Part shown: one piece after another, positions 1 through 64,000 of the stretch
Layout of the letters: the number at the start of each line of letters is the position of its first letter
How positions within the stretch are numbered: the stretch's first letter is position 1
NCBI RefSeq assembly: GCF_900603025.1
Contig: NZ_LR026975.1
Location: 5,146,001-5,210,000 of the forward strand
Source: Mycolicibacterium hassiacum DSM 44199
GTDB taxonomy: Bacteria > Actinomycetota > Actinomycetes > Mycobacteriales > Mycobacteriaceae
Direction of reading: 5' to 3'
Length of the DNA stretch: 64,000 nt
Notes under the pieces: generated by a model
Database searches by the model: none
Told to the model about the DNA's origin: nothing
The model's input: the letters and a program-made list of their open reading frames with translations, nothing else
Translations under genes and position numbers: made by a program

Positions 1-57
1 GCCACCCGGCTGGGGCTGTCCGGCACCCGGGCCGTGCTCGACGCGATCCACGCGTGA
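1..57 (+). CDS. deoC: C-terminal end of a deoC-like gene (partial)
   Basis: The first 18 codons read open in frame 1 and stop at TGA 55-57, giving a tail containing RLGLSGTRAVLD. Such a tail fits the last helix of deoxyribose-phosphate aldolase, a cytosolic nucleoside-catabolism enzyme. In M. tuberculosis deoC (Rv0478) lies just before the Rv0479c-type gene found here at 3223. The call therefore rests on context plus a short match. Only the end is present, so no catalytic residue can be checked. Confidence 0.45.
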   Translation, partial: ATRLGLSGTRAVLDAIHA

Positions 58-88
58 TTTCTGATCGCTCGGTGCCTGTTTTCCCGCG

Positions 89-107
89 CGAACCGTAGAT
101 TGGTTCG
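89..107 (+). promoter_or_regulatory. Palindrome around the -10 box of the S53 peptidase gene
   Basis: Six-base arms CGAACC (89-94) and GGTTCG (102-107) flank a 7-nt core holding TAGATT (96-101), a good mycobacterial -10. A Shine-Dalgarno AGGAG lies at 128-132, 5 nt before the GTG at 138. A repressor bound here would cover the -10. No adjacent regulator gene is visible. Confidence 0.45.
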
Positions 108-137
108 GATGACCTCGCGGCACGATCAGGAGTCACC

Positions 138-1712
138 GTGCGCCGCTGGGCGGCGGTCCTCGTCGCGGCGCTGCTGACCGTCGCCGCGGTTCCGGCCTGC
201 GCCGAGGAGCATCGCGCGCGGATCACCGGCGCATTCGCGGCGCTGCTGAACGCGTCCACCGACCTCGGCCCGTCCCGCGCCGCCGACGCCCAGCTCACCG
301 TGACGCTGGCCCGCCCGGACGGCGCCGAACACGTGACGGCCTGGGCGCGCGCCGCGGGCCTGTGGGTGCGGGCGCGGCCGGGGGAGGGCTGGGCCGTCGT
401 CGAGGGGGCCGCCGCGGATCTGGCCCGCGCCTTCGGCGTGCCGGTGCACGACTACCGGGCGCCGTCCGGGGAGGCGTTCTACGCCTCCGCCTACCAACCC
501 GGGGTGCCCCCGGCGCTGCGCGCGGAGGTCACCGGGGTGGGCCGGATCAACAGCTACGTCCCGTACCGGACGGCGCAACCCGCTCCGCTGCCGCTCGACG
601 TGCCCGACGGCGGGCTGAGCCCGAGCGCGCTGCTGGCGGCCTACAACGCGACCCCGCTGGTCGAGGCCGGATTCACCGGCCAGGGGGCGACGATCGTGTT
701 CTTCGCGTTCGACTCCGCCGACCAGGCCGATCTCGACAGCTTCGCCGACGCCACCGGCCTGCCCCGGTTCACCCCGGTGCTGGTCGGCGGCAAGCCCGAC
801 GAATCCCACGGCGAGACCGCGATGGACCTGCAGGTGGCCCACGCCATCGCCCCGGACGCCCGGCTGGTGGTGGTCAACGCGCGGCCGACGGTGCAGGGCG
901 ACGGGGCCTACGAGAAGATCGCCGCGATGTTCGCCGAGGCCGACCGGCGCTTCCCCGGGGCGGTGTGGAGCCTGTCCATCGGCTGGGGGTGTGAGGCGTT
1001 CGTGACGGCCGCCGACCTGGCCCCGGTGCGGGCCGCGCTGGTCGCCGCGCAGCGGCACGGTACCTCGGCGTTCGACGCCAGCGGCGACACCGCCGGGCTC
1101 GAGTGCAAGGGCGGCGACCGCTGGTCGGCCCCGCCCGGCCCGGACGACATCGGCCTGGACGCGGTGGCCGCGATCCCCGAGATGACCTCGGTCGGCGGCA
1201 CCACGCTGTCGACCGGGCCGCGCGGCCAGTGGCTGGCCGAGCACGCCTGGGTGGACTCGCCGCTCACCCAGGGCACCAGCGGCGGGGTGTCGACCCTGTT
1301 CGAGCGGCCCGCCTGGCAGGACAAGCTGACGATCGAGCGGGACACCGGACACCGCCGGCTCGCACCCGACGTCGCCGCCGTCGGCGACCCGGCCACCGGG
1401 GTCCGGTTCGTCTACCGCGGGCGGCCGGTGACCGGAGGCGGCACCTCACAGGCGGCGCCGATCTGGGCCGCGCTGACCGTGCTGATGAACCAGTATCTGG
1501 TCGCCAACGGCGGCCGCCCGCTGGGCAACATCAACCCGCTGCTGTACCGGGTCGCCGAGGGCGCGCCGTATCCGTCGTTCCGCGATGTCCGGCTCGGCGG
1601 CAACGCGGTCGATCTCGCCGGCGCCGGTTACGACCTGGTCACCGGGCTGGGCAGCCCCAACGTGTACAACCTGGCCCGCAGCCTGCTCGAGTTGCAGAAG
1701 CGGACACGGTGA
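138..1712 (+). CDS. Exported S53 family (sedolisin/kumamolisin-like) serine-carboxyl peptidase
   Basis: This is a predicted secreted acid-acting endopeptidase of 524 aa. It has an N-terminal signal peptide (Arg-Arg-Trp then a hydrophobic stretch, likely cleaved near Ala-Cys-Ala), a pro-domain of about 150 residues, then the catalytic domain. The S53 triad is readable: Glu226 and Asp230 in GETAMD, and Ser437 in GGGTSQAAP. Asp317 in ASGDT fits the oxyanion residue. The C-terminal GAGYDLVTGLGSPN segment matches the calcium-binding end of the family. GTG 138 is preceded by AGGAG. The stop overlaps the next gene by 4 nt (GTGA), so the two are probably co-translated. I recall no counterpart between deoC and Rv0479c in M. 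tuberculosis, so this looks like a lineage-specific pair. Confidence 0.88.
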   Translation: MRRWAAVLVAALLTVAAVPACAEEHRARITGAFAALLNASTDLGPSRAADAQLTVTLARPDGAEHVTAWARAAGLWVRARPGEGWAVVEGAAADLARAFGVPVHDYRAPSGEAFYASAYQPGVPPALRAEVTGVGRINSYVPYRTAQPAPLPLDVPDGGLSPSALLAAYNATPLVEAGFTGQGATIVFFAFDSADQADLDSFADATGLPRFTPVLVGGKPDESHGETAMDLQVAHAIAPDARLVVVNARPTVQGDGAYEKIAAMFAEADRRFPGAVWSLSIGWGCEAFVTAADLAPVRAALVAAQRHGTSAFDASGDTAGLECKGGDRWSAPPGPDDIGLDAVAAIPEMTSVGGTTLSTGPRGQWLAEHAWVDSPLTQGTSGGVSTLFERPAWQDKLTIERDTGHRRLAPDVAAVGDPATGVRFVYRGRPVTGGGTSQAAPIWAALTVLMNQYLVANGGRPLGNINPLLYRVAEGAPYPSFRDVRLGGNAVDLAGAGYDLVTGLGSPNVYNLARSLLELQKRTR

Positions 1713-3226
1713 TCCGGCGCGAGGTTCCGGACCGGACGCCGCCGGGGCGGCTGTTCGCGCGGCCGGCCTCGCCCACCCCGACCGGTATCGCCCTGGCGCT
1801 GCTGGGCCTGGCGCTGCTCGTGCCGGCGGTGCTGCGTTGGCAGGGTGCGCTGGTGCCGATCATCGCCTGGGGCTTCCCGTTCGTGTATCTGTTGTCCCTG
1901 CGCCGGATTCGCGATCGGCCGCCGCTGGGTTCGGTGGCAGTGGCGGCGCTGGTCGGCGCGGTGCTGGGGTCGGGCTGGGCGCTGCCGACCGGTCAGGCGG
2001 TCGCGGATTCGCAGGATGTCGCGCTGGGAGGCGAACACCCGCTTCCCGGTCTCGCCGACGGCGGGTGGGCCGCCGGTGTCCCGGTCGGCGGTGCGCTGCT
2101 GCTCATGGTCCCGGCGCTGGCGGCCTGGCTGCGGGCGAGGTCGGCACGAGATTCCTTCGACGACAACATCATTGGCGCAGCCATCGGTGGCGCCGGCGCG
2201 GTCGTGTTCACCGCCGCCGCGACGCTGGTGCGGCTGGCGCCGCAGCTGGCCACCGGGGTGGTGGCCGAGGACCGGCCGGTTTCGGTGCTGCTGGTCCAGG
2301 CCGGGGTGCAGGGTCTGCTGCTGCCGGTCACCGCCGCCGCGGTGGGATCGCTGGCCGGTGCGGCGCTGTGGTCCGGCAGGTTCGGGGTGATCGCGGTGAG
2401 TGTGTCGGCGGCGGTGGTGCTGTTCGCCGCCGTCGGGGTGATGGAGCGCTCACCGCTGCCGCAGCTCGCGCAGCTCGCCGGGCATCTGGTCATCGCCGTC
2501 GCCGCCGTGTTGGTGCTCCGGTGGGGGGTGCGCGCTACCGCGACAGCGGCCGGACCCGAAGCGGCCCAGCGGGTAGCGCCGTCCGCCGGAACCGTTGGGA
2601 CCGTCGCCGCGGTCGCGATCGGGCTCGCGGCACTGGGCGTCGTCGGGGTGGTCGCGGCGGCGGTGGCGACCCCGGCCGCGCCGCTGATCGTCTGCCCGCC
2701 GGACTGCGGCACCCCGCCGATCGGCGAGCCCGTCGAGTCCCGTCCGCGTTATGTGTCCGCCGACGGGCGGTTCAGCGTGCAGTACCCGGGTCCCGGCACC
2801 GCCTACCAGGTGGCCCTCGAACCCGACGGGGTCGAGGCCCGGTTCACCGGCGGTGACACCGGCCTGCTGCAGTTCCTCGGGCTCGAGGCGCGGGGCCGCA
2901 CCGCCGAGCGGATCGTCCACCACCTCGTCGCCGAGGTATACCCGAACGCGCAGCTGCACTACCGGATTCCCAACGCCCTGGTCGGTTACCAGCCCGGCTA
3001 CGGGGCGGTGTTCGACGACTACCCGCAGGACGCCAGCAGCTCGGCGGTGCGGCTGCGGATCATCGTGCTGGCCGCGGTGCGCGACGACTACGCGCTGGTC
3101 GCCGCGGCCGTCGGGCCGAACCGCGAGTTCACCCGCGAGGACGGCAACGGCATCCCGACCGGCGCCAACCTGCAACTGGCGCTCGATATGGGCAAGTACG
3201 TCAACAGTTTCCGGTGGCTCGACTAG
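1709..3226 (+). CDS. Polytopic membrane protein with extracytoplasmic C-terminal domain
   Basis: GTG 1709 overlaps the peptidase stop by 4 nt and gives 505 aa. Roughly the first 330 residues form about eight to ten hydrophobic helices. A CPPDCG segment follows the last helix, then a soluble domain of about 165 residues (starting near ESRPRYVSADGRFSVQYPG) that should face outside. I do not recognise the family. Translational coupling to the S53 peptidase suggests a shared envelope role, for instance anchoring or controlling the protease, but that is inference. The stop shares the palindrome CTAG with the stop of the convergent gene. Confidence 0.7.
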   Translation: MIRREVPDRTPPGRLFARPASPTPTGIALALLGLALLVPAVLRWQGALVPIIAWGFPFVYLLSLRRIRDRPPLGSVAVAALVGAVLGSGWALPTGQAVADSQDVALGGEHPLPGLADGGWAAGVPVGGALLLMVPALAAWLRARSARDSFDDNIIGAAIGGAGAVVFTAAATLVRLAPQLATGVVAEDRPVSVLLVQAGVQGLLLPVTAAAVGSLAGAALWSGRFGVIAVSVSAAVVLFAAVGVMERSPLPQLAQLAGHLVIAVAAVLVLRWGVRATATAAGPEAAQRVAPSAGTVGTVAAVAIGLAALGVVGVVAAAVATPAAPLIVCPPDCGTPPIGEPVESRPRYVSADGRFSVQYPGPGTAYQVALEPDGVEARFTGGDTGLLQFLGLEARGRTAERIVHHLVAEVYPNAQLHYRIPNALVGYQPGYGAVFDDYPQDASSSAVRLRIIVLAAVRDDYALVAAAVGPNREFTREDGNGIPTGANLQLALDMGKYVNSFRWLD

Positions 3227-4152
3227 AGGTTCGCGAAGCAGGGATCCTGCCGGCCCGGCGGGATCGCCGCATCGGTCGCCGAGAACCGGCTCTGCACACC
3301 GTTGTCGGTGATCCTGACCGAGTCGGCCTTGATCGGGACCGGGTAGTCGGCGGTCAGCCGGGCGGCCACCACGTCCAGAATCGGCTGGATACTCTCCCGC
3401 GGCAGGATGAAGCCCAGCCCCGTGGTCTTGGTGGCCTGCAGTTCCAGCTTGCCGTTGACCACGGTCGGCCGGGTGGAGATGCCGCTGCCCAGGATCCCCT
3501 GCACCTCGATGGTTCCGCTCGACGGGTGGGTCTGCACCCCGGTGATGAGCGCGCCGAACAGCGGCACCGAGTCCTGCAGGGTCTGGAAGATGCCCTCGGT
3601 GGACCAGTTGATGTCGGCGACCAGCGACCCGATCGTGCCGCCGGCGTCCGCGGTCTCCTCGAGACGCACGTCCTTGATGTTCAGGTCCATCTTCATGCCG
3701 ATGGCGTCCCGCACCCGATTCCCCGCGGTCTCGATGTGGATGTCGGAGTAGTGCCTGGTCATGTGCTGCACCAGGAACGGCGGCCAGCCGCCGAAGGACA
3801 CCGTCACATCGTCCTGCACCACGCACTTGAGCGCGTCCGCGACCCGTGCCTCGCCCCGGTTGCGGGAGTACAGCTCACCGACGATCAGGCCCGCCGCGGT
3901 CAGCGCCACCACGATCACCGCGATCAGCACCAGCGACAACGGATCCTTGAACAGCCGGGTGAACCTCGACCCGCCCTCGGCGGCGTCGTCTCCGGCCGCC
4001 GCATCCGCGGGCGGGGGCGGCGGTGGTGCCTGCGGGGGCACGGCCGGGTCCTGCTGGGTCGGCGCCTCGGGCGGCAGGTGCTGCTCGGTCGGCGCGTCGG
4101 CGTGCGGGGTCGGCTGGGACGGTTGATCGGGACGGGCCCACGGATCGGTCAC
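3223..4152 (-). CDS. DUF2993 (LmeA-like) membrane-anchored protein, Rv0479c-type
   Basis: The 309-aa protein has a proline-rich cytoplasmic N-terminus (about residues 1-60), one transmembrane helix (about 68-92) and an extracytoplasmic DUF2993 domain to the end. Segments such as VSFGGWPPFLVQHMTRHY and LNIKDVRLEE are typical. LmeA, a member of this family, is a periplasmic lipid-binding protein needed for lipomannan elongation; whether this paralogue does likewise is unknown. GTG 4152 overlaps the stop of the upstream hydrolase gene by 4 nt, so the two form an operon. Confidence 0.8.
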   Translation of the reverse strand: MTDPWARPDQPSQPTPHADAPTEQHLPPEAPTQQDPAVPPQAPPPPPPADAAAGDDAAEGGSRFTRLFKDPLSLVLIAVIVVALTAAGLIVGELYSRNRGEARVADALKCVVQDDVTVSFGGWPPFLVQHMTRHYSDIHIETAGNRVRDAIGMKMDLNIKDVRLEETADAGGTIGSLVADINWSTEGIFQTLQDSVPLFGALITGVQTHPSSGTIEVQGILGSGISTRPTVVNGKLELQATKTTGLGFILPRESIQPILDVVAARLTADYPVPIKADSVRITDNGVQSRFSATDAAIPPGRQDPCFANL

Positions 4153-4973
4153 GTCCGTGATTCTGCCTTACCGCCGAAATCGCCCACCCGGTTGTGCATG
4201 ACCGCGACGGTGTCGCGGGCCTTCGCCGCCGCCGCGACGTCGACGTCGACCACCAGCAGCTGCGGGTCGTTCCCGGCCGAGGCCAGCACCTCGCCGTACG
4301 GGGACGCCACCAGGCTGCCGCCCACCCCGGTGGGGCCGGTGGCGGCGATCTCGTCGCCCGGATAAGCCTGGTCCACCGCCGCCACGAACGCCGAGGTGTC
4401 GATGGCGCGCGCCCGTGCCAGCAGCGTCCACTGGTCGAGCTTGCCCGGCCCGGCGCCCCAGGACGCGTGCACGGTGATCAGCTCGGCGCCGCGGCGCGCC
4501 AACTCGACGTAGAGCTCGGGAAACCGCACGTCGTAGCAGAGCGAGAGCCCGACCGTCACCCCGTCGACGGTGATCACCACCGGCTCGCGGCCGGGAGCGA
4601 CCGTTTTCGACTCGGTGAAGCCGAACGCGTCGTAGAGGTGGATCTTGTCGTAGCGCGCGTCGACGCCGCCGCCGGTCGCGATCAGGGTGTTGGTCACCCG
4701 GGGACGGCCCTCGTGCGTCCCGGCGGGCACGAACATTCCGGCGACGACGACCACCCCGTGGCGGTCGGCGATCGCCCGCACCCGCTCGGCCCAGGGCCCG
4801 TCGAAGGGTTCGGCGATCGGGGCCAGCGGCACCCCGAACCGGCACATGGTGGCCTCCGGGAACAGCACCAGCCGCGCACCGGCCGCGGCGGCGTGTCGGG
4901 TGTGGTCGTCGACCAGTTCGAGGTTGGCGGTCGGGTCGGTGCCGGCCAGGATCTGGGCGAGCGCGATACGCAT
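4149..4973 (-). CDS. Carbon-nitrogen hydrolase (Nit1/omega-amidase-like), Rv0480c-type
   Basis: The 274-aa protein belongs to the nitrilase superfamily. The Glu-Lys-Cys catalytic set is visible: Glu in LFPEATM near residue 41, Lys in YDKIHLYD, and Cys in LSLCYDVRFPE. Such enzymes hydrolyse small amides, for example deaminated glutathione or alpha-keto acid amides. Since mycobacteria use mycothiol, the substrate is uncertain. ATG 4973 lies 6 nt after a TAGGCT -10 box (4985-4980), fitting a leaderless start. The gene is coupled to the DUF2993 gene. Confidence 0.85.
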   Translation of the reverse strand: MRIALAQILAGTDPTANLELVDDHTRHAAAAGARLVLFPEATMCRFGVPLAPIAEPFDGPWAERVRAIADRHGVVVVAGMFVPAGTHEGRPRVTNTLIATGGGVDARYDKIHLYDAFGFTESKTVAPGREPVVITVDGVTVGLSLCYDVRFPELYVELARRGAELITVHASWGAGPGKLDQWTLLARARAIDTSAFVAAVDQAYPGDEIAATGPTGVGGSLVASPYGEVLASAGNDPQLLVVDVDVAAAAKARDTVAVMHNRVGDFGGKAESRT

Positions 4974-4979
4974 GCCCTC

Positions 4980-4985
4980 AGCCTA
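4980..4985 (-). promoter_or_regulatory. -10 box TAGGCT for the Rv0480c-type gene (leaderless)
   Basis: TAGGCT reads on the minus strand with 6 nt to ATG 4973. It overlaps the TAG stop of the upstream methyltransferase-like gene, so the downstream pair can be transcribed separately from it. Confidence 0.55.
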
Positions 4986-5780
4986 GGGTTTTCCGGCCGG
5001 CCGCGGGGCGGCCGCCGACCACGGCACGGTCAGCACCCCGTCGCGCATCCGACGGCGTGGGCGTTCGACGGGAAAACCGTTGGCGTGCAACAGGTCCAGC
5101 ATCGCCCGCCAGCGCACCCGGGGGCCGAACACGCCGTAGCAGGCCGCGCTGGCCCAGGCCCGGTCGGCGGCGGTGAGCAGCGAATGGATCGGCTGGCCGG
5201 CGACGTTGTGGTGGATCAGCGCCTTCGGCAGCCGCTCCGCCAGCTCCGACGGGCGCTCGATGGTCAGCGGATCGCAGGCCAGGGTCAGGCTCACCGGGCC
5301 GGTGGCGTCCAGCAGCACCCAGCCGCACAGCCGGCCCAGCTCGTCGCAGGTGCCGTCGATGATCAGCCCGCCCGGCGCGAGTTGGCGCTGCATCGTCGCC
5401 CACGCGCCGGCCAGGGCGTCGAGCGGATACTGGCGCAGCACGTTGAACGCCCGCACCAGCACCGGGCGCAGGCCGGCCAGTTCGAAACCGCCCAGCGCGA
5501 ACTCGACCCCGTCGCCCTGGGATCGCTGGGCGGCGAGCACCCGGTCCGGATGGATCTCCAGCCCCACCACCCGCAGGTCCGTGCGCAGCGGGCGCAGCCG
5601 GGCGGCCAGCTCCAGCGTGGTGGCCGGAAGCGCGCCGAAGCCGAGATCGACCACCAACGGGTCGGCGGCGTTCGACAGCACGGTGCGCACCCGGGGCGAG
5701 TTAACGAGCCAGCGATCGCTGCGACGGAGCCGGTTGTGGCCGGTGGTGCCCCGTGTGAGCTGTCCGATCGGGGCACTCAC
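4983..5780 (-). CDS. Class I SAM-dependent methyltransferase-like protein
   Basis: The 265-aa protein carries a motif I-like segment VVDLGFGALP near residues 43-52 and an acidic strand end (VGLEIHPDR) about 25 residues later, as in Rossmann methyltransferases. No target-recognition signature is recognised, so the substrate is unknown. The glycine-rich loop (DLGFGALP) departs from the usual GxGxG. The gene starts at GTG 5780, with a TAGAAT box 9 nt before it. Confidence 0.65.
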   Translation of the reverse strand: MSAPIGQLTRGTTGHNRLRRSDRWLVNSPRVRTVLSNAADPLVVDLGFGALPATTLELAARLRPLRTDLRVVGLEIHPDRVLAAQRSQGDGVEFALGGFELAGLRPVLVRAFNVLRQYPLDALAGAWATMQRQLAPGGLIIDGTCDELGRLCGWVLLDATGPVSLTLACDPLTIERPSELAERLPKALIHHNVAGQPIHSLLTAADRAWASAACYGVFGPRVRWRAMLDLLHANGFPVERPRRRMRDGVLTVPWSAAAPRPAGKP

Positions 5781-5789
5781 GAGCGGCCG

Positions 5790-5795
5790 ATTCTA
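5790..5795 (-). promoter_or_regulatory. -10 box TAGAAT for the methyltransferase-like gene
   Basis: TAGAAT on the minus strand lies 9 nt upstream of GTG 5780, so the mRNA would have almost no leader. The gap 5781-5914 also holds a perfect hairpin, GCTGAC (5898-5903) with GTCAGC (5905-5910), just after the stop of the next leftward gene. Confidence 0.45.
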
Positions 5796-5914
5796 TGGGC
5801 CGCCGACACCCCCAGCAAAGTCGACTACGGCGGGGTGTTCCGGGTATCGACGGCAAACACGCGGACTCGCAACGGGATTCGTGAGCGACGTGAAATTGCT
5901 GACAGTCAGCGGGT

Positions 5915-6424
5915 TCAGGCGTTCTCGGCGATCCAGGCGGTGGTGAACCGCTGTTCGTGGATCAGCAGCTCGACGAGCTGGTTGCCGATGAAGTTCTCGA
6001 TCTTTCCGCCGACCAGCGGGATGTTCACCGCGACGGTGGCGTGGAAACTCAGCCGCGACGACGTCTCCGACACCGCCGACAGCTCCGCGGTGCCGGTGAG
6101 CGTGGCCGGCGCTCCCGGAATGGTCACCCGGATCGTCGCGGAGGCCCGGCCGTCGCTGACCGGCGACCAGCTCTCCTCCCGCACCAGCCGCAGATCCCCG
6201 CGATGGAACTGCTGCACCAGCCCGGGCAGGCGGTCCGAGCGCAGCCGCTGGGTGGTCACGACGTCCACTCCGCCGTCGGGTTTCCGGGCCAGCGTGTCCA
6301 GCGAGTAGTCGTCGGCGCCGGAGTCGGTGAGCCGCGCCAGCCAGTACCGCTCGTCGCAGAACGCCCGGTGGACCTGCTCGACGCTGCCCCGGTACTCGGT
6401 CGCCATGTCGAATGAACGCGGCAT
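5915..6424 (-). CDS. DUF2505 family protein (START/SRPBCC-like), Rv0481c-type
   Basis: The 169-aa protein has the DUF2505 pattern: an N-terminal MATEYRGSVEQVHRAFCDERYW and a C-terminal IENFIGNQLVELLIHEQ. This fold has a hydrophobic cavity, so lipid binding is possible but unproven. No signal peptide or transmembrane helix is seen, so it is probably cytosolic. ATG 6424 lies 8 nt after TAGCCT (6438-6433). The position next to the Rv0480c-type gene matches M. tuberculosis, apart from the methyltransferase-like gene between them. Confidence 0.75.
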   Translation of the reverse strand: MPRSFDMATEYRGSVEQVHRAFCDERYWLARLTDSGADDYSLDTLARKPDGGVDVVTTQRLRSDRLPGLVQQFHRGDLRLVREESWSPVSDGRASATIRVTIPGAPATLTGTAELSAVSETSSRLSFHATVAVNIPLVGGKIENFIGNQLVELLIHEQRFTTAWIAENA

Positions 6425-6465
6425 AGCAGGTCAGGCTACCGGCAACGGGCGGCGCCAGGCACGGA

Positions 6466-8022
6466 TCAGGGCTCGCGGCGACAGGCCCGCAGCTCGTGAC
6501 CGGGGGAGGTCAGGCAGCGGCCGGTCGGCAGATCCCACTCCCAGCCGTGCAGGTTGCAGGTGAGCCTGTCGCCCTCCACGATGCCGAACGTGCCCAGATC
6601 GGCCTTCAGATGCGGGCAGCGCCGCTGGATCTCCCAGTCGCCGAACGTGATTGTCGCCGAATCGTCGTGGCTTTCGGCGTAGTAGCCCTCCGCGTAGGCG
6701 ATCCGTTCCTCGGTCAGGCATTTGAAGAACGTGTACAGGTACTCGTTGTACCCGCCCACGCGGCGCGCGGTGAACCGGGTGGACAGGAATATGCAGTTCA
6801 CCCAGTCCGGTTCGTTGTCACGCAGCGCGGTACGCACCAGTGACGCGTCGATCTCCAGCTCGTAGCGGAACTTCTCATCGCTGATCGGTTCGCGAACAAT
6901 GCGTTTCGGGAAATCGACGACGATGTCCTCGGTGCCCAGCCGCAATAGGACCGGGTAGCCGACCCCGTCGCACACCAGCGGCGACAGGTTCATGATCGGC
7001 TCGAACTTCCGGCGCAACGGCTCCAACAGGGATTCGCCCTCGGCCGGTTCCCAGCCGGCTTTCTCCGCCGCGATCACCGCCGCCTGCCGCTGGGCGTAGG
7101 CCTCGATGTAGTCGGCCTTACCCGTGGTGAAGATCCTCTCCACCTCGTCGTCGGGCAGCGGATGTTGGAGGCTGCGCAAGTCGTTTCCGGCGAGAATCGC
7201 GGTGCTGCCGGGAATCATCAACAGGCCGTTGTTGAGTCCGTGAGCCCGCATCTCCCCGAGGAACACCATCTGGTCGGGGAAGATGTTCGTCGGGTCGTTG
7301 TGAATGTCGTTGAGGTGGCGCAGTTCGTCGTCGAGGAAGCACGGCGGCCCCGCGCTGGGAATCACCCAGCCCGGGTCGACCTGTTCGATGTACTGGCGGC
7401 AGCGGTCCATCTGGCGCTGACGCTTCTGCCGGGCGAAGGCGTCCTTGGCCCGCTTCGGCATGTCGTAGACCATCGGATACCAGATGGCCCCGGAGTACTG
7501 CACCATCAGCACGTCGACGCGGCCGAACTCGCGGGGCACCACGTCGAGGTCCACCGGGCGCGAGTCGTTCATGTTGAACAGCACCGTCTCTCCGTCGGAG
7601 ACGATCAGCGCCGAATCGCCGAGGGGCCCGTCCGCCGGCGCGCGTAACGCGACGATCGCGATGTCGAGGTCGCCCTGCGGGGCGGCGATGCGGTGCTTCA
7701 CCGAATCGCGGGTCTCGACGAACTCGTGGAAACCGAGCCGCTCCAGTTCCCGTCGGAGATCCGGCACCGGGAAATCCGGCAGGAGCACCGTCGCATTCTT
7801 GTTGACGTTCTCGGCGAGGTTCCTCGGATCCCAGTGGTCGTGGTGCAGATGCGACACGTACAGGTAGTCGCAGTCGCCGAGGGCCTTCCAGTCCAGTCCG
7901 GAGTTGTCGGGAAAGGGAAACCACGAGGCGTAGTACGCCGGGTACACCCAGGGGTCACACAGAATCGTGGCGCCGTTGGCTTCGATGAGGAATCCAGCGT
8001 GCCCTGTGCTGGTCACCTTCAC
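6466..8022 (-). CDS. MBL-fold metallo-hydrolase fused to a C-terminal Rieske [2Fe-2S] domain
   Basis: The 518-aa protein has an N-terminal metallo-beta-lactamase domain (UlaG-like), with HLHHDHWD near residues 58-65 as the di-metal motif. It ends with a Rieske domain (about residues 460-510) whose ligands sit in CPH and CNLHGW about 17 residues apart. The same two domains occur in reverse order in CMP-sialic acid hydroxylase. The long middle region (about 250-440) is not recognised. A redox enzyme using an electron-transfer partner is implied; substrate unknown. GTG 8022 lies 7 nt after TAGCCT (8035-8030). The gene stands alone between murB and the DUF2505 gene. Confidence 0.82.
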   Translation of the reverse strand: MKVTSTGHAGFLIEANGATILCDPWVYPAYYASWFPFPDNSGLDWKALGDCDYLYVSHLHHDHWDPRNLAENVNKNATVLLPDFPVPDLRRELERLGFHEFVETRDSVKHRIAAPQGDLDIAIVALRAPADGPLGDSALIVSDGETVLFNMNDSRPVDLDVVPREFGRVDVLMVQYSGAIWYPMVYDMPKRAKDAFARQKRQRQMDRCRQYIEQVDPGWVIPSAGPPCFLDDELRHLNDIHNDPTNIFPDQMVFLGEMRAHGLNNGLLMIPGSTAILAGNDLRSLQHPLPDDEVERIFTTGKADYIEAYAQRQAAVIAAEKAGWEPAEGESLLEPLRRKFEPIMNLSPLVCDGVGYPVLLRLGTEDIVVDFPKRIVREPISDEKFRYELEIDASLVRTALRDNEPDWVNCIFLSTRFTARRVGGYNEYLYTFFKCLTEERIAYAEGYYAESHDDSATITFGDWEIQRRCPHLKADLGTFGIVEGDRLTCNLHGWEWDLPTGRCLTSPGHELRACRREP

Positions 8023-8093
8023 TTCCTCAAGGCTAGCGTTCCCGCGCGTGCGTCACTACGTGTCGACGCTCACGTGGAAACCCTCAGGTGAGG

Positions 8094-9149
8094 CTAACCC
8101 GTTGTGGCACCGGTCAACCAGGCCGGCACCGGGTCGTCGAGCGAGCAGTTCAGCAGGTCGCATTCGGGTTCGAGACGGATGTCGAACGCGCGCTGGACCC
8201 CCGCGCGGATGTGTGCGGCGAACGCCATGACCTCAGCGGCGGTGGCACCACCGCGATTGGTCACCGCCAGCGAGTGTTTGGTCGACAACCTGACCCGGCC
8301 CCGGCCCCAGTCGGCGCCGTATCCGGGTGGGAACCCGGCATGCTGAATCAGCCATGCCGCAGGAAGTTTCGTGCCTCCGTCGTCCGGGTAGGCCGGGCAG
8401 CCCTTCGCCTTCTCGGGGACCTGCGGGACCACCGGGTTCAGGAAGAACGATCCGACACTCCAGGTGTCGTGGTCGGTTTCGTCGAGCAGCATGCCGCGCT
8501 GGCGGCGCAGCGCGAGCACGGCCTCACGGACCCGCGTCACCGGCGCGGTGTCGCCCATCGCCACACCGAGATGATCGGCCAGCGCGGCATAGGCCACCGG
8601 CCGTGACACCGTCGTGCGGGTCAGCCGGAAATGCAGGCGCAGCACCACATATCGGTTGTTGCGTTTGAACATCGACGTCCGGTGGACGCCGAAACCGCAG
8701 TCCGCGGCGGCGATGTCGACCACCTCGCCGATCTTGCGGTCGTAGACGGTCACATGATCGAGGAACTGCGACGTCAGCGCCCCGTAGGCGCCGACGTTCT
8801 GAATCGGGGTACCGCCCGCCGACCCGGGTATCCCGGACAGCGGTTCCAGACCGCCGAGACCGGCCTCGAGGGTGGTGACCACGACATCGTCCCAGTGCAC
8901 GCCGGCGTCGACGTGCACCATCTCGCCGTCGATGTCCAGACCGCTGCTCTTGACGTGGATGGCGACCCCGTCGAACCCGGCGTCGCCGACGACCAGATTC
9001 GAGCCCTCACCGAGCACCACCAACGGGGTGCCGGTCGCGTCGGCCTGCGCGACCGCGTCGACCAGTTCGCTCGTGGTCTCGGCGACCACGTAGTCGGCGG
9101 CTTCACCGCCCACGCGGATGGTGGTCAACTCGGTGAAGCTCTTCCGCAC
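8094..9149 (-). CDS. murB: UDP-N-acetylenolpyruvoylglucosamine reductase
   Basis: MurB is the FAD enzyme that reduces UDP-GlcNAc-enolpyruvate to UDP-MurNAc with NADPH, a cytosolic step of peptidoglycan synthesis. The 351-aa sequence shows the FAD-binding [16 protein letters not shown], the [18 protein letters not shown] loop, the catalytic serine in [10 protein letters not shown] and a conserved C-terminal Glu (LEPECD). GTG 9149 is 6 nt after TATCGT (9161-9156). M. tuberculosis murB (Rv0482) is, from memory, on the opposite strand relative to lprQ, so a local inversion is possible here. Confidence 0.93.
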
Positions 9150-9155
9150 AGGCCA

Positions 9156-9161
9156 ACGATA
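9156..9161 (-). promoter_or_regulatory. -10 box TATCGT for murB (leaderless)
   Basis: TATCGT on the minus strand has a 6-nt spacer to GTG 9149. The gap between murB and lprQ (9150-9267) also holds a perfect 7-bp inverted repeat, CTCCCCG (9224-9230) and CGGGGAG (9237-9243), just upstream of the lprQ promoter. It could be an operator. Confidence 0.5.
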
Positions 9162-9253
9162 CCGAGCGGGCGCGGACCACCCTCAATCGGCGAGGCCCGG
9201 GCGCATGCCACGCGACCAGCAAACTCCCCGACACGCCGGGGAGCGCGGGTCGG

Positions 9254-9259
9254 TACGCT
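9254..9259 (+). promoter_or_regulatory. -10 box TACGCT for lprQ (leaderless)
   Basis: TACGCT lies 8 nt before GTG 9268. This supports GTG 9268 as the lprQ start rather than codons farther upstream in the same open frame. Confidence 0.5.
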
Positions 9260-9267
9260 CGATTCAC

Positions 9268-10611
9268 GTGAGTTCGGGCGGGTTGGACCCTCTGTCACCG
9301 GTGCGCCGGTCACCGGCCGTCAACCGGCGGCGTGCCCTGACCGCGCTGGCACTGGGAATCGCCGCACCCGGGGCGCTGGCCGGGTGCTGGGGCCGCTCCG
9401 AGTCCACCGGCGGCACCGACAGCGCACCGAGCGCGCCGCGGATCAGCTACGAACCCGCCGACGCCGACACCGACGTGTCGCCGATCGGGCGGGTGCGCGT
9501 CGAGGTCGCCGACGGCTGGCTGCAGCGGGTGCGGCTGACCAACCCGGACGGCAAGGTGGTCGCCGGGGTGTTCAACCGCGACCGCACCCGGTACACGATC
9601 ACCGAGCCGCTGGGCTACGGCACGCGGTACACCTGGAGCGGATCGGTGGTGGGCCGCGACGGCACCGCCACGGAGTTGGCGGCCAGTTTCACCACCGTCG
9701 CCCCGACCCGTCAGGTCAACGGCCGCTTCCAGCTGGCCGACGGGCAGGTGGTGGGCGTCGCCGCGCCGATCATCCTGCAGTTCGACGCGGCCATCCCGGA
9801 GGAGGCGCGGGCGGACGTCGAACGGGCGCTGACGGTCACCAGCGATCCGCCGGTCGAGGGCAGCTGGGCGTGGCTGCCCGACGAGGTGGGCGGCTCCCGG
9901 GTGCACTGGCGCAGCCGCGAGTACTGGCCGCCCTTCACCAAGGTGCACGTCGACGCGAAGCTGTACGGGGTGCCGTTCGGCGCCGGCGCCTACGGGGCGC
10001 AGGACATCACGCTGGACTTCTCGATCGGCCGCCGGCAGGTGGTCAAGGCCCACGCCCCGTCGCACCGCATGCAGGTGCTCGACGGCGACGGCAACGTGAT
10101 CATGGACTTCCCGTGCAGCTACGGCGAGGGGGATCTGGACCGCAACGTCACTCGCAGCGGCATCCACGTCGTCACCGAGAAGTACGAGGACTTCTACATG
10201 ACCAACCCCGCCGCGGGCTATGCCAACCTGCGGGAGCGGTGGGCGGTGCGGATCTCCAACAACGGCGAGTTCATCCACGCCAACCCGGCCAGCCTGGGCG
10301 CGCAGGGCAGCGCCAACGTCACCAACGGCTGCATCAACCTGTCGCTGGAGAACGCCGAGCAGTACTTCCACTCCGCCATCTACGGCGATCCGGTGGAGGT
10401 CACCGGCACCCGGATCCACCTGTCCTACGCCGACGGCGACATCTGGGACTGGGCGGTGCCGTGGGAGGAATGGGTGGCGATGTCGGCGCTGTCGAAGGCG
10501 CCCGCGCCGGCGGAGATCCCCGCCACGGCGCCGGCCACCCCGACCGACGCGCCGCAGCCGGCGGCCGGCCAGCCCGGCGGCCAGCCCGGCGCGGGCCGGC
10601 CGGGCGGCTGA
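9268..10611 (+). CDS. lprQ: L,D-transpeptidase lipoprotein (LprQ / LdtMt5-type)
   Basis: The 447-aa envelope lipoprotein forms 3-3 cross-links in peptidoglycan. It has an RRR motif before the hydrophobic stretch (possible Tat export), a lipobox LAGC with Cys40, two Ig-like modules and a YkuD domain. The catalytic cysteine lies in TNGCINL, where most L,D-transpeptidases have SHGC. The remembered M. tuberculosis LprQ shows the same deviation. The tail is Pro/Ala/Gly rich. The start at GTG 9268 leaves a signal peptide of normal length. Alternatives up to 9118 would add an implausible leader. Confidence 0.92.
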
Positions 10612-10617
10612 ACCCCG

Positions 10618-10677
10618 GCGAGCAGACGCGAAAACCCCTCACTAGGGCCGGTTCCGGGGGACTACGCGTCTGCTCGC
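10618..10677. repeat. 60-bp palindromic repeat, copy 1, between convergent genes
   Basis: Arms GCGAGCAGACGCG (10618-10630) and CGCGTCTGCTCGC (10665-10677) are exact reverse complements, enclosing a C-run/G-run inner dyad. It lies between the ends of lprQ and the SDR gene and could terminate both. A second copy with nearly identical arms and spacing lies at 42784-42843 inside resB, so this is a dispersed element and not just a terminator. Confidence 0.8.
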
Positions 10678-10709
10678 GCCGGAGAGGTTGGCGGCGGGAA
10701 ACGCGCCGC

Positions 10710-11471
10710 TCAGCTGCGCCGGTTGAACCGGGTGGCGTTGGCCTGATCGCGCGGCCGGATCACCACGAAGTCGAGGTTGACGTGCGACGGGCGGGTGGCC
10801 ACGAAGCCGATCACCTCGGCCACGTCCTCGGCCACCAGCGGCGTGACTCCCTCGTAGACCTTCGCGGCCCGCTCCTCGTCACCCTCGAAGCGGTTCAGCG
10901 AGAAGTCGGTCTTGACCATGCCGGGCGCGATCTCGGTGAGCCGCACCGGCTTTCCCAGCAGTTCGCCGCGCAGCGTGCGGTGCAGCGCGCCCTGGGCGTG
11001 CTTGGCCGAGGTGTATCCCGCACCGCCGTCATAGGTTTCGAACGCCGCGATCGAGGTGACCGTGACGATCAGCCCGTCGCCCGACTCGACCAGCTTCGGC
11101 AGCAGCGCCCGGGTGACCCGCAACGTGCCCAGCACGTTGGTCTCCCACATCCAGCGCCAGTGCTCGATGTCGGCCTCGGCGACCGGCTCGAGGCCGCGGG
11201 CTCCGCCGGCGTTGTTCACCAGTACCGAGACCGGTGCTCCGAGCTTTCCCACCTGCTCGACCAGGGCGTCGACCGACTCCTGATCTGTGACGTCGGTCAC
11301 AATGGCGGTGCCGCCGATCTCCCGCGCCAAGGCAGTGATCGGCTCGGCTCGGCGGGCCGCGCAAACGACGTGAAAACCATGGCGCGCAAGGGTTTTCGCG
11401 GTTGCTTCACCGATGCCGGCGCTGGCGCCGGTGACCACCGCCACGCGGTCGCCGGTCTTGGGTGTCGTCAT
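10710..11471 (-). CDS. Short-chain dehydrogenase/reductase, Rv0484c-type
   Basis: The 253-aa classical SDR has the nucleotide-binding TGASAGIG near residues 15-22, the structural NNAGG, a catalytic Ser in TSIAAF, and Tyr/Lys in YTSAK. It should oxidise or reduce a small alcohol/ketone with NAD(P); substrate unknown. ATG 11471 is chosen because TAAGGT (11484-11479) lies 7 nt before it. The frame stays open far upstream only as antisense of the ROK gene. It is divergent from the polycysteine leader. Confidence 0.85.
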   Translation of the reverse strand: MTTPKTGDRVAVVTGASAGIGEATAKTLARHGFHVVCAARRAEPITALAREIGGTAIVTDVTDQESVDALVEQVGKLGAPVSVLVNNAGGARGLEPVAEADIEHWRWMWETNVLGTLRVTRALLPKLVESGDGLIVTVTSIAAFETYDGGAGYTSAKHAQGALHRTLRGELLGKPVRLTEIAPGMVKTDFSLNRFEGDEERAAKVYEGVTPLVAEDVAEVIGFVATRPSHVNLDFVVIRPRDQANATRFNRRS

Positions 11472-11478
11472 ATGCCCA

Positions 11479-11500
11479 ACCTTAAACGGCGTGCTAAGTT
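11479..11500. promoter_or_regulatory. Back-to-back -10 boxes of the SDR gene and the polycysteine leader
   Basis: TAAGGT on the minus strand (11484-11479) is 7 nt from ATG 11471. TAAGTT on the plus strand (11495-11500) is 7 nt from GTG 11508. Only 10 nt separate the boxes, so the two leaderless promoters must overlap in their upstream elements. Confidence 0.6.
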
Positions 11501-11507
11501 CGTCACC

Positions 11508-11573
11508 GTGATGAGTCAGGCCGCCGCCGGTGCCGTTCGGCACTGTTGCTGTTGCTGTTGTTGTTGCGCCTAG
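11508..11573 (+). CDS. Polycysteine leader peptide (regulatory uORF)
   Basis: A 21-codon ORF starts at GTG 11508, immediately followed by ATG 11511. It ends with His, eight consecutive Cys codons, Ala and TAG (11571-11573). Five of the eight are TGT, unusual for so GC-rich a genome. The -10 TAAGTT 7 nt upstream makes it a leaderless ORF. Polycysteine leaderless ORFs are known in mycobacteria as cysteine-responsive attenuators: ribosomes stall when Cys-tRNA is scarce and so change the fold of downstream RNA. The downstream ROK gene and mshA (mycothiol, a cysteine-containing thiol) make cysteine sensing logical. Confidence 0.85.
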   Translation: MMSQAAAGAVRHCCCCCCCCA

Positions 11574-11587
11574 CGCCACGCCTGACT

Positions 11588-11660
11588 CTGTCCTGCTGAC
11601 AGTCGCCGGGTGTGGCCGGCCCCAGCCCCCCACCCCCGAACCGACCCGCAGCAAGGACAG
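11588..11660 (+). promoter_or_regulatory. Candidate attenuator: competing hairpins that hide or free the Shine-Dalgarno of the ROK gene
   Basis: CTGTCCT (11588-11594) is fully complementary to AGGACAG (11654-11660), which contains the Shine-Dalgarno just before ATG 11664. CTGTC (11588-11592) can instead pair with GACAG (11598-11602) in a short hairpin. The two pairings are mutually exclusive. The first base of the switch lies 14 nt after the leader stop, within reach of a ribosome on the Cys codons or stop. Confidence 0.6.
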
Positions 11661-11663
11661 CTC

Positions 11664-12971
11664 ATGTCGACAGCCACCATCGCCCCCACCGTTCGCAAGC
11701 TCCCCACCCGCAAGACCCCGGTTCCGGCCCGTACCCCGGTTCACGCCAAGCGCTCGCTGCTGGCGCGGCACAACGTCGTCGCCCCGGCGCTGCGGGTCGC
11801 CGACGCCGCCGCCGGCTCGGTGTTCAGCGCGGCCCGGTTGCACGGGCCGATCGCGCGCGACGCCATCGCGCAGGCCACCGGCCTGAGCATCGCCACGGTC
11901 AACCGGCAGGTCACCGCGCTGCTGGAGGCCGGGCTGCTGCGGGAGCGCGCCGACCTGGCGGTTTCCGGTGCCATCGGTCGGCCGCGGGTGCCGGTGGAGG
12001 TCAACCACGAGCCGTACCTGACGCTGGGCATCCACATCGGCGCCCGCACCACCAGCATCGTGGCCACCGACCTGTTCGGCCGCACCCTCGACGTCGTCGA
12101 GACCCCCACGCCGCGGGGCCCGCAGGCCACCGCGCTGGCCACGCTGGCCGACAGCGCCCGGCGCTACCTCGCCCGCTGGCACCGCCGCCGCCCGCTGTGG
12201 GTCGGGGTGGCCTCCGGCGGCGTCGTCGACAGCACCGCCGGTCAGATCGACCACGCCCGGCTGGGCTGGTCGGCCGCGCCGGTCGGACCCGTGCTCGCCG
12301 AGGCGCTCAACCTGCCGGTGTCGGTGGCCGCGCACGTCGACGCGATGGCCGGCGCCGAACTGCTGCTCGGGGCGCGCCGGCTGCCGGACCCCAACTCCAC
12401 CAGCCTGTACGTCTACGCCCGCGAGACCGTCGGCTTCGCCCTGTCGATCGGCGGGCGGGTGCACTCGCCGGCCAGCGGCCCCGGCACCATCGCCGCGCTG
12501 CCCGCGCAGTCCGACCTGCTCGGCGGCACCGGCCGGCTGGAGTCCACGGTCAGTGACGAGGCGGTGCTGACCGCCGCCCGCAAGGCCCGCATCATCGCGC
12601 CCGAGGGGCCGACCTCGACGATGGCCGCGCTGCTGCGCACCGCCCGCGAGGGCAATGCGGCGGCCCGCGAGCTGCTCGCCGAGCGGGCCCGGGTGCTCGG
12701 CGAGGCGGTCGCGCTGCTGCGCGACATGCTCAACCCCGACGATCTGGTGGTCGGCGGGCAGGCGTTCACCGAGTACCCCGAGGGCATCAAGCTGGTCGAG
12801 GCCGCGTTCGCCGACCGGTCGATCCTGCCGCCGCGCAAGCTGCGGGTCACCGCGTTCGGCAACCGGGTGCAGGAGGCCGGCGCCGGGGTGGTGTCGCTGG
12901 GCGGCATCTACGCCGATCCGATCGGCGCCATGCGCCGCGCCCTGAACCGCCGCCCGGAAGTCAGCGCCTGA
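11664..12971 (+). CDS. ROK family transcriptional regulator, Rv0485-type
   Basis: The 435-aa protein has a basic, disordered N-terminus, a winged HTH (about residues 55-110, with [20 protein letters not shown]) and a ROK domain containing a [19 protein letters not shown] phosphate-loop-like segment. ROK regulators bind sugars or sugar phosphates. The family zinc-binding cysteine cluster is not evident. ATG 11664 has AAGGAC at an optimal distance. Expression is probably controlled by the polycysteine leader upstream. mshA follows after 142 nt containing an inverted repeat. Confidence 0.85.
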
Positions 12972-12974
12972 GCG

Positions 12975-13019
12975 GCGAAACTGCAACCACGCAGGCCGCT
13001 ACTCGCACTTTCGCTGCGT
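12975..13019. repeat. Inverted-repeat element between the ROK gene and mshA
   Basis: GCGAAACTGC (12975-12984) pairs with GCACTTTCGC (13005-13014) with one mismatch, and ACGCAG (12989-12994) pairs with CTGCGT (13014-13019). It starts 4 nt after the ROK stop. It may be a terminator or a small mycobacterial intergenic palindrome. The rest of 12972-13113 holds only a weak TAGACA box at 13101, 7 nt before the mshA start. Confidence 0.6.
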
Positions 13020-13113
13020 AGTCGCGGTCTCGGCGCCCGACACCGCCGGATCAACGCGCCGGACCGGGCGGCCCTCGCCCGTCACCGCGCCGCCAAGGTG
13101 TAGACATGACGGT

Positions 13114-14394
13114 GTGCGCGCAGCCACCGATCTGCCCCGGAGAGTAGCCGTCCTGTCGGTGCACACCTCACCGCTGGCGCAACCGGGAACCGGCGACGCC
13201 GGCGGGATGAACGTCTATATCCTCCAGAGCGCCCTGCAGATGGCGCGCCGGGGTGTCGAGGTGGAGATCTTCACCCGGGCCACCTCGTCGGCCGACCCGC
13301 CGGTGGTCCAGGTGGCGCCCGGGGTGCTGGTCCGCAACGTGGTGGCCGGCCCGTTCGAGGGGCTCGACAAGTACGACCTGCCCACCCAGCTGTGCGCGTT
13401 CGCCGCCGGGGTGCTGCGCGCCGAGGCCACCCACGAACCCGGCTACTACGACATCGTGCACTCGCACTACTGGTTGTCCGGTCAGGTCGGCTGGCTGGCC
13501 CGGGACCGCTGGGCGGTGCCGCTGGTGCACACCGCGCACACCCTGGCCGCGGTCAAGAACGCCTCGCTGGCCGAGGGCGACACCCCGGAACCACCGCTGC
13601 GGGCGGTGGGGGAGCAGCAGGTCGTCGACGAGGCCGACCGCTTGATCGTCAACACCGAACATGAAGCGCAGCAACTGATCTCGTTGCACCACGCGGACCC
13701 GGACCGGATCGACGTGGTGCATCCCGGGGTGGATCTGGAGCTGTTCACCCCGGGGGATCGGGCTGCGTCGCGGGCGCTGCTGGGCCTGGACCCGAACGCG
13801 CGCGTGCTGACGTTCGTCGGCCGTATCCAGCCGCTCAAGGCGCCCGATGTGCTGCTGCGGGCGGCGGCGCGGATGCCCGACGCGCACGTCGTCGTCGTGG
13901 GTGGTCCGTCGGGCAGCGGGCTGGCCGCCCCCGACGGGCTGATCCGGCTGGCGGCCGAGCTGGGGATCTCCGAACGGGTCACGTTCCTGCCGCCGCAGCC
14001 CCGCGACCGGCTGGTGCACGTCTACCGCGCCGCCGACCTGGTCGCGGTGCCGAGCCACTCGGAGTCGTTCGGGCTGGTCGCCATCGAGGCGCAGGCGTGC
14101 GGCACCCCGGTGGTGGCCGCCGCGGTGGGCGGGCTGCCGGTGGCGGTGCGCGACGGGGTCACCGGGACCCTGGTCAACGGCCACGACATCGACGACTGGG
14201 CGCGGGCGATGACCGCGCTGCTGGCCCGCGACCCGGAAGCCCTGAGCGCCGCGGCGGTGCGGCACGCCGCGTCGTTCTCCTGGGCCCGCACCGTCGACGC
14301 GCTGCTGGCCGGCTACCGCCGGGCCATCGCCGACTACCGGGCCCGGCTGACTGTGGGACGCAACGGGCGCACCGTCACGGAGGCGAGGGCGTGA
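13114..14394 (+). CDS. mshA: D-inositol-3-phosphate glycosyltransferase, first step of mycothiol synthesis
   Basis: MshA transfers GlcNAc from UDP-GlcNAc to 1L-myo-inositol 1-phosphate in the cytosol. The 426-aa GT4 enzyme has [22 protein letters not shown] near its N-terminus (acceptor and nucleotide site), [10 protein letters not shown], and the sugar-nucleotide motif [19 protein letters not shown] with two spaced glutamates. GTG 13114 is preceded by TAGACA at 13101-13106. The stop overlaps the next gene by 4 nt. Upstream cysteine-leader control may extend to this gene. Confidence 0.95.
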
Positions 14395-14939
14395 GCGATC
14401 GCGAACAGGCCATCGAGCAGATGATCATCGACACCTGCCGGGAGAACGGCCTGACCTGCACCCGCCACGAGGGCACCGCGGGCGGACCGTCGGGCATCGT
14501 GGTGGAACTGCCCGGCGAGCGGCGCCTGCGCACCAGCACCTTCCTGTCGGTGAGCGGGCACGCGCTGCGGGTGGAGGCGTTCGTGTGCCGCAAACCCGAC
14601 GAGAACCACGAGGGTGTCTACCGGTTCCTGCTCAAACGCAACCGCAAGCTGTACGGGGTCGCCTACACCCTGGACAACATCGGCGACATCTACCTGGTCG
14701 GCCGGATCCCGCTGCACGCGGTGACCCCCGAGGAGATCGACCGGGTGCTGGGCCAGGTGCTCGAGGCCGCCGACTCCGACTTCAACGCGCTGCTGGAGCT
14801 GGGGTTCCGCTCGTCGATCCGCAAGGAATGGGAGTGGCGGGTGACCCGCGGGGAGTCGCTGAAGAACCTCGAGGCGTTCCAGCACCTCATCGACGACGGG
14901 GACGCGGTGCCGGGCAGCGCCGCCGACGGCGACCGCTGA
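14391..14939 (+). CDS. YbjN domain protein, Rv0487-type
   Basis: The 182-aa protein starts at GTG 14391, overlapping the mshA stop. A YbjN / type III secretion chaperone-like fold is suggested by [33 protein letters not shown] and [15 protein letters not shown]. The family is associated with stress and protein-complex stability, with no assigned reaction. Coupling to mshA is conserved in M. tuberculosis. The lysE-like gene Rv0488, which I recall after it there, is absent: only 46 nt separate it from gpm1. Confidence 0.78.
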
Positions 14940-14985
14940 CACCGGGGAGAGTTGCCGCGCGATCCCATATGACAGGATCGCAGCC

Positions 14986-15756
14986 ATGGCTTCGAACACT
15001 TCGGCAGAACGCGCGGCGACGCTGATCCTGCTCCGCCACGGCGAGAGCGTCTGGAACGAGAAGAACCTGTTCACCGGGTGGGTCGACGTCGACCTCACCG
15101 ACAAGGGGCGGGCCGAAGCCAGGCGCGCCGGCGAACTGATCGCCGAACTCGACCGGCTGCCCGACGTGCTGTACACCTCGCTGCTGCGGCGCGCGATCAC
15201 CACCGCCAACATCGCGCTCGACGTCGCCGACCGGCACTGGATCCCGGTGCACCGTGACTGGCGGCTCAACGAACGCCACTACGGCGCGCTGCAGGGCCTC
15301 AACAAGGCCGAGACCAAGCAGCGCTACGGCGAGGAACAGTTCATGGCGTGGCGGCGCAGCTACGACACCCCGCCGCCGCCGATCGAGCCCGGCAGCCGCT
15401 ACAGCCAGGACGGCGACGTGCGCTACGCCGACATCCCGGGCGGCCCGCCGCGCACCGAGTGCCTCAAGGACGTGGTGGCCCGGCTGGTGCCCTACTACAC
15501 CGAGGCGATCGAACCCGAGCTGCGGGCGGGCCGGACCGTGCTGATCGCCGCGCACGGCAACTCGCTGCGCGCGCTGGTCAAGCACCTCGACCAGATGTCC
15601 GATGAGGAGATCGTCGGGCTGAACATCCCCACCGGCATCCCGCTGCGCTACGACCTCGACGCGGACCTCAAGCCGATCGTCAAAGGCGGCAGCTACCTGG
15701 ATCCGGAGGCCGCCGCGGCCGGGGCGGCCGCCGTCGCCGCGCAGGGAGCCAAATAG
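14986..15756 (+). CDS. gpm1: 2,3-bisphosphoglycerate-dependent phosphoglycerate mutase
   Basis: This glycolytic enzyme interconverts 3- and 2-phosphoglycerate. At 256 aa it is of normal length. The active site is clear: LRHGESVWN with the phosphorylated His near residue 17, [21 protein letters not shown] and [10 protein letters not shown] with the second His. ATG 14986 opens [13 protein letters not shown] strong hairpin follows the stop. Confidence 0.95.
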
Positions 15757-15759
15757 CGA

Positions 15760-15789
15760 ACCGCAGGTGAACGCCGGTTGACCTGCGGT
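15760..15789 (+). terminator. Hairpin terminator after gpm1
   Basis: ACCGCAGGT (15760-15768) pairs perfectly with ACCTGCGGT (15781-15789). Inner AAC/GTT pairs extend the stem around a GCCG loop. No T-run follows, as is common in mycobacteria. It separates glycolytic gpm1 from senX3. Confidence 0.7.
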
Positions 15790-15793
15790 CGAA

Positions 15794-15818
15794 ATCTCAC
15801 CGATCGGACCTGTGAGAT
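15794..15818. promoter_or_regulatory. Inverted repeat upstream of senX3
   Basis: ATCTCAC (15794-15800) and GTGAGAT (15812-15818) are perfect arms around an 11-nt spacer that itself contains the palindrome CCGATCGG. It lies about 60-80 nt before the senX3 start and is a plausible regulator site. Confidence 0.5.
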
Positions 15819-15844
15819 GTCCCGATTCGGCCGCACGATGCCGG

Positions 15845-15870
15845 GGTGATGTTCACCGAATGCGTACGAT
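15845..15870 (+). promoter_or_regulatory. senX3 promoter with palindrome over the -35 region
   Basis: GGTGA TGT TCACC (15845-15857) is a perfect short palindrome located where a -35 would sit. TACGAT (15865-15870) is the -10, with 6 nt to GTG 15877. RegX3 is known to autoregulate this operon. GTTCACC in the palindrome resembles the half-sites reported for it, so this is a candidate site. Confidence 0.5.
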
Positions 15871-15876
15871 TTCGGC

Positions 15877-17046
15877 GTGACCGTGGTTTCGGCCCTGCTG
15901 CTCGCAGCGGTCGTGGCCCTGATCGCAGCGGCGGTCGGGGCGGCTGTGGGGGCGGCAACCGCACCCCGGCTGATCGAGCGGCGCCGCCGCCGCGCCGCCG
16001 AGCAGGCCGGTCTCACGGTTTCGCAGATGCTCGCGCACGTCGTCGCGCAGTCGCCGCTCGGCATCGTCGTGGTCGACGGGTTCCGCGACGTCGTCTACAG
16101 CAACGACCGGGCCCGCGAGCTGGGGCTGGTGCGCGGCCGCACCCTCGACGAGCAGGCCTGGCAGGCGGCCGAGCGCACGCTCGCCACCGGCGCCGACACC
16201 GTGGTCGACCTCACGCCGGCCAAGCGGGACGGCCCGGGCCGGCCGGTGCTGTCGGTGCGCGCCCACGTCCGGCTGCTGACCGAGGGCGAGCAGCGGTTCG
16301 CGGTCGTCTACGGCGACGATCAGTCCGAGTACGCCCGGATGGAGGCCACCCGGCGCGATTTCGTCGCCAACGTCAGCCACGAGCTCAAGACCCCGGTGGC
16401 GGCAATGGCGGTGCTCGCCGAGGCGCTGCTGGCCTCCGGCGACGACCCGGAGGTGGTGCGCCACTTCGCCGAACGGCTGCTCGCCGAATCCACCCGGCTG
16501 GCCAACATGGTCACCGAGCTGATCGACCTGTCCCGGCTGCAGGGCGCCGAGCCGCTGCCCGACCTCGGCCCGGTCGACGTCGACACCGTGGTGGCGGAGG
16601 CGGTGTCGCGGCACAAGGTGGCCGCCGACGCCGCCGACATCGAGCTCACCACCGACGCGCCGACCGGCTACCGGGTGTTGGGTGATCAGCCGCTGCTGGT
16701 GACCGCCGTCGCCAACCTGGTGTCGAACGCGATCGCCTACTCGCCCAACGGATCCGTGGTGTCGATCAGTCGCCGGCGCAACGGCGACTTCGTCGAGATC
16801 TCGGTCACCGACCGCGGCATCGGCATCGCCCCGGCCGACCAGGAACGGGTTTTCGAGCGGTTCTTCCGGGTGGACAAGGCGCGGTCCCGCGCGACCGGAG
16901 GCACCGGGCTGGGGCTGGCGATCGTCAAACACGTCGCCGCCAACCACAACGGATCGATCCGGCTGTGGAGCCGGCCGGGCACCGGGTCGACGTTCACGCT
17001 GTCGATCCCGGCCTATCCCGACAACGTCGACCGAGAGGACAGTTAG
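15877..17046 (+). CDS. senX3: Sensor histidine kinase SenX3 (phosphate-responsive)
   Basis: SenX3 phosphorylates RegX3 under phosphate limitation. The 389-aa protein has one or two N-terminal transmembrane helices (residues 1-30), a PAS-like region (about 45-145), a DHp domain with the phospho-acceptor His168 in [12 protein letters not shown], and an ATPase domain with N-box [11 protein letters not shown] and G-boxes DRGIGIAP and [12 protein letters not shown]. It starts at GTG 15877, 6 nt after TACGAT. Only 5 nt separate it from regX3. The MIRU repeats found there in M. tuberculosis are missing. Confidence 0.96.
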
Positions 17047-17051
17047 GACCG

Positions 17052-17738
17052 ATGACCAGCGTGTTGATCGTGGAGGACGAGGAGTCACTGGCCGACCCGC
17101 TGGCCTTCCTGCTGCGCAGGGAGGGCTTCGAGGCCAAGGTGGTGACCGACGGGCCGTCCGCGCTGGCCGAGTTCGAGCGCTCCGGCGCCGACATCGTGTT
17201 GCTCGACCTGATGCTGCCCGGGATGAGCGGCACCGACGTGTGCCGCGAACTGCGGGCCCGCTCCAAGGTGCCGGTCATCATGGTGACCGCCCGCGACAGC
17301 GAGATCGACAAGGTCGTCGGCCTGGAGATCGGCGCCGACGACTATGTCACCAAACCGTATTCGGCGCGCGAACTGATCGCGCGCATCCGGGCCGTGCTGC
17401 GCCGCGGCGGCGACACCGCCGACGCGGTCGGTGACGACAACGTGCTGCAGACCGGGCCGATCCGGATGGATGTCGACCGCCACGTCGTCACCGTCAACGG
17501 CAAGCCGATCACGTTGCCGCTCAAGGAATTCGATTTGCTCGAGTACCTGATGCGCAACAGCGGCCGGGTGCTCACCCGCGGGCAGCTCATCGACCGGGTC
17601 TGGGGTGCGGACTACGTCGGCGACACCAAGACGCTCGACGTGCACGTCAAGCGGCTGCGCTCCAAGATCGAACCCGATCCGGCCCACCCGGTGCACCTGA
17701 TCACCGTGCGCGGGCTGGGTTACAAGCTCGAGGGATGA
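17052..17738 (+). CDS. regX3: Response regulator RegX3 (OmpR/PhoB family)
   Basis: The 228-aa regulator has a receiver domain with phospho-acceptor Asp52 in LLDLMLPG, Lys in KPYSARE, and a winged-helix DNA-binding domain with LPLKEFDLLEYLMRNSGRVLTR and TLDVHVKRLRSKIE. It activates phosphate-starvation genes and affects respiration and ESX-5 secretion in mycobacteria. ATG 17052 lies 5 nt after senX3, in the same operon. Confidence 0.96.
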   Translation: MTSVLIVEDEESLADPLAFLLRREGFEAKVVTDGPSALAEFERSGADIVLLDLMLPGMSGTDVCRELRARSKVPVIMVTARDSEIDKVVGLEIGADDYVTKPYSARELIARIRAVLRRGGDTADAVGDDNVLQTGPIRMDVDRHVVTVNGKPITLPLKEFDLLEYLMRNSGRVLTRGQLIDRVWGADYVGDTKTLDVHVKRLRSKIEPDPAHPVHLITVRGLGYKLEG

Positions 17739-17742
17739 CGGG

Positions 17743-18570
17743 CTAGCCGGCCTGCTCCGGGTCGGTGGACGCCCCGCCGTCCGCCTCGGATCGGCTGGGC
17801 GCCAAGCGGGTCGCCGGATGCACCGCGATCAGCCCGAGCGCGCTGCGCCGCCGGCACATGTCGGCCAGTTCGGCGTAGGCCTTCTCGCCGATCAGTTCGG
17901 TCAGCTCGGCCGCATAGGCCTCCCACACCTGCTTCTCGCCGACGTGGGTGTTCGGGTCGCCGGTGCAGTACCAGTACAGGTCCGCGCCGCCCTCACCCCA
18001 GCCGCGCCGGTCGTACTCGGTGATCCAGGTCTTGAGGATCTCGGTCCCGTCGGGCAGTTCGACCCACTCCTGGTTGCGCCGGATCGGCAGCTGCCAGCAC
18101 ACGTCGGGCTTCATGGTCAGCGGTTCCACGCCGAGTTTGAGCGCCTTGGCGTGCAGGGCGCAGCCGATACCGCCCGGGAAGTCCGGTCGGTTCAGAAAGA
18201 TGCAGGCGCCCTTGTATTTTCGCGTCCTCAGGTTGGGCTTGCCGTCGTAGTTGTCGACCTCGAGGTAGCCCTTCTTGCCGAGCCCCTGCTTGCGGAACTG
18301 CCAATCCTCGTCGGTGAGTTTGTTGACCGACTCCTCCAACCGGGCCACGTCGTCGTCGTCACACAGGAACGCCCCGTGTGAGCAGCAACCGTCATGGGGC
18401 CGGTTCTTCACGGTGCCCTTACACGCCGGGGTGCCGAACATGCACGTCCATCGCGACAGCAGCCACGTCATATCGGCGGCGATGAGATGTTCGGGGTTGT
18501 CCGGGTCGTAGAACTCGACCCATTCGCGGGCGAAATCGAGTTCGACCTCTCCAGGGTGTGATCCGGTCAC
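17743..18570 (-). CDS. Conserved cysteine-rich protein, Rv0495c-type
   Basis: The 275-aa protein has about ten cysteines in clustered segments ([49 protein letters not shown]), suggesting bound metal or redox-active thiols. No reaction is known to me; I recall a report linking Rv0495c to redox homeostasis. GTG 18570 is preferred because TACGGT (18584-18579) lies 8 nt before it. An open frame to 18678 would run into the divergent ppx promoter. The protein is probably cytosolic. Confidence 0.8.
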
Positions 18571-18578
18571 GGTTTCCC

Positions 18579-18597
18579 ACCGTAGACCGATTAAGTT
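18579..18597. promoter_or_regulatory. Divergent -10 boxes of the Rv0495c-type gene and ppx
   Basis: TACGGT on the minus strand (18584-18579) is 8 nt from GTG 18570. TAAGTT on the plus strand (18592-18597) is 6 nt from GTG 18604. Both start codons and both -10 boxes fit in 37 nt, so the two leaderless promoters probably exclude each other. Confidence 0.6.
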
Positions 18598-18603
18598 GAA
18601 GAA

Positions 18604-19584
18604 GTGCGATTGGGCGTGCTCGATGTCGGGAGTAACACCGTCCACCTGTTGGTGGTCGACGCCCGTCGCGGCGGACATCCCACCCCGATGAGTTCGACCA
18701 AGGCATCGCTGCGGCTGGCCGAGGCGATCGACGGCTCCGGTCGGTTGAACGGCAGGTGCGCGGACCGCTTGGTCGCCACCATCGACGAATTCGCCAGGAT
18801 CGCCAAGAGTTCCGGATGCGCGGAGCTGATGGCGTTCGCGACCTCGGCGGTGCGCGACGCGAAGAACTCCGAGGAGGTCCTGGCCCGGGTGCGCGCCGAG
18901 ACCGGGGTGGCGCTGCGGGTGCTCAGCGGCGTCGACGAGTCCCGGTTGACGTTCCTGGCGGTGCGCCGCTGGTACGGCTGGAGTGCGGGACGGATCCTCA
19001 ACATCGACATCGGCGGCGGCTCGCTGGAGATCTCCAGCGGGGTGGACGAGGAACCCGACGTCGCGCTGTCGCTGCCGCTGGGGGCGGGCCGGCTGACCCG
19101 CGAATGGCTGCCCGACGACCCGCCCGGCCGGCGGCGGGTGCAGATGCTGCGCGACTGGCTGGCCACCGAGCTCGCCGAACCCGGCAAACAGGTGCGCGAG
19201 GCCGGCCGGCCGGACCTCGCGGTGGCCACCTCCAAGACGTTCCGCTCATTGGCCCGGCTCACCGGGGCCGCCCCGTCCGCGGCCGGTCCGTACGTCAAAC
19301 GGACGCTCACGGCCACGGGGCTGCGGCAGCTCATAGCATTCATCTCTAGGATGACGGCGGCTGACCGTGCGGAACTGGAAGGGGTGAGTGCCGATCGGGC
19401 GCCGCAGATCGTTGCCGGCGCGTTGGTGGCCGAGGCCAGCATGAAGGCGCTCGAGGTCGAGTGCGTCGATATCTGCCCCTGGGCGTTGCGGGAGGGGCTG
19501 ATTCTGCGGAGACTCGACAGCGAGGCTGACCCAACCACCTGGGTGGAGACGTCTGTGCAGGGCGTGGACGCGAAGTCGAGGTAG
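18604..19584 (+). CDS. ppx: Exopolyphosphatase / pppGpp phosphohydrolase family protein (Ppx1)
   Basis: The 326-aa protein has the ASKHA ATPase core: [16 protein letters not shown] near residues 3-18, the acidic catalytic region around DGSGRLN, and the second phosphate loop [14 protein letters not shown]. It degrades short-chain polyphosphate and links to the stringent response in mycobacteria. It is shorter than E. coli Ppx, lacking the C-terminal HD-like domain, as in actinobacterial Ppx1. GTG 18604 is supported by TAAGTT at 18592. The neighbouring senX3-regX3 and pitA also concern phosphate. Confidence 0.9.
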
Positions 19585-19610
19585 TAACTGGGCCCGAAGG
19601 CAAAGAGACG

Positions 19611-20693
19611 ATGACTGGATCAGAAGACAGCAACGCCAGCACGCGACCGATCTCGGTCGCCGAGTTGCTGGCGCGCAACGGGACGATCGGCGCACCGCCG
19701 GCCGGCGGGCGGCGACGCCGTCGCCGCGGCGACACCGGCACGATCACGGTCGCCGAGCTCACCGGCGAGATCCCCGTCGTCACCGACGAGCCCAAGACCG
19801 ACGCCCCTCCGGCCGGCACGACCGCCGGCCGGACCGGTGTGGAGGCCAACGGGTCGGTCGACACGGCATCCGCCGAGGTCAGCGGGCCTGTCCCGGTCAC
19901 CCGTCCGGAACCGGCCACCCGCCCCGAACCCGGGGCCGCCGCCGACACCGGCCCGGCTACCGCCCGGTCCGCCCCACCCGGCGGCGCCGAGCAGGCCCCC
20001 ACCGAGAGGGGCCTAGCCGAGAAGGTTCCCGCCGAGAAGGCCCCCGGTGGGAAGGGTGCGGCCGACCCCGAGCCCGAGATCGGGTTCATCGCCCCGCCGC
20101 GGCGGTCCGGTTTCGCCGCGCGGCGGTCCGCGTCGACGGTCGAGGCCGAGGAGATGAGTCCCGACCCGTTCGTCGACGACGCCACCGACCGCAACGGCGA
20201 CGCCGGGCCGGTGACCGCCGCGGACCGCGACTCGGCGGCCGACGACGACCTGGCCGGTTATCTGAGCGACGACGGCCCGCTGTTCGGCAGCCGCACCGTC
20301 ACCGACGACCTCGACGCCGACACCCGGGACGAGGAGGACGACCTCGCCCGAGACCTCGATGAGGACGACGACCTCGATGACGAGCTCGATGACGAGCTCG
20401 ATGACGAGCTCGAGGGTGCCCACGGCGGCATGTCGACGGTGGTGCACGCCGCCTGGGTGGTGGGCCAGTGCGTGCTGGCGGTCGCCCTGGGCGCCGGTCT
20501 GTTCCTGGCCTTCGACCAGCTGTGGAACTGGAACAGCATCCTCGCGCTGCTGCTCGGTGTCCTGGTGATCCTGGGCCTGGTGGCCGGCGTGCGGGTGGTG
20601 CGCAAGACCGAGGACATCGGCAGCACGCTGATCGCCGTCGCGGTCGGAGCCCTGGTCACCTTCGGACCCCTGGCCCTGATGCGGGCCGGTTGA
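19611..20693 (+). CDS. Membrane protein with long acidic disordered N-terminus, Rv0497-type
   Basis: The 360-aa protein starts at ATG 19611 with GEDS-rich sequence. It has an Arg patch (GGRRRRRRGD near residue 30), about 200 residues of Pro/Ala/Glu/Asp-rich linker, an acidic repeat (DDELDDELDDELE), then three hydrophobic helices at the C-terminus (about residues 280-355). The function is unknown. The SVAELLARNGT and ITVAELTGEIP repeats near the start resemble short interaction motifs. It lies 26 nt after ppx and is probably in the same operon as ppx and the next gene. Confidence 0.75.
   Translation: MTGSEDSNASTRPISVAELLARNGTIGAPPAGGRRRRRRGDTGTITVAELTGEIPVVTDEPKTDAPPAGTTAGRTGVEANGSVDTASAEVSGPVPVTRPEPATRPEPGAAADTGPATARSAPPGGAEQAPTERGLAEKVPAEKAPGGKGAADPEPEIGFIAPPRRSGFAARRSASTVEAEEMSPDPFVDDATDRNGDAGPVTAADRDSAADDDLAGYLSDDGPLFGSRTVTDDLDADTRDEEDDLARDLDEDDDLDDELDDELDDELEGAHGGMSTVVHAAWVVGQCVLAVALGAGLFLAFDQLWNWNSILALLLGVLVILGLVAGVRVVRKTEDIGSTLIAVAVGALVTFGPLALMRAG
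20373..20413 (+). repeat. 12-bp tandem repeat, three units, inside the Rv0497-type gene
   Basis: CTCGATGACGAG occurs at 20373-20384, 20385-20396 and 20397-20408, followed by a partial unit. It encodes repeats of LDDE. The 12-nt unit keeps the frame, so copy number may vary between strains without breaking the protein. Confidence 0.85.
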
Positions 20694-20709
20694 GGCACCG
20701 ACCACACAC

Positions 20710-21555
20710 GTGCGTCCCGCCATCAAGGTAGGCCTGTCGACGGCCTCCGTGTACCCGCTGAGAACCGAGGCGGCGTTCGAGTACGCCGCCCGGCTCGGCT
20801 ACGACGGCGTCGAGCTCATGGTGTGGGCCGAAGCGGTGTCCCAGGACATCGACGCGGTGGCCGAACTGTCCCGGCGGTACGGGGTGCCGGTGCTCAGCGT
20901 GCATGCGCCGTGTCTGTTGATCTCGCAACGGGTCTGGGGCGCCAACCCGATCCCGAAGCTGGAACGCAGCGTGCGGGCGGCCGAACAACTCGGCGCGCAG
21001 ACCGTGGTGGTGCACCCGCCGTTCCGCTGGCAGCGCCGCTACGCGCAGGGGTTCTCCGAACAGGTGGCCGAACTCGAGGCGAGAAGCGACGTGATGATCG
21101 CGGTGGAGAACATGTTCCCGTTCCGCGCCGACCGGTTCTTCGGGTCGGGGCAGAACTCCGTCGAGCGGATGCGCAGACGCGGCGGCAAACCGGGACCGGC
21201 GATCTCGGCGTTCGCCCCGTCCTACGACCCGCTGGACGGCAATCACGCCCACTACACGCTGGACCTGTCGCACACCGCGACCGCGGGCACCGACGCCATC
21301 GACATGGCCCGGCGGATGGGCGACGGCCTGGTGCACCTGCATCTGGCCGACGGCACCGGCTCGTCGGTCGACGAGCACCTGGTGCCCGGTCGCGGAACGC
21401 AGCCGGTCGCCGAGGTCTGCCGGATGCTGGCGACCGGTAACTTCACCGGACATGTGATCCTGGAGGTCACCACATCGGGGGCACGGTCGGCCGGCGAGCG
21501 GGAGGCGCTGTTGACCGAATCACTGGAATTCGCCCGCACGCATCTGCTGCGCTGA
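20710..21555 (+). CDS. Sugar phosphate isomerase/epimerase family TIM-barrel protein, Rv0498-type
   Basis: The 281-aa protein begins IKVGLSTASVYPLRTEAAFEYAARLGYDGVELM, a typical xylose isomerase-like (AP endonuclease 2 superfamily) barrel. Metal ligands are likely among Glu and His in VELMVW, VVVHPPF, VENMFP and LHLADG. The substrate is unknown. It starts at GTG 20710, 16 nt after the previous stop. It lies in a run of same-strand genes from ppx to proC. Confidence 0.78.
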   Translation: MRPAIKVGLSTASVYPLRTEAAFEYAARLGYDGVELMVWAEAVSQDIDAVAELSRRYGVPVLSVHAPCLLISQRVWGANPIPKLERSVRAAEQLGAQTVVVHPPFRWQRRYAQGFSEQVAELEARSDVMIAVENMFPFRADRFFGSGQNSVERMRRRGGKPGPAISAFAPSYDPLDGNHAHYTLDLSHTATAGTDAIDMARRMGDGLVHLHLADGTGSSVDEHLVPGRGTQPVAEVCRMLATGNFTGHVILEVTTSGARSAGEREALLTESLEFARTHLLR

Positions 21556-21570
21556 CCGACGAAGGATCGA

Positions 21571-22452
21571 ATGTCGAGCTCAACCCTGTTCACCGACGCC
21601 ATGGCGCTGACCCCGGTCGGTGACGGCGTGTACGACGCCGTGCTCAACGAACACTGGACGATCGGCCCGAAGGTGCACGGCGGCGCGATGCTGGCGCTGT
21701 GCGCCAACGCGGCGCGCACCGCACACGGCGACGGCGCCGAACCGATCGCGGTGTCCGGCAGCTACCTGTGGGCACCGGATCCGGGCCCGATGCGGCTGGT
21801 GACCACCGTGCGCAAGCGGGGCCGACGGGTCAGCGTCGTCGACGTCGAACTCAACCAGGGTGAGCGCACCGCGGTGCGGGCCGCGGTGACGCTGGGCGAA
21901 CCGGATTCGCACGACGAGCCGCTGCTGTCGGCCAACCCGGTCATCCCGCTCATGCCGCCCGAGCCGCCGCCGGGGCTGGAGCCGATCGGGCCGGGCCATC
22001 CGATGGCCGACATCGTGCACCTGGCGCACGGCTGCGACATCCGGCCGTCGCTGACCACGCTCGGGCCCCGGTCGGACGGCGGGCCGCCGATCATCGAGAT
22101 GTGGGTACGGCCCAAGGGTGCGGCCCCGGATGTGTTGTTCGCGTTGATGTGTGGCGATGTGTCGGCCCCGGTGACGTTCGGCGTCAACCGCTTCGGCTGG
22201 GCGCCCACCGTGCAGCTGACCGCCTACCTGCGCACCCGGCCGGTCGACGGCTGGCTGCGGGTCATCTGCACCACCACCCAGATCGGCCGGGACTGGTTCG
22301 ACGAGGACCACATTGTCGTCGATGCGCCGGCCACATCGTGGTCCAGAGCCGGCAATTGGCGATGGTGCCGCCCACGTAGCGAGTCCTGTTGGGGCATACC
22401 GGTTCCAGGCACCGCAGCAGCCCGGGACCGGCACGTCGGCAACGCCGGATGA
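21571..22452 (+). CDS. TesB-like thioesterase family protein, Rv0499-type, with a C-terminal frameshift
   Basis: The first 250 residues are a hotdog-type acyl-CoA thioesterase-like protein (HGGAMLALCANAARTAH, GSYLWAPDPGP, FGVNRFGWAPTVQLTAYLR). After DEDHIVVDA the annotated frame runs into low-similarity sequence to 22452. The +1-shifted frame instead continues GHIVVQSRQLAMVPPT and stops at TAG 22377-22379, the expected end of this family. One base appears lost at about 22325-22326. Either the gene is recently damaged or the sequence has an error. SD-like GAAGGA precedes ATG 21571. The protein may still fold, since only the last 17 residues differ. Confidence 0.72.
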   Translation: MSSSTLFTDAMALTPVGDGVYDAVLNEHWTIGPKVHGGAMLALCANAARTAHGDGAEPIAVSGSYLWAPDPGPMRLVTTVRKRGRRVSVVDVELNQGERTAVRAAVTLGEPDSHDEPLLSANPVIPLMPPEPPPGLEPIGPGHPMADIVHLAHGCDIRPSLTTLGPRSDGGPPIIEMWVRPKGAAPDVLFALMCGDVSAPVTFGVNRFGWAPTVQLTAYLRTRPVDGWLRVICTTTQIGRDWFDEDHIVVDAPATSWSRAGNWRWCRPRSESCWGIPVPGTAAARDRHVGNAG

Positions 22453-22486
22453 GCCGCTGCCCACGGCATCTGCCATGCTGTGCGGC

Positions 22487-23344
22487 ATGGCCAGAATCGC
22501 GATCATCGGTGGCGGGAACATGGGCGAGGCGCTGCTGTCCGGGCTGCTGCGGGCCGGACGGCAGGTCAAGGACCTGGTGGTGGCCGAGAAGAACCCGGAC
22601 CGCGCCGAGTACCTGTCGAAAACCTACTCGGTGCTGGTGACGACGGTGGCCGACGCGGTCGAGACCGCCACCTACGTCATCATCGCGGTCAAGCCGGCGG
22701 ACGTGCAGAACCTGATCGGGGAGATCGCCGACGCCGCTGCCCGGGCCGAGAGTTCCACCGAGGAACAGGTTTTCGTCAGCATCGCGGCCGGTGTGCCGAC
22801 CGAGTTCTTCGAGAACAAGCTGCCCGCGGGTGCGCCGGTGATCCGGGTGATGCCCAACACCCCGGTGCTCGTCGGCGGCGGGGTGAGCGCGCTGGCGGCC
22901 GGCCGGTTCGCCACCGCCGAGCACCTCAAGGAGGTGGCGGCGATCTTCGACGCGGTCGGCGGGGTGCTGGTCGTGCCGGAGAGCCAGCTCGACGCGGTGA
23001 CCGCGGTCTCCGGCTCCGGGCCGGCCTATTTCTTCCTGATGGTCGAGGCGCTGGTGGACGCCGGGGTGGAAGCGGGGCTGACCCGTTCGGTGGCCACCGA
23101 ACTGGTGGTCAAGACCATGGCCGGGTCGGCGGCGATGTTGCTGGACCGCATCGACCGGTCCGGCGGCAGCGCCTCGGCGACCGACACCACACCGGCCGAA
23201 CTGCGGGCCACGGTTACCTCGCCGGGCGGTACCACCGCCGCTGGTCTGCGGGAACTCGAACGGGGTGGTTTGCGGTCCGCGGTGGCTGCCGCCGTGGAAG
23301 CCGCGAAAGCCCGATCCGAGCAGCTCAGAATTACATCGGAGTAA
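22487..23344 (+). CDS. proC: Pyrroline-5-carboxylate reductase
   Basis: ProC reduces pyrroline-5-carboxylate to proline with NAD(P)H, the last step of proline synthesis. The 285-aa enzyme has the Rossmann IAIIGGGNMGEALLSGL, VKPADVQ, and the C-terminal signature VTSPGGTTAAGLRELE. ATG 22487 is chosen because CATGCT (22474-22479) can act as a -10 with a 7-nt spacer. ATG 22475 (MLCGMARIA) is an alternative in the same frame. Confidence 0.94.
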   Translation: MARIAIIGGGNMGEALLSGLLRAGRQVKDLVVAEKNPDRAEYLSKTYSVLVTTVADAVETATYVIIAVKPADVQNLIGEIADAAARAESSTEEQVFVSIAAGVPTEFFENKLPAGAPVIRVMPNTPVLVGGGVSALAAGRFATAEHLKEVAAIFDAVGGVLVVPESQLDAVTAVSGSGPAYFFLMVEALVDAGVEAGLTRSVATELVVKTMAGSAAMLLDRIDRSGGSASATDTTPAELRATVTSPGGTTAAGLRELERGGLRSAVAAAVEAAKARSEQLRITSE

Positions 23345-23401
23345 TTCGATTTAATGTCCCAGATTAGCCCACACCCGTCGCAGTAACCCCATCCGCCACG
23401 C

Positions 23402-23407
23402 TATTCT
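23402..23407 (+). promoter_or_regulatory. -10 box TATTCT upstream of the Rv0500A-type HTH gene
   Basis: TATTCT at 23402-23407 is a strong -10 in an AT-richer stretch. Transcription from about 23414 would make a leader of about 70 nt before ATG 23484 that contains the nested hairpin at 23419-23465. Confidence 0.55.
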
Positions 23408-23418
23408 CCTGTGTGAAA

Positions 23419-23465
23419 GCACGGGTGGGTGCCAGCGGAGGGGAAGCCGCTGGGACTGCCCGTGC
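23419..23465 (+). ncRNA. Structured 5' leader (nested hairpin) before the Rv0500A-type gene
   Basis: Outer stem GCACGGG (23419-23425) with CCCGTGC (23459-23465) and inner stem CCAGCGG (23432-23438) with CCGCTGG (23447-23453) are both perfect 7-bp helices. They enclose a GGGGAA-rich loop (AGGGGAAG, 23439-23446) and short internal loops. This is a defined RNA fold in a 5' UTR and not a terminator, since no T-run follows. I could not assign a riboswitch class. Confidence 0.55.
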
Positions 23466-23483
23466 CTGAATGATTGGGTTGCG

Positions 23484-23741
23484 ATGACGTCTATGAATGG
23501 GCCATCGGGGCGCGATTCGGCAAGCGGTAAGCGAGATAGCATCGCTTCCGACGGCCAACCACCGCGTGCTCAATTTATGACCGTCGCTGAAGTGGCCAGC
23601 CTCATGAGGGTCAGCAAGATGACGGTGTATCGCCTGGTTCACAGCGGCGAATTGCCCGCGGTGCGGGTTGGGCGGTCATTCCGAGTGCATGCCAAGGCGG
23701 TGCACGACATGTTGGAGAGCTCCTACTTCGACGCCGGCTGA
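23484..23741 (+). CDS. Excisionase-family small HTH protein, Rv0500A-type
   Basis: The 85-aa protein has a disordered N-terminal 30 residues, then a MerR/Xis-like winged HTH (FMTVAEVASLMRVSKMTVYRLVHSGELPAVRVGRSFRVH). It should bind DNA, probably as a dimer or oligomer. It is not linked to any phage here and is conserved in mycobacteria between proC and bS22. ATG 23484 heads a frame that matches the known start MTS-NGPS. Its mRNA has a structured leader. Confidence 0.88.
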   Translation: MTSMNGPSGRDSASGKRDSIASDGQPPRAQFMTVAEVASLMRVSKMTVYRLVHSGELPAVRVGRSFRVHAKAVHDMLESSYFDAG

Positions 23742-23797
23742 CCCGTCGCCCGGTCGCCCGCCGTCGAGCAGGGCGGCCCCGCGCGGACCGGACGCCG

Positions 23798-23822
23798 AAC
23801 CGGGTTGCCGACCGGGTTTTTT
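23798..23822 (+). terminator. Intrinsic terminator with T-run after the HTH gene
   Basis: AACCGG (23798-23803) pairs with CCGG-G-TT (23812-23818, one bulge) around a GTTGCCGA loop, followed by six T residues at 23817-23822. A canonical T-run is rare in this genome. It isolates the bS22 gene. Confidence 0.65.
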
Positions 23823-23842
23823 CTCCACCCCGGCCCGCCAGG

Positions 23843-23905
23843 TAAGGTAGCCGGGTCGAGCTAACGTGCTCGCTGGAACGACCGGTATAAACGGTAAGCG
23901 ACCGT
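23843..23905 (+). promoter_or_regulatory. Promoter and structured leader of the bS22 gene
   Basis: TAAGGT (23843-23848) is a -10 candidate, giving a leader of about 85 nt. Within it ACGGT (23891-23895) and ACCGT (23901-23905) form a small hairpin. A Shine-Dalgarno GCGGAG precedes ATG 23940. A long leader suits a highly expressed ribosomal protein gene. Confidence 0.5.
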
Positions 23906-23939
23906 AAGGCACCCGGAAAGGCATTAGGTAGCGGAGTCT

Positions 23940-24041
23940 ATGGGTTCAGTAATCAAGAAGCGGCGTAAGCGCATGTCGAAGAAGAAGCACCGCAAGCTGC
24001 TCCGTCGCACCCGGGTCCAGCGCAGGAAGCTCGGCAAGTAG
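23940..24041 (+). CDS. 33-residue basic ribosomal protein bS22
   Basis: ATG 23940 to TAG 24039-24041 encodes [20 protein letters not shown] and 13 further mostly basic residues. It matches the AURKAIP1/COX24-type peptide annotated Rv0500B and identified as the small-subunit protein bS22 in mycobacterial ribosome structures. It binds rRNA in the 30S subunit. It is so short that gene callers often miss it. It has its own promoter and terminator-bounded unit. Confidence 0.92.
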
Positions 24042-24072
24042 GTCTCGGCGGGTGAGCCGCGCGGTTCGCGGC

Positions 24073-24078
24073 TAGGCT
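24073..24078 (+). promoter_or_regulatory. -10 box TAGGCT for the Rv0501-type epimerase gene (leaderless)
   Basis: TAGGCT has a 6-nt spacer to GTG 24085. It lies only 32 nt after the bS22 stop. Confidence 0.55.
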
Positions 24079-24084
24079 GGCCGC

Positions 24085-25182
24085 GTGGAGTCTGAGGAGC
24101 GATCGGCGAAGGGCGGGGCCTCCGCGTCGGAGGACACCACGGACTACCCGCGTGTCGTGCTCGTCACCGGTGCGTGCCGGTTCCTCGGTGCGTACCTCAC
24201 CGCGCGGCTGGCGCAGAACCCGCTGATCAACCACGTCATCGCGGTCGACGCGATCTCGCCCAGCAAGGATCTGCTGCGCCGGATGGGGCGCGCCGAATTC
24301 GTGCGTGCGGACATCCGTAATCCGTTCATCGCCAAGGTTATTCGCAGCCGCGAGGTTGACACCGTGGTGCATGCGGCCGCGGCGTCCTACGCGCCGCGGT
24401 CCGGTGGGCGGGCCACGCTCAAGGAGCTCAACGTGATGGGCGCGATCCAGTTGTTCGCCGCCTGTCAGAAGTCGGAGTCGGTGCGCCGGGTGGTCGTGAA
24501 GTCCACCTCGGAGGTGTACGGGGCGAGCGCGCACGATCCGGTGATGTTCACCGAGGACAACCACGCCCGCCGGCCACCGGGGGAGGGGTTCGCCCGCGAC
24601 AGCATCGACATCGAGGGCTACGCCCGCGGGCTGGCCCGGCGCCGCCCCGACATCACCGTGACCATCCTGCGGCTGGCCAACATGATCGGCCCGGCGATGG
24701 ACACCGCGCTGTCGCGGTATCTGACCCGTCCGGTGGTGCCCACCGTGCTCGGCCACGACCCGCGGCTGCAGCTGCTGCACGAGCAGGACGCCCTCGGCGC
24801 GCTCGAGCGCGCCACGGTGGCGGGTAGACCCGGCACCTTCAACATCGGGGCGTCCGGGATCCTGATGATGAGCCAGGCCATCCGCCGGGCCGGCCGGATC
24901 GCGTTGCCGGTGCCGCGTTCGGCGCTGTGGGCTGTGGACTCGCTGCTGCGTGCTACGCGTTACACTGAGCTCGATCGGGAGCAGCTGGACTACCTGTGCT
25001 ACGGGCGGGTGATGGACACCACCCGGATGCGCAATGAGCTTGGCTACAACCCGAAATGGACAACCGTCGAGGCCTTCGACGACTTCGTTCGGGGTCGTGG
25101 ACTGAGCCCGATCATCGACCCACGATGGGTACGCTCAATGGAGAGCCGCGCCGTCATGGTGGCTCAGCGGTGGGGCGGATGA
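24085..25182 (+). CDS. galE2: NAD-dependent epimerase/dehydratase (GalE2-like), Rv0501-type
   Basis: The 365-aa extended SDR has an N-terminal VVLVTGACRFLGAYLTARL nucleotide loop (near residues 26-44). The usual Tyr-x-x-x-Lys active site is not evident: SVEVYGAS-like sequence is present (STSEVYGAS), but the later motif reads YARGLARR. It may therefore be a non-catalytic or altered member. The substrate is unknown. GTG 24085 is supported by TAGGCT. It is followed after 39 nt by an acyltransferase gene, as in M. tuberculosis. Confidence 0.8.
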   Translation: MESEERSAKGGASASEDTTDYPRVVLVTGACRFLGAYLTARLAQNPLINHVIAVDAISPSKDLLRRMGRAEFVRADIRNPFIAKVIRSREVDTVVHAAAASYAPRSGGRATLKELNVMGAIQLFAACQKSESVRRVVVKSTSEVYGASAHDPVMFTEDNHARRPPGEGFARDSIDIEGYARGLARRRPDITVTILRLANMIGPAMDTALSRYLTRPVVPTVLGHDPRLQLLHEQDALGALERATVAGRPGTFNIGASGILMMSQAIRRAGRIALPVPRSALWAVDSLLRATRYTELDREQLDYLCYGRVMDTTRMRNELGYNPKWTTVEAFDDFVRGRGLSPIIDPRWVRSMESRAVMVAQRWGG

Positions 25183-25221
25183 GGTACGTACACACCATCG
25201 GGTGGGGGAGAAGGTACTGAC

Positions 25222-26274
25222 GTGGCCGGCGAGCCAAAAGCGAAAGTTATTCCGCTTCACGGCAATTCAGGGCGTGCCGCGCAGCGGCGCGCCGCCGCGT
25301 CCAGACAGGCCGGCGCGCGCCGGCACCCGTCGATGCTCGCTGACAACGCCACCGCTCACGAGGAGCTGGCGGCGGTCATCCACGAGATCGACGAGCACCG
25401 TGCCGCCGCGGGTGCGCAGGAGGCGACGCCGAACGAGCTCGTCGAACGCATCTCTGCGGTAGCTGAATTCATCCGCAAACGGATGAGCGGTGACTACACC
25501 GTCGACGAGTTCGGGTTCGACCCGCATCTGAACAACGCGGTGTTCCTGCCGCTGCTGCGGGTGCTGTTCCGGTCGTGGTTCCGCGTCGAGGTGAGCGGGA
25601 TCGAGAACCTGCCCGAGACCGGGGCTGCACTGGTGGTCGCCAACCATGCGGGGGTGCTGCCGTTCGACGGGTTGATGCTGTCGGTGGCGGTGCACGACCA
25701 CCATCCGGCCCACCGCGATCTGCGGATGCTGGCCGCCGACCTGGTGTTCGACCTGCCGGTGCTGGGACATGCCGCCCGCAAGGCCGGCCACACCATGGCC
25801 TGCACCGCCGACGCGCACCGGCTGCTGGCCGCCGGCGAGCTGACCGCGGTGTTCCCCGAGGGCTACAAGGGGCTGGGCAAGCGGTTCAAGGACCGCTACA
25901 AGCTGCAGCGGTTCGGCCGGGGCGGGTTCGTGTCGGCGGCGCTGCGCAGCCGGGCGCCGATCGTGCCGTGCTCGATCGTCGGCTCCGAGGAGATCTATCC
26001 GATGATCGCCGACCTCAAGCTGCTGGCCCGGCTGCTGGGGCTGCCGTACTTCCCCGTCACCCCGCTGTTCCCGCTGGCCGGCCCGGTCGGCATGGTGCCG
26101 CTGCCGTCCAAGTGGCACATCCGGTTCGGCGAACCGATCCCGACCGCCGACTACGACGAGTCGGCCGCCGACGACCCGATGATCACCTTCGAGCTGACCG
26201 ACCACGTCCGCGAGACCATCCAGCACACGCTCTATCAGCTGCTGGCCAACCGCCGGAACGTGTTCCTCGGCTGA
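25222..26274 (+). CDS. Lysophospholipid acyltransferase family protein, Rv0502-type
   Basis: The 350-aa protein has a basic disordered N-terminus, then a PlsC-like domain (about residues 110-330). The HxxxxD-type catalytic motif appears as NHAGVLPFD, and the glycerol-phosphate-binding motif as FPEGYKGLGK. It should transfer an acyl group to a lysolipid or related acceptor at the membrane. GTG 25222 follows GGTACTGAC. The mycolate cyclopropane synthase cmaA2, next to this gene in M. tuberculosis, is absent here. Confidence 0.82.
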   Translation: MAGEPKAKVIPLHGNSGRAAQRRAAASRQAGARRHPSMLADNATAHEELAAVIHEIDEHRAAAGAQEATPNELVERISAVAEFIRKRMSGDYTVDEFGFDPHLNNAVFLPLLRVLFRSWFRVEVSGIENLPETGAALVVANHAGVLPFDGLMLSVAVHDHHPAHRDLRMLAADLVFDLPVLGHAARKAGHTMACTADAHRLLAAGELTAVFPEGYKGLGKRFKDRYKLQRFGRGGFVSAALRSRAPIVPCSIVGSEEIYPMIADLKLLARLLGLPYFPVTPLFPLAGPVGMVPLPSKWHIRFGEPIPTADYDESAADDPMITFELTDHVRETIQHTLYQLLANRRNVFLG

Positions 26275-26419
26275 AACCGGCCGCTCGCGCCGCGAGCGTG
26301 CGGTGTCGTCCGCAACACGCCGCGACGGCGTACCGAACCGCACATTCGCCGGGGTAGCGGCGCCGAAGAGCCGCGGCCGGGACGCCGGCTGGTCCGGGAC
26401 GCCGGCTCGGCAGGGACGG
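26275..26419. repeat. Repeat-rich gap between convergent genes
   Basis: It holds a palindrome at 26282-26297 (GCTCGC/GCGAGC), an inverted repeat GTGCGGT (26298-26304) / ACCGCAC (26337-26343), and a 14-bp direct repeat CCGGGACGCCGGCT at 26377-26390 and 26394-26407. The hairpins may terminate both converging transcripts. No gene is seen in it. Confidence 0.6.
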
Positions 26420-26992
26420 TCAGGCGCCCTCGCCGGCCGTCGCCTCGTCCGCGGCGGGTTTCGGCGCGTTCTGCTTCGCGATCATCCGCTTGAGCGCGGC
26501 ATCGCGCGCCGCGGCGATCTGTGCCGTCACCTCGTCGGCCTCGGTCTCCGACTGCGCCTCGCCCATCACGGTCACCACGCTGGTCAGCACCGGGTTGCCG
26601 TCGGCGTCGGTGACCTCGCCCCGGATCTCGGTGACGATCGCGCCGTGCGACTCGGTCACCGAGTCCAGGTAGGAGTCGAAGTACAGCCGGTCGCCGGCCA
26701 GGATCGGGCGGTGGAAGGTGATCTTCTGGTCGCGGTGCAGCACCCGCTCCATGTTGATCGGCACGTCGAAGACCTTGAAGATCTCGTTCTGCACCCGCCG
26801 ACCCGCCACCGCCAGGAACGTCAGCGAGGCGATCAACGAGTCGTAGCCGCACTCCTTGGCGGCCTCTTCGCTGTAGTGCGCCGGGTGGTAGTCCTTCACC
26901 GCCCGGGCGAACTCCCGGATCTTCTCCCGATCCACCTCGAAGTAGTCGGGGTACCGGTAGTGCGTTCCGATGATCTCTTCCGCGATAGCCAT
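26420..26992 (-). CDS. hadD: (3R)-hydroxyacyl-ACP dehydratase subunit HadD-type (MaoC hotdog)
   Basis: The 190-aa protein has a hotdog fold with the hydratase segment [30 protein letters not shown], where the Asp/His pair aligns with the active site of R-hydratases. It corresponds to Rv0504c, reported as HadD, a FAS-II dehydratase needed for full-size mycolic acids. An alternative is an unassigned MaoC-like subunit. ATG 26992 has TAGGCT (27007-27002) 9 nt upstream. The Ala/Glu-rich C-terminal tail is probably disordered. Confidence 0.78.
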
Positions 26993-27018
26993 CGTGGCGC
27001 GAGCCTATCAGCGATTGC

Positions 27019-27942
27019 TCAGCGCACGTCCTGGCGGCGGGAAACGATTGCCGCCAGCGCGCCGCCGAGGGCGCCCAGCGCCAGCGCCGAGGGCACCCCG
27101 ATCCGGGCCGCCTTGCGGGCGGTGCGGAAGTCGCGGATCTCCCAGCCCCGCTCCCGGGCCAGCTCCCGCAGGTCGGGGTCGGGGTTGATCGCCACGGCCG
27201 TGCCGACCAGCGACAACATCGGCACGTCGTTGAAGCTGTCGGAGTACGCAGTGCACCGGCGCAGGTTCAGCCCCTCCCGGATCGCCAGCGAGCGCACCGC
27301 GTGCGCCTTGCCGGTGCCGTGCAGGATGTCGCCGACCAGCCGGCCGGTGAACACCCCGTCGACCGACTCGGCGACCGTGCCCAGCGCCCCGGTCAGCCCG
27401 AGCCGGCGGGCGATGATCGCGGCCAGCTCGTACGGCGTGGCGGTGACCAGCCACACCTGCTGGCCGGCGTCGAGGTGCATCTGAGCCAGTGCGCGGGTGC
27501 CCGGCCAGATCTTGTCGGCGATGATCTCGTCGTAGATCTCCTCGCCGAGCGCGACGAGCTCGTCGACCGAACGGCCCTCGATGAACGCCAGCGCCTTCTG
27601 CTTGCCCTGCGCGACGTCGTCGCTGTTCTCCCGGCCCAGCAGCTGAAACTTGGCCTGCGCGAAGATGAACCGCGCCATGTCGGCGTAGGTGAAGTACTTG
27701 CGCGCGGCCAGGCCCCGGGCGAAGTGCACCAGCGACGACCCCTGCACCAGGGTGTTGTCGACGTCGAAGAACGCCGCGGCGGTCAGATCCGGCGGCGGTT
27801 TGGGCGGCGCGGATTCGGCCGGCCCGGTCAGGTCGGTGACGGCAGCTGACGCGCTCGCCTCGCCGGCCACCCGCTGCTGCGCGGGGCCGGCGTCATCCAC
27901 CTGGCCGTTCTGACGACCGGAATCGCGACCGAACTCGGACAC
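27019..27942 (-). CDS. serB1: HAD-IB family phosphatase (SerB-like), Rv0505c-type
   Basis: The 307-aa protein has the HAD motif [13 protein letters not shown] near residues 58-70, motif [11 protein letters not shown], and motif III/IV around [18 protein letters not shown]-terminal hydrophobic/basic tail ([16 protein letters not shown]) could touch the membrane. It is annotated as phosphoserine phosphatase in M. tuberculosis; substrate not proven. The HAD-IB cap fits small phosphomonoesters. GTG 27942 is divergent from the glutaredoxin gene. Confidence 0.8.
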
Positions 27943-27981
27943 ACCATCAACCCTAAGTCACCTTCCGGCCATACTGTCGGT

Positions 27982-28236
27982 GTGGACCGGCGGGTTGAAC
28001 TGCTCACCAGGGCGGGCTGCGGGACGTGCGCCAAGGCGGCGGCCCGGCTGGCCGAACTGTCCTCCGAACTCGGCTTCACGCTGACGGTCACCGACGTGGA
28101 CGAGGCCGCGGCGGCCGGCGACAAGGCGCTGCGTGCCGAGTTCGGCGACCGGCTGCCGGTGGTGCTGCTCGACGGCCGAGAGCACAGCTACTGGGAGGTC
28201 GACGAGCCGCGGCTGCGGGCGGACCTGGCGAAGTGA
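27982..28236 (+). CDS. Glutaredoxin-like (DUF836) protein, Rv0508-type
   Basis: The 84-aa thioredoxin-fold protein begins [17 protein letters not shown] with the redox motif CGTC and has the cis-Pro region RLPVVLLDG. It could reduce disulfides, possibly those of HemA or cofactors. It lies directly before hemA, as in M. tuberculosis. GTG 27982 is preceded by TACTGT (27972-27977), 4 nt away. The mmpS2/mmpL2 genes that stand before it in M. tuberculosis are missing. Confidence 0.85.
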
Positions 28237-28361
28237 CCGGCCCGCCGGGCGGTGGGGAGGCGCTCGATCACCAGCCGCGAAACCGTACTCCGGCAGGAGT
28301 TCTCCCACCCGTTCGCGCGATTTCCCCGCGAGGGGCTCGACAGTGGGCGAATTTGGTGGCC

Positions 28362-28367
28362 TACTGT
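28362..28367 (+). promoter_or_regulatory. -10 box TACTGT for hemA
   Basis: TACTGT at 28362-28367 with GGAG at 28397-28400 before GTG 28403 gives hemA a leader of about 29 nt. The rest of 28237-28402 shows no clear palindrome. Confidence 0.45.
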
Positions 28368-28402
28368 TCAGCGACTACCGTGGACGAGGTGGTGATGGAG
28401 CG

Positions 28403-29758
28403 GTGAGCGTACTGCTATTCGGTGTATCACACCGCAGTGCGCCGGTGTCGGTGCTCGAGCAGCTGAGCACCGACGAGGCTGAGCAGGCGAAGATCGCCGA
28501 AAAGGTGCTGCAGTCCTCGCTCGTCACCGAGGTCATGGTGCTCTCGACCTGCAACCGGGTCGAGGTCTACGCCGTCGTCGAAGCCTTCCACGGCGGGCTC
28601 TCCGTCATCGGGCAGGTGCTCTCCGAGCACTCCGGGATGAGCCTGCAGGACCTCACGAAATACGCCTACGTCCGCTACGCCGAGGCCGCCGTCGAGCATC
28701 TGTTCGCGGTGGCCTCCGGTTTGGATTCGGCCGTTGTCGGCGAACAGCAGGTGCTCGGTCAGGTCCGCCGCGCCTACGCCAACGCCGAGGCCAACCGCAC
28801 CGTCGGGCGCACCCTGCACGACCTGGCCCAGCGCGCGCTGTCGGTCGGCAAGCGGGTGCACGCCGAGACCGGCATCGACGCCGCCGGCGCCTCGGTGGTG
28901 TCGGTCGCGCTCGGCATCGCCGAGGAGAAGCTCGGCTCGCTGACCGGCCGCAGCAGCGTGGTGGTCGGCGCCGGGTCGATGGGCTCGCTGGCCGCCAGAC
29001 ACCTGCTGCGCGCCGGGGTGGAGCGCATCCACATCGTCAACCGCAGCATCCCGCGGGCCAAGCGGCTGGCCGAGCGGCTGCGCGCCGACGGGGTGGCCGC
29101 CGCCGCGTTCCCGTTCGACCATCTGCCCCCGGTGCTCACCGACGCCGACGTCGTGGTGTCGTGCACCGGCGCGGTCCGCCCGGTGGTGTCGCTGGCCGAC
29201 GTGCACCGCGGCCTGGCCCACGTGCCCGAACCCAAGCAGCTGGTGATCTGTGACCTGGGCATGCCGCGCGACGTCGATCCCGCGGTGGCCGGGTTGCCCG
29301 GGGTCTTCGTCATCGACATGGAGCGGATCCTGCGCGACCCCGCGGCGCGGGCCGCCGCCACCGACGCCGACGCCGCCCGCACCATCGTGGCCGCGGAGGT
29401 CTCGGACTACCTGATGAAGCAGCGGATGGCCGAGGTCACCCCCACGGTCACCGCGCTGCGGCAACGCGCCGCCGAGGTCGTCGAGGCCGAACTGCTGCGG
29501 CTGGACAACCGGCTGCCCGGGCTGGATCCGGCGCAGCGCGCCGAGGTCGCCAACACCGTGCGCCGGGTGGTCGACAAGCTGCTGCACGCGCCCACGGTGC
29601 GGGTCAAGCAGCTGGCCAGCGCGCCCGGCGGGGACAGCTACGCCGAGGCGCTGCGGGAACTCTTCGAACTCGACCAGCAGGCCGTCGACGCCGTCGCGGC
29701 CGGCGAATTGCCTTTGTTGGCAGCCGATCTCACCACCGAACGCGACAAGACCGAGTAA
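28403..29758 (+). CDS. hemA: Glutamyl-tRNA reductase
   Basis: HemA makes glutamate-1-semialdehyde from Glu-tRNA(Glu) with NADPH, committing carbon to heme. The 451-aa enzyme has [12 protein letters not shown], the active-site Cys in [11 protein letters not shown] (near residue 50), [10 protein letters not shown], and the C-terminal dimerisation domain with [15 protein letters not shown] 28403 gives the family start V-S-V-L-L-F-G. hemC follows after 3 nt. The product is passed to HemL (39456), which is apart from the operon. Confidence 0.96.
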
Positions 29759-29761
29759 CAC

Positions 29762-30700
29762 TTGAAACCACTCCGGATAGGCACCCGGGGCAGCCTGTTG
29801 GCGACGACCCAGGCCTCCACGGTCCGGGACGCGCTGATCGCCAAGGGCCACGCCGCCGAACTCGTCATCATCACCACCGAAGGCGACCGCAACCAGGGAC
29901 CGATCGCCGACATCGGCGTCGGGGTGTTCACCGCCGCGCTGCGCGAGGCCATCCTCGACGGCCGGGTGGACGCCGCCGTGCACTCGTTCAAGGACCTGCC
30001 CACCGCCCCCGATCCGCGGCTCACCGTGGCCGCCGTCCCACCCCGTGAGGACCCCCGCGACGCACTGGTGGCCCGCGACGGGCTGGTGCTGGGGGAGTTG
30101 CCGGAGGGATCGGTGATCGGCACGTCGAGTCCGCGCCGAACCGCACAGCTTAAAGCATTGGGTCTCGGTTTGGAAATCCGCCCCCTACGAGGCAACCTTG
30201 ATACCAGGTTGAACAGGGTGAGGAGCGGTGAGCTCGACGGCATCGTAGTCGCCCGGGCCGGGCTGGCCCGGATCGGGCGGCTCTCCGATGTCACCGAGAC
30301 CCTCGAGCCGGTGCAGATGTTGCCGGCACCGGCTCAAGGTGCGCTCGCGGTGGAATGCCGCGCAGACGACACCGGGCTCGTTGCGCTGTTGTCGGAGCTG
30401 GACGACCCCGACACACGCGCTGCGGTCACCGCTGAACGTGCCCTGCTCGCCACGCTGGAGGCGGGCTGCTCCGCACCGGTGGGCGCGATCGCCGAGGTGG
30501 TCGAGTCCATCGATGAGGACGGTCGCGTCTTCGAGGAGGTGTCGCTACGCGGCTGCGTGGCGAGACTGGACGGATCCGACGTGATCCGCGCCTCCGGGGT
30601 CGGCACACCGGACCGGGCCGTCGAGCTCGGGCGCTCGGTGGCCCAGGAGCTGTTCGACCTCGGTGCGCGCGAACTCATGGCGGATCGCGAGAGCAGTTAG
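29762..30700 (+). CDS. hemC: Porphobilinogen deaminase (hydroxymethylbilane synthase)
   Basis: HemC polymerises four porphobilinogens. The 312-aa enzyme begins with TTG 29762 ([17 protein letters not shown]). Catalytic Asp lies in [10 protein letters not shown] (the Lys-Asp pair), and the dipyrromethane cofactor is attached to Cys236 in [13 protein letters not shown] start, only 3 nt after the hemA stop, may lower its expression relative to hemA, unless coupling compensates. Confidence 0.96.
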
Positions 30701-30713
30701 AGCGGAGTGATAG

Positions 30714-32450
30714 ATGACAGGCCAGAGTATCGGGCGCGGCCGTAAGCCTAAGCCAGGCCGGATCACGTTCGTCGGCTCGGGCCCCGGTGACCCAGGCCTG
30801 CTGACGACGCGAGCCCGCAATGTGCTGGCCAACGCCACCCTGGTGTTCACCGACCCCGACGTTCCCGACGCGGTGCTCGCGCTGGCCGGCTGCGACCTGC
30901 CGCCCGCGGCGGGGCCCGCTCCCGCGACCAACGGATCGGCGCCCGCCAAGGCCGCTGCGCAGGGGACCGACGGCAGCGCGGCCGCCAACGGCGCCGAGCC
31001 GGCCGCCGACGGGGCCGCCGCGACGGCGACCGCGACCCTGGTCACCGGCGGCGCGGAGGTCCGGCCCGCCCTCGGGGATCCCGCCGAGGTCGCCAAGGCG
31101 CTCGCCGCCGAGGCCCGCACCGGCGTCGACGTGGTGCGGCTGGTGACCGGCGACCCGCTGTCGATCGACTCGGTGATCGCCGAGGTGACGGCGTTGGCCA
31201 AGACCCATCTGAACTTCGAGATCGTGCCCGGGCTGCCCGACACCACCGCGGTGCCGACGTATGCGGGCCTGCCGCTGGGCTCCTCGCACACCGTCGCCGA
31301 CGTGCGCGCCGACGTGGACTGGGAGTCGCTGGCCGCCGCCCCTGGCCCGCTGATCCTGCACGCCACCCCGTCGCACCTGTCGGATGCGGCACGGACCCTG
31401 ATCGAGCACGGTCTGCTGGAGAGCACCCCGACCGTGGTGACCGCCAACGGCACCACCTGCCAGCAGCGGTCGGTGGAGACCACGCTGGGCGGGCTGCTGG
31501 ACAAGTCGCTGCTGGAGACGCCGGTCGGTCCGGAGTTGGCCCCGGGCCCGCTGTCCGGGCCGCTGGTCGTCACCATCGGTAAGACGGTGGCGCACCGGGC
31601 CAAGCTGAACTGGTGGGAGAGCCGCGCCCTGTACGGCTGGACGGTGCTGGTGCCGCGCACCAAGGACCAGGCGCCCGAGATGAGCGAGCGGCTGATCGCC
31701 CACGGCGCCACCCCGATCGAGGTGCCCACCATCGCCGTCGAGCCGCCGCGCAGCCCCGCCCAGATGGAGCGCGCGGTCAAGGGGCTGGTCGACGGCCGCT
31801 TCCAGTGGGTGGTGTTCACCTCCACCAACGCGGTGCGCGCGGTGTGGGAGAAGTTCCGCGAGTTCGGGCTGGACGCCCGCGCGTTCTCCGGCGTGAAGAT
31901 CGCCTGCGTGGGCCAGGCCACCGCCGACCGGGTGCGCGCCTTCGGCATCAACCCGGAGCTGGTGCCGTCGGGTGAGCAGTCCTCGCTGGGGCTGCTCGAG
32001 GAGTTCCCGCCGTACGACGAGGTGTTCGACCCGGTCAACCGGGTGCTGCTGCCGCGCGCCGACATCGCCACCGAGACGCTGGCCGAGGGGCTGCGCGAAC
32101 GCGGTTGGGAGATCGAGGACGTCACCGCCTACCGGACCGTGCGCGCCGCGCCGCCGCCGGCGCACATCCGCGAGATGATCAAGACCGGCGGCTTTGACGC
32201 GGTGTGCTTCACCTCGAGCTCGACGGTGCGCAACCTGGTCGGCATCGCCGGCAAGCCGCACGCCCGCACCATCGTCGCGTGCATCGGCCCCAAGACCGCC
32301 GAGACCGCAACGGAATTCGGCCTGCGGGTGGATGTGCAGCCGGAGGTGGCCCAGGTCGGCCCGCTGGTCGACGCGCTGGCCGAGCACGCCGCCCGGCTGC
32401 GTGCGGAGGGGGCGCTGCCGCCGCCGCGCAAGAAGAGCCGCCGGCGTTAG
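30714..32450 (+). CDS. hemD: Uroporphyrinogen-III synthase with N-terminal methyltransferase-like domain
   Basis: The 578-aa fusion has an N-terminal SUMT-like domain (about 15-245, GSGPGDPGLLTTRAR), an Ala/Thr-rich linker (about 60-110) inserted in it, and a C-terminal HemD domain (about 300-560, with TKDQAPEMSERLIAHGA and ITAYRT-like ends). HemD cyclises hydroxymethylbilane. The SUMT half lacks the usual GGDPF (reads VTGDPLS), so its methylase activity is doubtful. It lies between hemC and hemB. ATG 30714 follows GAGCGGAG. Confidence 0.92.
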   Translation: MTGQSIGRGRKPKPGRITFVGSGPGDPGLLTTRARNVLANATLVFTDPDVPDAVLALAGCDLPPAAGPAPATNGSAPAKAAAQGTDGSAAANGAEPAADGAAATATATLVTGGAEVRPALGDPAEVAKALAAEARTGVDVVRLVTGDPLSIDSVIAEVTALAKTHLNFEIVPGLPDTTAVPTYAGLPLGSSHTVADVRADVDWESLAAAPGPLILHATPSHLSDAARTLIEHGLLESTPTVVTANGTTCQQRSVETTLGGLLDKSLLETPVGPELAPGPLSGPLVVTIGKTVAHRAKLNWWESRALYGWTVLVPRTKDQAPEMSERLIAHGATPIEVPTIAVEPPRSPAQMERAVKGLVDGRFQWVVFTSTNAVRAVWEKFREFGLDARAFSGVKIACVGQATADRVRAFGINPELVPSGEQSSLGLLEEFPPYDEVFDPVNRVLLPRADIATETLAEGLRERGWEIEDVTAYRTVRAAPPPAHIREMIKTGGFDAVCFTSSSTVRNLVGIAGKPHARTIVACIGPKTAETATEFGLRVDVQPEVAQVGPLVDALAEHAARLRAEGALPPPRKKSRRR

Positions 32451-32468
32451 GCGCGGGGCACGCACGCC

Positions 32469-33449
32469 ATGGCGTTTCCCCGGCATCGCCCCCGCCGACT
32501 GCGGTCCACCCCCGCGGTGCGCCGACTGGTGGCCGAAACCTCGTTGGAGCCAAGGCATCTGGTGCTTCCGCTGTTCGTCGCCGACGGCATCGACGAGCCG
32601 CGGCCGATCGCGTCGATGCCCGGGGTGGTGCAGCACACCCGGGATTCGCTGCGCCGGGCCGCCGCCGACGCGGTCGCCGCGGGCGTGGGCGGGCTGATGC
32701 TGTTCGGGGTGCCGCGCGAACAGGACAAGGACGCCACCGGTTCGATCGGCTGGGTCGAGGACGGAATCCTCAACGTGGCGCTGCGCGACCTGGCCGCCGA
32801 CCTCGGGGATGCCACCGTGCTGATGGCCGACACCTGCCTCGACGAGTTCACCGACCACGGCCACTGCGGGGTGCTCGACGCCCACGGCCGCGTCGACAAC
32901 GACGCCACGAACGAGCTGTACGTGAAACTCGCTGTGGCTCAGGCTGAATCGGGCGCGCACGTGGTGAGCCCCAGCGGCATGATGGACGGTCAGGTGGCGG
33001 CGATCCGGGACGGGTTGGACGCCGCCGGGCACACCGACACCGCGATCCTGGCCTACGCGGCCAAGTACGCGTCCGGGTTCTACGGGCCGTTCCGGGAGGC
33101 GGTCGGCTCCAGCCTGCGCGGGGATCGGCGCACCTACCAGCAGGATCCGGCCAACGGCCGGGAGGCGCTGCGCGAGGTCGAACTCGACATCGACGAGGGC
33201 GCCGACATCGTCATGGTCAAACCCGCCATGGCCTACCTCGACGTGGTGCGCGCGGTCGCGGACGTCTCACCGGTGCCGGTGGCCGCCTATCAGGTGTCGG
33301 GGGAGTACGCTATGATCAGCGCCGCCGCCGCCAACGGCTGGATCGATCTGCGCACCGTCGCCCTGGAGACATTGACGTCGATCCGCCGGGCCGGTGCGGA
33401 CATCGTGCTGACCTACTGGGCGGCGCAGGCCGCCCACTGGCTGGCGTGA
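32469..33449 (+). CDS. hemB: Delta-aminolevulinic acid dehydratase (porphobilinogen synthase)
   Basis: HemB joins two 5-aminolevulinate molecules into porphobilinogen. The 326-aa enzyme has Schiff-base lysines in [12 protein letters not shown] and [11 protein letters not shown]. The metal region reads [15 protein letters not shown], where the second of the three zinc cysteines is Asp, so the zinc site is altered or replaced. It starts at ATG 32469. Its stop overlaps the next small gene by 4 nt. Confidence 0.96.
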
Positions 33450-33862
33450 CGGCGCCGGTCGAGCCCGGCAAGCGGCCCGAGGACGTCGACACCGGGTTCT
33501 GGTTGTGGGCGGTGGCGCTGCCGCTGTTGACGATCGGGCGCATCGTCGATGTGGTCAGCGGCGGCGCCGGCCGTGTTCCCGCCGCGGCGGTGGGGCTGTC
33601 GGTGCTGTTCGTGGTGGCGGTGGCCGCGGTGACCGCGGCGCTGCTGGTGCTGCTGCGCGACGGTTACCGCTGGAGCCGCACCGTGCTGACCGGCGGCGGG
33701 GTGGCGACGGTCGTGGTCATGGCCACCAACCTGTTCGGGGCCGAACGCCCGGACGGGGTCGCGGTCGCCTACGCGATCTGCGTCATCCTGGGTTCGGTCG
33801 CGGTCGCCGGCGGGGTCTACCTGTTGCATCGCAAGGACGCCGACGCGTTCTTCACCCGCTGA
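33446..33862 (+). CDS. Small membrane protein, Rv0513-type
   Basis: The 138-aa protein starts at GTG 33446, overlapping the hemB stop. It has four hydrophobic helices (around residues 15-33, 40-65, 72-95, 100-120) and a short charged tail. No family function is known to me. Coupling to hemB suggests a shared operon but not necessarily a heme role. Confidence 0.68.
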
Positions 33863-33878
33863 ACTAGGCTGCCTGACG

Positions 33879-34286
33879 ATGACTGCTCCCCAACCCCGTC
33901 CCCGGGTCGTCACCGCCGCGTTCTGGTGCTGGGTGGTGGCCGCGGTGGTGCTGGTGCTGGGCGGGTTGACCGGGCTGTTCAACCCGCACGACGTGCCCGG
34001 CCCGGTCCGGGCGATGGGCGGCCTGATCGCCGCGGCCGGGCTGGGGTTGAGCTACCTGGCCGGTCAGGCGCGCCGCGGGGACCCCCGGTTCGCCCGGGCC
34101 GCCGTCGCGCTGGCGTTCGCGCTGGTCGCGGTGCTCGCCCTGCTGGCGGTGTCGACCATGTGGCTGGGCTGGCTGCTCGCGCTGGTGCTGGCGATGGTCG
34201 GGGCGGTGCTGATGCTGCGCCCGGCGGCCCGGCAGTGGTTCGGCTCGCCGGGGTCCGAGGGGTTCGACCAGGAGGGGTCGCGATGA
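33879..34286 (+). CDS. Small membrane protein, Rv0514-type
   Basis: The 135-aa protein has four hydrophobic segments (about 10-30, 40-60, 75-95, 95-120), separated by PHDVPGP and a basic loop ARRGDPR. It lies 16 nt after the Rv0513-type gene and overlaps the next by 4 nt. The function is unknown. Confidence 0.62.
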   Translation: MTAPQPRPRVVTAAFWCWVVAAVVLVLGGLTGLFNPHDVPGPVRAMGGLIAAAGLGLSYLAGQARRGDPRFARAAVALAFALVAVLALLAVSTMWLGWLLALVLAMVGAVLMLRPAARQWFGSPGSEGFDQEGSR

Positions 34287-34792
34287 CCGAGAAGAGCACG
34301 TCGGACGCGCCGGAACGGCCCGAGCAGATCCTGTTCTACGAACAGGGCGCCAGCTGGTGGTGGCTGTTGGCCGGCCCGGGGGCGGGCATCGCGATGGCGC
34401 TGATCCAGGCGTCGGCCGGCTACGGGTTCCAGTGGCTGGTGCCGGGGCTGTTCTTCGTGCTGGTGACGGGTTTCCTGGCCATCCAGGTCAAGGCGGCGCG
34501 GATCCACACCTCCGTCGAGTTGACGCCCGACTATCTGCGCCAGGGCACCGAGTACCTCGACATCGACGACATCGTGCGGATCTACCCGGAGCCGGGCAAG
34601 AACGAGACCCCGAAGTGGATGTCGGCCCGGGCGCTCGGCGAGCTGACCGGGGTGCCGCGGGGCCGCACCGGCATCGGGCTCAAGCTCACCAACGACCGCA
34701 AGGCCCAGGCCTGGGCGCGTAAACACAGGCGGCTGCGCGCCGAGCTGACCCGGCTGGTCGAGGAACGGATCCCGCGGGAGCGCGACGCGTGA
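34283..34792 (+). CDS. DUF3093 family membrane protein
   Basis: The 169-aa protein starts at ATG 34283, overlapping the previous stop (ATGA). It has two N-terminal transmembrane helices (about 25-45 and 50-70, with a WWWLLAGPG entry), followed by a soluble cytoplasmic part (YLRQGTEYLDIDDIVRIYPEP, GIGLKLTNDRKAQAWARKHR). This resembles DUF3093 proteins of unknown role. AGGAGG upstream is a strong Shine-Dalgarno. It belongs to the hemB-led operon. Confidence 0.7.
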   Translation: MTEKSTSDAPERPEQILFYEQGASWWWLLAGPGAGIAMALIQASAGYGFQWLVPGLFFVLVTGFLAIQVKAARIHTSVELTPDYLRQGTEYLDIDDIVRIYPEPGKNETPKWMSARALGELTGVPRGRTGIGLKLTNDRKAQAWARKHRRLRAELTRLVEERIPRERDA

Positions 34793-35028
34793 GACCGGGA
34801 CTGGTGGCGGCGGCGCTGATCGCGCCGGCCGCCGCGGCGGGGTGCGTGGCCAGCTGGCTGGCGGCCGGTTCGACGGTCGAGGTGGAGCCGGTGCTCGACG
34901 GCGAGCCGGCGACCGTCTCAGTGGTGTACTCCCCACCGCTGGTGGTGCTGTCGCTGGTGTTGGCGACGGTGGCCGGTGTCGCGGCGGTGCTGGCGATCTC
35001 GCAGCTGGCCCGCCGCCGTCGTCGCTAG
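34789..35028 (+). CDS. Very small two-helix membrane protein
   Basis: The 79-aa protein starts at GTG 34789, overlapping the previous stop by 4 nt. It has an N-terminal signal-anchor (LVAAALIAPAAAAGCVASWL, residues 4-23), an acidic outside loop and a C-terminal helix ending RRRRR. The function is unknown. It is the last gene of the hemB-led operon before a double hairpin. Confidence 0.6.
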   Translation: MRPGLVAAALIAPAAAAGCVASWLAAGSTVEVEPVLDGEPATVSVVYSPPLVVLSLVLATVAGVAAVLAISQLARRRRR

Positions 35029-35105
35029 CTAGCCGCGCCCCGCTTTCTTGCAACGGAATAGCATTCCCGGTCGTTCGTCGGCCGATTTCACAGCCATGGG
35101 TTCAC

Positions 35106-35157
35106 TCTCGCGGCGCTGAGCCCGCCGCGAGAAGCGCGCGGCGGGGGACGCCCGCCC
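35106..35157 (+). terminator. Double hairpin ending the hemB-led operon
   Basis: TCTCGCGGC (35106-35114) pairs with GCCGCGAGA (35124-35132), 9 perfect pairs. A second short stem, GGCGGG with CCCGCC, follows before 35157. It has no T-run, as usual in mycobacteria. It lies just before the MpaB-like gene and its operator. Confidence 0.6.
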
Positions 35158-35161
35158 GATT

Positions 35162-35187
35162 TGTTACAAAGTGCGAAGTTTGTAACA
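35162..35187. promoter_or_regulatory. TetR-type operator before the MpaB-like gene
   Basis: TGTTACAAA (35162-35170) and TTTGTAACA (35179-35187) are perfect 9-bp arms separated by 8 nt. TAACAC within the right arm can act as -10 for ATG 35197, 8 nt away. The TetR gene at 36047 overlaps the end of the downstream gene, so it is the likely ligand of this operator. Confidence 0.7.
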
Positions 35188-35196
35188 CTGTTGCGC

Positions 35197-36060
35197 ATGA
35201 CCGAGCTGGCGGAGAACCCCACGCACGTCGACGCCCTGCCCCTGGGCCCGGACTCGCTGGTCTGGAAGTACTTCGGCGACAACCGGATGTTCCTGATCGG
35301 CCCGCGTCCGGCGGTGCTGCAGAACATGCTCGCCGAACTCGGCCAGGGGGTCCGCGACCACTCGGTGTTCTTCGCCGACACCGCCGCCCGGATCAAGCGC
35401 TCGCTGCCGCCGATCTTCATGACGGTCTACGGCACCGACGACGACAACGCCGGCGCCCAGGTGCGCGACTACCACCACCACATCAAGGGCGAACTGCCCG
35501 GCGAGTACGGAGGCGGGCGGTACCACGCGCTGGACCCCGACACCTACTTCTGGGCCCACGCCACGTTCGTCGAGCAGGTGCTCTACTTCGCCGACACCTT
35601 CGTCAAGCGGCTGACCCGCGAGGAGAAGGAACGGATCTACCTCGAGTCCAAGACCTGGTACCGCCGCTACGGGGTCAGCGAACGGCCGATGCCGGCCGAC
35701 TACGACGAGTTCGAGCGGTACTGGAACCGGATGCTCGACGAAGTGCTCGTCGCCCACCCCACCGCCCGCTACGGCGTCGGCTACGTGACCAAGGGCTTCC
35801 CGTGCCCGAAAGCCGTTCCGCCGTGGGCCTGGCGGCTGATCGCGCCGATCTTCAACCCGATCGCGGCGTTCTTGACCACCGGCGGCCTGCCGCCGCGCGC
35901 CCGCGAACTGCTCGGCCTGCCGTGGAGCGAACGCCAGGAGCGGCGGTATCAGCGCTTCGCGGCGTTCTGGCGGTCGCGGCCGGTGAACTGGCTGTGGGAT
36001 CACCTGCCGATGCGGTTGCGCTACAACAAGTTCGCGCGCGCGGGCTATGCCCGCGGCTGA
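35197..36060 (+). CDS. MpaB/DUF2236-family oxygenase-like protein
   Basis: The 287-aa protein belongs to the DUF2236 family, which includes heme-dependent latex-clearing protein and MpaB. Conserved histidines lie in [10 protein letters not shown] and [10 protein letters not shown], with [25 protein letters not shown] between them. The Lcp group uses a b-type heme to cleave polyisoprene; heme binding here is inferred. The start at ATG 35197 (MTELAENP) is preferred over TTG 35161, which lies inside the operator. It forms an operon with the TetR gene. Confidence 0.82.
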
Positions 36061-36649
36061 CCGCACCACGGAGGCCATCCTCGACGCAGCGGTCGCCGAG
36101 TTCGAACAGCACGGGTTCCGCCGGGTGGCGCTCGACGACGTCGCGCGCCGCGCGGGCATCAGCCGCACCACGATCTACCGCCGGTTCGGCACCAAGGACG
36201 AGTTGATCGCCGCCGTCGTCGAACGGGAGAACGCCGCCCTGTTCGCCGATATCGCCCGCGAGCTCAAACAGGCTGGGCCGCAACAGAACTACTACGTCGA
36301 AGCGTTCACCCACGCCATCCTGCGGTTCCGTCGGCACCGGGTGCTCAACCGGATGGTCCGCGACGAGCCGGCGCTGCTGCTGGAGTTGGCCGAGCAGCAC
36401 TACCCGGCGGCGATCGCCCGGATGGCCGAGGCGCTGCGGGTGATCTTCCCCGCGGGGTTCGCCGAGCGCATCGGCGACGACGCCGTCAACGACCTGGCCG
36501 ACACCATCCTGCGCTACGCCGCGATGGCGCTGCTGCTGCCGGGGGCGCGGCCGCTGGAGACCGCCGACGACATCCGGGACTTCGCCCGCCGGCACTTTCT
36601 GCCCAGCCTGCCCGCCGCGGTGCGCGGCGTTCCGACCGGAAGTCCGTAG
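36047..36649 (+). CDS. TetR family regulator
   Basis: The 200-aa protein has an N-terminal HTH ([44 protein letters not shown] split here into its helix parts) and a helical ligand domain. It starts at ATG 36047, overlapping the MpaB-like gene by 14 nt. It probably binds the 35162-35187 operator and represses both genes. The ligand is unknown. Confidence 0.85.
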
Positions 36650-36652
36650 AGT
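36647..36652 (+). promoter_or_regulatory. -10 box TAGAGT for the 36659 gene (leaderless)
   Basis: TAGAGT has a 6-nt spacer to ATG 36659. It coincides with the TAG stop of the TetR gene, so the stop codon doubles as promoter sequence. Confidence 0.5.
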
Positions 36653-36658
36653 GGGGCC

Positions 36659-37006
36659 ATGGACCGCGGCGTGTTCGGCTCCCCGCTGGTCGGGGTGGTC
36701 AACCGGCTGTTCGTCGGGCTGCTCGGGGCGCCCGTGCTCGGCCGGTTCGCCCGCCGCGGCCTGACCCGGATCCGCTATGTCGGCCGCCGCAGCGGCCGGA
36801 CCGTCGAGACCCCGGTGGGGTACCGGCGTGCCGGCGACGAGATCGTCATCAACGTCCTGGCCCCAGACAAGAAGGTGTGGTGGCGCAACTTCACCGGCGA
36901 CGGCGGACCCATCACGCTGCTCGACGTCGACGGCGGCCGCGCCGGATATGCCGTCGCCCACCGGGACGCGCGGGGCCGCGTCGAGGTCCGGGTTCGGCTC
37001 GGCTAG
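36659..37006 (+). CDS. Ddn-like nitroreductase/quinone reductase (deazaflavin-dependent, small)
   Basis: The 115-aa protein has the DUF385/Ddn family core: [39 protein letters not shown] in part. Members bind coenzyme F420H2 and reduce quinones or nitro compounds. It is shorter than Ddn (about 150 aa). The C-terminal tail after GRVEVRVRLG ends abruptly, so it may be trimmed. It has its own leaderless promoter. Confidence 0.75.
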   Translation: MDRGVFGSPLVGVVNRLFVGLLGAPVLGRFARRGLTRIRYVGRRSGRTVETPVGYRRAGDEIVINVLAPDKKVWWRNFTGDGGPITLLDVDGGRAGYAVAHRDARGRVEVRVRLG

Positions 37007-37009
37007 CTC

Positions 37010-37015
37010 TACGCT
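37010..37015 (+). promoter_or_regulatory. -10 box TACGCT for the 37022 gene (leaderless)
   Basis: TACGCT has a 6-nt spacer to ATG 37022, only 3 nt after the end of the previous gene. Confidence 0.5.
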
Positions 37016-37021
37016 GGCCCC

Positions 37022-37510
37022 ATGACCGCCGTGGACCGGCTGGAGCAGATCGCCCCGGCCTTCGTCGAGATGGCCCATTCGATCGTGTGGGCGTCGGCCG
37101 CCACCGTCGACGCCAACTGCCGGCCGCGCAGCCGCATCCTGCACCCCCTCTGGCAGTGGGACGGCACCGACCTGTTCGGCTGGATCGCCACGGTGCCCAG
37201 CCCGGTGAAACGGGCCCACCTGGCGGCGCATCCGGAGATGTCGCTGAACTACTGGGCGCCCAGCCACGACACCTGCAGCGCCGACTGCACCGTCGAGTGG
37301 TATTTCGACGAGGACACCCGCCGGCAGGTCTGGGACATGTTCGCCACCGCGCCGCCGCCGGTGGGCTACGACCCGTCGATCATCCCGGGCTGGGACGGCC
37401 CGACCTCCGAGCAGTTCGCGGTGTTGCGGGTGACGCCGTACCGGTTGCGGGTGATGGCCGGCAGCGTGCTGCTCACCGGCGAGGGCACTCTGTTGAGTTG
37501 GCACGCATGA
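37022..37510 (+). CDS. Pyridoxamine 5'-phosphate oxidase-fold (FDOR-B-like) protein
   Basis: The 162-aa split-barrel protein has SIVWASAATVDANCRPRSRILHPL and WQWDGTDLFGWIATVPSPVKRAHL, matching flavin- or F420-binding FDOR-B proteins. It may bind F420 or FMN. The segment DTCSADCTVEW adds two cysteines of unknown role. Its stop overlaps the alternative P450 start (ATGA, 37507). It belongs to the redox island. Confidence 0.75.
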   Translation: MTAVDRLEQIAPAFVEMAHSIVWASAATVDANCRPRSRILHPLWQWDGTDLFGWIATVPSPVKRAHLAAHPEMSLNYWAPSHDTCSADCTVEWYFDEDTRRQVWDMFATAPPPVGYDPSIIPGWDGPTSEQFAVLRVTPYRLRVMAGSVLLTGEGTLLSWHA

Positions 37511-37584
37511 CGGAACCGCCAGCCGGTGGCCAATTCGCCGATCCGGCGCGCACCGGCCGCCGCGCTGCCGCAATATCTGAGGTT

Positions 37585-38973
37585 ATGACCACCATGCAGG
37601 ACGTCGGCGCGCTGCCGCTGGTGCCGAAGAACCCGCTGCCGTTCTGGAAGCTGGTGAAGCTCGTCCGCAGGCTCGACACCGGCCAGGAGGTGATCCGGGA
37701 CGCAGGCGGCCGCATCACCCGCATCCAGATGGCACCGAAATGGCTGTTCCCGCCGATCGTGGCGGTGATGTCGCCGGAGGGCATGCGCGACGTGCTGGGC
37801 CGGGTCGACTCCGCCTTCGAGCGCTGCATCGTCCACGACCAGGTCCGCGAGGTGGCCGGCGACAGCCTGTGGGTGCTGCCCAACGACCTGTGGCGGCCCC
37901 GCAAGCGGGCGGTGCAGCCGGTGTTCGCCAAGCACGCCGTGAAGAAGTTCGGCGGTCACATGTCCGCCGCGGCGCAGGCGTTCGTCGACCGGTGGGCCGA
38001 CGGCGGTGAGGTGGACCTCGACGTGGAGTGCCGCAAGGTGGCCATGCAGTCGTTGGGCCGCTCGGTGCTCGGCATCGATCTGAACGAACGCGGCGACGTC
38101 ATCGCCCGGTGCATGCACGTGGCGTCCTCCTACGCCGCCGACCGGGCGCTGCGGCCGGTGCGCGCACCGCGCTGGCTGCCGACGCCGGCGCGGTGGCGGG
38201 CCACCCGCGCGGTGGCGGAGATGCGCAAGATCACCGACGAGATGGTGCGCGCCTGCCGTGCCGACCCCACCCGGGACGCCCCGCTGGTGCAGGCGCTGAT
38301 CGCCGCCACCGACCCGGAGACCGGCCGGCCACTGTCCGACGAGGACATCTCCAACGACCTGCTGATCTTCATGCTCGCCGGACACGACACCACCGCCACC
38401 GCGCTGACCCACGCGCTGTGGATCCTCGGGCACCATCCCGACGTCCAGGAGCGGGTCGCGGCGGAGGCGGCCGCGATCGGCGACCGGGAACTGACCCCCG
38501 ACGACGTGCCGAACCTCGGCTACACCCAGCAGGTGCTGCACGAGTCGCTGCGGTTGTGCCCGCCGGCCGCCGGGGTGGGGCGGTTGGCCACCCGGGATAT
38601 CGCGGTGGCCGGCTACCGTGTCGAGGCCGGCACCCTGATCGCGGTGGGGCTGTACGCGCTGCACCACGATCCGGAACTGTGGCCGGACCCGTACAAATTC
38701 GACCCGGACCGGTTCAGCCCGGAGAACGTCAAGGCCCGCGGCCGCTGGGAGTTCATGCCGTTCCTCGGCGGCGGCCGGCCGTGCATCGGTGAGCACTTCG
38801 CCCGGCTGGAGGCGACGCTGGCGCTGGGCACCATCGTGCGCGCGATGGAGATCCGGTCGCTCGACGACAGGTTCGAGTGCGATGTGCCGTTGACCACGGT
38901 GGCCAAGGGGCCGATCCCGGCGGTGGTGAGCCCGCGGCGCCGGCACGCGGTGACGGTCGCCGCGGCCGGCTGA
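37585..38973 (+). CDS. Cytochrome P450
   Basis: The 462-aa P450 has the oxygen-binding I-helix AGHDTTATAL, the K-helix ExxR in HESLRL, the PERF-like FDPDRFSPENV, and the heme-binding FLGGGRPCIGEHF with the axial Cys. The class resembles bacterial CYPs with eukaryote-like group features. The substrate is unknown. ATG 37585 is preferred because CAATAT lies 8 nt upstream. ATG 37507, overlapping the previous gene, would add 26 residues. No ferredoxin gene is adjacent. Confidence 0.88.
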   Translation: MTTMQDVGALPLVPKNPLPFWKLVKLVRRLDTGQEVIRDAGGRITRIQMAPKWLFPPIVAVMSPEGMRDVLGRVDSAFERCIVHDQVREVAGDSLWVLPNDLWRPRKRAVQPVFAKHAVKKFGGHMSAAAQAFVDRWADGGEVDLDVECRKVAMQSLGRSVLGIDLNERGDVIARCMHVASSYAADRALRPVRAPRWLPTPARWRATRAVAEMRKITDEMVRACRADPTRDAPLVQALIAATDPETGRPLSDEDISNDLLIFMLAGHDTTATALTHALWILGHHPDVQERVAAEAAAIGDRELTPDDVPNLGYTQQVLHESLRLCPPAAGVGRLATRDIAVAGYRVEAGTLIAVGLYALHHDPELWPDPYKFDPDRFSPENVKARGRWEFMPFLGGGRPCIGEHFARLEATLALGTIVRAMEIRSLDDRFECDVPLTTVAKGPIPAVVSPRRRHAVTVAAAG

Positions 38974-38976
38974 CCG

Positions 38977-39357
38977 TCAGGCCCGCCGCAGCAGCACCGC
39001 CTGTTCGAACGGTAGCCGGGAGAACAGCGCACGCCAGCGGCCGAGCACCGCCGGGGCGGCCTCGTCGCGGGACACCACCCGCGGATCGCGCACCTCGAAC
39101 GTCCTGCCGTGGCGGGTCATCCGCCCGCCGCCGGCGGCCTGCAGGTTCTTCAGCCAGTCCCGGTCGGGGCCGTAGGTCAGCAGGATCGCGACCCCGTCGG
39201 CGGTGGGGAACACGGTCAGCGGGGTGCGGTAGGTCCTGCCGGAACGCCGGCCGACGTGCTCGAGGATGCCGAAGCTCGGCGCCCAGCCGGCCCACAGCCG
39301 CTGGATCGGGTTGGTGACGTATCGGTTGAACCGTGCCAGTCGTTGCGGAAGTCGCAT
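38977..39357 (-). CDS. Ddn-like deazaflavin-dependent oxidoreductase
   Basis: The 126-aa protein begins [21 protein letters not shown] and has the Ddn family motif [20 protein letters not shown] and [11 protein letters not shown]. It probably uses F420H2 to reduce quinones or nitro compounds. ATG 39357 is chosen as the family start; the open frame to 39447 would overlap the hemL promoter. It is convergent with the P450 gene, 3 nt apart, and divergent from hemL. Confidence 0.8.
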
Positions 39358-39405
39358 GCTTTCATCCAACGCCGCTGCGGCCCGGACCGCAGCCGGATGA
39401 CCTGG

Positions 39406-39448
39406 AACTACACCCTGTAGTTGACCCTTTCGGCGGGGCTGGGACACT
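39406..39448 (+). promoter_or_regulatory. hemL promoter with palindrome over the -35
   Basis: AACTACA (39406-39412) and TGTAGTT (39416-39422) are perfect arms around CCC. The right arm overlaps TTGACC (39421-39426), a good -35, with a weak GACACT -10 at 39443-39448 (16-nt spacing). A regulator bound here would block hemL and could also act on the divergent Ddn-like gene. Confidence 0.55.
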
Positions 39449-39455
39449 GGTGGCC

Positions 39456-40765
<1,310 letters not shown>

Positions 40766-40769
<4 letters not shown>

Positions 40770-41371
40770 GCCGCACGATCGTGCATGTGATGCGCCACGG
40801 TGAGGTGCACAACCCGCAGGGAATCCTCTACGGGCGCCTGCCCGGCTACCGGCTCTCCGAACGCGGCCGGGCGCAGGCCGAGGCGGTGGCCGACTGGCTG
40901 GCTCAGCGCGACATCGTCTACGTGGTGGCCTCGCCGCTGGAACGCGCCCAGGAGACCGCCGCGCCCATCGCGGCCCGCCACGAACTGCCGATCGCCGTCG
41001 ACGAGGACCTCATCGAGTCCACCAACGTCTTTCAGGGACAACGGGTCTCACCGGGCGACGGGGCGCTGCGCAACCCGCTGAACTGGTGGCATCTGCGCAA
41101 CCCGCGCCGCCCGTCGTGGGGTGAGCCGTACCATCAGATCGCCGCGCGGATGAAGGCGGCGCTGGAGCGCGCCCGGGCCAAGGCCGCCGGTCATGAGGCG
41201 GTGTGCGTGAGCCACCAGCTGCCGGTGGAGACGCTGCGGCGGGCGATGACCGGCCAGAACCTGCACCACTTCCCGACCCGGCGGATGTGCAACCTGGCGT
41301 CGGTGACCTCGTTCTACTTCGACGGCGACGAGTTCGTCGGCTGGGGATACTCGGAGCTCGCCGGGCGGTGA
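40766..41371 (+). CDS. Histidine phosphatase family protein, Rv0525-type
   Basis: The 201-aa protein has the RHGE motif in [10 protein letters not shown] and the second His in [13 protein letters not shown]. It belongs to the phosphoglycerate mutase-like superfamily, acting as a phosphatase on an unknown substrate. ATG 40766 overlaps the hemL stop (ATGA), and its own stop overlaps the TlpA-like gene, so hemL to ccsB reads as one operon. Confidence 0.85.
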
Positions 41372-41967
41372 AACGGCTGCTGGCGGTCCTGACGAGCGCG
41401 GTGTGCGTCGCGCTCGCCGGTTGCGCCACCGGTGACGACGCCGTCGCCCAGGGCGGCACGTTCGAGTTCGTCGCACCCGGCGGCAAGACCGACATCTTCT
41501 ACGACCCGCCCGCCGACCGCGGCCGGCCCGGACCGCTGTCCGGCCCGGACCTGATGGATCCGGACCGCACCATCTCGCTCGACGACTTCGCGGGCAAGGT
41601 GGTGGTGATCAACGTGTGGGGGCAGTGGTGCGGGCCGTGCCGCACCGAGATCGGCCGGCTGCAGCAGGTCTACGACGACACCCGCGACCTCGGGGTGGCA
41701 TTCCTCGGGATCGACGTGCGGGACAACAACATCGACGCGGCCCGCGACTTCGTCGTCGACCGCCGCATCACGTTCCCGTCCATCTACGACCCGGCCATGC
41801 GGACCATGATCGCGTTCGGCGGTCGGTACCCCACCACGGTCATCCCGTCCACCATCGTGTTGGACCGCCGGCACCGGGTGGCCGCGGTGTTCCTGCGGGA
41901 ACTGCTGGCCGAGGACCTGCAGCCGGTGGTGGAACGCCTTGCGGCCGAACCGGAGTCGGCCGCATGA
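41368..41967 (+). CDS. TlpA-like thioredoxin lipoprotein for cytochrome c maturation, Rv0526-type
   Basis: The 199-aa protein has a signal peptide with lipobox LAGC (Cys near residue 18) and a thioredoxin domain with WGQWCGPCRTEI. It should reduce cysteines of apocytochrome c outside the membrane, receiving electrons from CcdA. GTG 41368 overlaps the previous stop by 4 nt; the next ATG overlaps its stop. Confidence 0.9.
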   Translation: MKRLLAVLTSAVCVALAGCATGDDAVAQGGTFEFVAPGGKTDIFYDPPADRGRPGPLSGPDLMDPDRTISLDDFAGKVVVINVWGQWCGPCRTEIGRLQQVYDDTRDLGVAFLGIDVRDNNIDAARDFVVDRRITFPSIYDPAMRTMIAFGGRYPTTVIPSTIVLDRRHRVAAVFLRELLAEDLQPVVERLAAEPESAA

Positions 41968-42761
41968 GCGACTTCACCGAGATCGCGGCCGCCGGTCCGG
42001 TGCTGCTGGCGCTGGCGGTGAGCGTGCTGGCCGGGCTGGTGTCGTTCGCCTCGCCGTGCGTGGTGCCGCTGGTGCCCGGCTACCTGTCCTACCTGGCCGG
42101 GGTGGTCGGGGTCGCCGAGGCGCCGGCGACGGCCGACCCGGCGACCGGCGTCGCGGTCGCGGAGGCCCGGTCGGCGCGGCTGCGGGTGGCGGGCGCCGCG
42201 GCGCTGTTCGTCGCCGGCTTCACCGTGGTGTTCGTCCTCGGCACCGTCGCCGTGCTGGGCATGACCACCACACTGATCGCCAATCAGCTTGTGCTGCAAC
42301 GCGCCGGCGGGTTGATCACGATCCTGATGGGGTTGGTGTTCATCGGGTTCGTGCCGGTGCTGCAGCGCGACACCCGGCCGGCCCCGCGACAGCTGTCGAC
42401 ACTGGCCGGGGCGCCGCTGCTGGGCGCGGTCTTCGCCCTGGGCTGGACGCCCTGCCTGGGGCCCACGCTGACCGGGGTGATCGCGGTCGCGTCGGCCACC
42501 GACGGCGCCAGCGTCGCCCGCGGGGTGGCGCTGGTGATCGCCTACTGCCTCGGGCTGGGCATCCCGTTCATGCTGCTGGCGTTCGGCTCGGCGCGTGCGG
42601 TCGCCGGGCTCGCGCTGCTGCGCCGCCACACCCGCACCATCCAGATCATCGGCGGTGTGCTGTTGATCCTGGTCGGGGTCGCGCTGGTGACCGGGGTGTG
42701 GAACGACTTCGTGTCCTGGGTGCGCGACGCGTTCGTCACCGATATGACCCTGCCGATCTGA
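41964..42761 (+). CDS. ccdA: Cytochrome c biogenesis protein CcdA
   Basis: The 265-aa polytopic protein (about six helices) carries electrons from cytosolic thioredoxin to the TlpA-like protein. The conserved cysteines lie in SFASPCVVPLVPGYLSYL and GWTPCLGPTLTG. A Pro/Ala/Asp-rich loop (APATADPATGVAVAE) lies between helices 1 and 2. ATG 41964 gives MSDFTEIAAAG. It overlaps resB at TGATG. Confidence 0.93.
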   Translation: MSDFTEIAAAGPVLLALAVSVLAGLVSFASPCVVPLVPGYLSYLAGVVGVAEAPATADPATGVAVAEARSARLRVAGAAALFVAGFTVVFVLGTVAVLGMTTTLIANQLVLQRAGGLITILMGLVFIGFVPVLQRDTRPAPRQLSTLAGAPLLGAVFALGWTPCLGPTLTGVIAVASATDGASVARGVALVIAYCLGLGIPFMLLAFGSARAVAGLALLRRHTRTIQIIGGVLLILVGVALVTGVWNDFVSWVRDAFVTDMTLPI

Positions 42762-44389
42762 TGCCCGACATGACCGAATCCCCGCGAGCAGACGCCAACA
42801 CCCCCGAAAACCCGCGAAACAGGGGGGTTCGGCGTCTGCTCGCCTACGGGCGCAACACGTGGCGGACGCTGACGTCGATGGGCACCGCGCTGGTGCTGCT
42901 GTTCCTGCTGGCGCTGGCCGCCATCCCCGGCGCGCTGCTGCCGCAGCGCAACCTCAACGAGTCCAAGGTCGACGAGTACCTGGCGCAGCATCCGACGCTG
43001 GGCCCGTGGCTGGACCGGCTGCAGGCCTTCGACGTGTTCTCCAGCTTCTGGTTCACCGCGATCTATGTGCTGCTGTTCATCTCGCTGGTGGGCTGCCTGA
43101 CCCCGCGCACCGTCGACCACATCCGCAGCCTGCGCGCGGTGCCGGTGGCCGCGCCCCGCAACTTCGCCCGGCTGCCCAAACACCACAGCGCCGAGCTGGC
43201 CGCCGACCCGCGGCAGCTCGCCGAGACGGCCGACGCCGAGCTGCGCGGCTGGCGGCGCATCACCCGCACCAACGGCGACGCCGTCGAGATCTCCGCCGAG
43301 AAGGGCTACCTGCGCGAGTTCGGCAACATCGTCTTCCACTTCTCCCTGGTCGGGCTGCTGGTCGCGGTGGCCGTCGGCCGGCTGTTCGGCTACGAGGGCA
43401 ACGTCATCGTCATCGCCGACGGCGGCCCCGGATTCTGCTCGGCCTCCCCGGCGGCGTTCGACTCGTTCCGCGCCGGCAACACCGTCGACGGCACCGAGCT
43501 GACGCCGATCTGCGTGCGGGTCAACGACTTTCAGGCCGAGTACCTGCCCACCGGGCAGGCCGTGTCGTTCGCCGCCGACATCGAGTACCAGGCCGGCGAC
43601 GACCTGGCCGCCGGAACCTGGCGGCCGTACCGGTTGGCGGTGAACCAGCCGCTGCGCATCGGCGGCGACCGGGTGTATCTGCAGGGCTACGGCTACGCGC
43701 CGACGTTCACCGTCGTCTTCCCGACCGGCGAGCAGCGCACCCAGACCCTGCAGTTCCGCCCGGACGACCCGCTGACCCTGCTGTCGTCGGGCGCCATGCG
43801 CTTCGACCCGCCTGCCGGCACCTACCCCGACCCCGACCAACGGCGCAAGCACCAGTTGGCCATCCAGGGCCTGTTCGCCCCGACCGAACAGCTGCACGGC
43901 ACGCTGTTGTCGTCGAGCTTCCCCGCGCTCAACGACCCCGCGGTGGCCATCGACATCTACCGCGGCGACACCGGGCTGGACACCGGCCGGCCGCAGTCGC
44001 TGTTCAGCCTCGACCCGCGGGTGATCGAACAGGGCCGGCTGACCAAGGTGGCCCGGGTCAACCTCGGTGAGGGGGAGTCGACCCGCCTCGACGACGGCAC
44101 CGTGGTGCGGTTCGACGGCGCGGTGCCGTTCGTCAGCCTGCAGGTGTCGCACGATCCGGCCCAGGGCTGGGTGCTGGTGTTCGCGCTGACCATGATGGCG
44201 GGCCTGTTGGTGTCGCTGGTGGTGCGCCGCCGGCGGATCTGGATTCGGATCACCCCCGCCGGTGCCGGTACCGTGAGCCTCGAGCTGGGCGGGCTGGCCC
44301 GCACCGACAACTCCGGCTGGGGCGACGAGTTCGAGCGATTGACCCAGCGGCTGGTGGCGGCGGCTCGGCCACGGGAGAAGGTGAGATGA
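42761..44389 (+). CDS. resB: Cytochrome c biogenesis protein ResB (Ccs1)
   Basis: The 542-aa protein has three or four transmembrane helices (about residues 40-60, 90-110, 200-220, 475-495) and a large outside domain (about 225-465), as in ResB of system II, which works with CcsB to ligate heme to apocytochrome. ATG 42761 is the only start right after ccdA. Residues about 9-28 (RADANTPENPRNRGVRRLLA) are encoded by a palindromic repeat. If MGTALVLLFLLALAA were the true start, the repeat would be untranslated. Confidence 0.9.
   Translation: MPDMTESPRADANTPENPRNRGVRRLLAYGRNTWRTLTSMGTALVLLFLLALAAIPGALLPQRNLNESKVDEYLAQHPTLGPWLDRLQAFDVFSSFWFTAIYVLLFISLVGCLTPRTVDHIRSLRAVPVAAPRNFARLPKHHSAELAADPRQLAETADAELRGWRRITRTNGDAVEISAEKGYLREFGNIVFHFSLVGLLVAVAVGRLFGYEGNVIVIADGGPGFCSASPAAFDSFRAGNTVDGTELTPICVRVNDFQAEYLPTGQAVSFAADIEYQAGDDLAAGTWRPYRLAVNQPLRIGGDRVYLQGYGYAPTFTVVFPTGEQRTQTLQFRPDDPLTLLSSGAMRFDPPAGTYPDPDQRRKHQLAIQGLFAPTEQLHGTLLSSSFPALNDPAVAIDIYRGDTGLDTGRPQSLFSLDPRVIEQGRLTKVARVNLGEGESTRLDDGTVVRFDGAVPFVSLQVSHDPAQGWVLVFALTMMAGLLVSLVVRRRRIWIRITPAGAGTVSLELGGLARTDNSGWGDEFERLTQRLVAAARPREKVR
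42784..42843. repeat. 60-bp palindromic repeat, copy 2, inside the start of resB
   Basis: Arms GCGAGCAGACGCC (42784-42796) and GGCGTCTGCTCGC (42831-42843) are perfect reverse complements. They enclose a C-run and a G-run that also pair (AACACCCCC with GGGGGGTT). The arms and spacing match copy 1 at 10618-10677. The 60-bp span is a multiple of three, so translation stays in frame. Confidence 0.85.
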
Positions 44390-45372
44390 GAACCGACATC
44401 GACATCGGATTGGCCCGCTACTCCGACTGGGCGTTCACCTCGGCGGTGGTGGTGCTGGTCGCGGCGCTGTTGCTGCTGGCGGTGGAGCTGGCCTACACCC
44501 GCAGCCGCCGCACCGAACAGCGCGAGCTGATCGCCGCCGGAGCCGGCCCGACGCCGGGCGCGGCCGCCGCCGTTACCCCGGGTGTGGTCACCGAACGCCC
44601 GCGCCGGTCGGTCGAGGAGCGCATCGGCGGCGCCGGGCTGGCGTTGACCTACGTCGGGATCGGCACGCTGCTGCTGTGCATCGTGCTGCGCGGCCTGGCC
44701 ACCGGCCGGGTGCCGTGGGGCAACATGTACGAGTTCATCAACCTCACCTGCTTCTGCGGGCTGGTGGCCGCCGCGGTGGTGCTGCGCCGGCCGGCCTACC
44801 GCAGCCTGTGGGTGTTCGTGCTGGTCCCGGTGCTGGTCCTGCTCACCGTGTCGGGCCGCTGGCTCTACGCCACCGCGGCCCCGGTGATGCCGGCGCTGCA
44901 GTCCTACTGGCTGCCGATCCACGTGTCGGTGGTCAGCCTCGGCTCGGGGGTGTTCCTGGTCGCCGGCGTGGCCAGCATCCTGTTCCTGCTGCGGATGTCG
45001 CGGTTCGGCGCCCCGGACGCCGAGGGCCTGCTGTCCCGGCTGGTGCAGCGCCTGCCGGACGCGCAGACCCTGGACCGGATCGCCTATCGCACCACGATCT
45101 TCGCGTTCCCGGTGTTCGGTTTCGGGGTGATCTTCGGCGCCATCTGGGCCGAGGAGGCCTGGGGACGCTACTGGGGCTGGGACCCCAAGGAGACGGTGTC
45201 GTTCATCGCCTGGGTGATCTACGCGGCGTATCTGCACGCCCGTTCGACCGCGGGGTGGCGCGACCGCAGGGCGGCCTGGATCAATGTCGCCGGGTTCATC
45301 GCGATGGTGTTCAACCTGTTCTTCATCAACCTGGTGACGGTCGGCCTGCACTCCTACGCCGGTATCGGCTGA
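44386..45372 (+). CDS. ccsB: Cytochrome c biogenesis protein CcsB (CcsA family)
   Basis: The 328-aa polytopic protein has the tryptophan-rich heme-handling motif WGRYWGWDPKETVSFIAW, with conserved histidines in LPIHVSVVSL and YLHARSTAGW. It carries heme across the membrane and, with ResB, attaches it to CXXCH. ATG 44386 overlaps the resB stop. It is the last gene of the cytochrome c maturation operon. Confidence 0.93.
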   Translation: MRTDIDIGLARYSDWAFTSAVVVLVAALLLLAVELAYTRSRRTEQRELIAAGAGPTPGAAAAVTPGVVTERPRRSVEERIGGAGLALTYVGIGTLLLCIVLRGLATGRVPWGNMYEFINLTCFCGLVAAAVVLRRPAYRSLWVFVLVPVLVLLTVSGRWLYATAAPVMPALQSYWLPIHVSVVSLGSGVFLVAGVASILFLLRMSRFGAPDAEGLLSRLVQRLPDAQTLDRIAYRTTIFAFPVFGFGVIFGAIWAEEAWGRYWGWDPKETVSFIAWVIYAAYLHARSTAGWRDRRAAWINVAGFIAMVFNLFFINLVTVGLHSYAGIG

Positions 45373-45411
45373 GCCGGGTCGCGCCTGCCGCGGCCGGTCG
45401 CCCGGTTTGGT

Positions 45412-45417
45412 TAAGCT
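45412..45417 (+). promoter_or_regulatory. -10 box TAAGCT for the MinD-like gene
   Basis: TAAGCT at 45412-45417 would give a leader of about 25 nt, with CAGGGAG as Shine-Dalgarno before GTG 45450. Confidence 0.45.
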
Positions 45418-45449
45418 CGTCGACGTAAGCCGACGCCAGGGAGCAACGC

Positions 45450-46667
45450 GTGTCCGAACCTTCCAACGCTGCGGACAACCGCCGCCCCCAACACTTAGTC
45501 GCGGACGAAAACGACACTGCGCCAACGATATTCCGTGCGCAGAACCGGTTCATCGATCCGGCGCAGCAGCCGGTGGCGCCGGCCGGGCCGGTGGGGCCGC
45601 CGGCCCCCGGTTACCCGCCGCCGGGCCCGCCGCCGGGGCTCCAGCCGGCTGCGTCCCAGCCGGTAACGCCCCAGCCCGTCGCGCCGCAGCCGGCCCCGGC
45701 ACCCGAGCAGCTTCCGCCGCCGTACTTCGACCTGTCCACGGTGGCGCTGCTCGGCCAGCCGAAACGCGCGCCGACCGAAGGCTGGCGCAAATGGCTCTAC
45801 ACGGCGTCGTTGCACCTGATCAACCTCGGCGATAGCCCCCGGGTGCGGCGCCGCAACGAACTCGTCGAGCAGGTGCGGCGACCGCTGCGCGGCTGCTACC
45901 GGATCGCGGTGCTGTCCCTGAAGGGCGGGGTGGGCAAGACCACCGTCACCGCCACCCTCGGCGCGACGCTGGCCACCATCCGCGGCGACCGGGTGGTGGC
46001 CGTCGACGCCAACCCCGACCGCGGCACGCTCAGCCAGAAGGTTCCGCTGGAGACGCCGGCCACCGTCCGGCATCTGCTGCGCGACGCCGAGGGCATCCAG
46101 ACCTACAGCGATGTGCGCGCCTACACCTCACAGGGGCCCAGCCGGCTGGAGGTGCTGGCCTCCGAGACCGATCCGGCGGTGTCGGAGGCGTTCAGCGCCG
46201 AGGACTACACCCGCACCCTCGAGGTGCTGGAACGGTTCTACAACCTGGTGCTCACCGACTGCGGCACCGGTCTGATGCACTCGGCGATGTCGGCGGTGCT
46301 GGCCAAGGCCGATGCGCTGGTGGTGGTCAGCTCGGGGTCGGTCGACGGCGCCCGCAGCGCCTCGGCCACGCTGGACTGGCTCAACGCGCACGGCTACCGC
46401 GACATGGTGCGCAACTCGATCACGGTCATCAACGGGGTGCGGTCACGCAGCCGGTCCGGCCGGGGCACCAAGGTGGATCTGACGAAGGTGGTCGACCATT
46501 TCGCGCGTCGCTGCCGGGCGGTGGTGACGGTGCCGTTCGACGCGCATCTGGAGGAGGGGGCCGAGATCAGCCTCGACCGGCTGGCGCCGCAGACGCGCGA
46601 GGCGTTGCTGGAACTGGCGGCCGTGGTCGCGGCGGGATTCCCGGCGACCGCGCGCACGAACGCCTGA
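45450..46667 (+). CDS. MinD/ParA-like P-loop ATPase with proline-rich N-terminus, Rv0530-type
   Basis: The 405-aa protein has a Pro/Gln-rich N-terminal region (about residues 35-90), then a deviant Walker A LSLKGGVGKTTVTATLG (near residue 155) and an Asp-rich Walker B-like VLTDCGTGL. Similar architecture occurs in ESX-associated EspI. A role in positioning or regulating a membrane process is possible. GTG 45450 is supported by TAAGCT and an SD. It stands alone after ccsB. Confidence 0.83.
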   Translation: MSEPSNAADNRRPQHLVADENDTAPTIFRAQNRFIDPAQQPVAPAGPVGPPAPGYPPPGPPPGLQPAASQPVTPQPVAPQPAPAPEQLPPPYFDLSTVALLGQPKRAPTEGWRKWLYTASLHLINLGDSPRVRRRNELVEQVRRPLRGCYRIAVLSLKGGVGKTTVTATLGATLATIRGDRVVAVDANPDRGTLSQKVPLETPATVRHLLRDAEGIQTYSDVRAYTSQGPSRLEVLASETDPAVSEAFSAEDYTRTLEVLERFYNLVLTDCGTGLMHSAMSAVLAKADALVVVSSGSVDGARSASATLDWLNAHGYRDMVRNSITVINGVRSRSRSGRGTKVDLTKVVDHFARRCRAVVTVPFDAHLEEGAEISLDRLAPQTREALLELAAVVAAGFPATARTNA

Positions 46668-46676
46668 CGCGACCGG

Positions 46677-46835
46677 CTACGGCCGGTCGCCGCCGGAGCC
46701 GAGCCGGCGCAGGAACTCGGGATCGTCGTCGGGACCGATCACCCGGGTGCCCTGCCGGACATCGTCCGTGCGCATCAGTCGCCACGCCACATAGGCGAGT
46801 GCGGCAATGACGAGCAGAGCGAGCACGTATGTCAC
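46677..46835 (-). CDS. 52-residue single-helix membrane protein (Rv0530A-like)
   Basis: GTG 46835 to TAG 46677-46679 encodes VTYVLALLVIAALAYVAWRL followed by a charged tail ending RRLGSGGDRP. The start has a very strong Shine-Dalgarno AAGGAGG (46848-46842) at the right distance, and TATATT (46860-46855) is a clear -10. A longer open frame exists upstream but is not supported. The function is unknown. Confidence 0.75.
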   Translation of the reverse strand: MTYVLALLVIAALAYVAWRLMRTDDVRQGTRVIGPDDDPEFLRRLGSGGDRP

Positions 46836-46854
46836 GACAAACCTCCTTGCTCCG

Positions 46855-46877
46855 AATATACGCCGCCTCGGTAGGCT
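46855..46877. promoter_or_regulatory. Divergent -10 boxes at 46855-46877
   Basis: TATATT on the minus strand (46860-46855) serves the 52-aa gene. TAGGCT on the plus strand (46872-46877) has a 6-nt spacer to GTG 46884. Confidence 0.6.
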
Positions 46878-46883
46878 CGGCCC

Positions 46884-47231
46884 GTGTCGTCCGATCGTCG
46901 CCCCGGAGCCCGGCTCGTCACCGATGTCGCGGTGTACGTATTGGCGCGGTTGGCGCTGGTCGCCGCGCTGACCGTGGTGATCTACGGAACCGGCCGGCTG
47001 CTGGGTATCGCCGACTTCCCGCTGCTGGTGGCGTTGATGTTCGCCATGGTCATCGGATTGCCGTTGGGAATCTGGGTGTTCGCTCCACTGCGCAGGCGCG
47101 CGACCGAGAGCATCGCGGCGTTCGACGAGCGGCGCCGCCGCGACCGGGCGGAGCTGCAGGCCCGGCTGCGCGGCGAGACCCCGAACCGCCCGAAACACGG
47201 CGGGCAGCCGGATCGAAAAACGGACCGATGA
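46884..47231 (+). CDS. DUF4229 membrane protein, Rv0531-type
   Basis: The 115-aa protein has two transmembrane helices (about 15-37 and 42-65), and a cytoplasmic basic tail (RRRRDRAELQARLRGE). It belongs to DUF4229, of unknown role. GTG 46884 follows TAGGCT by 6 nt. Its stop overlaps the aminotransferase-like gene by 4 nt. Confidence 0.75.
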   Translation: MSSDRRPGARLVTDVAVYVLARLALVAALTVVIYGTGRLLGIADFPLLVALMFAMVIGLPLGIWVFAPLRRRATESIAAFDERRRRDRAELQARLRGETPNRPKHGGQPDRKTDR

Positions 47232-48274
47232 CCAGGTACGCGTTCGGTGCCGAGTTCTGCGGCGCCGACGGGTTTCTCAATACCCCGACGTATGGGCTGC
47301 CGCCGGGCTTCATGGTCGACGCGCTCTACGACAGCATCGCCGCCTGGCAGGCCGGAACCCTGGATGTCCGGGCGTTCGACGACCACGTCCACGCCGCCCG
47401 GGCGGCCTACGCCGCGCTGGTCGGTGTGCCGGTCGAGCGGGTCGCCCTGGGCAGCACCGTGTCGTCGGCGCTGGGGCTGGTGGCGGCCGCGGTGCCCGAC
47501 GGCGGCCGGGTCGGCACCATCGCCGGCGATTTCACCAGCACCGTCTTCCCGTTCGCCGCGCAGGCGGGCCGCGGGGTCGGCGTCACGGAGTTGTCGGCCG
47601 CCGACCTCGCCGATTCGGCGGCGGACTTCGACGTCGTCGTCGCGAGCCTGGCGCAGTCGGCGACCGGCGAGCTGCTCGACCTGGACACCCTGCGCAACCG
47701 CGTCACCGGCACCGACACCCTGACCGTGCTCGACCTCACCCAGGCGCTGGGCTGGAAGCGGGTGGAACTGGACTGGGTCGACGTCACCGTCACCACCACC
47801 TACAAATGGCTGCTCAGCCCGCGCGGGACAACGTGGATGTCGCTGAGCGACAGGGCCGCCGGCCTGATGACCCCGCACTCGGCGAACTGGTTCGCCGGCG
47901 AGGACCGGTGGCAGGCCATCTACGGGCTGCCGCTGCGGCTGGCCGAGTCGGCGCGGCGGTTCGACGTGTCGCCGGCCTGGTTCAGCGTGCTGGGTGCGGC
48001 CCTGGTCATGCCGTGGCTGGCGGGGCTGGAACGGGCCGAGGTCGAAGCCCACACCGTCGGGCTGGCCGACCGGCTACGGGTCGAATTCGACCTGCCGCCA
48101 ACGGGTTCGGCGATCGTCTCGCTGCCCACCGCCGAGGACCCGCAGGAGTTGCTGGCCGCGCTGGACCGGGCCGGGATTCGTGCCGCGGTGCGTGCCGGCG
48201 CCGTGCGGGTGGGCTTTCACCTCTACAACGACGACAACGATCTGGACCGGCTGGTCGGTGTGCTGCGGCGTTGA
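47228..48274 (+). CDS. Class V aminotransferase-fold PLP enzyme
   Basis: The 348-aa protein has the PLP-binding Lys in TTTYKWLLSPRGTTW and the Asp in VLDLTQALGW. It resembles isopenicillin-N epimerase/kynureninase-like and cysteine desulfurase-like proteins, but lacks an evident desulfurase Cys loop. The substrate is unknown. ATG 47228 overlaps the DUF4229 stop. I recall no such gene between Rv0531 and menA in M. tuberculosis, so it may be an accessory insertion. Confidence 0.8.
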   Translation: MTRYAFGAEFCGADGFLNTPTYGLPPGFMVDALYDSIAAWQAGTLDVRAFDDHVHAARAAYAALVGVPVERVALGSTVSSALGLVAAAVPDGGRVGTIAGDFTSTVFPFAAQAGRGVGVTELSAADLADSAADFDVVVASLAQSATGELLDLDTLRNRVTGTDTLTVLDLTQALGWKRVELDWVDVTVTTTYKWLLSPRGTTWMSLSDRAAGLMTPHSANWFAGEDRWQAIYGLPLRLAESARRFDVSPAWFSVLGAALVMPWLAGLERAEVEAHTVGLADRLRVEFDLPPTGSAIVSLPTAEDPQELLAALDRAGIRAAVRAGAVRVGFHLYNDDNDLDRLVGVLRR

Positions 48275-48303
48275 GCCGCGCCACAGCGTTGTCAAGCTAG
48301 GTG

Positions 48304-48323
48304 CTGTCAACTAAAGTTGACAG
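48304..48323. promoter_or_regulatory. 20-bp operator over the leaderless promoter of the HTH/Clp-N pair
   Basis: CTGTCAACT (48304-48312) and AGTTGACAG (48315-48323) are perfect 9-bp arms around AA. The -10 TAAAGT (48312-48317) lies inside, and ATG 48325 begins 1 nt after the palindrome. A dimeric HTH protein bound here would block transcription; autorepression by the HTH product is the simplest idea. Confidence 0.75.
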
Positions 48324-48324
48324 C

Positions 48325-48525
48325 ATGACCGACGACGAGGCCCTGGCCTGCACCGATCCGGCGGTCGGGCTCGCGGCGGTGCGCGCGCTGCAGCGGCTGC
48401 ACGACCGGTTGGAGGCGGTCCACGTCGCCAATGCGCGTGAGCAGGGCTGGAGCTGGCAGGACATCGCGGCCGCCCTCGGTATGAGCCGCCAGGCGGTGCA
48501 CCAGAAGTACCAGCGGAGGGATTGA
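48325..48525 (+). CDS. 66-residue HTH protein
   Basis: ATG 48325 gives MTDDEALACTDPAVGLAAV, then a coiled amphipathic stretch and a C-terminal HTH, WSWQDIAAALGMSRQAVHQKYQRR. It matches the actinobacterial small HTH proteins paired with Clp-N proteins. It probably binds the palindrome over its own promoter. The ORF could start at 48301, but that would overlap the operator, and the -10 favours 48325. The Clp-N gene follows 2 nt after the stop. Confidence 0.82.
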   Translation: MTDDEALACTDPAVGLAAVRALQRLHDRLEAVHVANAREQGWSWQDIAAALGMSRQAVHQKYQRRD

Positions 48526-48527
48526 CG

Positions 48528-49088
48528 ATGTTCGAACGGTTCACCCGGCACGCCCGCATCGCGGTGATCCTGGCCCAGGAGGCGGCCCTGGAGCTCGACG
48601 ACGACGAGATCCGCCCGTCGCACCTGCTCGTCGGCGTGCTGCAGAGCGCCGGACGCGACCTGTCCCGGGTGCTGGCCGGCTACGGGCTCACCGCCGACAC
48701 GGTCCGCGAGCGGCTGGCCGCCGGCGAGGACGACGATCCGGGTTTCGCCGACGACGCCGAGGCGTTGCGGGCGATCGGCATCGATCTGCACGCGGTCCGC
48801 GACCGGGTGGTGCGCGCCTTCGGCGCCGACGCCTGGGACGCCGCCGCGGGCCGGCCGCCGCGGCGGCGTCGGCGCAAGCACCTGCCGTTCACCAAGTCGG
48901 CGAAGAAGGCGCTGGAGCTCGCACTGCGAGAAGCTTTGGCGCACAAGGACAAGAACATCGGCTGCGAACACGTCCTGCTCGGCATCCTGCGCGGCGCCGA
49001 CGAGCCCACCCTGGAGCTGATCGCCGACCACGTCGAGCCGGCGCGGTTGCGTGCCGACATCGACGGGCTGCTCGCGGCGGCCGCCTGA
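48528..49088 (+). CDS. Double Clp-N domain protein (ClpC N-terminal-like, no ATPase)
   Basis: The 186-aa protein has two Clp-N repeats: FTRHARIAVILAQEAALELDDDEIRPSHLLVGVL in parts near residues 5-40, and FTKSAKKALELALREALAHKDKNIGCEHVLLGIL in parts near 120-155. It lacks AAA+ domains, so it may act as adaptor or substrate trap for ClpC, by binding or competing for its partners. ATG 48528 has GGAGGG at 48515. It is paired with the HTH gene. Confidence 0.83.
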   Translation: MFERFTRHARIAVILAQEAALELDDDEIRPSHLLVGVLQSAGRDLSRVLAGYGLTADTVRERLAAGEDDDPGFADDAEALRAIGIDLHAVRDRVVRAFGADAWDAAAGRPPRRRRRKHLPFTKSAKKALELALREALAHKDKNIGCEHVLLGILRGADEPTLELIADHVEPARLRADIDGLLAAAA

Positions 49089-49090
49089 GC

Positions 49091-50344
49091 TCAGCCCAGG
49101 AAGCGTTCGGCGTACGGGCGGAACCGCTCGGCGAGCTCGTCGGGATCCAGGCCGAACAGCTGTGCCGACGTCGCGACCCGGCCCAGCCGGTTGCGCTGAT
49201 GGCCGGCCAGATACTCGCCGATCGCGGCTCGGACGTCGTCGCTGAACGTCTCCCCGGCGAGTTCGTAGATCCTTGCGGCGGTGCCCATTTCGTCGGCCAT
49301 GAAGTCGTCGAAGCGGACGTCGATCGACCGCTCGGGGCCGATCACGGCGCGGTCGCGTTGCAGTGCGGCGAGCATTCGTTGCAGCCGGTCCACCCAACTG
49401 GCCGCGATCTCGTGCACCGGCACCGGGGCGCAGTGCATCCGGGCGCTGTAGGTGAGCATCGCCAGCATCGACAACACCACCGGCACCGGGTCGCGGTGCG
49501 TCACGATCACCACCACACCCGGGAACACCTTGTCCAGCACCGGAAGTTGTTCGAGATGCTGCGGTGACTTGAGCAGCCACCGGCGCCCGCCGCGCAAGAA
49601 CTGCATCGCCTTGAGCTGCACGGCCAGATGCCGGTAGTGCGGGGTCTGGTCGTGGCTCAGGAAGTAGTCGCGCCAGCGCGGCACATGCGCGAGGGTCTCG
49701 AACAGCATCGAGGAGAAGTCGTTGGCCAGCAGCTGGATCTCCTCGTGCACGTGGTCGGTGGTCATCTCGTGCATCAGTGGGAAGTGGGGCATGACGGTGT
49801 TCATGAACCCCACCGCCATGTCCATCCGGACCCGGCGCGGGTCCGGTTCGACGCCGACCTCGTCGGGCCGCGGGAACGGTTCGTTGCTCTCCCAGTACGG
49901 CATGGTGCGGAACGTCGGGCCCGCCGCGAGCATGTTGTGCAGGTGCGTGGTGCCGGTGCGGGGCAGGCCGGCGATGACCACCGGCGGCTCCAGTTCGATC
50001 TCGAGGATCTCCGGATGCCGCTTGAGCAGATCGGTCAGCAGCAGCCGGTTCTTCAGCAGCTGCAGCAGCTGGCTGTGGAAGTTCACCACGCCGGCGTCGT
50101 GCAGGGTGGGGATCTCCCGGAGTGCGGCCAGATACACCTCGAGCCGCTCGCGGTAGTCGTCGGGACCGAAGTCGTCCAGCCCGGTCTCGGCGATCGCCTT
50201 GGCGTGCAGCACCTCGGCGTCGAGCGGGCAGTCGGGCGCCATCGACGCCATCATCCGGCGCAGCGACTCGGCCTCGGCGGAGAACCGCGGTTCGGCGAGA
50301 TCGTCGAGCTCTACCACCCGGGATGTGATGTTCGTCACGGTCAC
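49091..50344 (-). CDS. Sulfotransferase family protein
   Basis: The 417-aa protein has the PAPS-binding loop VIAGLPRTGTTHLHNML near residue 135, and a second conserved region VIVTHRDPVPVVLSMLAML. Mycobacterial members sulfate lipids or glycolipids; substrate unknown. GTG 50344 is the longest start. The TAACAT box (50352-50347) favours the second GTG at 50338, 8 nt away. It is divergent from a TetR gene, with 22 nt between start codons. Confidence 0.83.
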   Translation of the reverse strand: MTVTNITSRVVELDDLAEPRFSAEAESLRRMMASMAPDCPLDAEVLHAKAIAETGLDDFGPDDYRERLEVYLAALREIPTLHDAGVVNFHSQLLQLLKNRLLLTDLLKRHPEILEIELEPPVVIAGLPRTGTTHLHNMLAAGPTFRTMPYWESNEPFPRPDEVGVEPDPRRVRMDMAVGFMNTVMPHFPLMHEMTTDHVHEEIQLLANDFSSMLFETLAHVPRWRDYFLSHDQTPHYRHLAVQLKAMQFLRGGRRWLLKSPQHLEQLPVLDKVFPGVVVIVTHRDPVPVVLSMLAMLTYSARMHCAPVPVHEIAASWVDRLQRMLAALQRDRAVIGPERSIDVRFDDFMADEMGTAARIYELAGETFSDDVRAAIGEYLAGHQRNRLGRVATSAQLFGLDPDELAERFRPYAERFLG

Positions 50345-50366
50345 TTATGTTACTGTGAGTTTCGTA
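50345..50366. promoter_or_regulatory. Overlapping divergent promoters of sulfotransferase and TetR genes
   Basis: TAACAT on the minus strand (50352-50347) and TACTGT on the plus strand (50351-50356) overlap by 2 nt. An imperfect dyad GTCACTTA...TAATGAC spans the gap. One TetR dimer bound here could control both directions. Confidence 0.55.
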
Positions 50367-50942
50367 ATGACGGTGGAAATCGGGCGACCGCGCGATCAGC
50401 GGATCGATGCCGCGGTGCTCGCGGCCACCGTCGAGTTGCTGGGCGAGACCGGTTACGCGGGCCTGTCGGTGGACGCCATCGCCAGACGGGCCGGCACCAG
50501 CAAGCCCGCCATCTATCGGCGCTGGCCGTCCAAGGCGCACCTGGTGCACGAGGCGGTGTTCCCGCTCGGCGAGGCCACCGAGCTGCCCGACACCGGATCG
50601 GTGACCGGCGACGTCCGCGAGATGGTGCGCCGCACGCTGGCCGTGCTGACCACACCGGCGGCGCGGGCGGCGCTGCCCGGCATCGTGGGCGAGGCCGCCG
50701 CCGACCCGACCCTGCACGCCGCGCTGCTGGAGCGGTTCGAGCACCTGCTGTCGCGCGGGCTCACCGACTGGCTGCACCGCGCCGCCGCCCGCGGCGAGGT
50801 GCGCCCGGGGGTGACCGCCGCCGATCTGCTCGACGCCATCGCCGGGATCGTCTTTCTGGCCCTGATCACCCACGCCGACACCCTCGACGACGCGTGGGTC
50901 GACCGCACCGCCGAACTCATCACGAGAGGAATCAGCGCATGA
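50367..50942 (+). CDS. TetR family regulator (divergent from sulfotransferase)
   Basis: The 191-aa protein begins MTVEIGRPRDQ, with an HTH around LSVDAIARRAGTSKPAIYRRW and a helical ligand domain. ATG 50367 is 10 nt after TACTGT. It should regulate the sulfotransferase and DUF1214 genes. Its stop overlaps the DUF1214 gene by 4 nt. Confidence 0.85.
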   Translation: MTVEIGRPRDQRIDAAVLAATVELLGETGYAGLSVDAIARRAGTSKPAIYRRWPSKAHLVHEAVFPLGEATELPDTGSVTGDVREMVRRTLAVLTTPAARAALPGIVGEAAADPTLHAALLERFEHLLSRGLTDWLHRAAARGEVRPGVTAADLLDAIAGIVFLALITHADTLDDAWVDRTAELITRGISA

Positions 50943-52072
50943 CCGAAACCGGTTCGGCCGCCGCCAATCCCGCCCACGAGTCCACCGCGGCCTGGCGGGA
51001 GCTGCTCGACACCCTCGGCAGCCTGGACCGCAGCTTCCTGGAGGGCGACCGTGCGGTCACCGACGACCGCCACGTCGCCGACGGCTACCGGATGCTGGCC
51101 ACCACGCTCGGCGTCGCGCTGGACACCTACCTGTTCGCCGAGCCCAGCCGGCCGGTGTGGATCGAGGTGAACTCCCCGTACCGCCGCGACCGGCGCTGGG
51201 GCGGCGACAACACCGACGCCTACTACTACATGTGCCCGGTCGACCCCGCCCGCCGCTACCGGATCAGCGGCAATCGCGGTGACAGCGTGTACTTCTCGGT
51301 GACCGCCTACAACGAGCCGTCGCCGGGGGCGTGGTCGGACCGGATCGTGGCGATCGTGCGGGACGACGATCTGGAGTTCGACGCCGACGGCAACTTCTGC
51401 TTCGAGATCGGCCCCACCGACGGCGGGGTGGTGCTGATGACCCGCGACTACCAGGCCGACCCGGACACCGGCCGGCCGGTGCGCTGGCACATCGAAGCCC
51501 TCGACGAACCCGATCCGATCCGCCACGGCGACGCCGAGACCGCCGCGAAGCTGCGCGCCGCCGCCACCTGGCTGAAGACCATGTTCGCGATCGTCCCCCT
51601 GGCGGTCGGGGTGCGGGCCGACGAGGCGCACACGCTCGGGCACGAGATCGCGCAGGCGGCAAACGAGTTCGCCGAGCCGTATCAGGTGCCCGACGCGAAC
51701 TTCGGCTGGTCGGCGCGCGACGCCTGCTACAGCTACGGCAGCTTCGTGCTCGCCGAGGACGAGGCGCTGGTGATCACCCACCGGCCGCCGGCGTGCCGGT
51801 TCTGGAACCTGGTGGTGTGGAACCAGTTCATGGCCACCCACAACCGCAACGACGCGCGGTGCTCGATCAACGGCCACACCGCGGTGCCCAACTCCGACGG
51901 TTCGGTGACGATCGTGGTGTCGCGCGGCATGACCGGGCATCCGAACGCGGTCACCACCGTCGACTATCCGCGCGGCAACCTGGCCTTCCGCTGGTTCCTC
52001 GCCGACCGGGTACCCGCCCGCCCCGAGACCCGGCTGGTCAAACTGTCCGACGCCCCGACGGCCGTCACCTGA
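50939..52072 (+). CDS. DUF1214 protein
   Basis: The 377-aa protein has the DUF1214 segments [25 protein letters not shown] and [18 protein letters not shown] in the C-terminal half. The function of this family is not established. ATG 50939 has GAGAGGA as SD. It overlaps the TetR gene at one end and the convergent menA by 8 nt at the other. Confidence 0.75.
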
Positions 52073-52943
52073 CGGCAAGGGCGACGGCGACCGCGAGCGC
52101 GAACACCAGCATGGTCAGCCCGGTGTCGCGCAGCACCGGGATCAGCTCGGCCCCGCCGCGGCCCGAGCGCACCGGCGCCGCCGCACGCACCGCGAACGGC
52201 AGCGCCACCAGCCCGGCCGCCGCCCACGGTGTCGCCCAGGCCAGCGGAATCACCGTCGCCAGCGCCACCGCCACCAGCGCCTGGTAGAGCTTGCGGGTGC
52301 GGGCGTCGCCGAGCCGCACCGCGAGCGTGATCTTGCCCGACTGCCGATCCGTCGGGATGTCGCGAAGGTTGTTGGCCACCAGCACCGCCGACGACAGGCA
52401 TCCCATCGCGACCGCCAGCAGCGCGCCCACCCAGTCGACGCGCAGCGCCTGGGTGTACTGGGTGCCCAGCACCGCCACCAGCCCGAAGAACACGAACACC
52501 GCGATCTCGCCCAGCCCGCGATAGCCGTACGGCTTCGACCCGCCGGTGTACAGCCACGCTCCGGCGATGCACACCGCGCCGACCGCGATCAGCCACGGCA
52601 CGCTGAACCACGCCAGCGCCAGCCCGGCCACCGCCCCGACGGCCAGGCTGACCACCGCAGCGGTGCGCACCGCGCGCGGAGAGGCCAGCTTCGCGCCGAC
52701 CAGCCGCACCGGCCCGACCCGCACGTCGTCGGTGCCGCGGATGCCGTCGGAGTAGTCGTTGGCGTAGTTCACCCCGACGATGAACGCCACGGCCACCGCC
52801 AGCGCCAGCAGCGCCCGCCACCAGCTCGCCGCGTCCAGCCACGCGGCCGCGCCGGTGCCCGCGATCACCGGTGCCACCGCGTTGGGCAACGTCCTCGGCC
52901 GGGCGCCCTGAACCCACTGCGCGAAACTCGCCACGACGGCCAT
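52065..52943 (-). CDS. menA: 1,4-dihydroxy-2-naphthoate polyprenyltransferase
   Basis: MenA prenylates dihydroxynaphthoate at the membrane to make demethylmenaquinone. The 292-aa UbiA-superfamily protein has the first Asp motif [12 protein letters not shown] (near residue 60) and the second [14 protein letters not shown] (near residue 190), and about eight transmembrane helices. ATG 52943. It partners with menE (60686) in the menaquinone pathway. Confidence 0.95.
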
Positions 52944-52967
52944 CGTTGCATGACCGACAATGGTCCC

Positions 52968-53822
52968 GTGCCACCAGACCCGACCAGCGCGGACGCCCGG
53001 CAGACGACCCGGCAGCGGACCCCGGCAGAGGACAGGGAGCAGCAGATGATCGGCGTCATCGGCGGCAGCGGTTTCTACTCGTTCTTCGGCCCCGACGCCC
53101 GCAGCGTCACCGTCGACACCCCCTACGGGGCGCCGAGCGCGCCGATCACGATCGGCGAGATCGGCCCTCACCGGGTCGCGTTCCTGCCCCGCCACGGCGT
53201 CGACCACGAGTACTCCCCGCACACCGTGCCGTACCGCGCCAACATGTGGGCGCTGCGGTCGCTGGGGGTGCGGCGGGTGCTGGGGCCGTGCGCGGTCGGC
53301 AGCCTGTCCGCCGACCTCGGCCCCGGCGCGATCGTGGTGCCCGATCAGCTGGTCGACCGCACCTCCGGGCGCGCGGACACCTACTTCGACACCTCCGGCG
53401 TCCACGTGAGCTTCGCCGACCCGTACTGCCCGGAGCTGCGGGCGGCGGTGGCGGCCCAGCCCGGGGTGGTCGACGGCGGCACCATGGTGGTGATCCAGGG
53501 GCCGCGGTTCTCCACCCGCGCCGAGAGCCGCTGGTTCGCCAGCCAGGGGTTCACCCTGGTCAACATGACCGGCTACCCCGAGGCCGTGCTCGCGCGCGAA
53601 CTCGAGATGTGTTATGCGGCAATCGCTTTGGTAACCGACCTGGATGCGGGGATCGAAACCGGGGACGGGGTGCGCGCGGTGGACGTGTTCGCCGAGTTCC
53701 AGCGCAACCTGGAACCGTTCAAGAAGCTGGTGCAGACGACCATCGAAGGCCTCGCCGCCGAGCGGACCTGCACCCACTGTCTGGCCCACGACGGCGTGCG
53801 GTTGCCCTTCGAGCTGCCGTGA
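52968..53822 (+). CDS. mtnP: S-methyl-5'-thioadenosine phosphorylase
   Basis: MtnP splits methylthioadenosine into adenine and methylthioribose-1-phosphate, recycling a polyamine by-product. The core begins at [13 protein letters not shown], then [14 protein letters not shown] and [21 protein letters not shown], and CTHC near the C-terminus. GTG 52968 (6 nt after GACAAT) gives 284 aa with a disordered N-terminus of high coding GC3. ATG 53046 would start directly at the core. It is divergent from menA and overlaps the next gene by 4 nt. Confidence 0.9.
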
Positions 53823-54859
53823 GGGTGCTGCTGACCGGCGCGGCGGGCTTCATCGGAGCCCGGGTGGCCGAGGTGCTGCGCGCCGCCGGTCACGAGGTGA
53901 TCGCCGTCGACGCGATGCTGCCCGCCGCGCACGGCCCGGGTGCCGAGCCGCCGGCGGACTGCCTGCGCGTCGACGTGCGCGACGCCGAGGCGCTCACCGG
54001 GCTGCTGGCCGGGGTCGACGTGGTGTGCCACCAGGCCGCGGTGGTGGGCGCCGGGGTGGACCCGGGCGACGCCCCGGCCTACGCCGGCCACAACGACTAC
54101 GGCACCGCCGCGCTGCTGGCGGCGATGTTCGCCAGCGGCTGCCGGCGGCTGGTGCTGGCGTCGTCGATGGTGGTCTACGGGCCGGGCCGCTACGACTGCG
54201 CCGCGCACGGGCCGGTAGACCCGGCCCCCCGCACCCGCGCTGACCTGGACGCCGGGCGGTTCGAGCACCGCTGCCCGCACTGCGGCGCCGAGGTGACCTG
54301 GCGGCTGGTGCCCGAGGACGCACCGCTGCGCCCACGCACCCTGTACGCGGCCAGCAAGACCGCCCAGGAGCACTACGCGCTGGCCTGGGCCGAGGCCGGC
54401 GGTGCCGACGTGGTGGCGCTGCGCTACCACAACGTCTACGGTCCGCACATGCCGCGCGACACCCCGTACTCCGGGGTGGCGGCGATCTTCCGGTCACAAC
54501 TGGAATCCGGGGGAGTGCCAAGGGTTTTCGAAGATGGCAAGCAGATGCGCGATTTCGTCCACGTCGACGACGTGGCGGCCGCCAACCGGGCGGCGATCGA
54601 CGCGCTGGACGCCGGTCTGCACGGTTTCAACGCCGTCAACGTCTGCTCCGGACGGCCGATCTCGATCCTGCAGGTGGCCACCGCCCTGTGCGCGGCACGC
54701 GGCGCCCCGCCGCCGCAGGTAACCGGGCAGTACCGCAGCGGCGACGCCCGCCACCTGGTGGCCGACCCGGCGCGGGCGGCCGAGCTGCTCGGTTTCCGGG
54801 CGACCATCGACCCGCTCGACGGGTTGCGTGAGTTCGCGTTCGCGCCGCTGCGGTCCTGA
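53819..54859 (+). CDS. galE3: NAD-dependent epimerase/dehydratase (GalE3-like) with a CxxC insertion
   Basis: The 346-aa extended SDR has [18 protein letters not shown], and [13 protein letters not shown] with the catalytic Tyr/Lys. A 25-residue insertion before that motif holds [13 protein letters not shown], a CxxC knuckle not typical of GalE. It could bind zinc or be a disulfide. Sugar substrate unknown. GTG 53819 overlaps the mtnP stop. Confidence 0.85.
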
Positions 54860-54882
54860 TGCGCCGGGCCGGCGCTTGTCGC

Positions 54883-54888
54883 TATCGT
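54883..54888 (+). promoter_or_regulatory. -10 box TATCGT for the alpha/beta hydrolase gene (leaderless)
   Basis: TATCGT has a 7-nt spacer to GTG 54896. Confidence 0.5.
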
Positions 54889-54895
54889 CACCCGG

Positions 54896-55681
54896 GTGAT
54901 GACCGGCCTGTTGGCAACGGTGTGGGCGCAGCAGCGGCGGCTCATCTACTTCCCGTCGCCCGGCCCGGTGCCGCCGGCGGCAGCGGTGCTGCCCGGCGGC
55001 CGTGACATCGTCCTAGACAGCGACGGATTGCGTTTGGGCGCTTGGTATTTCCCGGTCAACGGCAGCTCCACCGCGGTGCTGGTGTGCAACGGCAACGGCG
55101 GCGACCGGTCGCTGCGCGCCCCGCTGGCGGCGGCGCTGAACCGGATGGGGCACTCGGTGCTGCTGTTCGACTACCGGGGCTACGGCGGGAACCCGGGCCG
55201 CCCGTCGGAGCGGGGGCTGGCCACCGACGCCCGGGCCGCGCAGGCCTGGCTGGCCGCCCAGCCCGGGGTGCGGCGCATCGCCTACTTCGGCGAATCGCTC
55301 GGGGCGGCGGTGGCGGTCGAACTGGCCACCGAACGGCCCCCGGCGGCGCTGGTGCTGCGCTCGCCGTTCACCTCGCTGGCCGATGTGGCGGCGGTGCACT
55401 ATCCGTGGCTGCCGGTGCGCCGGCTGCTGATCGACCGGTATCCGTCGATCGAGCGCATCGCGACGCTCGCGGTGCCGCTGCTGGTGATCGCCGGCGACCG
55501 CGACGGCATCGTGCCCGAGCGGCTCAGCCGCCGGCTCTACGAGGCCGCCAACCCGCCCAAGCACTACCTGGCCGTACCGGGTGCCGACCACAACGACGAG
55601 GCGCTGCTGGTCGGGCCCCGGCTGCTCGACGAGGTCGAACGGTTCCTGGACCGCTATCTCGGAGCCGGCCACCTCGAGTAG
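54896..55681 (+). CDS. Alpha/beta hydrolase
   Basis: The 261-aa protein has the nucleophile elbow FGESLGAA (Ser near residue 138), Asp in GDRDGIVP, and His in PGADHND. It begins MMTGLLATVWAQQRRLIYFPSPGP, a membrane-proximal signature found in BEM46-like hydrolases. The substrate is unknown. GTG 54896 follows TATCGT. Confidence 0.82.
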   Translation: MMTGLLATVWAQQRRLIYFPSPGPVPPAAAVLPGGRDIVLDSDGLRLGAWYFPVNGSSTAVLVCNGNGGDRSLRAPLAAALNRMGHSVLLFDYRGYGGNPGRPSERGLATDARAAQAWLAAQPGVRRIAYFGESLGAAVAVELATERPPAALVLRSPFTSLADVAAVHYPWLPVRRLLIDRYPSIERIATLAVPLLVIAGDRDGIVPERLSRRLYEAANPPKHYLAVPGADHNDEALLVGPRLLDEVERFLDRYLGAGHLE

Positions 55682-55714
55682 GGCACTGCCTGCCGGGCCT
55701 GCCGGCGCGTGGTC

Positions 55715-55720
55715 GATACT
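55715..55720 (+). promoter_or_regulatory. -10 box GATACT for the nitronate monooxygenase gene (leaderless)
   Basis: GATACT has a 7-nt spacer to GTG 55728. The first base departs from the TANNNT consensus. Confidence 0.4.
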
Positions 55721-55727
55721 GGCGGGC

Positions 55728-56855
55728 GTGAAACCCGCGATCTGTGAACAGTTCGGTATCGACTTCCCGCTCTTCGCGTTCAGCCACTGCCGCGATGTGG
55801 TGGCCGCGGTCACCAACGCCGGCGGCTTCGGGGTGCTGGGTGCGACCGCCTACACGCCGGAGCAGCTCGACCAGGAACTGAGCTGGATCGACGAGCAGGT
55901 CAACGGCAAACCGTACGGTCTGGACCTGATCGTGCCGGCGAAGTACGAGGGCAAGGGGGAGAACCTGTCGAGCGCGCAGCTGGCCGACCGCATCCCCGAG
56001 GACTATCGCGGGTACATCGACGAACTGCTGGCCGCCCACGGCATCGAACCGGAACCCAAGAAGCGGACCGGCGCGCCCATCCTGTCCGGCAGCACCGGCA
56101 AGGAACTGCTCGAGGTCGCGCTGAGCCACCCGATCAAGCTGATCGCCAACGCGCTCGGGGTGCCGCCGGACTACATGATCGAGGCCGGCAAGCAGCACGG
56201 CGTGCCGGTGGCCGCACTGGTCGGCGCCAAGGAGCACGCGGTCAAACAGGTCCGGGCCGGGGTGGACCTGATCATCGCGCAGGGCACCGAGGCCGGTGGG
56301 CACTGCGGTGAGGTGAGCACGATGGTGCTGGTGCCCGAGGTGATCGCGGCCATCGAGGAGATGGGCGCATCGGTTCCGGTGCTGGCCGCCGGCGGCATCG
56401 TCACCGGCCGGCAGATGGCCGCGGCGGTGGCGATGGGCGCTGCGGGGGCGTGGACGGGGTCGGTGTGGTTGACCACCGAGGAGGCCGAGACCCCGCCCGC
56501 GACCGTGCAGAAGTTCCTCAAGGCCACCTCCCGCGACACCGTGCGATCGGCGGGACGTACCGGAAAACCCGCGCGCCAGCTGGTCTCGGATTGGACCAAA
56601 GCCTGGCTGCCGAACGAGGGCGGCAAGCGCCCGCTGCCGTTGCCGCTGCAGTCGATGCTGGCCGAGCCGGTGATCCGGCGCATCGACGTGCTGGCCGAGC
56701 AGGGGCACGAGGGGGCGCAGGCGCTGGCGACCTACTTCGTCGGCCAGGGGGTCGGGCTGATGAACAAGGTCAAACCCGCCCGCGAGGTGGTGCGCGAGTT
56801 CATCGAGGACTACCTGGCCGCGGCCGAACGGCTGAGCAACTCGCTGCCGGACTGA
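55728..56855 (+). CDS. Nitronate monooxygenase family FMN protein
   Basis: The 375-aa TIM barrel has FPLFAFSHCRDVVAAVTNAGGFGVLG and the FMN-phosphate loop VLAAGGIVTGRQMAAA, with GTEAGGHCGEVST. The class oxidises nitronates such as propionate-3-nitronate, or is a related FMN reductase. GTG 55728 is the family start, after GATACT. A CDS-like 70-codon frame follows the stop, but it is not supported. Confidence 0.85.
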   Translation: MKPAICEQFGIDFPLFAFSHCRDVVAAVTNAGGFGVLGATAYTPEQLDQELSWIDEQVNGKPYGLDLIVPAKYEGKGENLSSAQLADRIPEDYRGYIDELLAAHGIEPEPKKRTGAPILSGSTGKELLEVALSHPIKLIANALGVPPDYMIEAGKQHGVPVAALVGAKEHAVKQVRAGVDLIIAQGTEAGGHCGEVSTMVLVPEVIAAIEEMGASVPVLAAGGIVTGRQMAAAVAMGAAGAWTGSVWLTTEEAETPPATVQKFLKATSRDTVRSAGRTGKPARQLVSDWTKAWLPNEGGKRPLPLPLQSMLAEPVIRRIDVLAEQGHEGAQALATYFVGQGVGLMNKVKPAREVVREFIEDYLAAAERLSNSLPD

Positions 56856-57060
56856 CGCCGGCCCGTGGGTACGGGCCAGGCCGGCAGGCCGACCCGGCAG
56901 GTGGAGGCGCACGAGCCGGTGCCGTGGAAGATGGCCGACGTGCCCTACCTCGACGGATGCCGGCGGCATCGAGATCCCCATTCGCGCGCACGCGGTTCGG
57001 ACGCCGACCCGGCGATGGCCGAGCTGGTGCGCGACGCAACCGGCGCGGGGCGGCCGGTCG

Positions 57061-57066
57061 TACCCT
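57061..57066 (+). promoter_or_regulatory. -10 box TACCCT for the GT2 gene (leaderless)
   Basis: TACCCT has a 7-nt spacer to ATG 57074. The gap 56856-57073 before it has no other convincing feature. Confidence 0.5.
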
Positions 57067-57073
57067 CGAGAGA

Positions 57074-57715
57074 ATGACCGTCACGGTGGTGCTGCCCTGT
57101 CTCAACGAGGCGGAGGCACTGCCCGGTGTGCTGGCGGCCGTCCCCGACGGCTACCGCCCGTTGGTGGTCGACAACAACAGCACCGACGGCACCGCCGAGG
57201 TCGCCCGCGCCCACGGCGCCGAGGTGGTCACCGAGCGCCGGCCGGGCTACGGGGCGGCCGTGCACGCCGGGATCGTCGCCGCCGCCACCCCGATCGTCGC
57301 GGTGCTCGACGCCGACGGTTCGCTCGACCCGGCCGAGTTGCCCGCGCTGGTCGCCGAACTCGACGGCGCCGACCTGGTGATCGGGCGGCGCCGGCCGGTG
57401 GCCGGGTTGCGCTGGCCGTGGCACGCCCGGCTGGGCAACGCGGTGGTGTGCCGGCGGCTGCGCGCCCGCTACCGGCTGCCGGTGCACGACATCGCGCCGA
57501 TGCGGGTGGCCCGCCGCGACGCGCTGCTCGGGCTCGGCGTGACCGACCGGCGCTCGGGCTATCCGGTCGAGCTGCTGGTGCGCGCCGCACAGGCCGGGTG
57601 GACGGTGCGTGAGCGCGACGTGACCTACCGACCCCGTGCCGGCGGCAGGTCCAAGGTGAGCGGCTCGGTGCGCGGCAGTATCATTGCCGCACTTGACTTC
57701 TGGCGGGTTCTGTAG
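57074..57715 (+). CDS. Family 2 glycosyltransferase (DPM1-like), Rv0539-type
   Basis: The 213-aa protein begins MTVTVVLPCLNEAEALPGVL, with VVDNNSTDGT, AVLDADGSLD (DxD-type metal motif) and a C-terminal segment TYRPRAGGRSKVSGSVRG. It resembles polyprenol-phosphate mannosyl/glucosyl transferases, but lacks the C-terminal membrane helices of some. ATG 57074 follows TACCCT. It is directly followed by the DUF2064 gene. Confidence 0.87.
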   Translation: MTVTVVLPCLNEAEALPGVLAAVPDGYRPLVVDNNSTDGTAEVARAHGAEVVTERRPGYGAAVHAGIVAAATPIVAVLDADGSLDPAELPALVAELDGADLVIGRRRPVAGLRWPWHARLGNAVVCRRLRARYRLPVHDIAPMRVARRDALLGLGVTDRRSGYPVELLVRAAQAGWTVRERDVTYRPRAGGRSKVSGSVRGSIIAALDFWRVL

Positions 57716-58465
57716 ATGTTGGACATCACCGTGCTGGTCATCGCCAAGGCCCCGGTGCCGGGCCTGGCCAAGACCCGCCTGGCCGCGGGGCTGCCCGCCG
57801 CCGGGTGGTCGGCAGAGCAGGCCGCCGAGGTGGCCGCCGAACTCGCCGCCGCGGCACTGCTGGACACCCTGCACACGGTGGCCGCCGCGCCCGTCGCCCA
57901 CCGGGTGGTGGCGCTGTCCGGTGGGCTCGACGGCGCTCACCACGCCGATGAAATCCGGCGTCTCCTAGGTCGTTTCACCGTTGTGCCGCAGCGCGGCGAC
58001 AGTTTCGGCGAACGGTTGGCCAACGCGCACCGCGACGCCGGCGACGGCCGGCCGGTGGTGCAGATCGGCATGGACACCCCACAGGTCGGTGCCGCGCAAC
58101 TGGCCGACTGCGCCCGCGCGCTCGCCGACGCCGACGCGGTGCTCGGCCCGGCCGCCGACGGCGGATGGTGGGTGCTCGGTGTCACCGACCCGGCGATGGC
58201 CGACTGCCTGCGTACCGTGCCGATGTCGCAGCCGAACACCGGCGAGCTGACCCTTGCCGCGCTGAGACACCAAGGGCTGCAAGTCCGTTCGGCGGAAATG
58301 CTCGCCGATTTCGATACCGTCGCCGACGTCGACACCGTGCGGCGAGCCTGCCGGCCCGACAGCCGGTTCGCCCGCGCAGCGGCCCGGTTGCTACCAGTTG
58401 GTCAGGATGACGTGGTTGATCAGCAGCGCGCCGACCACGTTGACGGCCAGCCACCACCGCTGTGA
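57716..58465 (+). CDS. DUF2064 (TIGR04282) nucleotidyltransferase-like protein, Rv0540-type
   Basis: The 249-aa protein begins MLDITVLVIAKAPVPGLAKTR, the GT-A-like family start, and has QIGMDTPQVG with the Asp pair, then GPAADGGWWVLG. It is often adjacent to GT2 genes, suggesting a shared pathway. ATG 57716 lies right after the previous stop TAG. The last 75 nt overlap the end of the convergent Rv0541c-type gene. Confidence 0.82.
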   Translation: MLDITVLVIAKAPVPGLAKTRLAAGLPAAGWSAEQAAEVAAELAAAALLDTLHTVAAAPVAHRVVALSGGLDGAHHADEIRRLLGRFTVVPQRGDSFGERLANAHRDAGDGRPVVQIGMDTPQVGAAQLADCARALADADAVLGPAADGGWWVLGVTDPAMADCLRTVPMSQPNTGELTLAALRHQGLQVRSAEMLADFDTVADVDTVRRACRPDSRFARAAARLLPVGQDDVVDQQRADHVDGQPPPL

Positions 58466-59755
58466 CCGTGGCGGCAGCAGCGCGCCGGCGGCCGGCAGCC
58501 AGACCGTGAACGGCAGCCAGATCCGTTCGGTCTCCGCCTTGCTCAACATCGACAGGTCGGCGACCAAGATCGCCGCCAGCGCACCGAACACCAGCAGATA
58601 CAGCCCCGGCCTGCGCAGGATCGCCGCGCGGTCGAACGCCCGCCCGATACCGGCCACCGAACCCAGCCCGATCGCGCACACCACCGCGGCGAGGTTGGCC
58701 CAGGACCAGTACTGGAACGGCCGGTCCGCGGCGATGCCCTGCCAATACCGTTGCTGCACCAGCGTGTAGCCGTCGAACCACCAGAACCCGGCGACGACGA
58801 ACACCGCGACCACCGCCAGCGCGGTGAGCACCGCGGGAGCCAGCGCGCGCATCCCCGCCCACCAGTCCACCGCCGTCAACAGCACCGCCAGCGCCGGCAG
58901 CGCCATCAGCACCAGCCCGTAGCTGAGGAAGATGCTCCAGCCCAGCAGCAGACCCGCCGCGGCGCCGACCAGCTCCGGTGCCCGCACCGCCCGGCGAGCC
59001 GCCAGCGCCAGCAACGCGATCCCCCACGCCGCCACGCCGGCGAAGTAGCCGTCGGCCGAGACCGCCACCCAGATCGCGGTCGGGGCCACCGCGAGGAACG
59101 GCGCCGCCCGCCGGGCGGTGTCCTCGTCGGCGACCGTCCGCACCGTCACCACGATCGCGGCCGCCGCACTGGTGCCGACCAGCAGGCACAACAACCCCGC
59201 CCAGGCGCCGCCGCCGAGCCCGATGCGGTCCAGCCACACGAACGTCAGCAACGCGCCCGGCGGATGCCCGGACACGTGGGTGATCCAGGAGTCGGGCTGG
59301 CCGTCGACGATCCGGTCGACGAAGGTACGCAGCGCGTGCGGGATGTCGGTGACCGACGGCACCTGCCGCAGGTATTCGTGCGGTGCGGTGAGCCGGCCGG
59401 CGAAACCGCGCTGCCAGCCGTCGATCAGCGCCAGCGACAGCGCCCACGCCGCCGCCACCGCCCAGGTCAGCCAGGGCACCCACCGCCAGTTCAGCCGCGC
59501 GGCCACCGCGGGACCCCACCACACCGCGGCCGCACCGATCAGCACCGCGGGCAGTGTGCCCCAGCCCACATGGGCCTGCCACCAGCCGAACAGCGGCGCG
59601 GTGTCGGCGAACGCGCGCAACCGCTCGGGGGAGGCGTTGATCAACGGTGTGACGGAGCCCAGCGACAGGTGCGGCACCACGAACGCCGCGGCCACCAGCA
59701 GGGCGCCGATCGTCACCGCCACCGCCTCCCGGCGGCCGACCTGCAGATTCTTCAC
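58391..59755 (-). CDS. GT-C-like polytopic membrane protein, Rv0541c-type
   Basis: The 454-aa protein has ten or more hydrophobic helices and a short first loop with TAPHEYLRQVPSVTDIPHA and HVSGHPPGALLTFVWLDR, the kind of acidic/His loop seen in GT-C mannosyl/arabinosyl transferases. Acceptor unknown. It should use a polyprenyl-phosphate sugar, which fits the DPM1-like gene nearby. GTG 59755 is 6 nt after TAAGCT (59767-59762). Confidence 0.78.
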   Translation of the reverse strand: MKNLQVGRREAVAVTIGALLVAAAFVVPHLSLGSVTPLINASPERLRAFADTAPLFGWWQAHVGWGTLPAVLIGAAAVWWGPAVAARLNWRWVPWLTWAVAAAWALSLALIDGWQRGFAGRLTAPHEYLRQVPSVTDIPHALRTFVDRIVDGQPDSWITHVSGHPPGALLTFVWLDRIGLGGGAWAGLLCLLVGTSAAAAIVVTVRTVADEDTARRAAPFLAVAPTAIWVAVSADGYFAGVAAWGIALLALAARRAVRAPELVGAAAGLLLGWSIFLSYGLVLMALPALAVLLTAVDWWAGMRALAPAVLTALAVVAVFVVAGFWWFDGYTLVQQRYWQGIAADRPFQYWSWANLAAVVCAIGLGSVAGIGRAFDRAAILRRPGLYLLVFGALAAILVADLSMLSKAETERIWLPFTVWLPAAGALLPPRSQRWWLAVNVVGALLINHVILTNW

Positions 59756-59761
59756 GCGCTC

Positions 59762-59767
59762 AGCTTA
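59762..59767 (-). promoter_or_regulatory. -10 box TAAGCT for the Rv0541c-type gene (leaderless)
   Basis: TAAGCT on the minus strand has a 6-nt spacer to GTG 59755. Confidence 0.5.
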
Positions 59768-59803
59768 GAACCCGTTGTGCTGTGGGCTAGCTCACGTAAA
59801 TAC

Positions 59804-59817
59804 GTACCGGACGGTAC
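59804..59817. promoter_or_regulatory. TetR operator candidate before the TetR gene at 59845
   Basis: GTACCG (59804-59809) and CGGTAC (59812-59817) are perfect arms around GA. It lies 15 nt upstream of the TAGGTT -10 (59832-59837), where a TetR would repress. A related ACCGGTAC half-site lies at 60505-60512, just before the SDR remnant. Confidence 0.6.
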
Positions 59818-59831
59818 AGAACAGAACGGGT

Positions 59832-59837
59832 TAGGTT
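59832..59837 (+). promoter_or_regulatory. -10 box TAGGTT for the TetR gene (leaderless)
   Basis: TAGGTT has a 7-nt spacer to ATG 59845. Confidence 0.5.
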
Positions 59838-59844
59838 GGGGTTC

Positions 59845-60501
59845 ATGCCGCGACCGCGCACCTTCGACGAGACCGAGGTCATCGCCGCTGCCCGAGACGT
59901 GTTCTGGACGCGCGGGTACACCGCGACCTCGGTCGACGACCTGAGCGCGGCCACCGGGCTGGGCAAGGGCAGCATCTACGGTGCGTTCGGGGACAAACGC
60001 CGGCTGTTCCTGCGGGCGCTGCAGGACCAGATCGCCGCGAACGACGCCACGGTGCGCGCCCAGTTGCGCGACCCGGGCCTGCCGGCCCGGGACCGGCTGG
60101 TCAACCACCTGCGGGCCCAGGCCAAGGCCGTCGCGGCCGACCGGAGCCGGCGCGGCTGCATGCTGGCCAAGAGCGCGGCCGAACTCGCCACCACCGACGA
60201 CGCGGTGCGGCGCGCCGTGGAGGGCTGCTACGCCAGGTGGCGGGCCGAACTCATCGCCTGCATCAAACAGGCGCAACGCGACGGCGAGATCGACGCCGGG
60301 CAGAACCCGCAGGCGCTGGCCACCACGCTGCTGGCGTTCCTGCGCGGGCTGGAGGCGCTGCGCAAGGGCGGGGCCGGGCCGGCGCAGCTCAAGGCGGCCG
60401 CCGAGCAGATGATCGCACTGCTTCCGCCCGGCAGAGCGTCCGGCACCAAGGCCCGCCGCCACGGGAACAAAACCGGACGCGCCGGTGCTGCTAGTTCTTG
60501 A
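59845..60501 (+). CDS. TetR family regulator adjacent to an SDR remnant
   Basis: The 218-aa protein begins MPRPRTFDETEVIAAARDVF, with HTH TSVDDLSAATGLGKGSIYGAF. It is of the type usually next to an SDR oxidoreductase that it represses. Here only an SDR remnant is left at 60517-60689. ATG 59845 follows TAGGTT. Its target and ligand may be lost. Confidence 0.85.
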   Translation: MPRPRTFDETEVIAAARDVFWTRGYTATSVDDLSAATGLGKGSIYGAFGDKRRLFLRALQDQIAANDATVRAQLRDPGLPARDRLVNHLRAQAKAVAADRSRRGCMLAKSAAELATTDDAVRRAVEGCYARWRAELIACIKQAQRDGEIDAGQNPQALATTLLAFLRGLEALRKGGAGPAQLKAAAEQMIALLPPGRASGTKARRHGNKTGRAGAASS

Positions 60502-60516
60502 CTGACCGGTACATAT

Positions 60517-60689
60517 CTCTCGGCCGAACTGCGCGACCGCGGAATCCGGGTGAACGCGGTGAGCCCGGGCGCGACCGCTCGGCGGCCCATCGGAGGTCGC
60601 CAACGCGGTGCTGTTCCTGGCGTCCGAACTCAGCAGCTTCACCACCGGCGCCGATATCCCGGTCGACGGCGGGGGTCAACCAGATCTAA
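60517..60689 (+). pseudogene. Remnant of a short-chain dehydrogenase gene
   Basis: Frame 1 encodes LSAELRDRGIRVNAVSPGAT, the second-half motif of a classical SDR. After about 60576 frame 2 encodes EVANAVLFLASELSSFTTGA and the DGG end of the family, and the last codons again change frame to VNQI with TAA 60687-60689. The N-terminal nucleotide-binding half and about 50 residues between the two fragments are missing. At least two frame changes make this non-functional. It ends inside the menE stop region. Confidence 0.8.
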
Positions 60690-61804
60690 CCGCGCAAGCG
60701 TGCGATGAGCGCACGGCGGTCCAGTTTGCCGATCCCGCGGCGCGGCAACGCATCGACGATGTGCAGCTCGCGCGGGGCCGCGGTGGCGTCCAGCCGTGCG
60801 GCGACATGGGCGCGCAGCTCGGCCAGCGTCGGCGCCGGGTGGGGTGCGGCCACCACAACCGCCGCGACCACCCGCTGACCCAGCCGCGGATCGGGCAGGC
60901 CGAACACCGCACAGTCGGCTACCGCCGGATGCGAGGACAACGCGTCCTCCACCAGACGCGGCAGCACGGTCAGCCCGCCGGTGCTGATCGCGTCGTCGAC
61001 CCGGCCCAGCACCGTGAGAACCCCGGAATCATCAAGTGCGCCGAGGTCGTCGGTGAGGAACCAGCCCGGTTCGGCGAACGGGTCGGGGCTGACCGGATTG
61101 CGATACCCCTTGGCCAGAGTGGGCCCGCCGAGCGCGATCCGCCCGTCGGTGAGGCGCACCCGCACCCCGTCGAGGGGCCGCCCGTCGTACACGCACCCGC
61201 CGGCTGTCTCGCTCATCCCGTAGGTGCGCACCACCGGGATGCCGGCCGCCGCCGCGCGTTCGGCGACCCCGGACGGCATCGGCCCGCCGCCGATGAGCAC
61301 CGTGTCGAGCGACGCCAGCGCCGCGGTGGCCGCCGGGTCGGCGAGCGCCTTGTCCAGTTGCGCGGCCACCAGCGAGGTGTAGCGCCGGCCCGGCCGCATC
61401 GACGAGATCGCCGAAACCAGCTGCGCGGCATCGAAACTCGCGTCGATAGCCACCGGGGTGGTGTCGGCGACCAGGCTGCGCACCAGCACCTGCAGCCCCG
61501 CGATGTGGTGAGCGGGCAGCGCGAGCAGCCACTGGCCGGCACCGCCGAGCCGGCGGTGGGTGGCCTCCGCGCTGGCTGTCAGCGCCGCCGCGGTCAGCAT
61601 CGCGCCCTTGGGGCGGCCGGTGGTGCCGGAGGTCGAGACCACCACCGCGACGTCGTCGTCGATCTCGGTGCCGGCGCGCAGGGTGCTTGTCAGCAGCGCG
61701 GTTTCGCGCTCATCGGCGGCGGGGACCGGGAGCAGCGCGGCCCGGCCGGCCAGCGCGTCCGCCACCGGGGACAACACCGACAGCGCCGCGGCGCCGGCCG
61801 GCAC
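60686..61804 (-). CDS. menE: o-Succinylbenzoate-CoA ligase
   Basis: MenE activates o-succinylbenzoate with CoA and ATP in menaquinone synthesis. The 372-aa AMP-forming ligase has the P-loop VVSTSGTTGRPKGAM, YGMSETAGG, and the C-terminal RRGIGKLDRRAL with the catalytic Lys. The nearest ordinary start is GTG 61804. Eight in-frame codons upstream, ATA 61828-61826 would restore the natural N-terminus IATLRALRVPAGA after a strong GGAGGA. Either ATA is used, GTG 61804 starts a shorter protein, or a mutation destroyed an ATG. It is preceded by the 92-aa membrane gene. Confidence 0.9.
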   Translation of the reverse strand: MPAGAAALSVLSPVADALAGRAALLPVPAADERETALLTSTLRAGTEIDDDVAVVVSTSGTTGRPKGAMLTAAALTASAEATHRRLGGAGQWLLALPAHHIAGLQVLVRSLVADTTPVAIDASFDAAQLVSAISSMRPGRRYTSLVAAQLDKALADPAATAALASLDTVLIGGGPMPSGVAERAAAAGIPVVRTYGMSETAGGCVYDGRPLDGVRVRLTDGRIALGGPTLAKGYRNPVSPDPFAEPGWFLTDDLGALDDSGVLTVLGRVDDAISTGGLTVLPRLVEDALSSHPAVADCAVFGLPDPRLGQRVVAAVVVAAPHPAPTLAELRAHVAARLDATAAPRELHIVDALPRRGIGKLDRRALIARLRG

Positions 61805-61843
61805 GCGAAGGGCACGCAGTGTGGCTATGCGTCCTCCCGGATG

Positions 61844-62122
61844 TCACTTGGGTTGGGCGCCGAGCAGGTAGATGCCGGTCTGGTGGGCGATGAAGTCCCG
61901 GGCGATGAACAGCACCCCGACCACGATCGCGACCACGACCAGCCCGAACAGCAGCCAGCTGATCACGGTGTAGACCGGATGTCGGCGGCCGGCGTCGGAG
62001 GCCCCGGCGCCGACGGCGTTGAGCCGCACCCCGACGGCGAACAGCGCGGGCAGCACCGCGCCCACCAACAGGCCGAACAACAGAATCTTGGCCACGGCGG
62101 CGTGTTCGAACCAGGCGGTCAC
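61844..62122 (-). CDS. Small membrane protein, Rv0544c-type
   Basis: The 92-aa protein has two transmembrane helices (about 12-34 and 50-75), and a short linker with GASDAGRRHPVY. The function is unknown. GTG 62122 starts VTAWFEHAAVAK. It lies 19 nt after the pitA stop (minus-strand order) and 15 nt before the presumed menE start, so pitA, this gene and menE read as an operon. The Rv0543c-type gene is absent. Confidence 0.75.
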   Translation of the reverse strand: MTAWFEHAAVAKILLFGLLVGAVLPALFAVGVRLNAVGAGASDAGRRHPVYTVISWLLFGLVVVAIVVGVLFIARDFIAHQTGIYLLGAQPK

Positions 62123-62141
62123 GGCAGCGCGATCCTCACCG

Positions 62142-63485
62142 TCACACCGCCTCCGGCACCCGCACCGCGGCCGCCGACTCCGGCACCGTCACCGGGGGCA
62201 CCGTCAGCGGGGGCGCCGTGTGCGCCGCACCGCCGCGCTCGGTGTCCGGCGCCGTGTCAGGGTCGGCACCGGGTTCGGGGGCGGCATCGGTGAGCAGCGC
62301 GTCGACCAGCGCCTGCGCACCCGGTTCGTCGGCATCCCGGGCCGGCGCCTCGGTGCCCGCGGTCAGCGAACCCTTCCACTCGGCGTTGACGTTGTTCTGG
62401 TTGATCGGCGCCTTGCGCGACTGCATCCAGATCGCCACCGACGCCGCGATGAGCAGCACGAACCCGAGAGCCACACCGGCGAACCCGCCGATCAGGTGCA
62501 CCACCGCGTAGGTGCCCGCCCCGACCAGGCCCGCCGCCGGCAGCGTGATCAGCCAGGCGATCGCCATCTGGCCGGCCACCCGCCAGCGCACCTCCGCGCC
62601 GCGTTTGCCCACCCCGCTGCCCAGGATCGAACCGGTCGCGACGTGGGTGGTCGACAGCGAGTAGCCGAAATAGCTGGACAACAGGATGACCGCGGCCGAG
62701 GACGACTGGGCGGCCATGCCCTGCGGCGGGCGGATGTCCACCAGGCCCTTGCCCAGCGTGCGGATGATGCGCCAGCCGCCCAGGTAGGTGCCCAGGGCGA
62801 TCGCGACCGCGCACGCGGCGATCACCCAGAACGGCGGCACCGGGTCGGTGTTGCTGGCCGAGCCGTAGGCGATCAGCGCGAGGAAGATCACGCCCATCGT
62901 CTTCTGCGCGTCGTTGGTGCCGTGCGCCAGCGACACCAGCGCGGCCGAGCCGACCTGCCCGTAGCGGAAGCCGCGCGCGGTGTGTTGCTCGGGCACCCCG
63001 CGCACCGCCCGGTACACCAGCCAGGTGCCCACCGTCGCCACCAGGCCGGCGATCAGCGGCGCCAGCACCGCGGGCACCAGGACCTTCGACGCCACCCCGG
63101 ACCAGATGACCCCGTGTCCGCCGACCGCGGCGAGCGTCGCGCCGACGATGCCGCCGATCAGCGCGTGCGACGAGCTCGACGGCAGGCCGAACAGCCAGGT
63201 CAGCAGGTTCCACACGATGCCGCCGACCAGGCCGGCGAAGATCAACTCGAGGGTGACCAGGCCGGAATCGATCAGCCCCTTGGCGATCGCCGCGGCCACC
63301 GCGGTGGACAGGAACGCCCCGACCAGGTTGAGCACCGCCGACATGGCGACCGCGACCCGCGGTTTCAGCGCGCCGCCGGCGATCGAGGTGGCCACGGCGT
63401 TGCCGGTGTCATGGAAGCCGTTGGTGAAATCGAAGCCCAAAGCCGTGATCACGACGATGATCAGCAGGAACAGCTCCAGGCTCAC
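62142..63485 (-). CDS. pitA: Low-affinity inorganic phosphate transporter
   Basis: The 447-aa PiT-family transporter has the N-terminal signature GFDFTNGFHDTGNAVA and the second-half signature LAHGTNDAQKTMG, with about ten transmembrane helices and a long Pro/Ala/Glu C-terminal tail. It carries metal-phosphate with protons. GTG 63485 starts VSLELFLLIIVVI. It is upstream of menE in this operon, and functionally fits senX3-regX3 and ppx. Confidence 0.93.
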   Translation of the reverse strand: MSLELFLLIIVVITALGFDFTNGFHDTGNAVATSIAGGALKPRVAVAMSAVLNLVGAFLSTAVAAAIAKGLIDSGLVTLELIFAGLVGGIVWNLLTWLFGLPSSSSHALIGGIVGATLAAVGGHGVIWSGVASKVLVPAVLAPLIAGLVATVGTWLVYRAVRGVPEQHTARGFRYGQVGSAALVSLAHGTNDAQKTMGVIFLALIAYGSASNTDPVPPFWVIAACAVAIALGTYLGGWRIIRTLGKGLVDIRPPQGMAAQSSSAAVILLSSYFGYSLSTTHVATGSILGSGVGKRGAEVRWRVAGQMAIAWLITLPAAGLVGAGTYAVVHLIGGFAGVALGFVLLIAASVAIWMQSRKAPINQNNVNAEWKGSLTAGTEAPARDADEPGAQALVDALLTDAAPEPGADPDTAPDTERGGAAHTAPPLTVPPVTVPESAAAVRVPEAV

Positions 63486-63573
63486 GGGAGGATTCTTTCT
63501 GTCCGCGCGGGCGCTTGTCGATGAGATGGTCTACGAGATTGGTCACAGTTGACGGTATGCGGCCGGTCAACAC

Positions 63574-63954
63574 TCATTTCGCCAGTTCCCGGGTGTCTCG
63601 ACGCAGCGGATGGTCCTCGGGCACCTGCACGAAGATCAGCTGCACCCCGTCGGGGTCGACGACGTGCATCTCGTGCAGTCCCCAGGGTTCCTGACGGGCC
63701 TCGCGGGCGATCGGCACCCCGCGGGCGGTGAGCTCCTTCTGGGTTTCGTAGACGTCGCGCACCTGCAACCACAGTGAGCCGCCGGCGTTGGGGGTGCCGT
63801 GTCCGGCCAGTTCGATCAGCGACTGCCCCGCGAAGAACACGGTGCCGCCCCCGTAGTCGCGGGCGATCGCCAGACCCAGCTCGTCGCGGTAGAACCGCAG
63901 CGACCGCTGATAGTCGGCCGGCCGAAGAAGCATCCGGCTGGCCAGGATCTCCAT
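63574..63954 (-). CDS. VOC superfamily (glyoxalase-like) protein, Rv0546c-type
   Basis: The 126-aa protein has the VOC fold: ILASRMLLRPADYQRSLRFYRDELGL with metal-binding Glu/His positions and a C-terminal VVDPDGVQLIFVQ. Such small proteins bind metals and act as lyases, dioxygenases or resistance proteins; this one is unassigned. ATG 63954. From 63955 to the window edge no gene can be supported. Confidence 0.82.
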   Translation of the reverse strand: MEILASRMLLRPADYQRSLRFYRDELGLAIARDYGGGTVFFAGQSLIELAGHGTPNAGGSLWLQVRDVYETQKELTARGVPIAREARQEPWGLHEMHVVDPDGVQLIFVQVPEDHPLRRDTRELAK

Positions 63955-64000
63955 ACTGTTGTGTGTATCACGTCGGCCTGCCGTCGCCGCAACGACACGG

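Follow-up and report, generated by a model that had tools for sequence, protein, structure and literature searches.

The window, a stretch of 64,000 nucleotides from Mycolicibacterium hassiacum DSM 44199, contains a short leader open reading frame rich in cysteine codons, followed by a gene for a ROK-family regulator and by mshA. The features of this locus are (window coordinates):

11495..11500, + strand: -10-like box TAAGTT, 7 nt 5´ of the GTG start codon of the leader
11508..11573, + strand: leader open reading frame VMSQAAAGAVRHCCCCCCCCA with stop codon TAG, read directly and kept in relatives
11544..11567, + strand: run of eight Cys codons, five of them TGT
11574..11585, + strand: in-frame CGC CAC GCC TGA beyond the TAG, resembling the conserved RRA-TGA end of the leader in many relatives
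11588..11598, + strand: predicted anti-Shine-Dalgarno arm CTGTCCTGCTG, from folding and from the GTC[CT] aligned in 75/90 loci
11598..11602, + strand: GACAG, a weak alternative partner of CTGTC, seen among the loci examined only in the window and in one clade
11602..11645, + strand: predicted inner hairpin, including the conserved GGTGTGG (11609-11615), from folding and from near-invariant columns in a 79-locus alignment
11649..11660, + strand: predicted 3´ arm CAGC-A-AGGACAG containing the Shine-Dalgarno (SD) sequence AAGGA of the ROK gene (11653-11657), from folding
11664..12971, + strand: gene for a ROK-family regulator with a winged HTH (Pfam ROK, E 3.8e-16), putative ortholog of Rv0485 / Msmeg_0932
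13099..13107, + strand: promoter-like motif TGTAGACAT just 5´ of mshA, of a class found in 83/86 loci
13114..14394, + strand: mshA, mycothiol glycosyltransferase (TIGR03449, E 8e-202)

The orthology of the ROK gene to Rv0485 / Msmeg_0932 is inferred from its context, with the leader before it and mshA next, and from passages of Shell et al. (2015). Its reading frame is intact and encodes 435 aa. The leader starts with GTG at 11508, the next codon being ATG at 11511, and with the transcription start placed from the spacing of TAAGTT it appears to be leaderless. The first-pass annotation had described a leader with eight Cys codons ahead of ROK and mshA, and its coordinates were exact, as were those of CTGTCCT (11588-11594), GACAG (11598-11602), AGGACAG (11654-11660) and the ROK ATG (11664). 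It had also put the Cys run right at the end of the leader. The run does lie near the end, as in other mycobacterial polycysteine leaderless leaders, but it does not adjoin the stop: a single GCC (Ala) codon separates it from TAG 11571-11573. The start of the leader (11513-11521) is perfectly complementary to the leader end at 11580-11588 over 9 bp; complementarity of at least 6 bp between the two is seen in 53/90 loci and in 8.8% of single-base shuffles, a comparison uncorrected for kinship.

The codons of the run are, in order, TGT TGC TGT TGC TGT TGT TGT TGC. As had been pointed out, the use of five TGT codons goes against the habit of the genome, where TGT is rare (13/118 Cys codons in 38 ORFs selected from the window). 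The same codon makes up 2/22 Cys codons in the ROK genes of 90 loci and, with duplicates and the window counted, 289/327 codons in the runs of the 95 parsed leaders, so that the window run, with TGT 5/8, is poorer in TGT than the runs of its relatives. Inner positions of the run are nearly always TGT (94/95, 86/87 and 43/43, counted backwards from the second-last Cys), TGC being the usual codon. Five successive TGY codons give 18 matches in the genome, a single contig of 5.27 Mb (overlaps counted), and the reversed pattern gives 3; among the TGY-run matches, inspection found short ORFs that look leaderless at only two places, one of them the leader described here.

Conservation was assessed in 96 relative loci, namely 80 of 241 loci found, which are named records labelled Mycobacterium, Mycolicibacterium or Mycobacteriaceae, and 16 same-genus orthologs. 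A leader ahead of the same gene was parsed by script in 94/96; L036 has a leader with an interrupted Cys run, identified by eye, and the sequence of L029 ends too early, and both were excluded from all state counts. With the window included, the 95 parsed leaders comprise 90 unique loci after removal of duplicates. A set of 79 loci was made by leaving out eleven divergent ones (L052, L088-L097), picked after the leader and GTC[CT] tables had been viewed and before covariation analysis and three-state folding; GTC[CT] is missing from 8/11 of the excluded loci and from 7/79 of those kept. Two loci of Mycobacterium sp. IS-3022 (L072 and L073), about 257 kb apart on one contig, have identical leaders and intergenic stretches, and another genome, perhaps the same assembly, likewise has two ROK matches on one contig.

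In all 90 unique loci, a -10-like box precedes the leader start by 6-8 nt; its sequence is TAAGTT or TAAATT in 70. The start codon is GTG in 81 and ATG in 9, the stop codon is TGA in 87 and TAG in 3, and the C-terminal end is RRA in 50/90. Cys runs reach a maximum of 3 codons in 41 loci, 4 in 37, 2 in 8, 5 in 3 and 8 in the window only; six successive Cys were found in one further relative, L140 (identical to L162). From the run to the stop there are 5-7 residues in 86/90 loci and a single residue in the window, where the stop comes 12 nt earlier than the conserved leader stop. A DNA search with 11480-11680 matched 69/396 genus genomes, the window's own included, the best other match being 82% over 62 query bases; this loose first-pass search found no close relative of the window's leader among the 396 genomes sampled.

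Folding supports a sequestration of the ROK SD by RNA structure in the window. Positions 11588-11598 are predicted to pair with 11649-11660 through 11 bp with a single bulged A, around the inner hairpin, and the fold of 11588-11660 has an MFE of -40.4 kcal/mol (z -5.95), more stable than 200/200 dinucleotide shuffles; for 11583-11690, z is -3.91. The proposed pairing of CTGTCCT with the ROK SD is thus borne out and is stronger than had been claimed. Standing out in the 79-locus alignment are GTC, GGTG and AAGGAC. GGTGTGG (11609-11615) hardly varies among relatives, a constancy greater than base pairing by itself would appear to need. A search of 11300-11900 against Rfam found nothing up to E 1, and no T-run was seen on inspection of 11574-11663. 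A pairing of the Cys run with GCAGCAAGGACAG (12/13 by hand count) was dropped, as the computed ensemble does not favour it.

To model the position of the leader ribosome, the RNA was masked as far as the edge of a ribosome placed either on the last Cys codon or at the stop, and the energy required to open the SD was computed. For the window, the predicted opening energy is 8.3 kcal/mol in naked RNA, 9.6 with the ribosome stalled at the last Cys and 9.3 at the TAG; a ribosome stalled at Cys does not, by these values, open the SD. Among the 90 loci, the window has the highest opening energy in the stalled state and the third highest in the stop state. Only once the modelled edge is beyond about 11590 does the energy drop below the range of 8-10 kcal/mol, and no modelled ribosome on the leader, stalled or at the TAG, covers 11588-11602. 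The SD is predicted to be closed because neither a stalled nor a terminating leader ribosome reaches the hairpin.

These values bear on two mechanisms by which a stalled ribosome might control ROK. In the first-pass annotation, stalling of a ribosome at the Cys run or stop codon selects either CTGTCCT/SD or CTGTC/GACAG pairing, such that a shortage of cysteine would raise ROK and mshA. Both pairings exist in the window, and GACAG is kept in a clade of leaders ending in ALRRS or APRRS, but the CTGTC/GACAG hairpin is computed at -3.9 kcal/mol, against -40.4 for the sequestering one, and the modelled ribosome never reaches 11588, so that we consider this choice unlikely. The other mechanism is the direct block that Canestrari and colleagues reportedly described for polycysteine leaders, in which RNA of the Cys tract helps to hide the SD and stalling of a ribosome exposes it. 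Masking the Cys tract of the window does not open its SD, and the naked-minus-stalled difference over the 79 loci is 0.48, against 0.33 in shuffles. Some ROK leaders do lean towards direct blocking. In six loci that we term slow-grower type (L088, L089, L091-L094; our own grouping, not species names), the opening energy is 3.9 naked and 1.55 stalled at the last Cys, with 3.9 and 2.7 in the shuffled control; GTC[CT] is missing in 5/6 of them and the SD is weakly held in both the stalled and stop states.

Direct blocking also fits a second polycysteine leader in the same genome. This leader, L159 (start G000:C1:3825922), encodes VSTRLEPMLTKRRAVDLCRVAGSCCCCCCSC, 31 aa with six successive Cys, and precedes a 166-aa protein without a Pfam match. 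Its SD opening energy is about 9-12 kcal/mol at first and drops to about 4 kcal/mol once the modelled edge arrives at the run's first Cys codon; it keeps that value wherever on the run, or at the stop, the ribosome is placed. L159 is accordingly predicted to behave as a direct-block switch. As an account of the ROK leader in the window, we regard direct blocking as very unlikely.

The relatives point to a different element. A GGAC lies upstream of GTC[CT] in 51/75 of the loci bearing GTC[CT] (of 90), and in 43/51 it is found 7-9 nt past the leader stop, the loop between GGAC and GTCC varying from 4 to 16 nt. In these 51 loci, GGAC is the likely competitor for the anti-SD GTCC. There is no GGAC 5-9 nt past the leader stop in the window, and because the window copy is without it, the element was missed in the reading of that sequence. 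If GGAC competes for the anti-SD, the SD should be harder to open with the ribosome at the stop than with it stalled. Over the 79 loci, the stop-minus-stalled difference in opening energy has a mean of +1.36 kcal/mol and exceeds 0.5 in 73%, compared to a mean of 0.02 and 18% in a shuffled intergenic control (948 folds). Where GGAC follows the stop by 5-9 nt (47 loci), the mean is 1.96 (89% >0.5); in the other 32 loci it is 0.48 (50% >0.5). The mean remains positive for footprints of 10-16 nt and when the loci are grouped into 26 clusters at 80% identity, of which 19 are >0.5 and 1 is < -0.5 (footprint 13). Counting all 90 loci, 65 follow the model by >0.3, 9 are opposite by >0.3 and 16 do neither.

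Of 80 held-out stretches fetched, 77 were parsed and 26 were left after removal of identical and at least 95% similar sequences, two of these (L162, L167) belonging to the already viewed ALRRS/APRRS clade. In the GGAC class, 14/16 were >0.5 with a mean of 2.20 kcal/mol, and without GGAC 4/10 were >0.5 with a mean of -0.45; overall, 18/26 were >0.5 and 5/26 < -0.5, one of those five with GGAC. All of these energies come from equilibrium folding that ignores co-transcriptional kinetics, proteins and Rho, and from loci that share ancestry. In the comparative alignment proposed on first pass, the anti-SD/SD core did not show the uncompensated pairing-breaking substitutions named there as a refutation; being nearly invariant, this core gives no covariation either. 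A tree-aware all-pairs covariation test gave no column pair at E ≤1, and double changes were few, with one 4-bp run, outside all helices discussed. Since the pairing cores are nearly invariant, the pairing is not proven by compensation.

Exceptions include the eleven loci with leaders ending in ALRRS or APRRS (two pairs having the same sequence). Opposite polarity is predicted in 9/11 (L001, L002, L026, L130-L132, L137, L138, L140), the stop state being clearly the open one in the model. This clade is without GGAC and instead has, further downstream, GACAG or, in two loci of identical sequence, GGCAG, which forms a wobble pair. Within the 79-locus alignment, one or other of these elements is seen in the window and in four ALRRS/APRRS loci, and seven further loci of the clade carry one too. 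The position of the window in a nucleotide tree of ROK is poorly supported (0.11 and 0.26), and GACAG may be shared with the clade or have arisen twice.

On balance, we favour the view that this is a mycobacterial ROK-mshA polycysteine leader that in many relatives senses whether the ribosome has halted at Cys or at the stop, and that the window copy is rewired and closed. The putatively leaderless upstream ORF would make translation of ROK depend on the progress of a ribosome. In the closed state of the relatives, GTCC would pair with the SD AGGAC, and in the open state GGAC, usually 7-9 nt past the leader stop, would pair with GTCC. A ribosome that has passed the whole Cys run and halted at the stop would cover GGAC and thereby close the SD, while one stalled at Cys would leave GGAC free and the SD open. 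The rewiring in the window would consist of the run of eight Cys codons, a stop that comes 12 nt too soon, the lack of GGAC and an unusually stable SD hairpin. Because the leader ribosome cannot reach this hairpin in the model, the window ROK is predicted to be translated at a low level, with little response to cysteine. What the analysis shows is the anatomy, the conservation and the computed energies, whereas the ribosome positions, the response to cysteine and the low expression are predictions. The intact ROK frame argues against permanent silence in the window's species and for ROK still being expressed there somehow.

It could instead be that the window copy is a decaying remnant and its leader no longer functional, as the earlier stop, the missing GGAC and the odd Cys run might suggest. 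Set against this, the promoter box, start codon, Cys codons, SD hairpin and ROK frame are all intact and the hairpin is the most closed of the 90 in the stalled state, which makes decay rather unlikely. Closure of the SD could also act on transcription, in that untranslated C-rich RNA would provoke a Rho-dependent stop, a possibility about which we are doubtful and one that is compatible with the favoured reading. The stretch before ROK is C-rich and G-poor (mean C 0.44, G 0.19 in the 73/95 parsed loci with GTGTGG; C 0.49, G 0.27 in the window), which may be mere composition. High 5´UTR-to-CDS read ratios come from a study that we take to be that of Dinan and colleagues (2014). Passages of this study place such ratios at the ROK orthologs of two species, M. 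marinum and M. bovis (PMC4128351), in keeping with Rho attenuation and also with the favoured reading.

The first-pass annotation had the leader couple cysteine supply to mycothiol synthesis. The locus does have a cysteine leader of a known kind, but its link to mycothiol is weakened because mshA has a conserved promoter-like motif of its own. In 83/86 loci with mshA in view (mshA was located in 86/90 unique loci), TGTAGACAT, TGTAAAGAT, TGTAAGTAT or a near form lies a few bases before the mshA start, compared to 0/86 in a control stretch of 120 bases within ROK; the motif was defined after inspection of the sequences upstream of mshA. Going by sequence, the motif is probably a promoter serving mshA, and any effect of the leader on mycothiol synthesis is probably partial at best.

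A switch anchored at the stop codon would, if true, explain the near-constant spacing of Cys run, stop and GGAC and would offer a clean prediction that is testable across many natural leaders. It would also mean that leaders with a common signal, cysteine, use different RNA logic in one genome. We tentatively propose that ROK polycysteine leaders of many mycobacteria tell a ribosome stalled at Cys from one terminating at the leader stop by a stop-anchored GGAC acting as anti-anti-SD, a logic distinct from the direct block at another leader in the same cell. The ALRRS/APRRS clade and the window, both without GGAC, would have flipped or locked the switch, so that a single leader family would have evolved at least three wirings. 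Natural re-wirings like the window copy would be ready-made experiments on attenuator evolution.

The kind of leader and its place are already known, and the window copy is an unusual state of a known leader. Passages of Shell et al. (2015) (PMC4633059, Fig 7B) describe small leaderless ORFs, rich in Cys, that lie upstream of Rv0485/Msmeg_0932 and are conserved between M. tuberculosis and M. smegmatis, and they speculate on attenuation. The window leader shares with these the gene, place and Cys-richness and, by prediction, the leaderless start. It differs in that its run is longer and its stop comes sooner than in the relatives studied here, and an RNA switch does not figure in those passages. 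That cysteine-responsive leaders are known in mycobacteria, as stated on first pass, agrees with this same-place leader and with Canestrari et al. (2020), which is cited in passages of PMC13236596, PMC7790235, PMC9094748 and PMC9031893 for polycysteine leaders as cysteine-responsive attenuators in M. smegmatis. Those leaders reportedly have a Cys run, as here, and are leaderless and control the downstream gene at the level of translation, as is also predicted here. An RNA switch in the ROK leader was not met with in the open-licence literature and may well be described in Canestrari et al. (2020), reportedly in Mol Microbiol 114:93.

Compared to the direct block reportedly described there, many ROK relatives fit a stop-anchored anti-anti-SD and the window copy fits neither. 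The erm and trp systems are likewise leader-ORF attenuators. Mycobacterial examples are ilvB1 and whiB7 (passages of PMC13236596). In all four, the position of a ribosome on the leader ORF picks between rival RNA pairings, as proposed here. Unlike in these systems, the closed state of the ROK leader is predicted with the ribosome at the stop, and the output is access to the SD.
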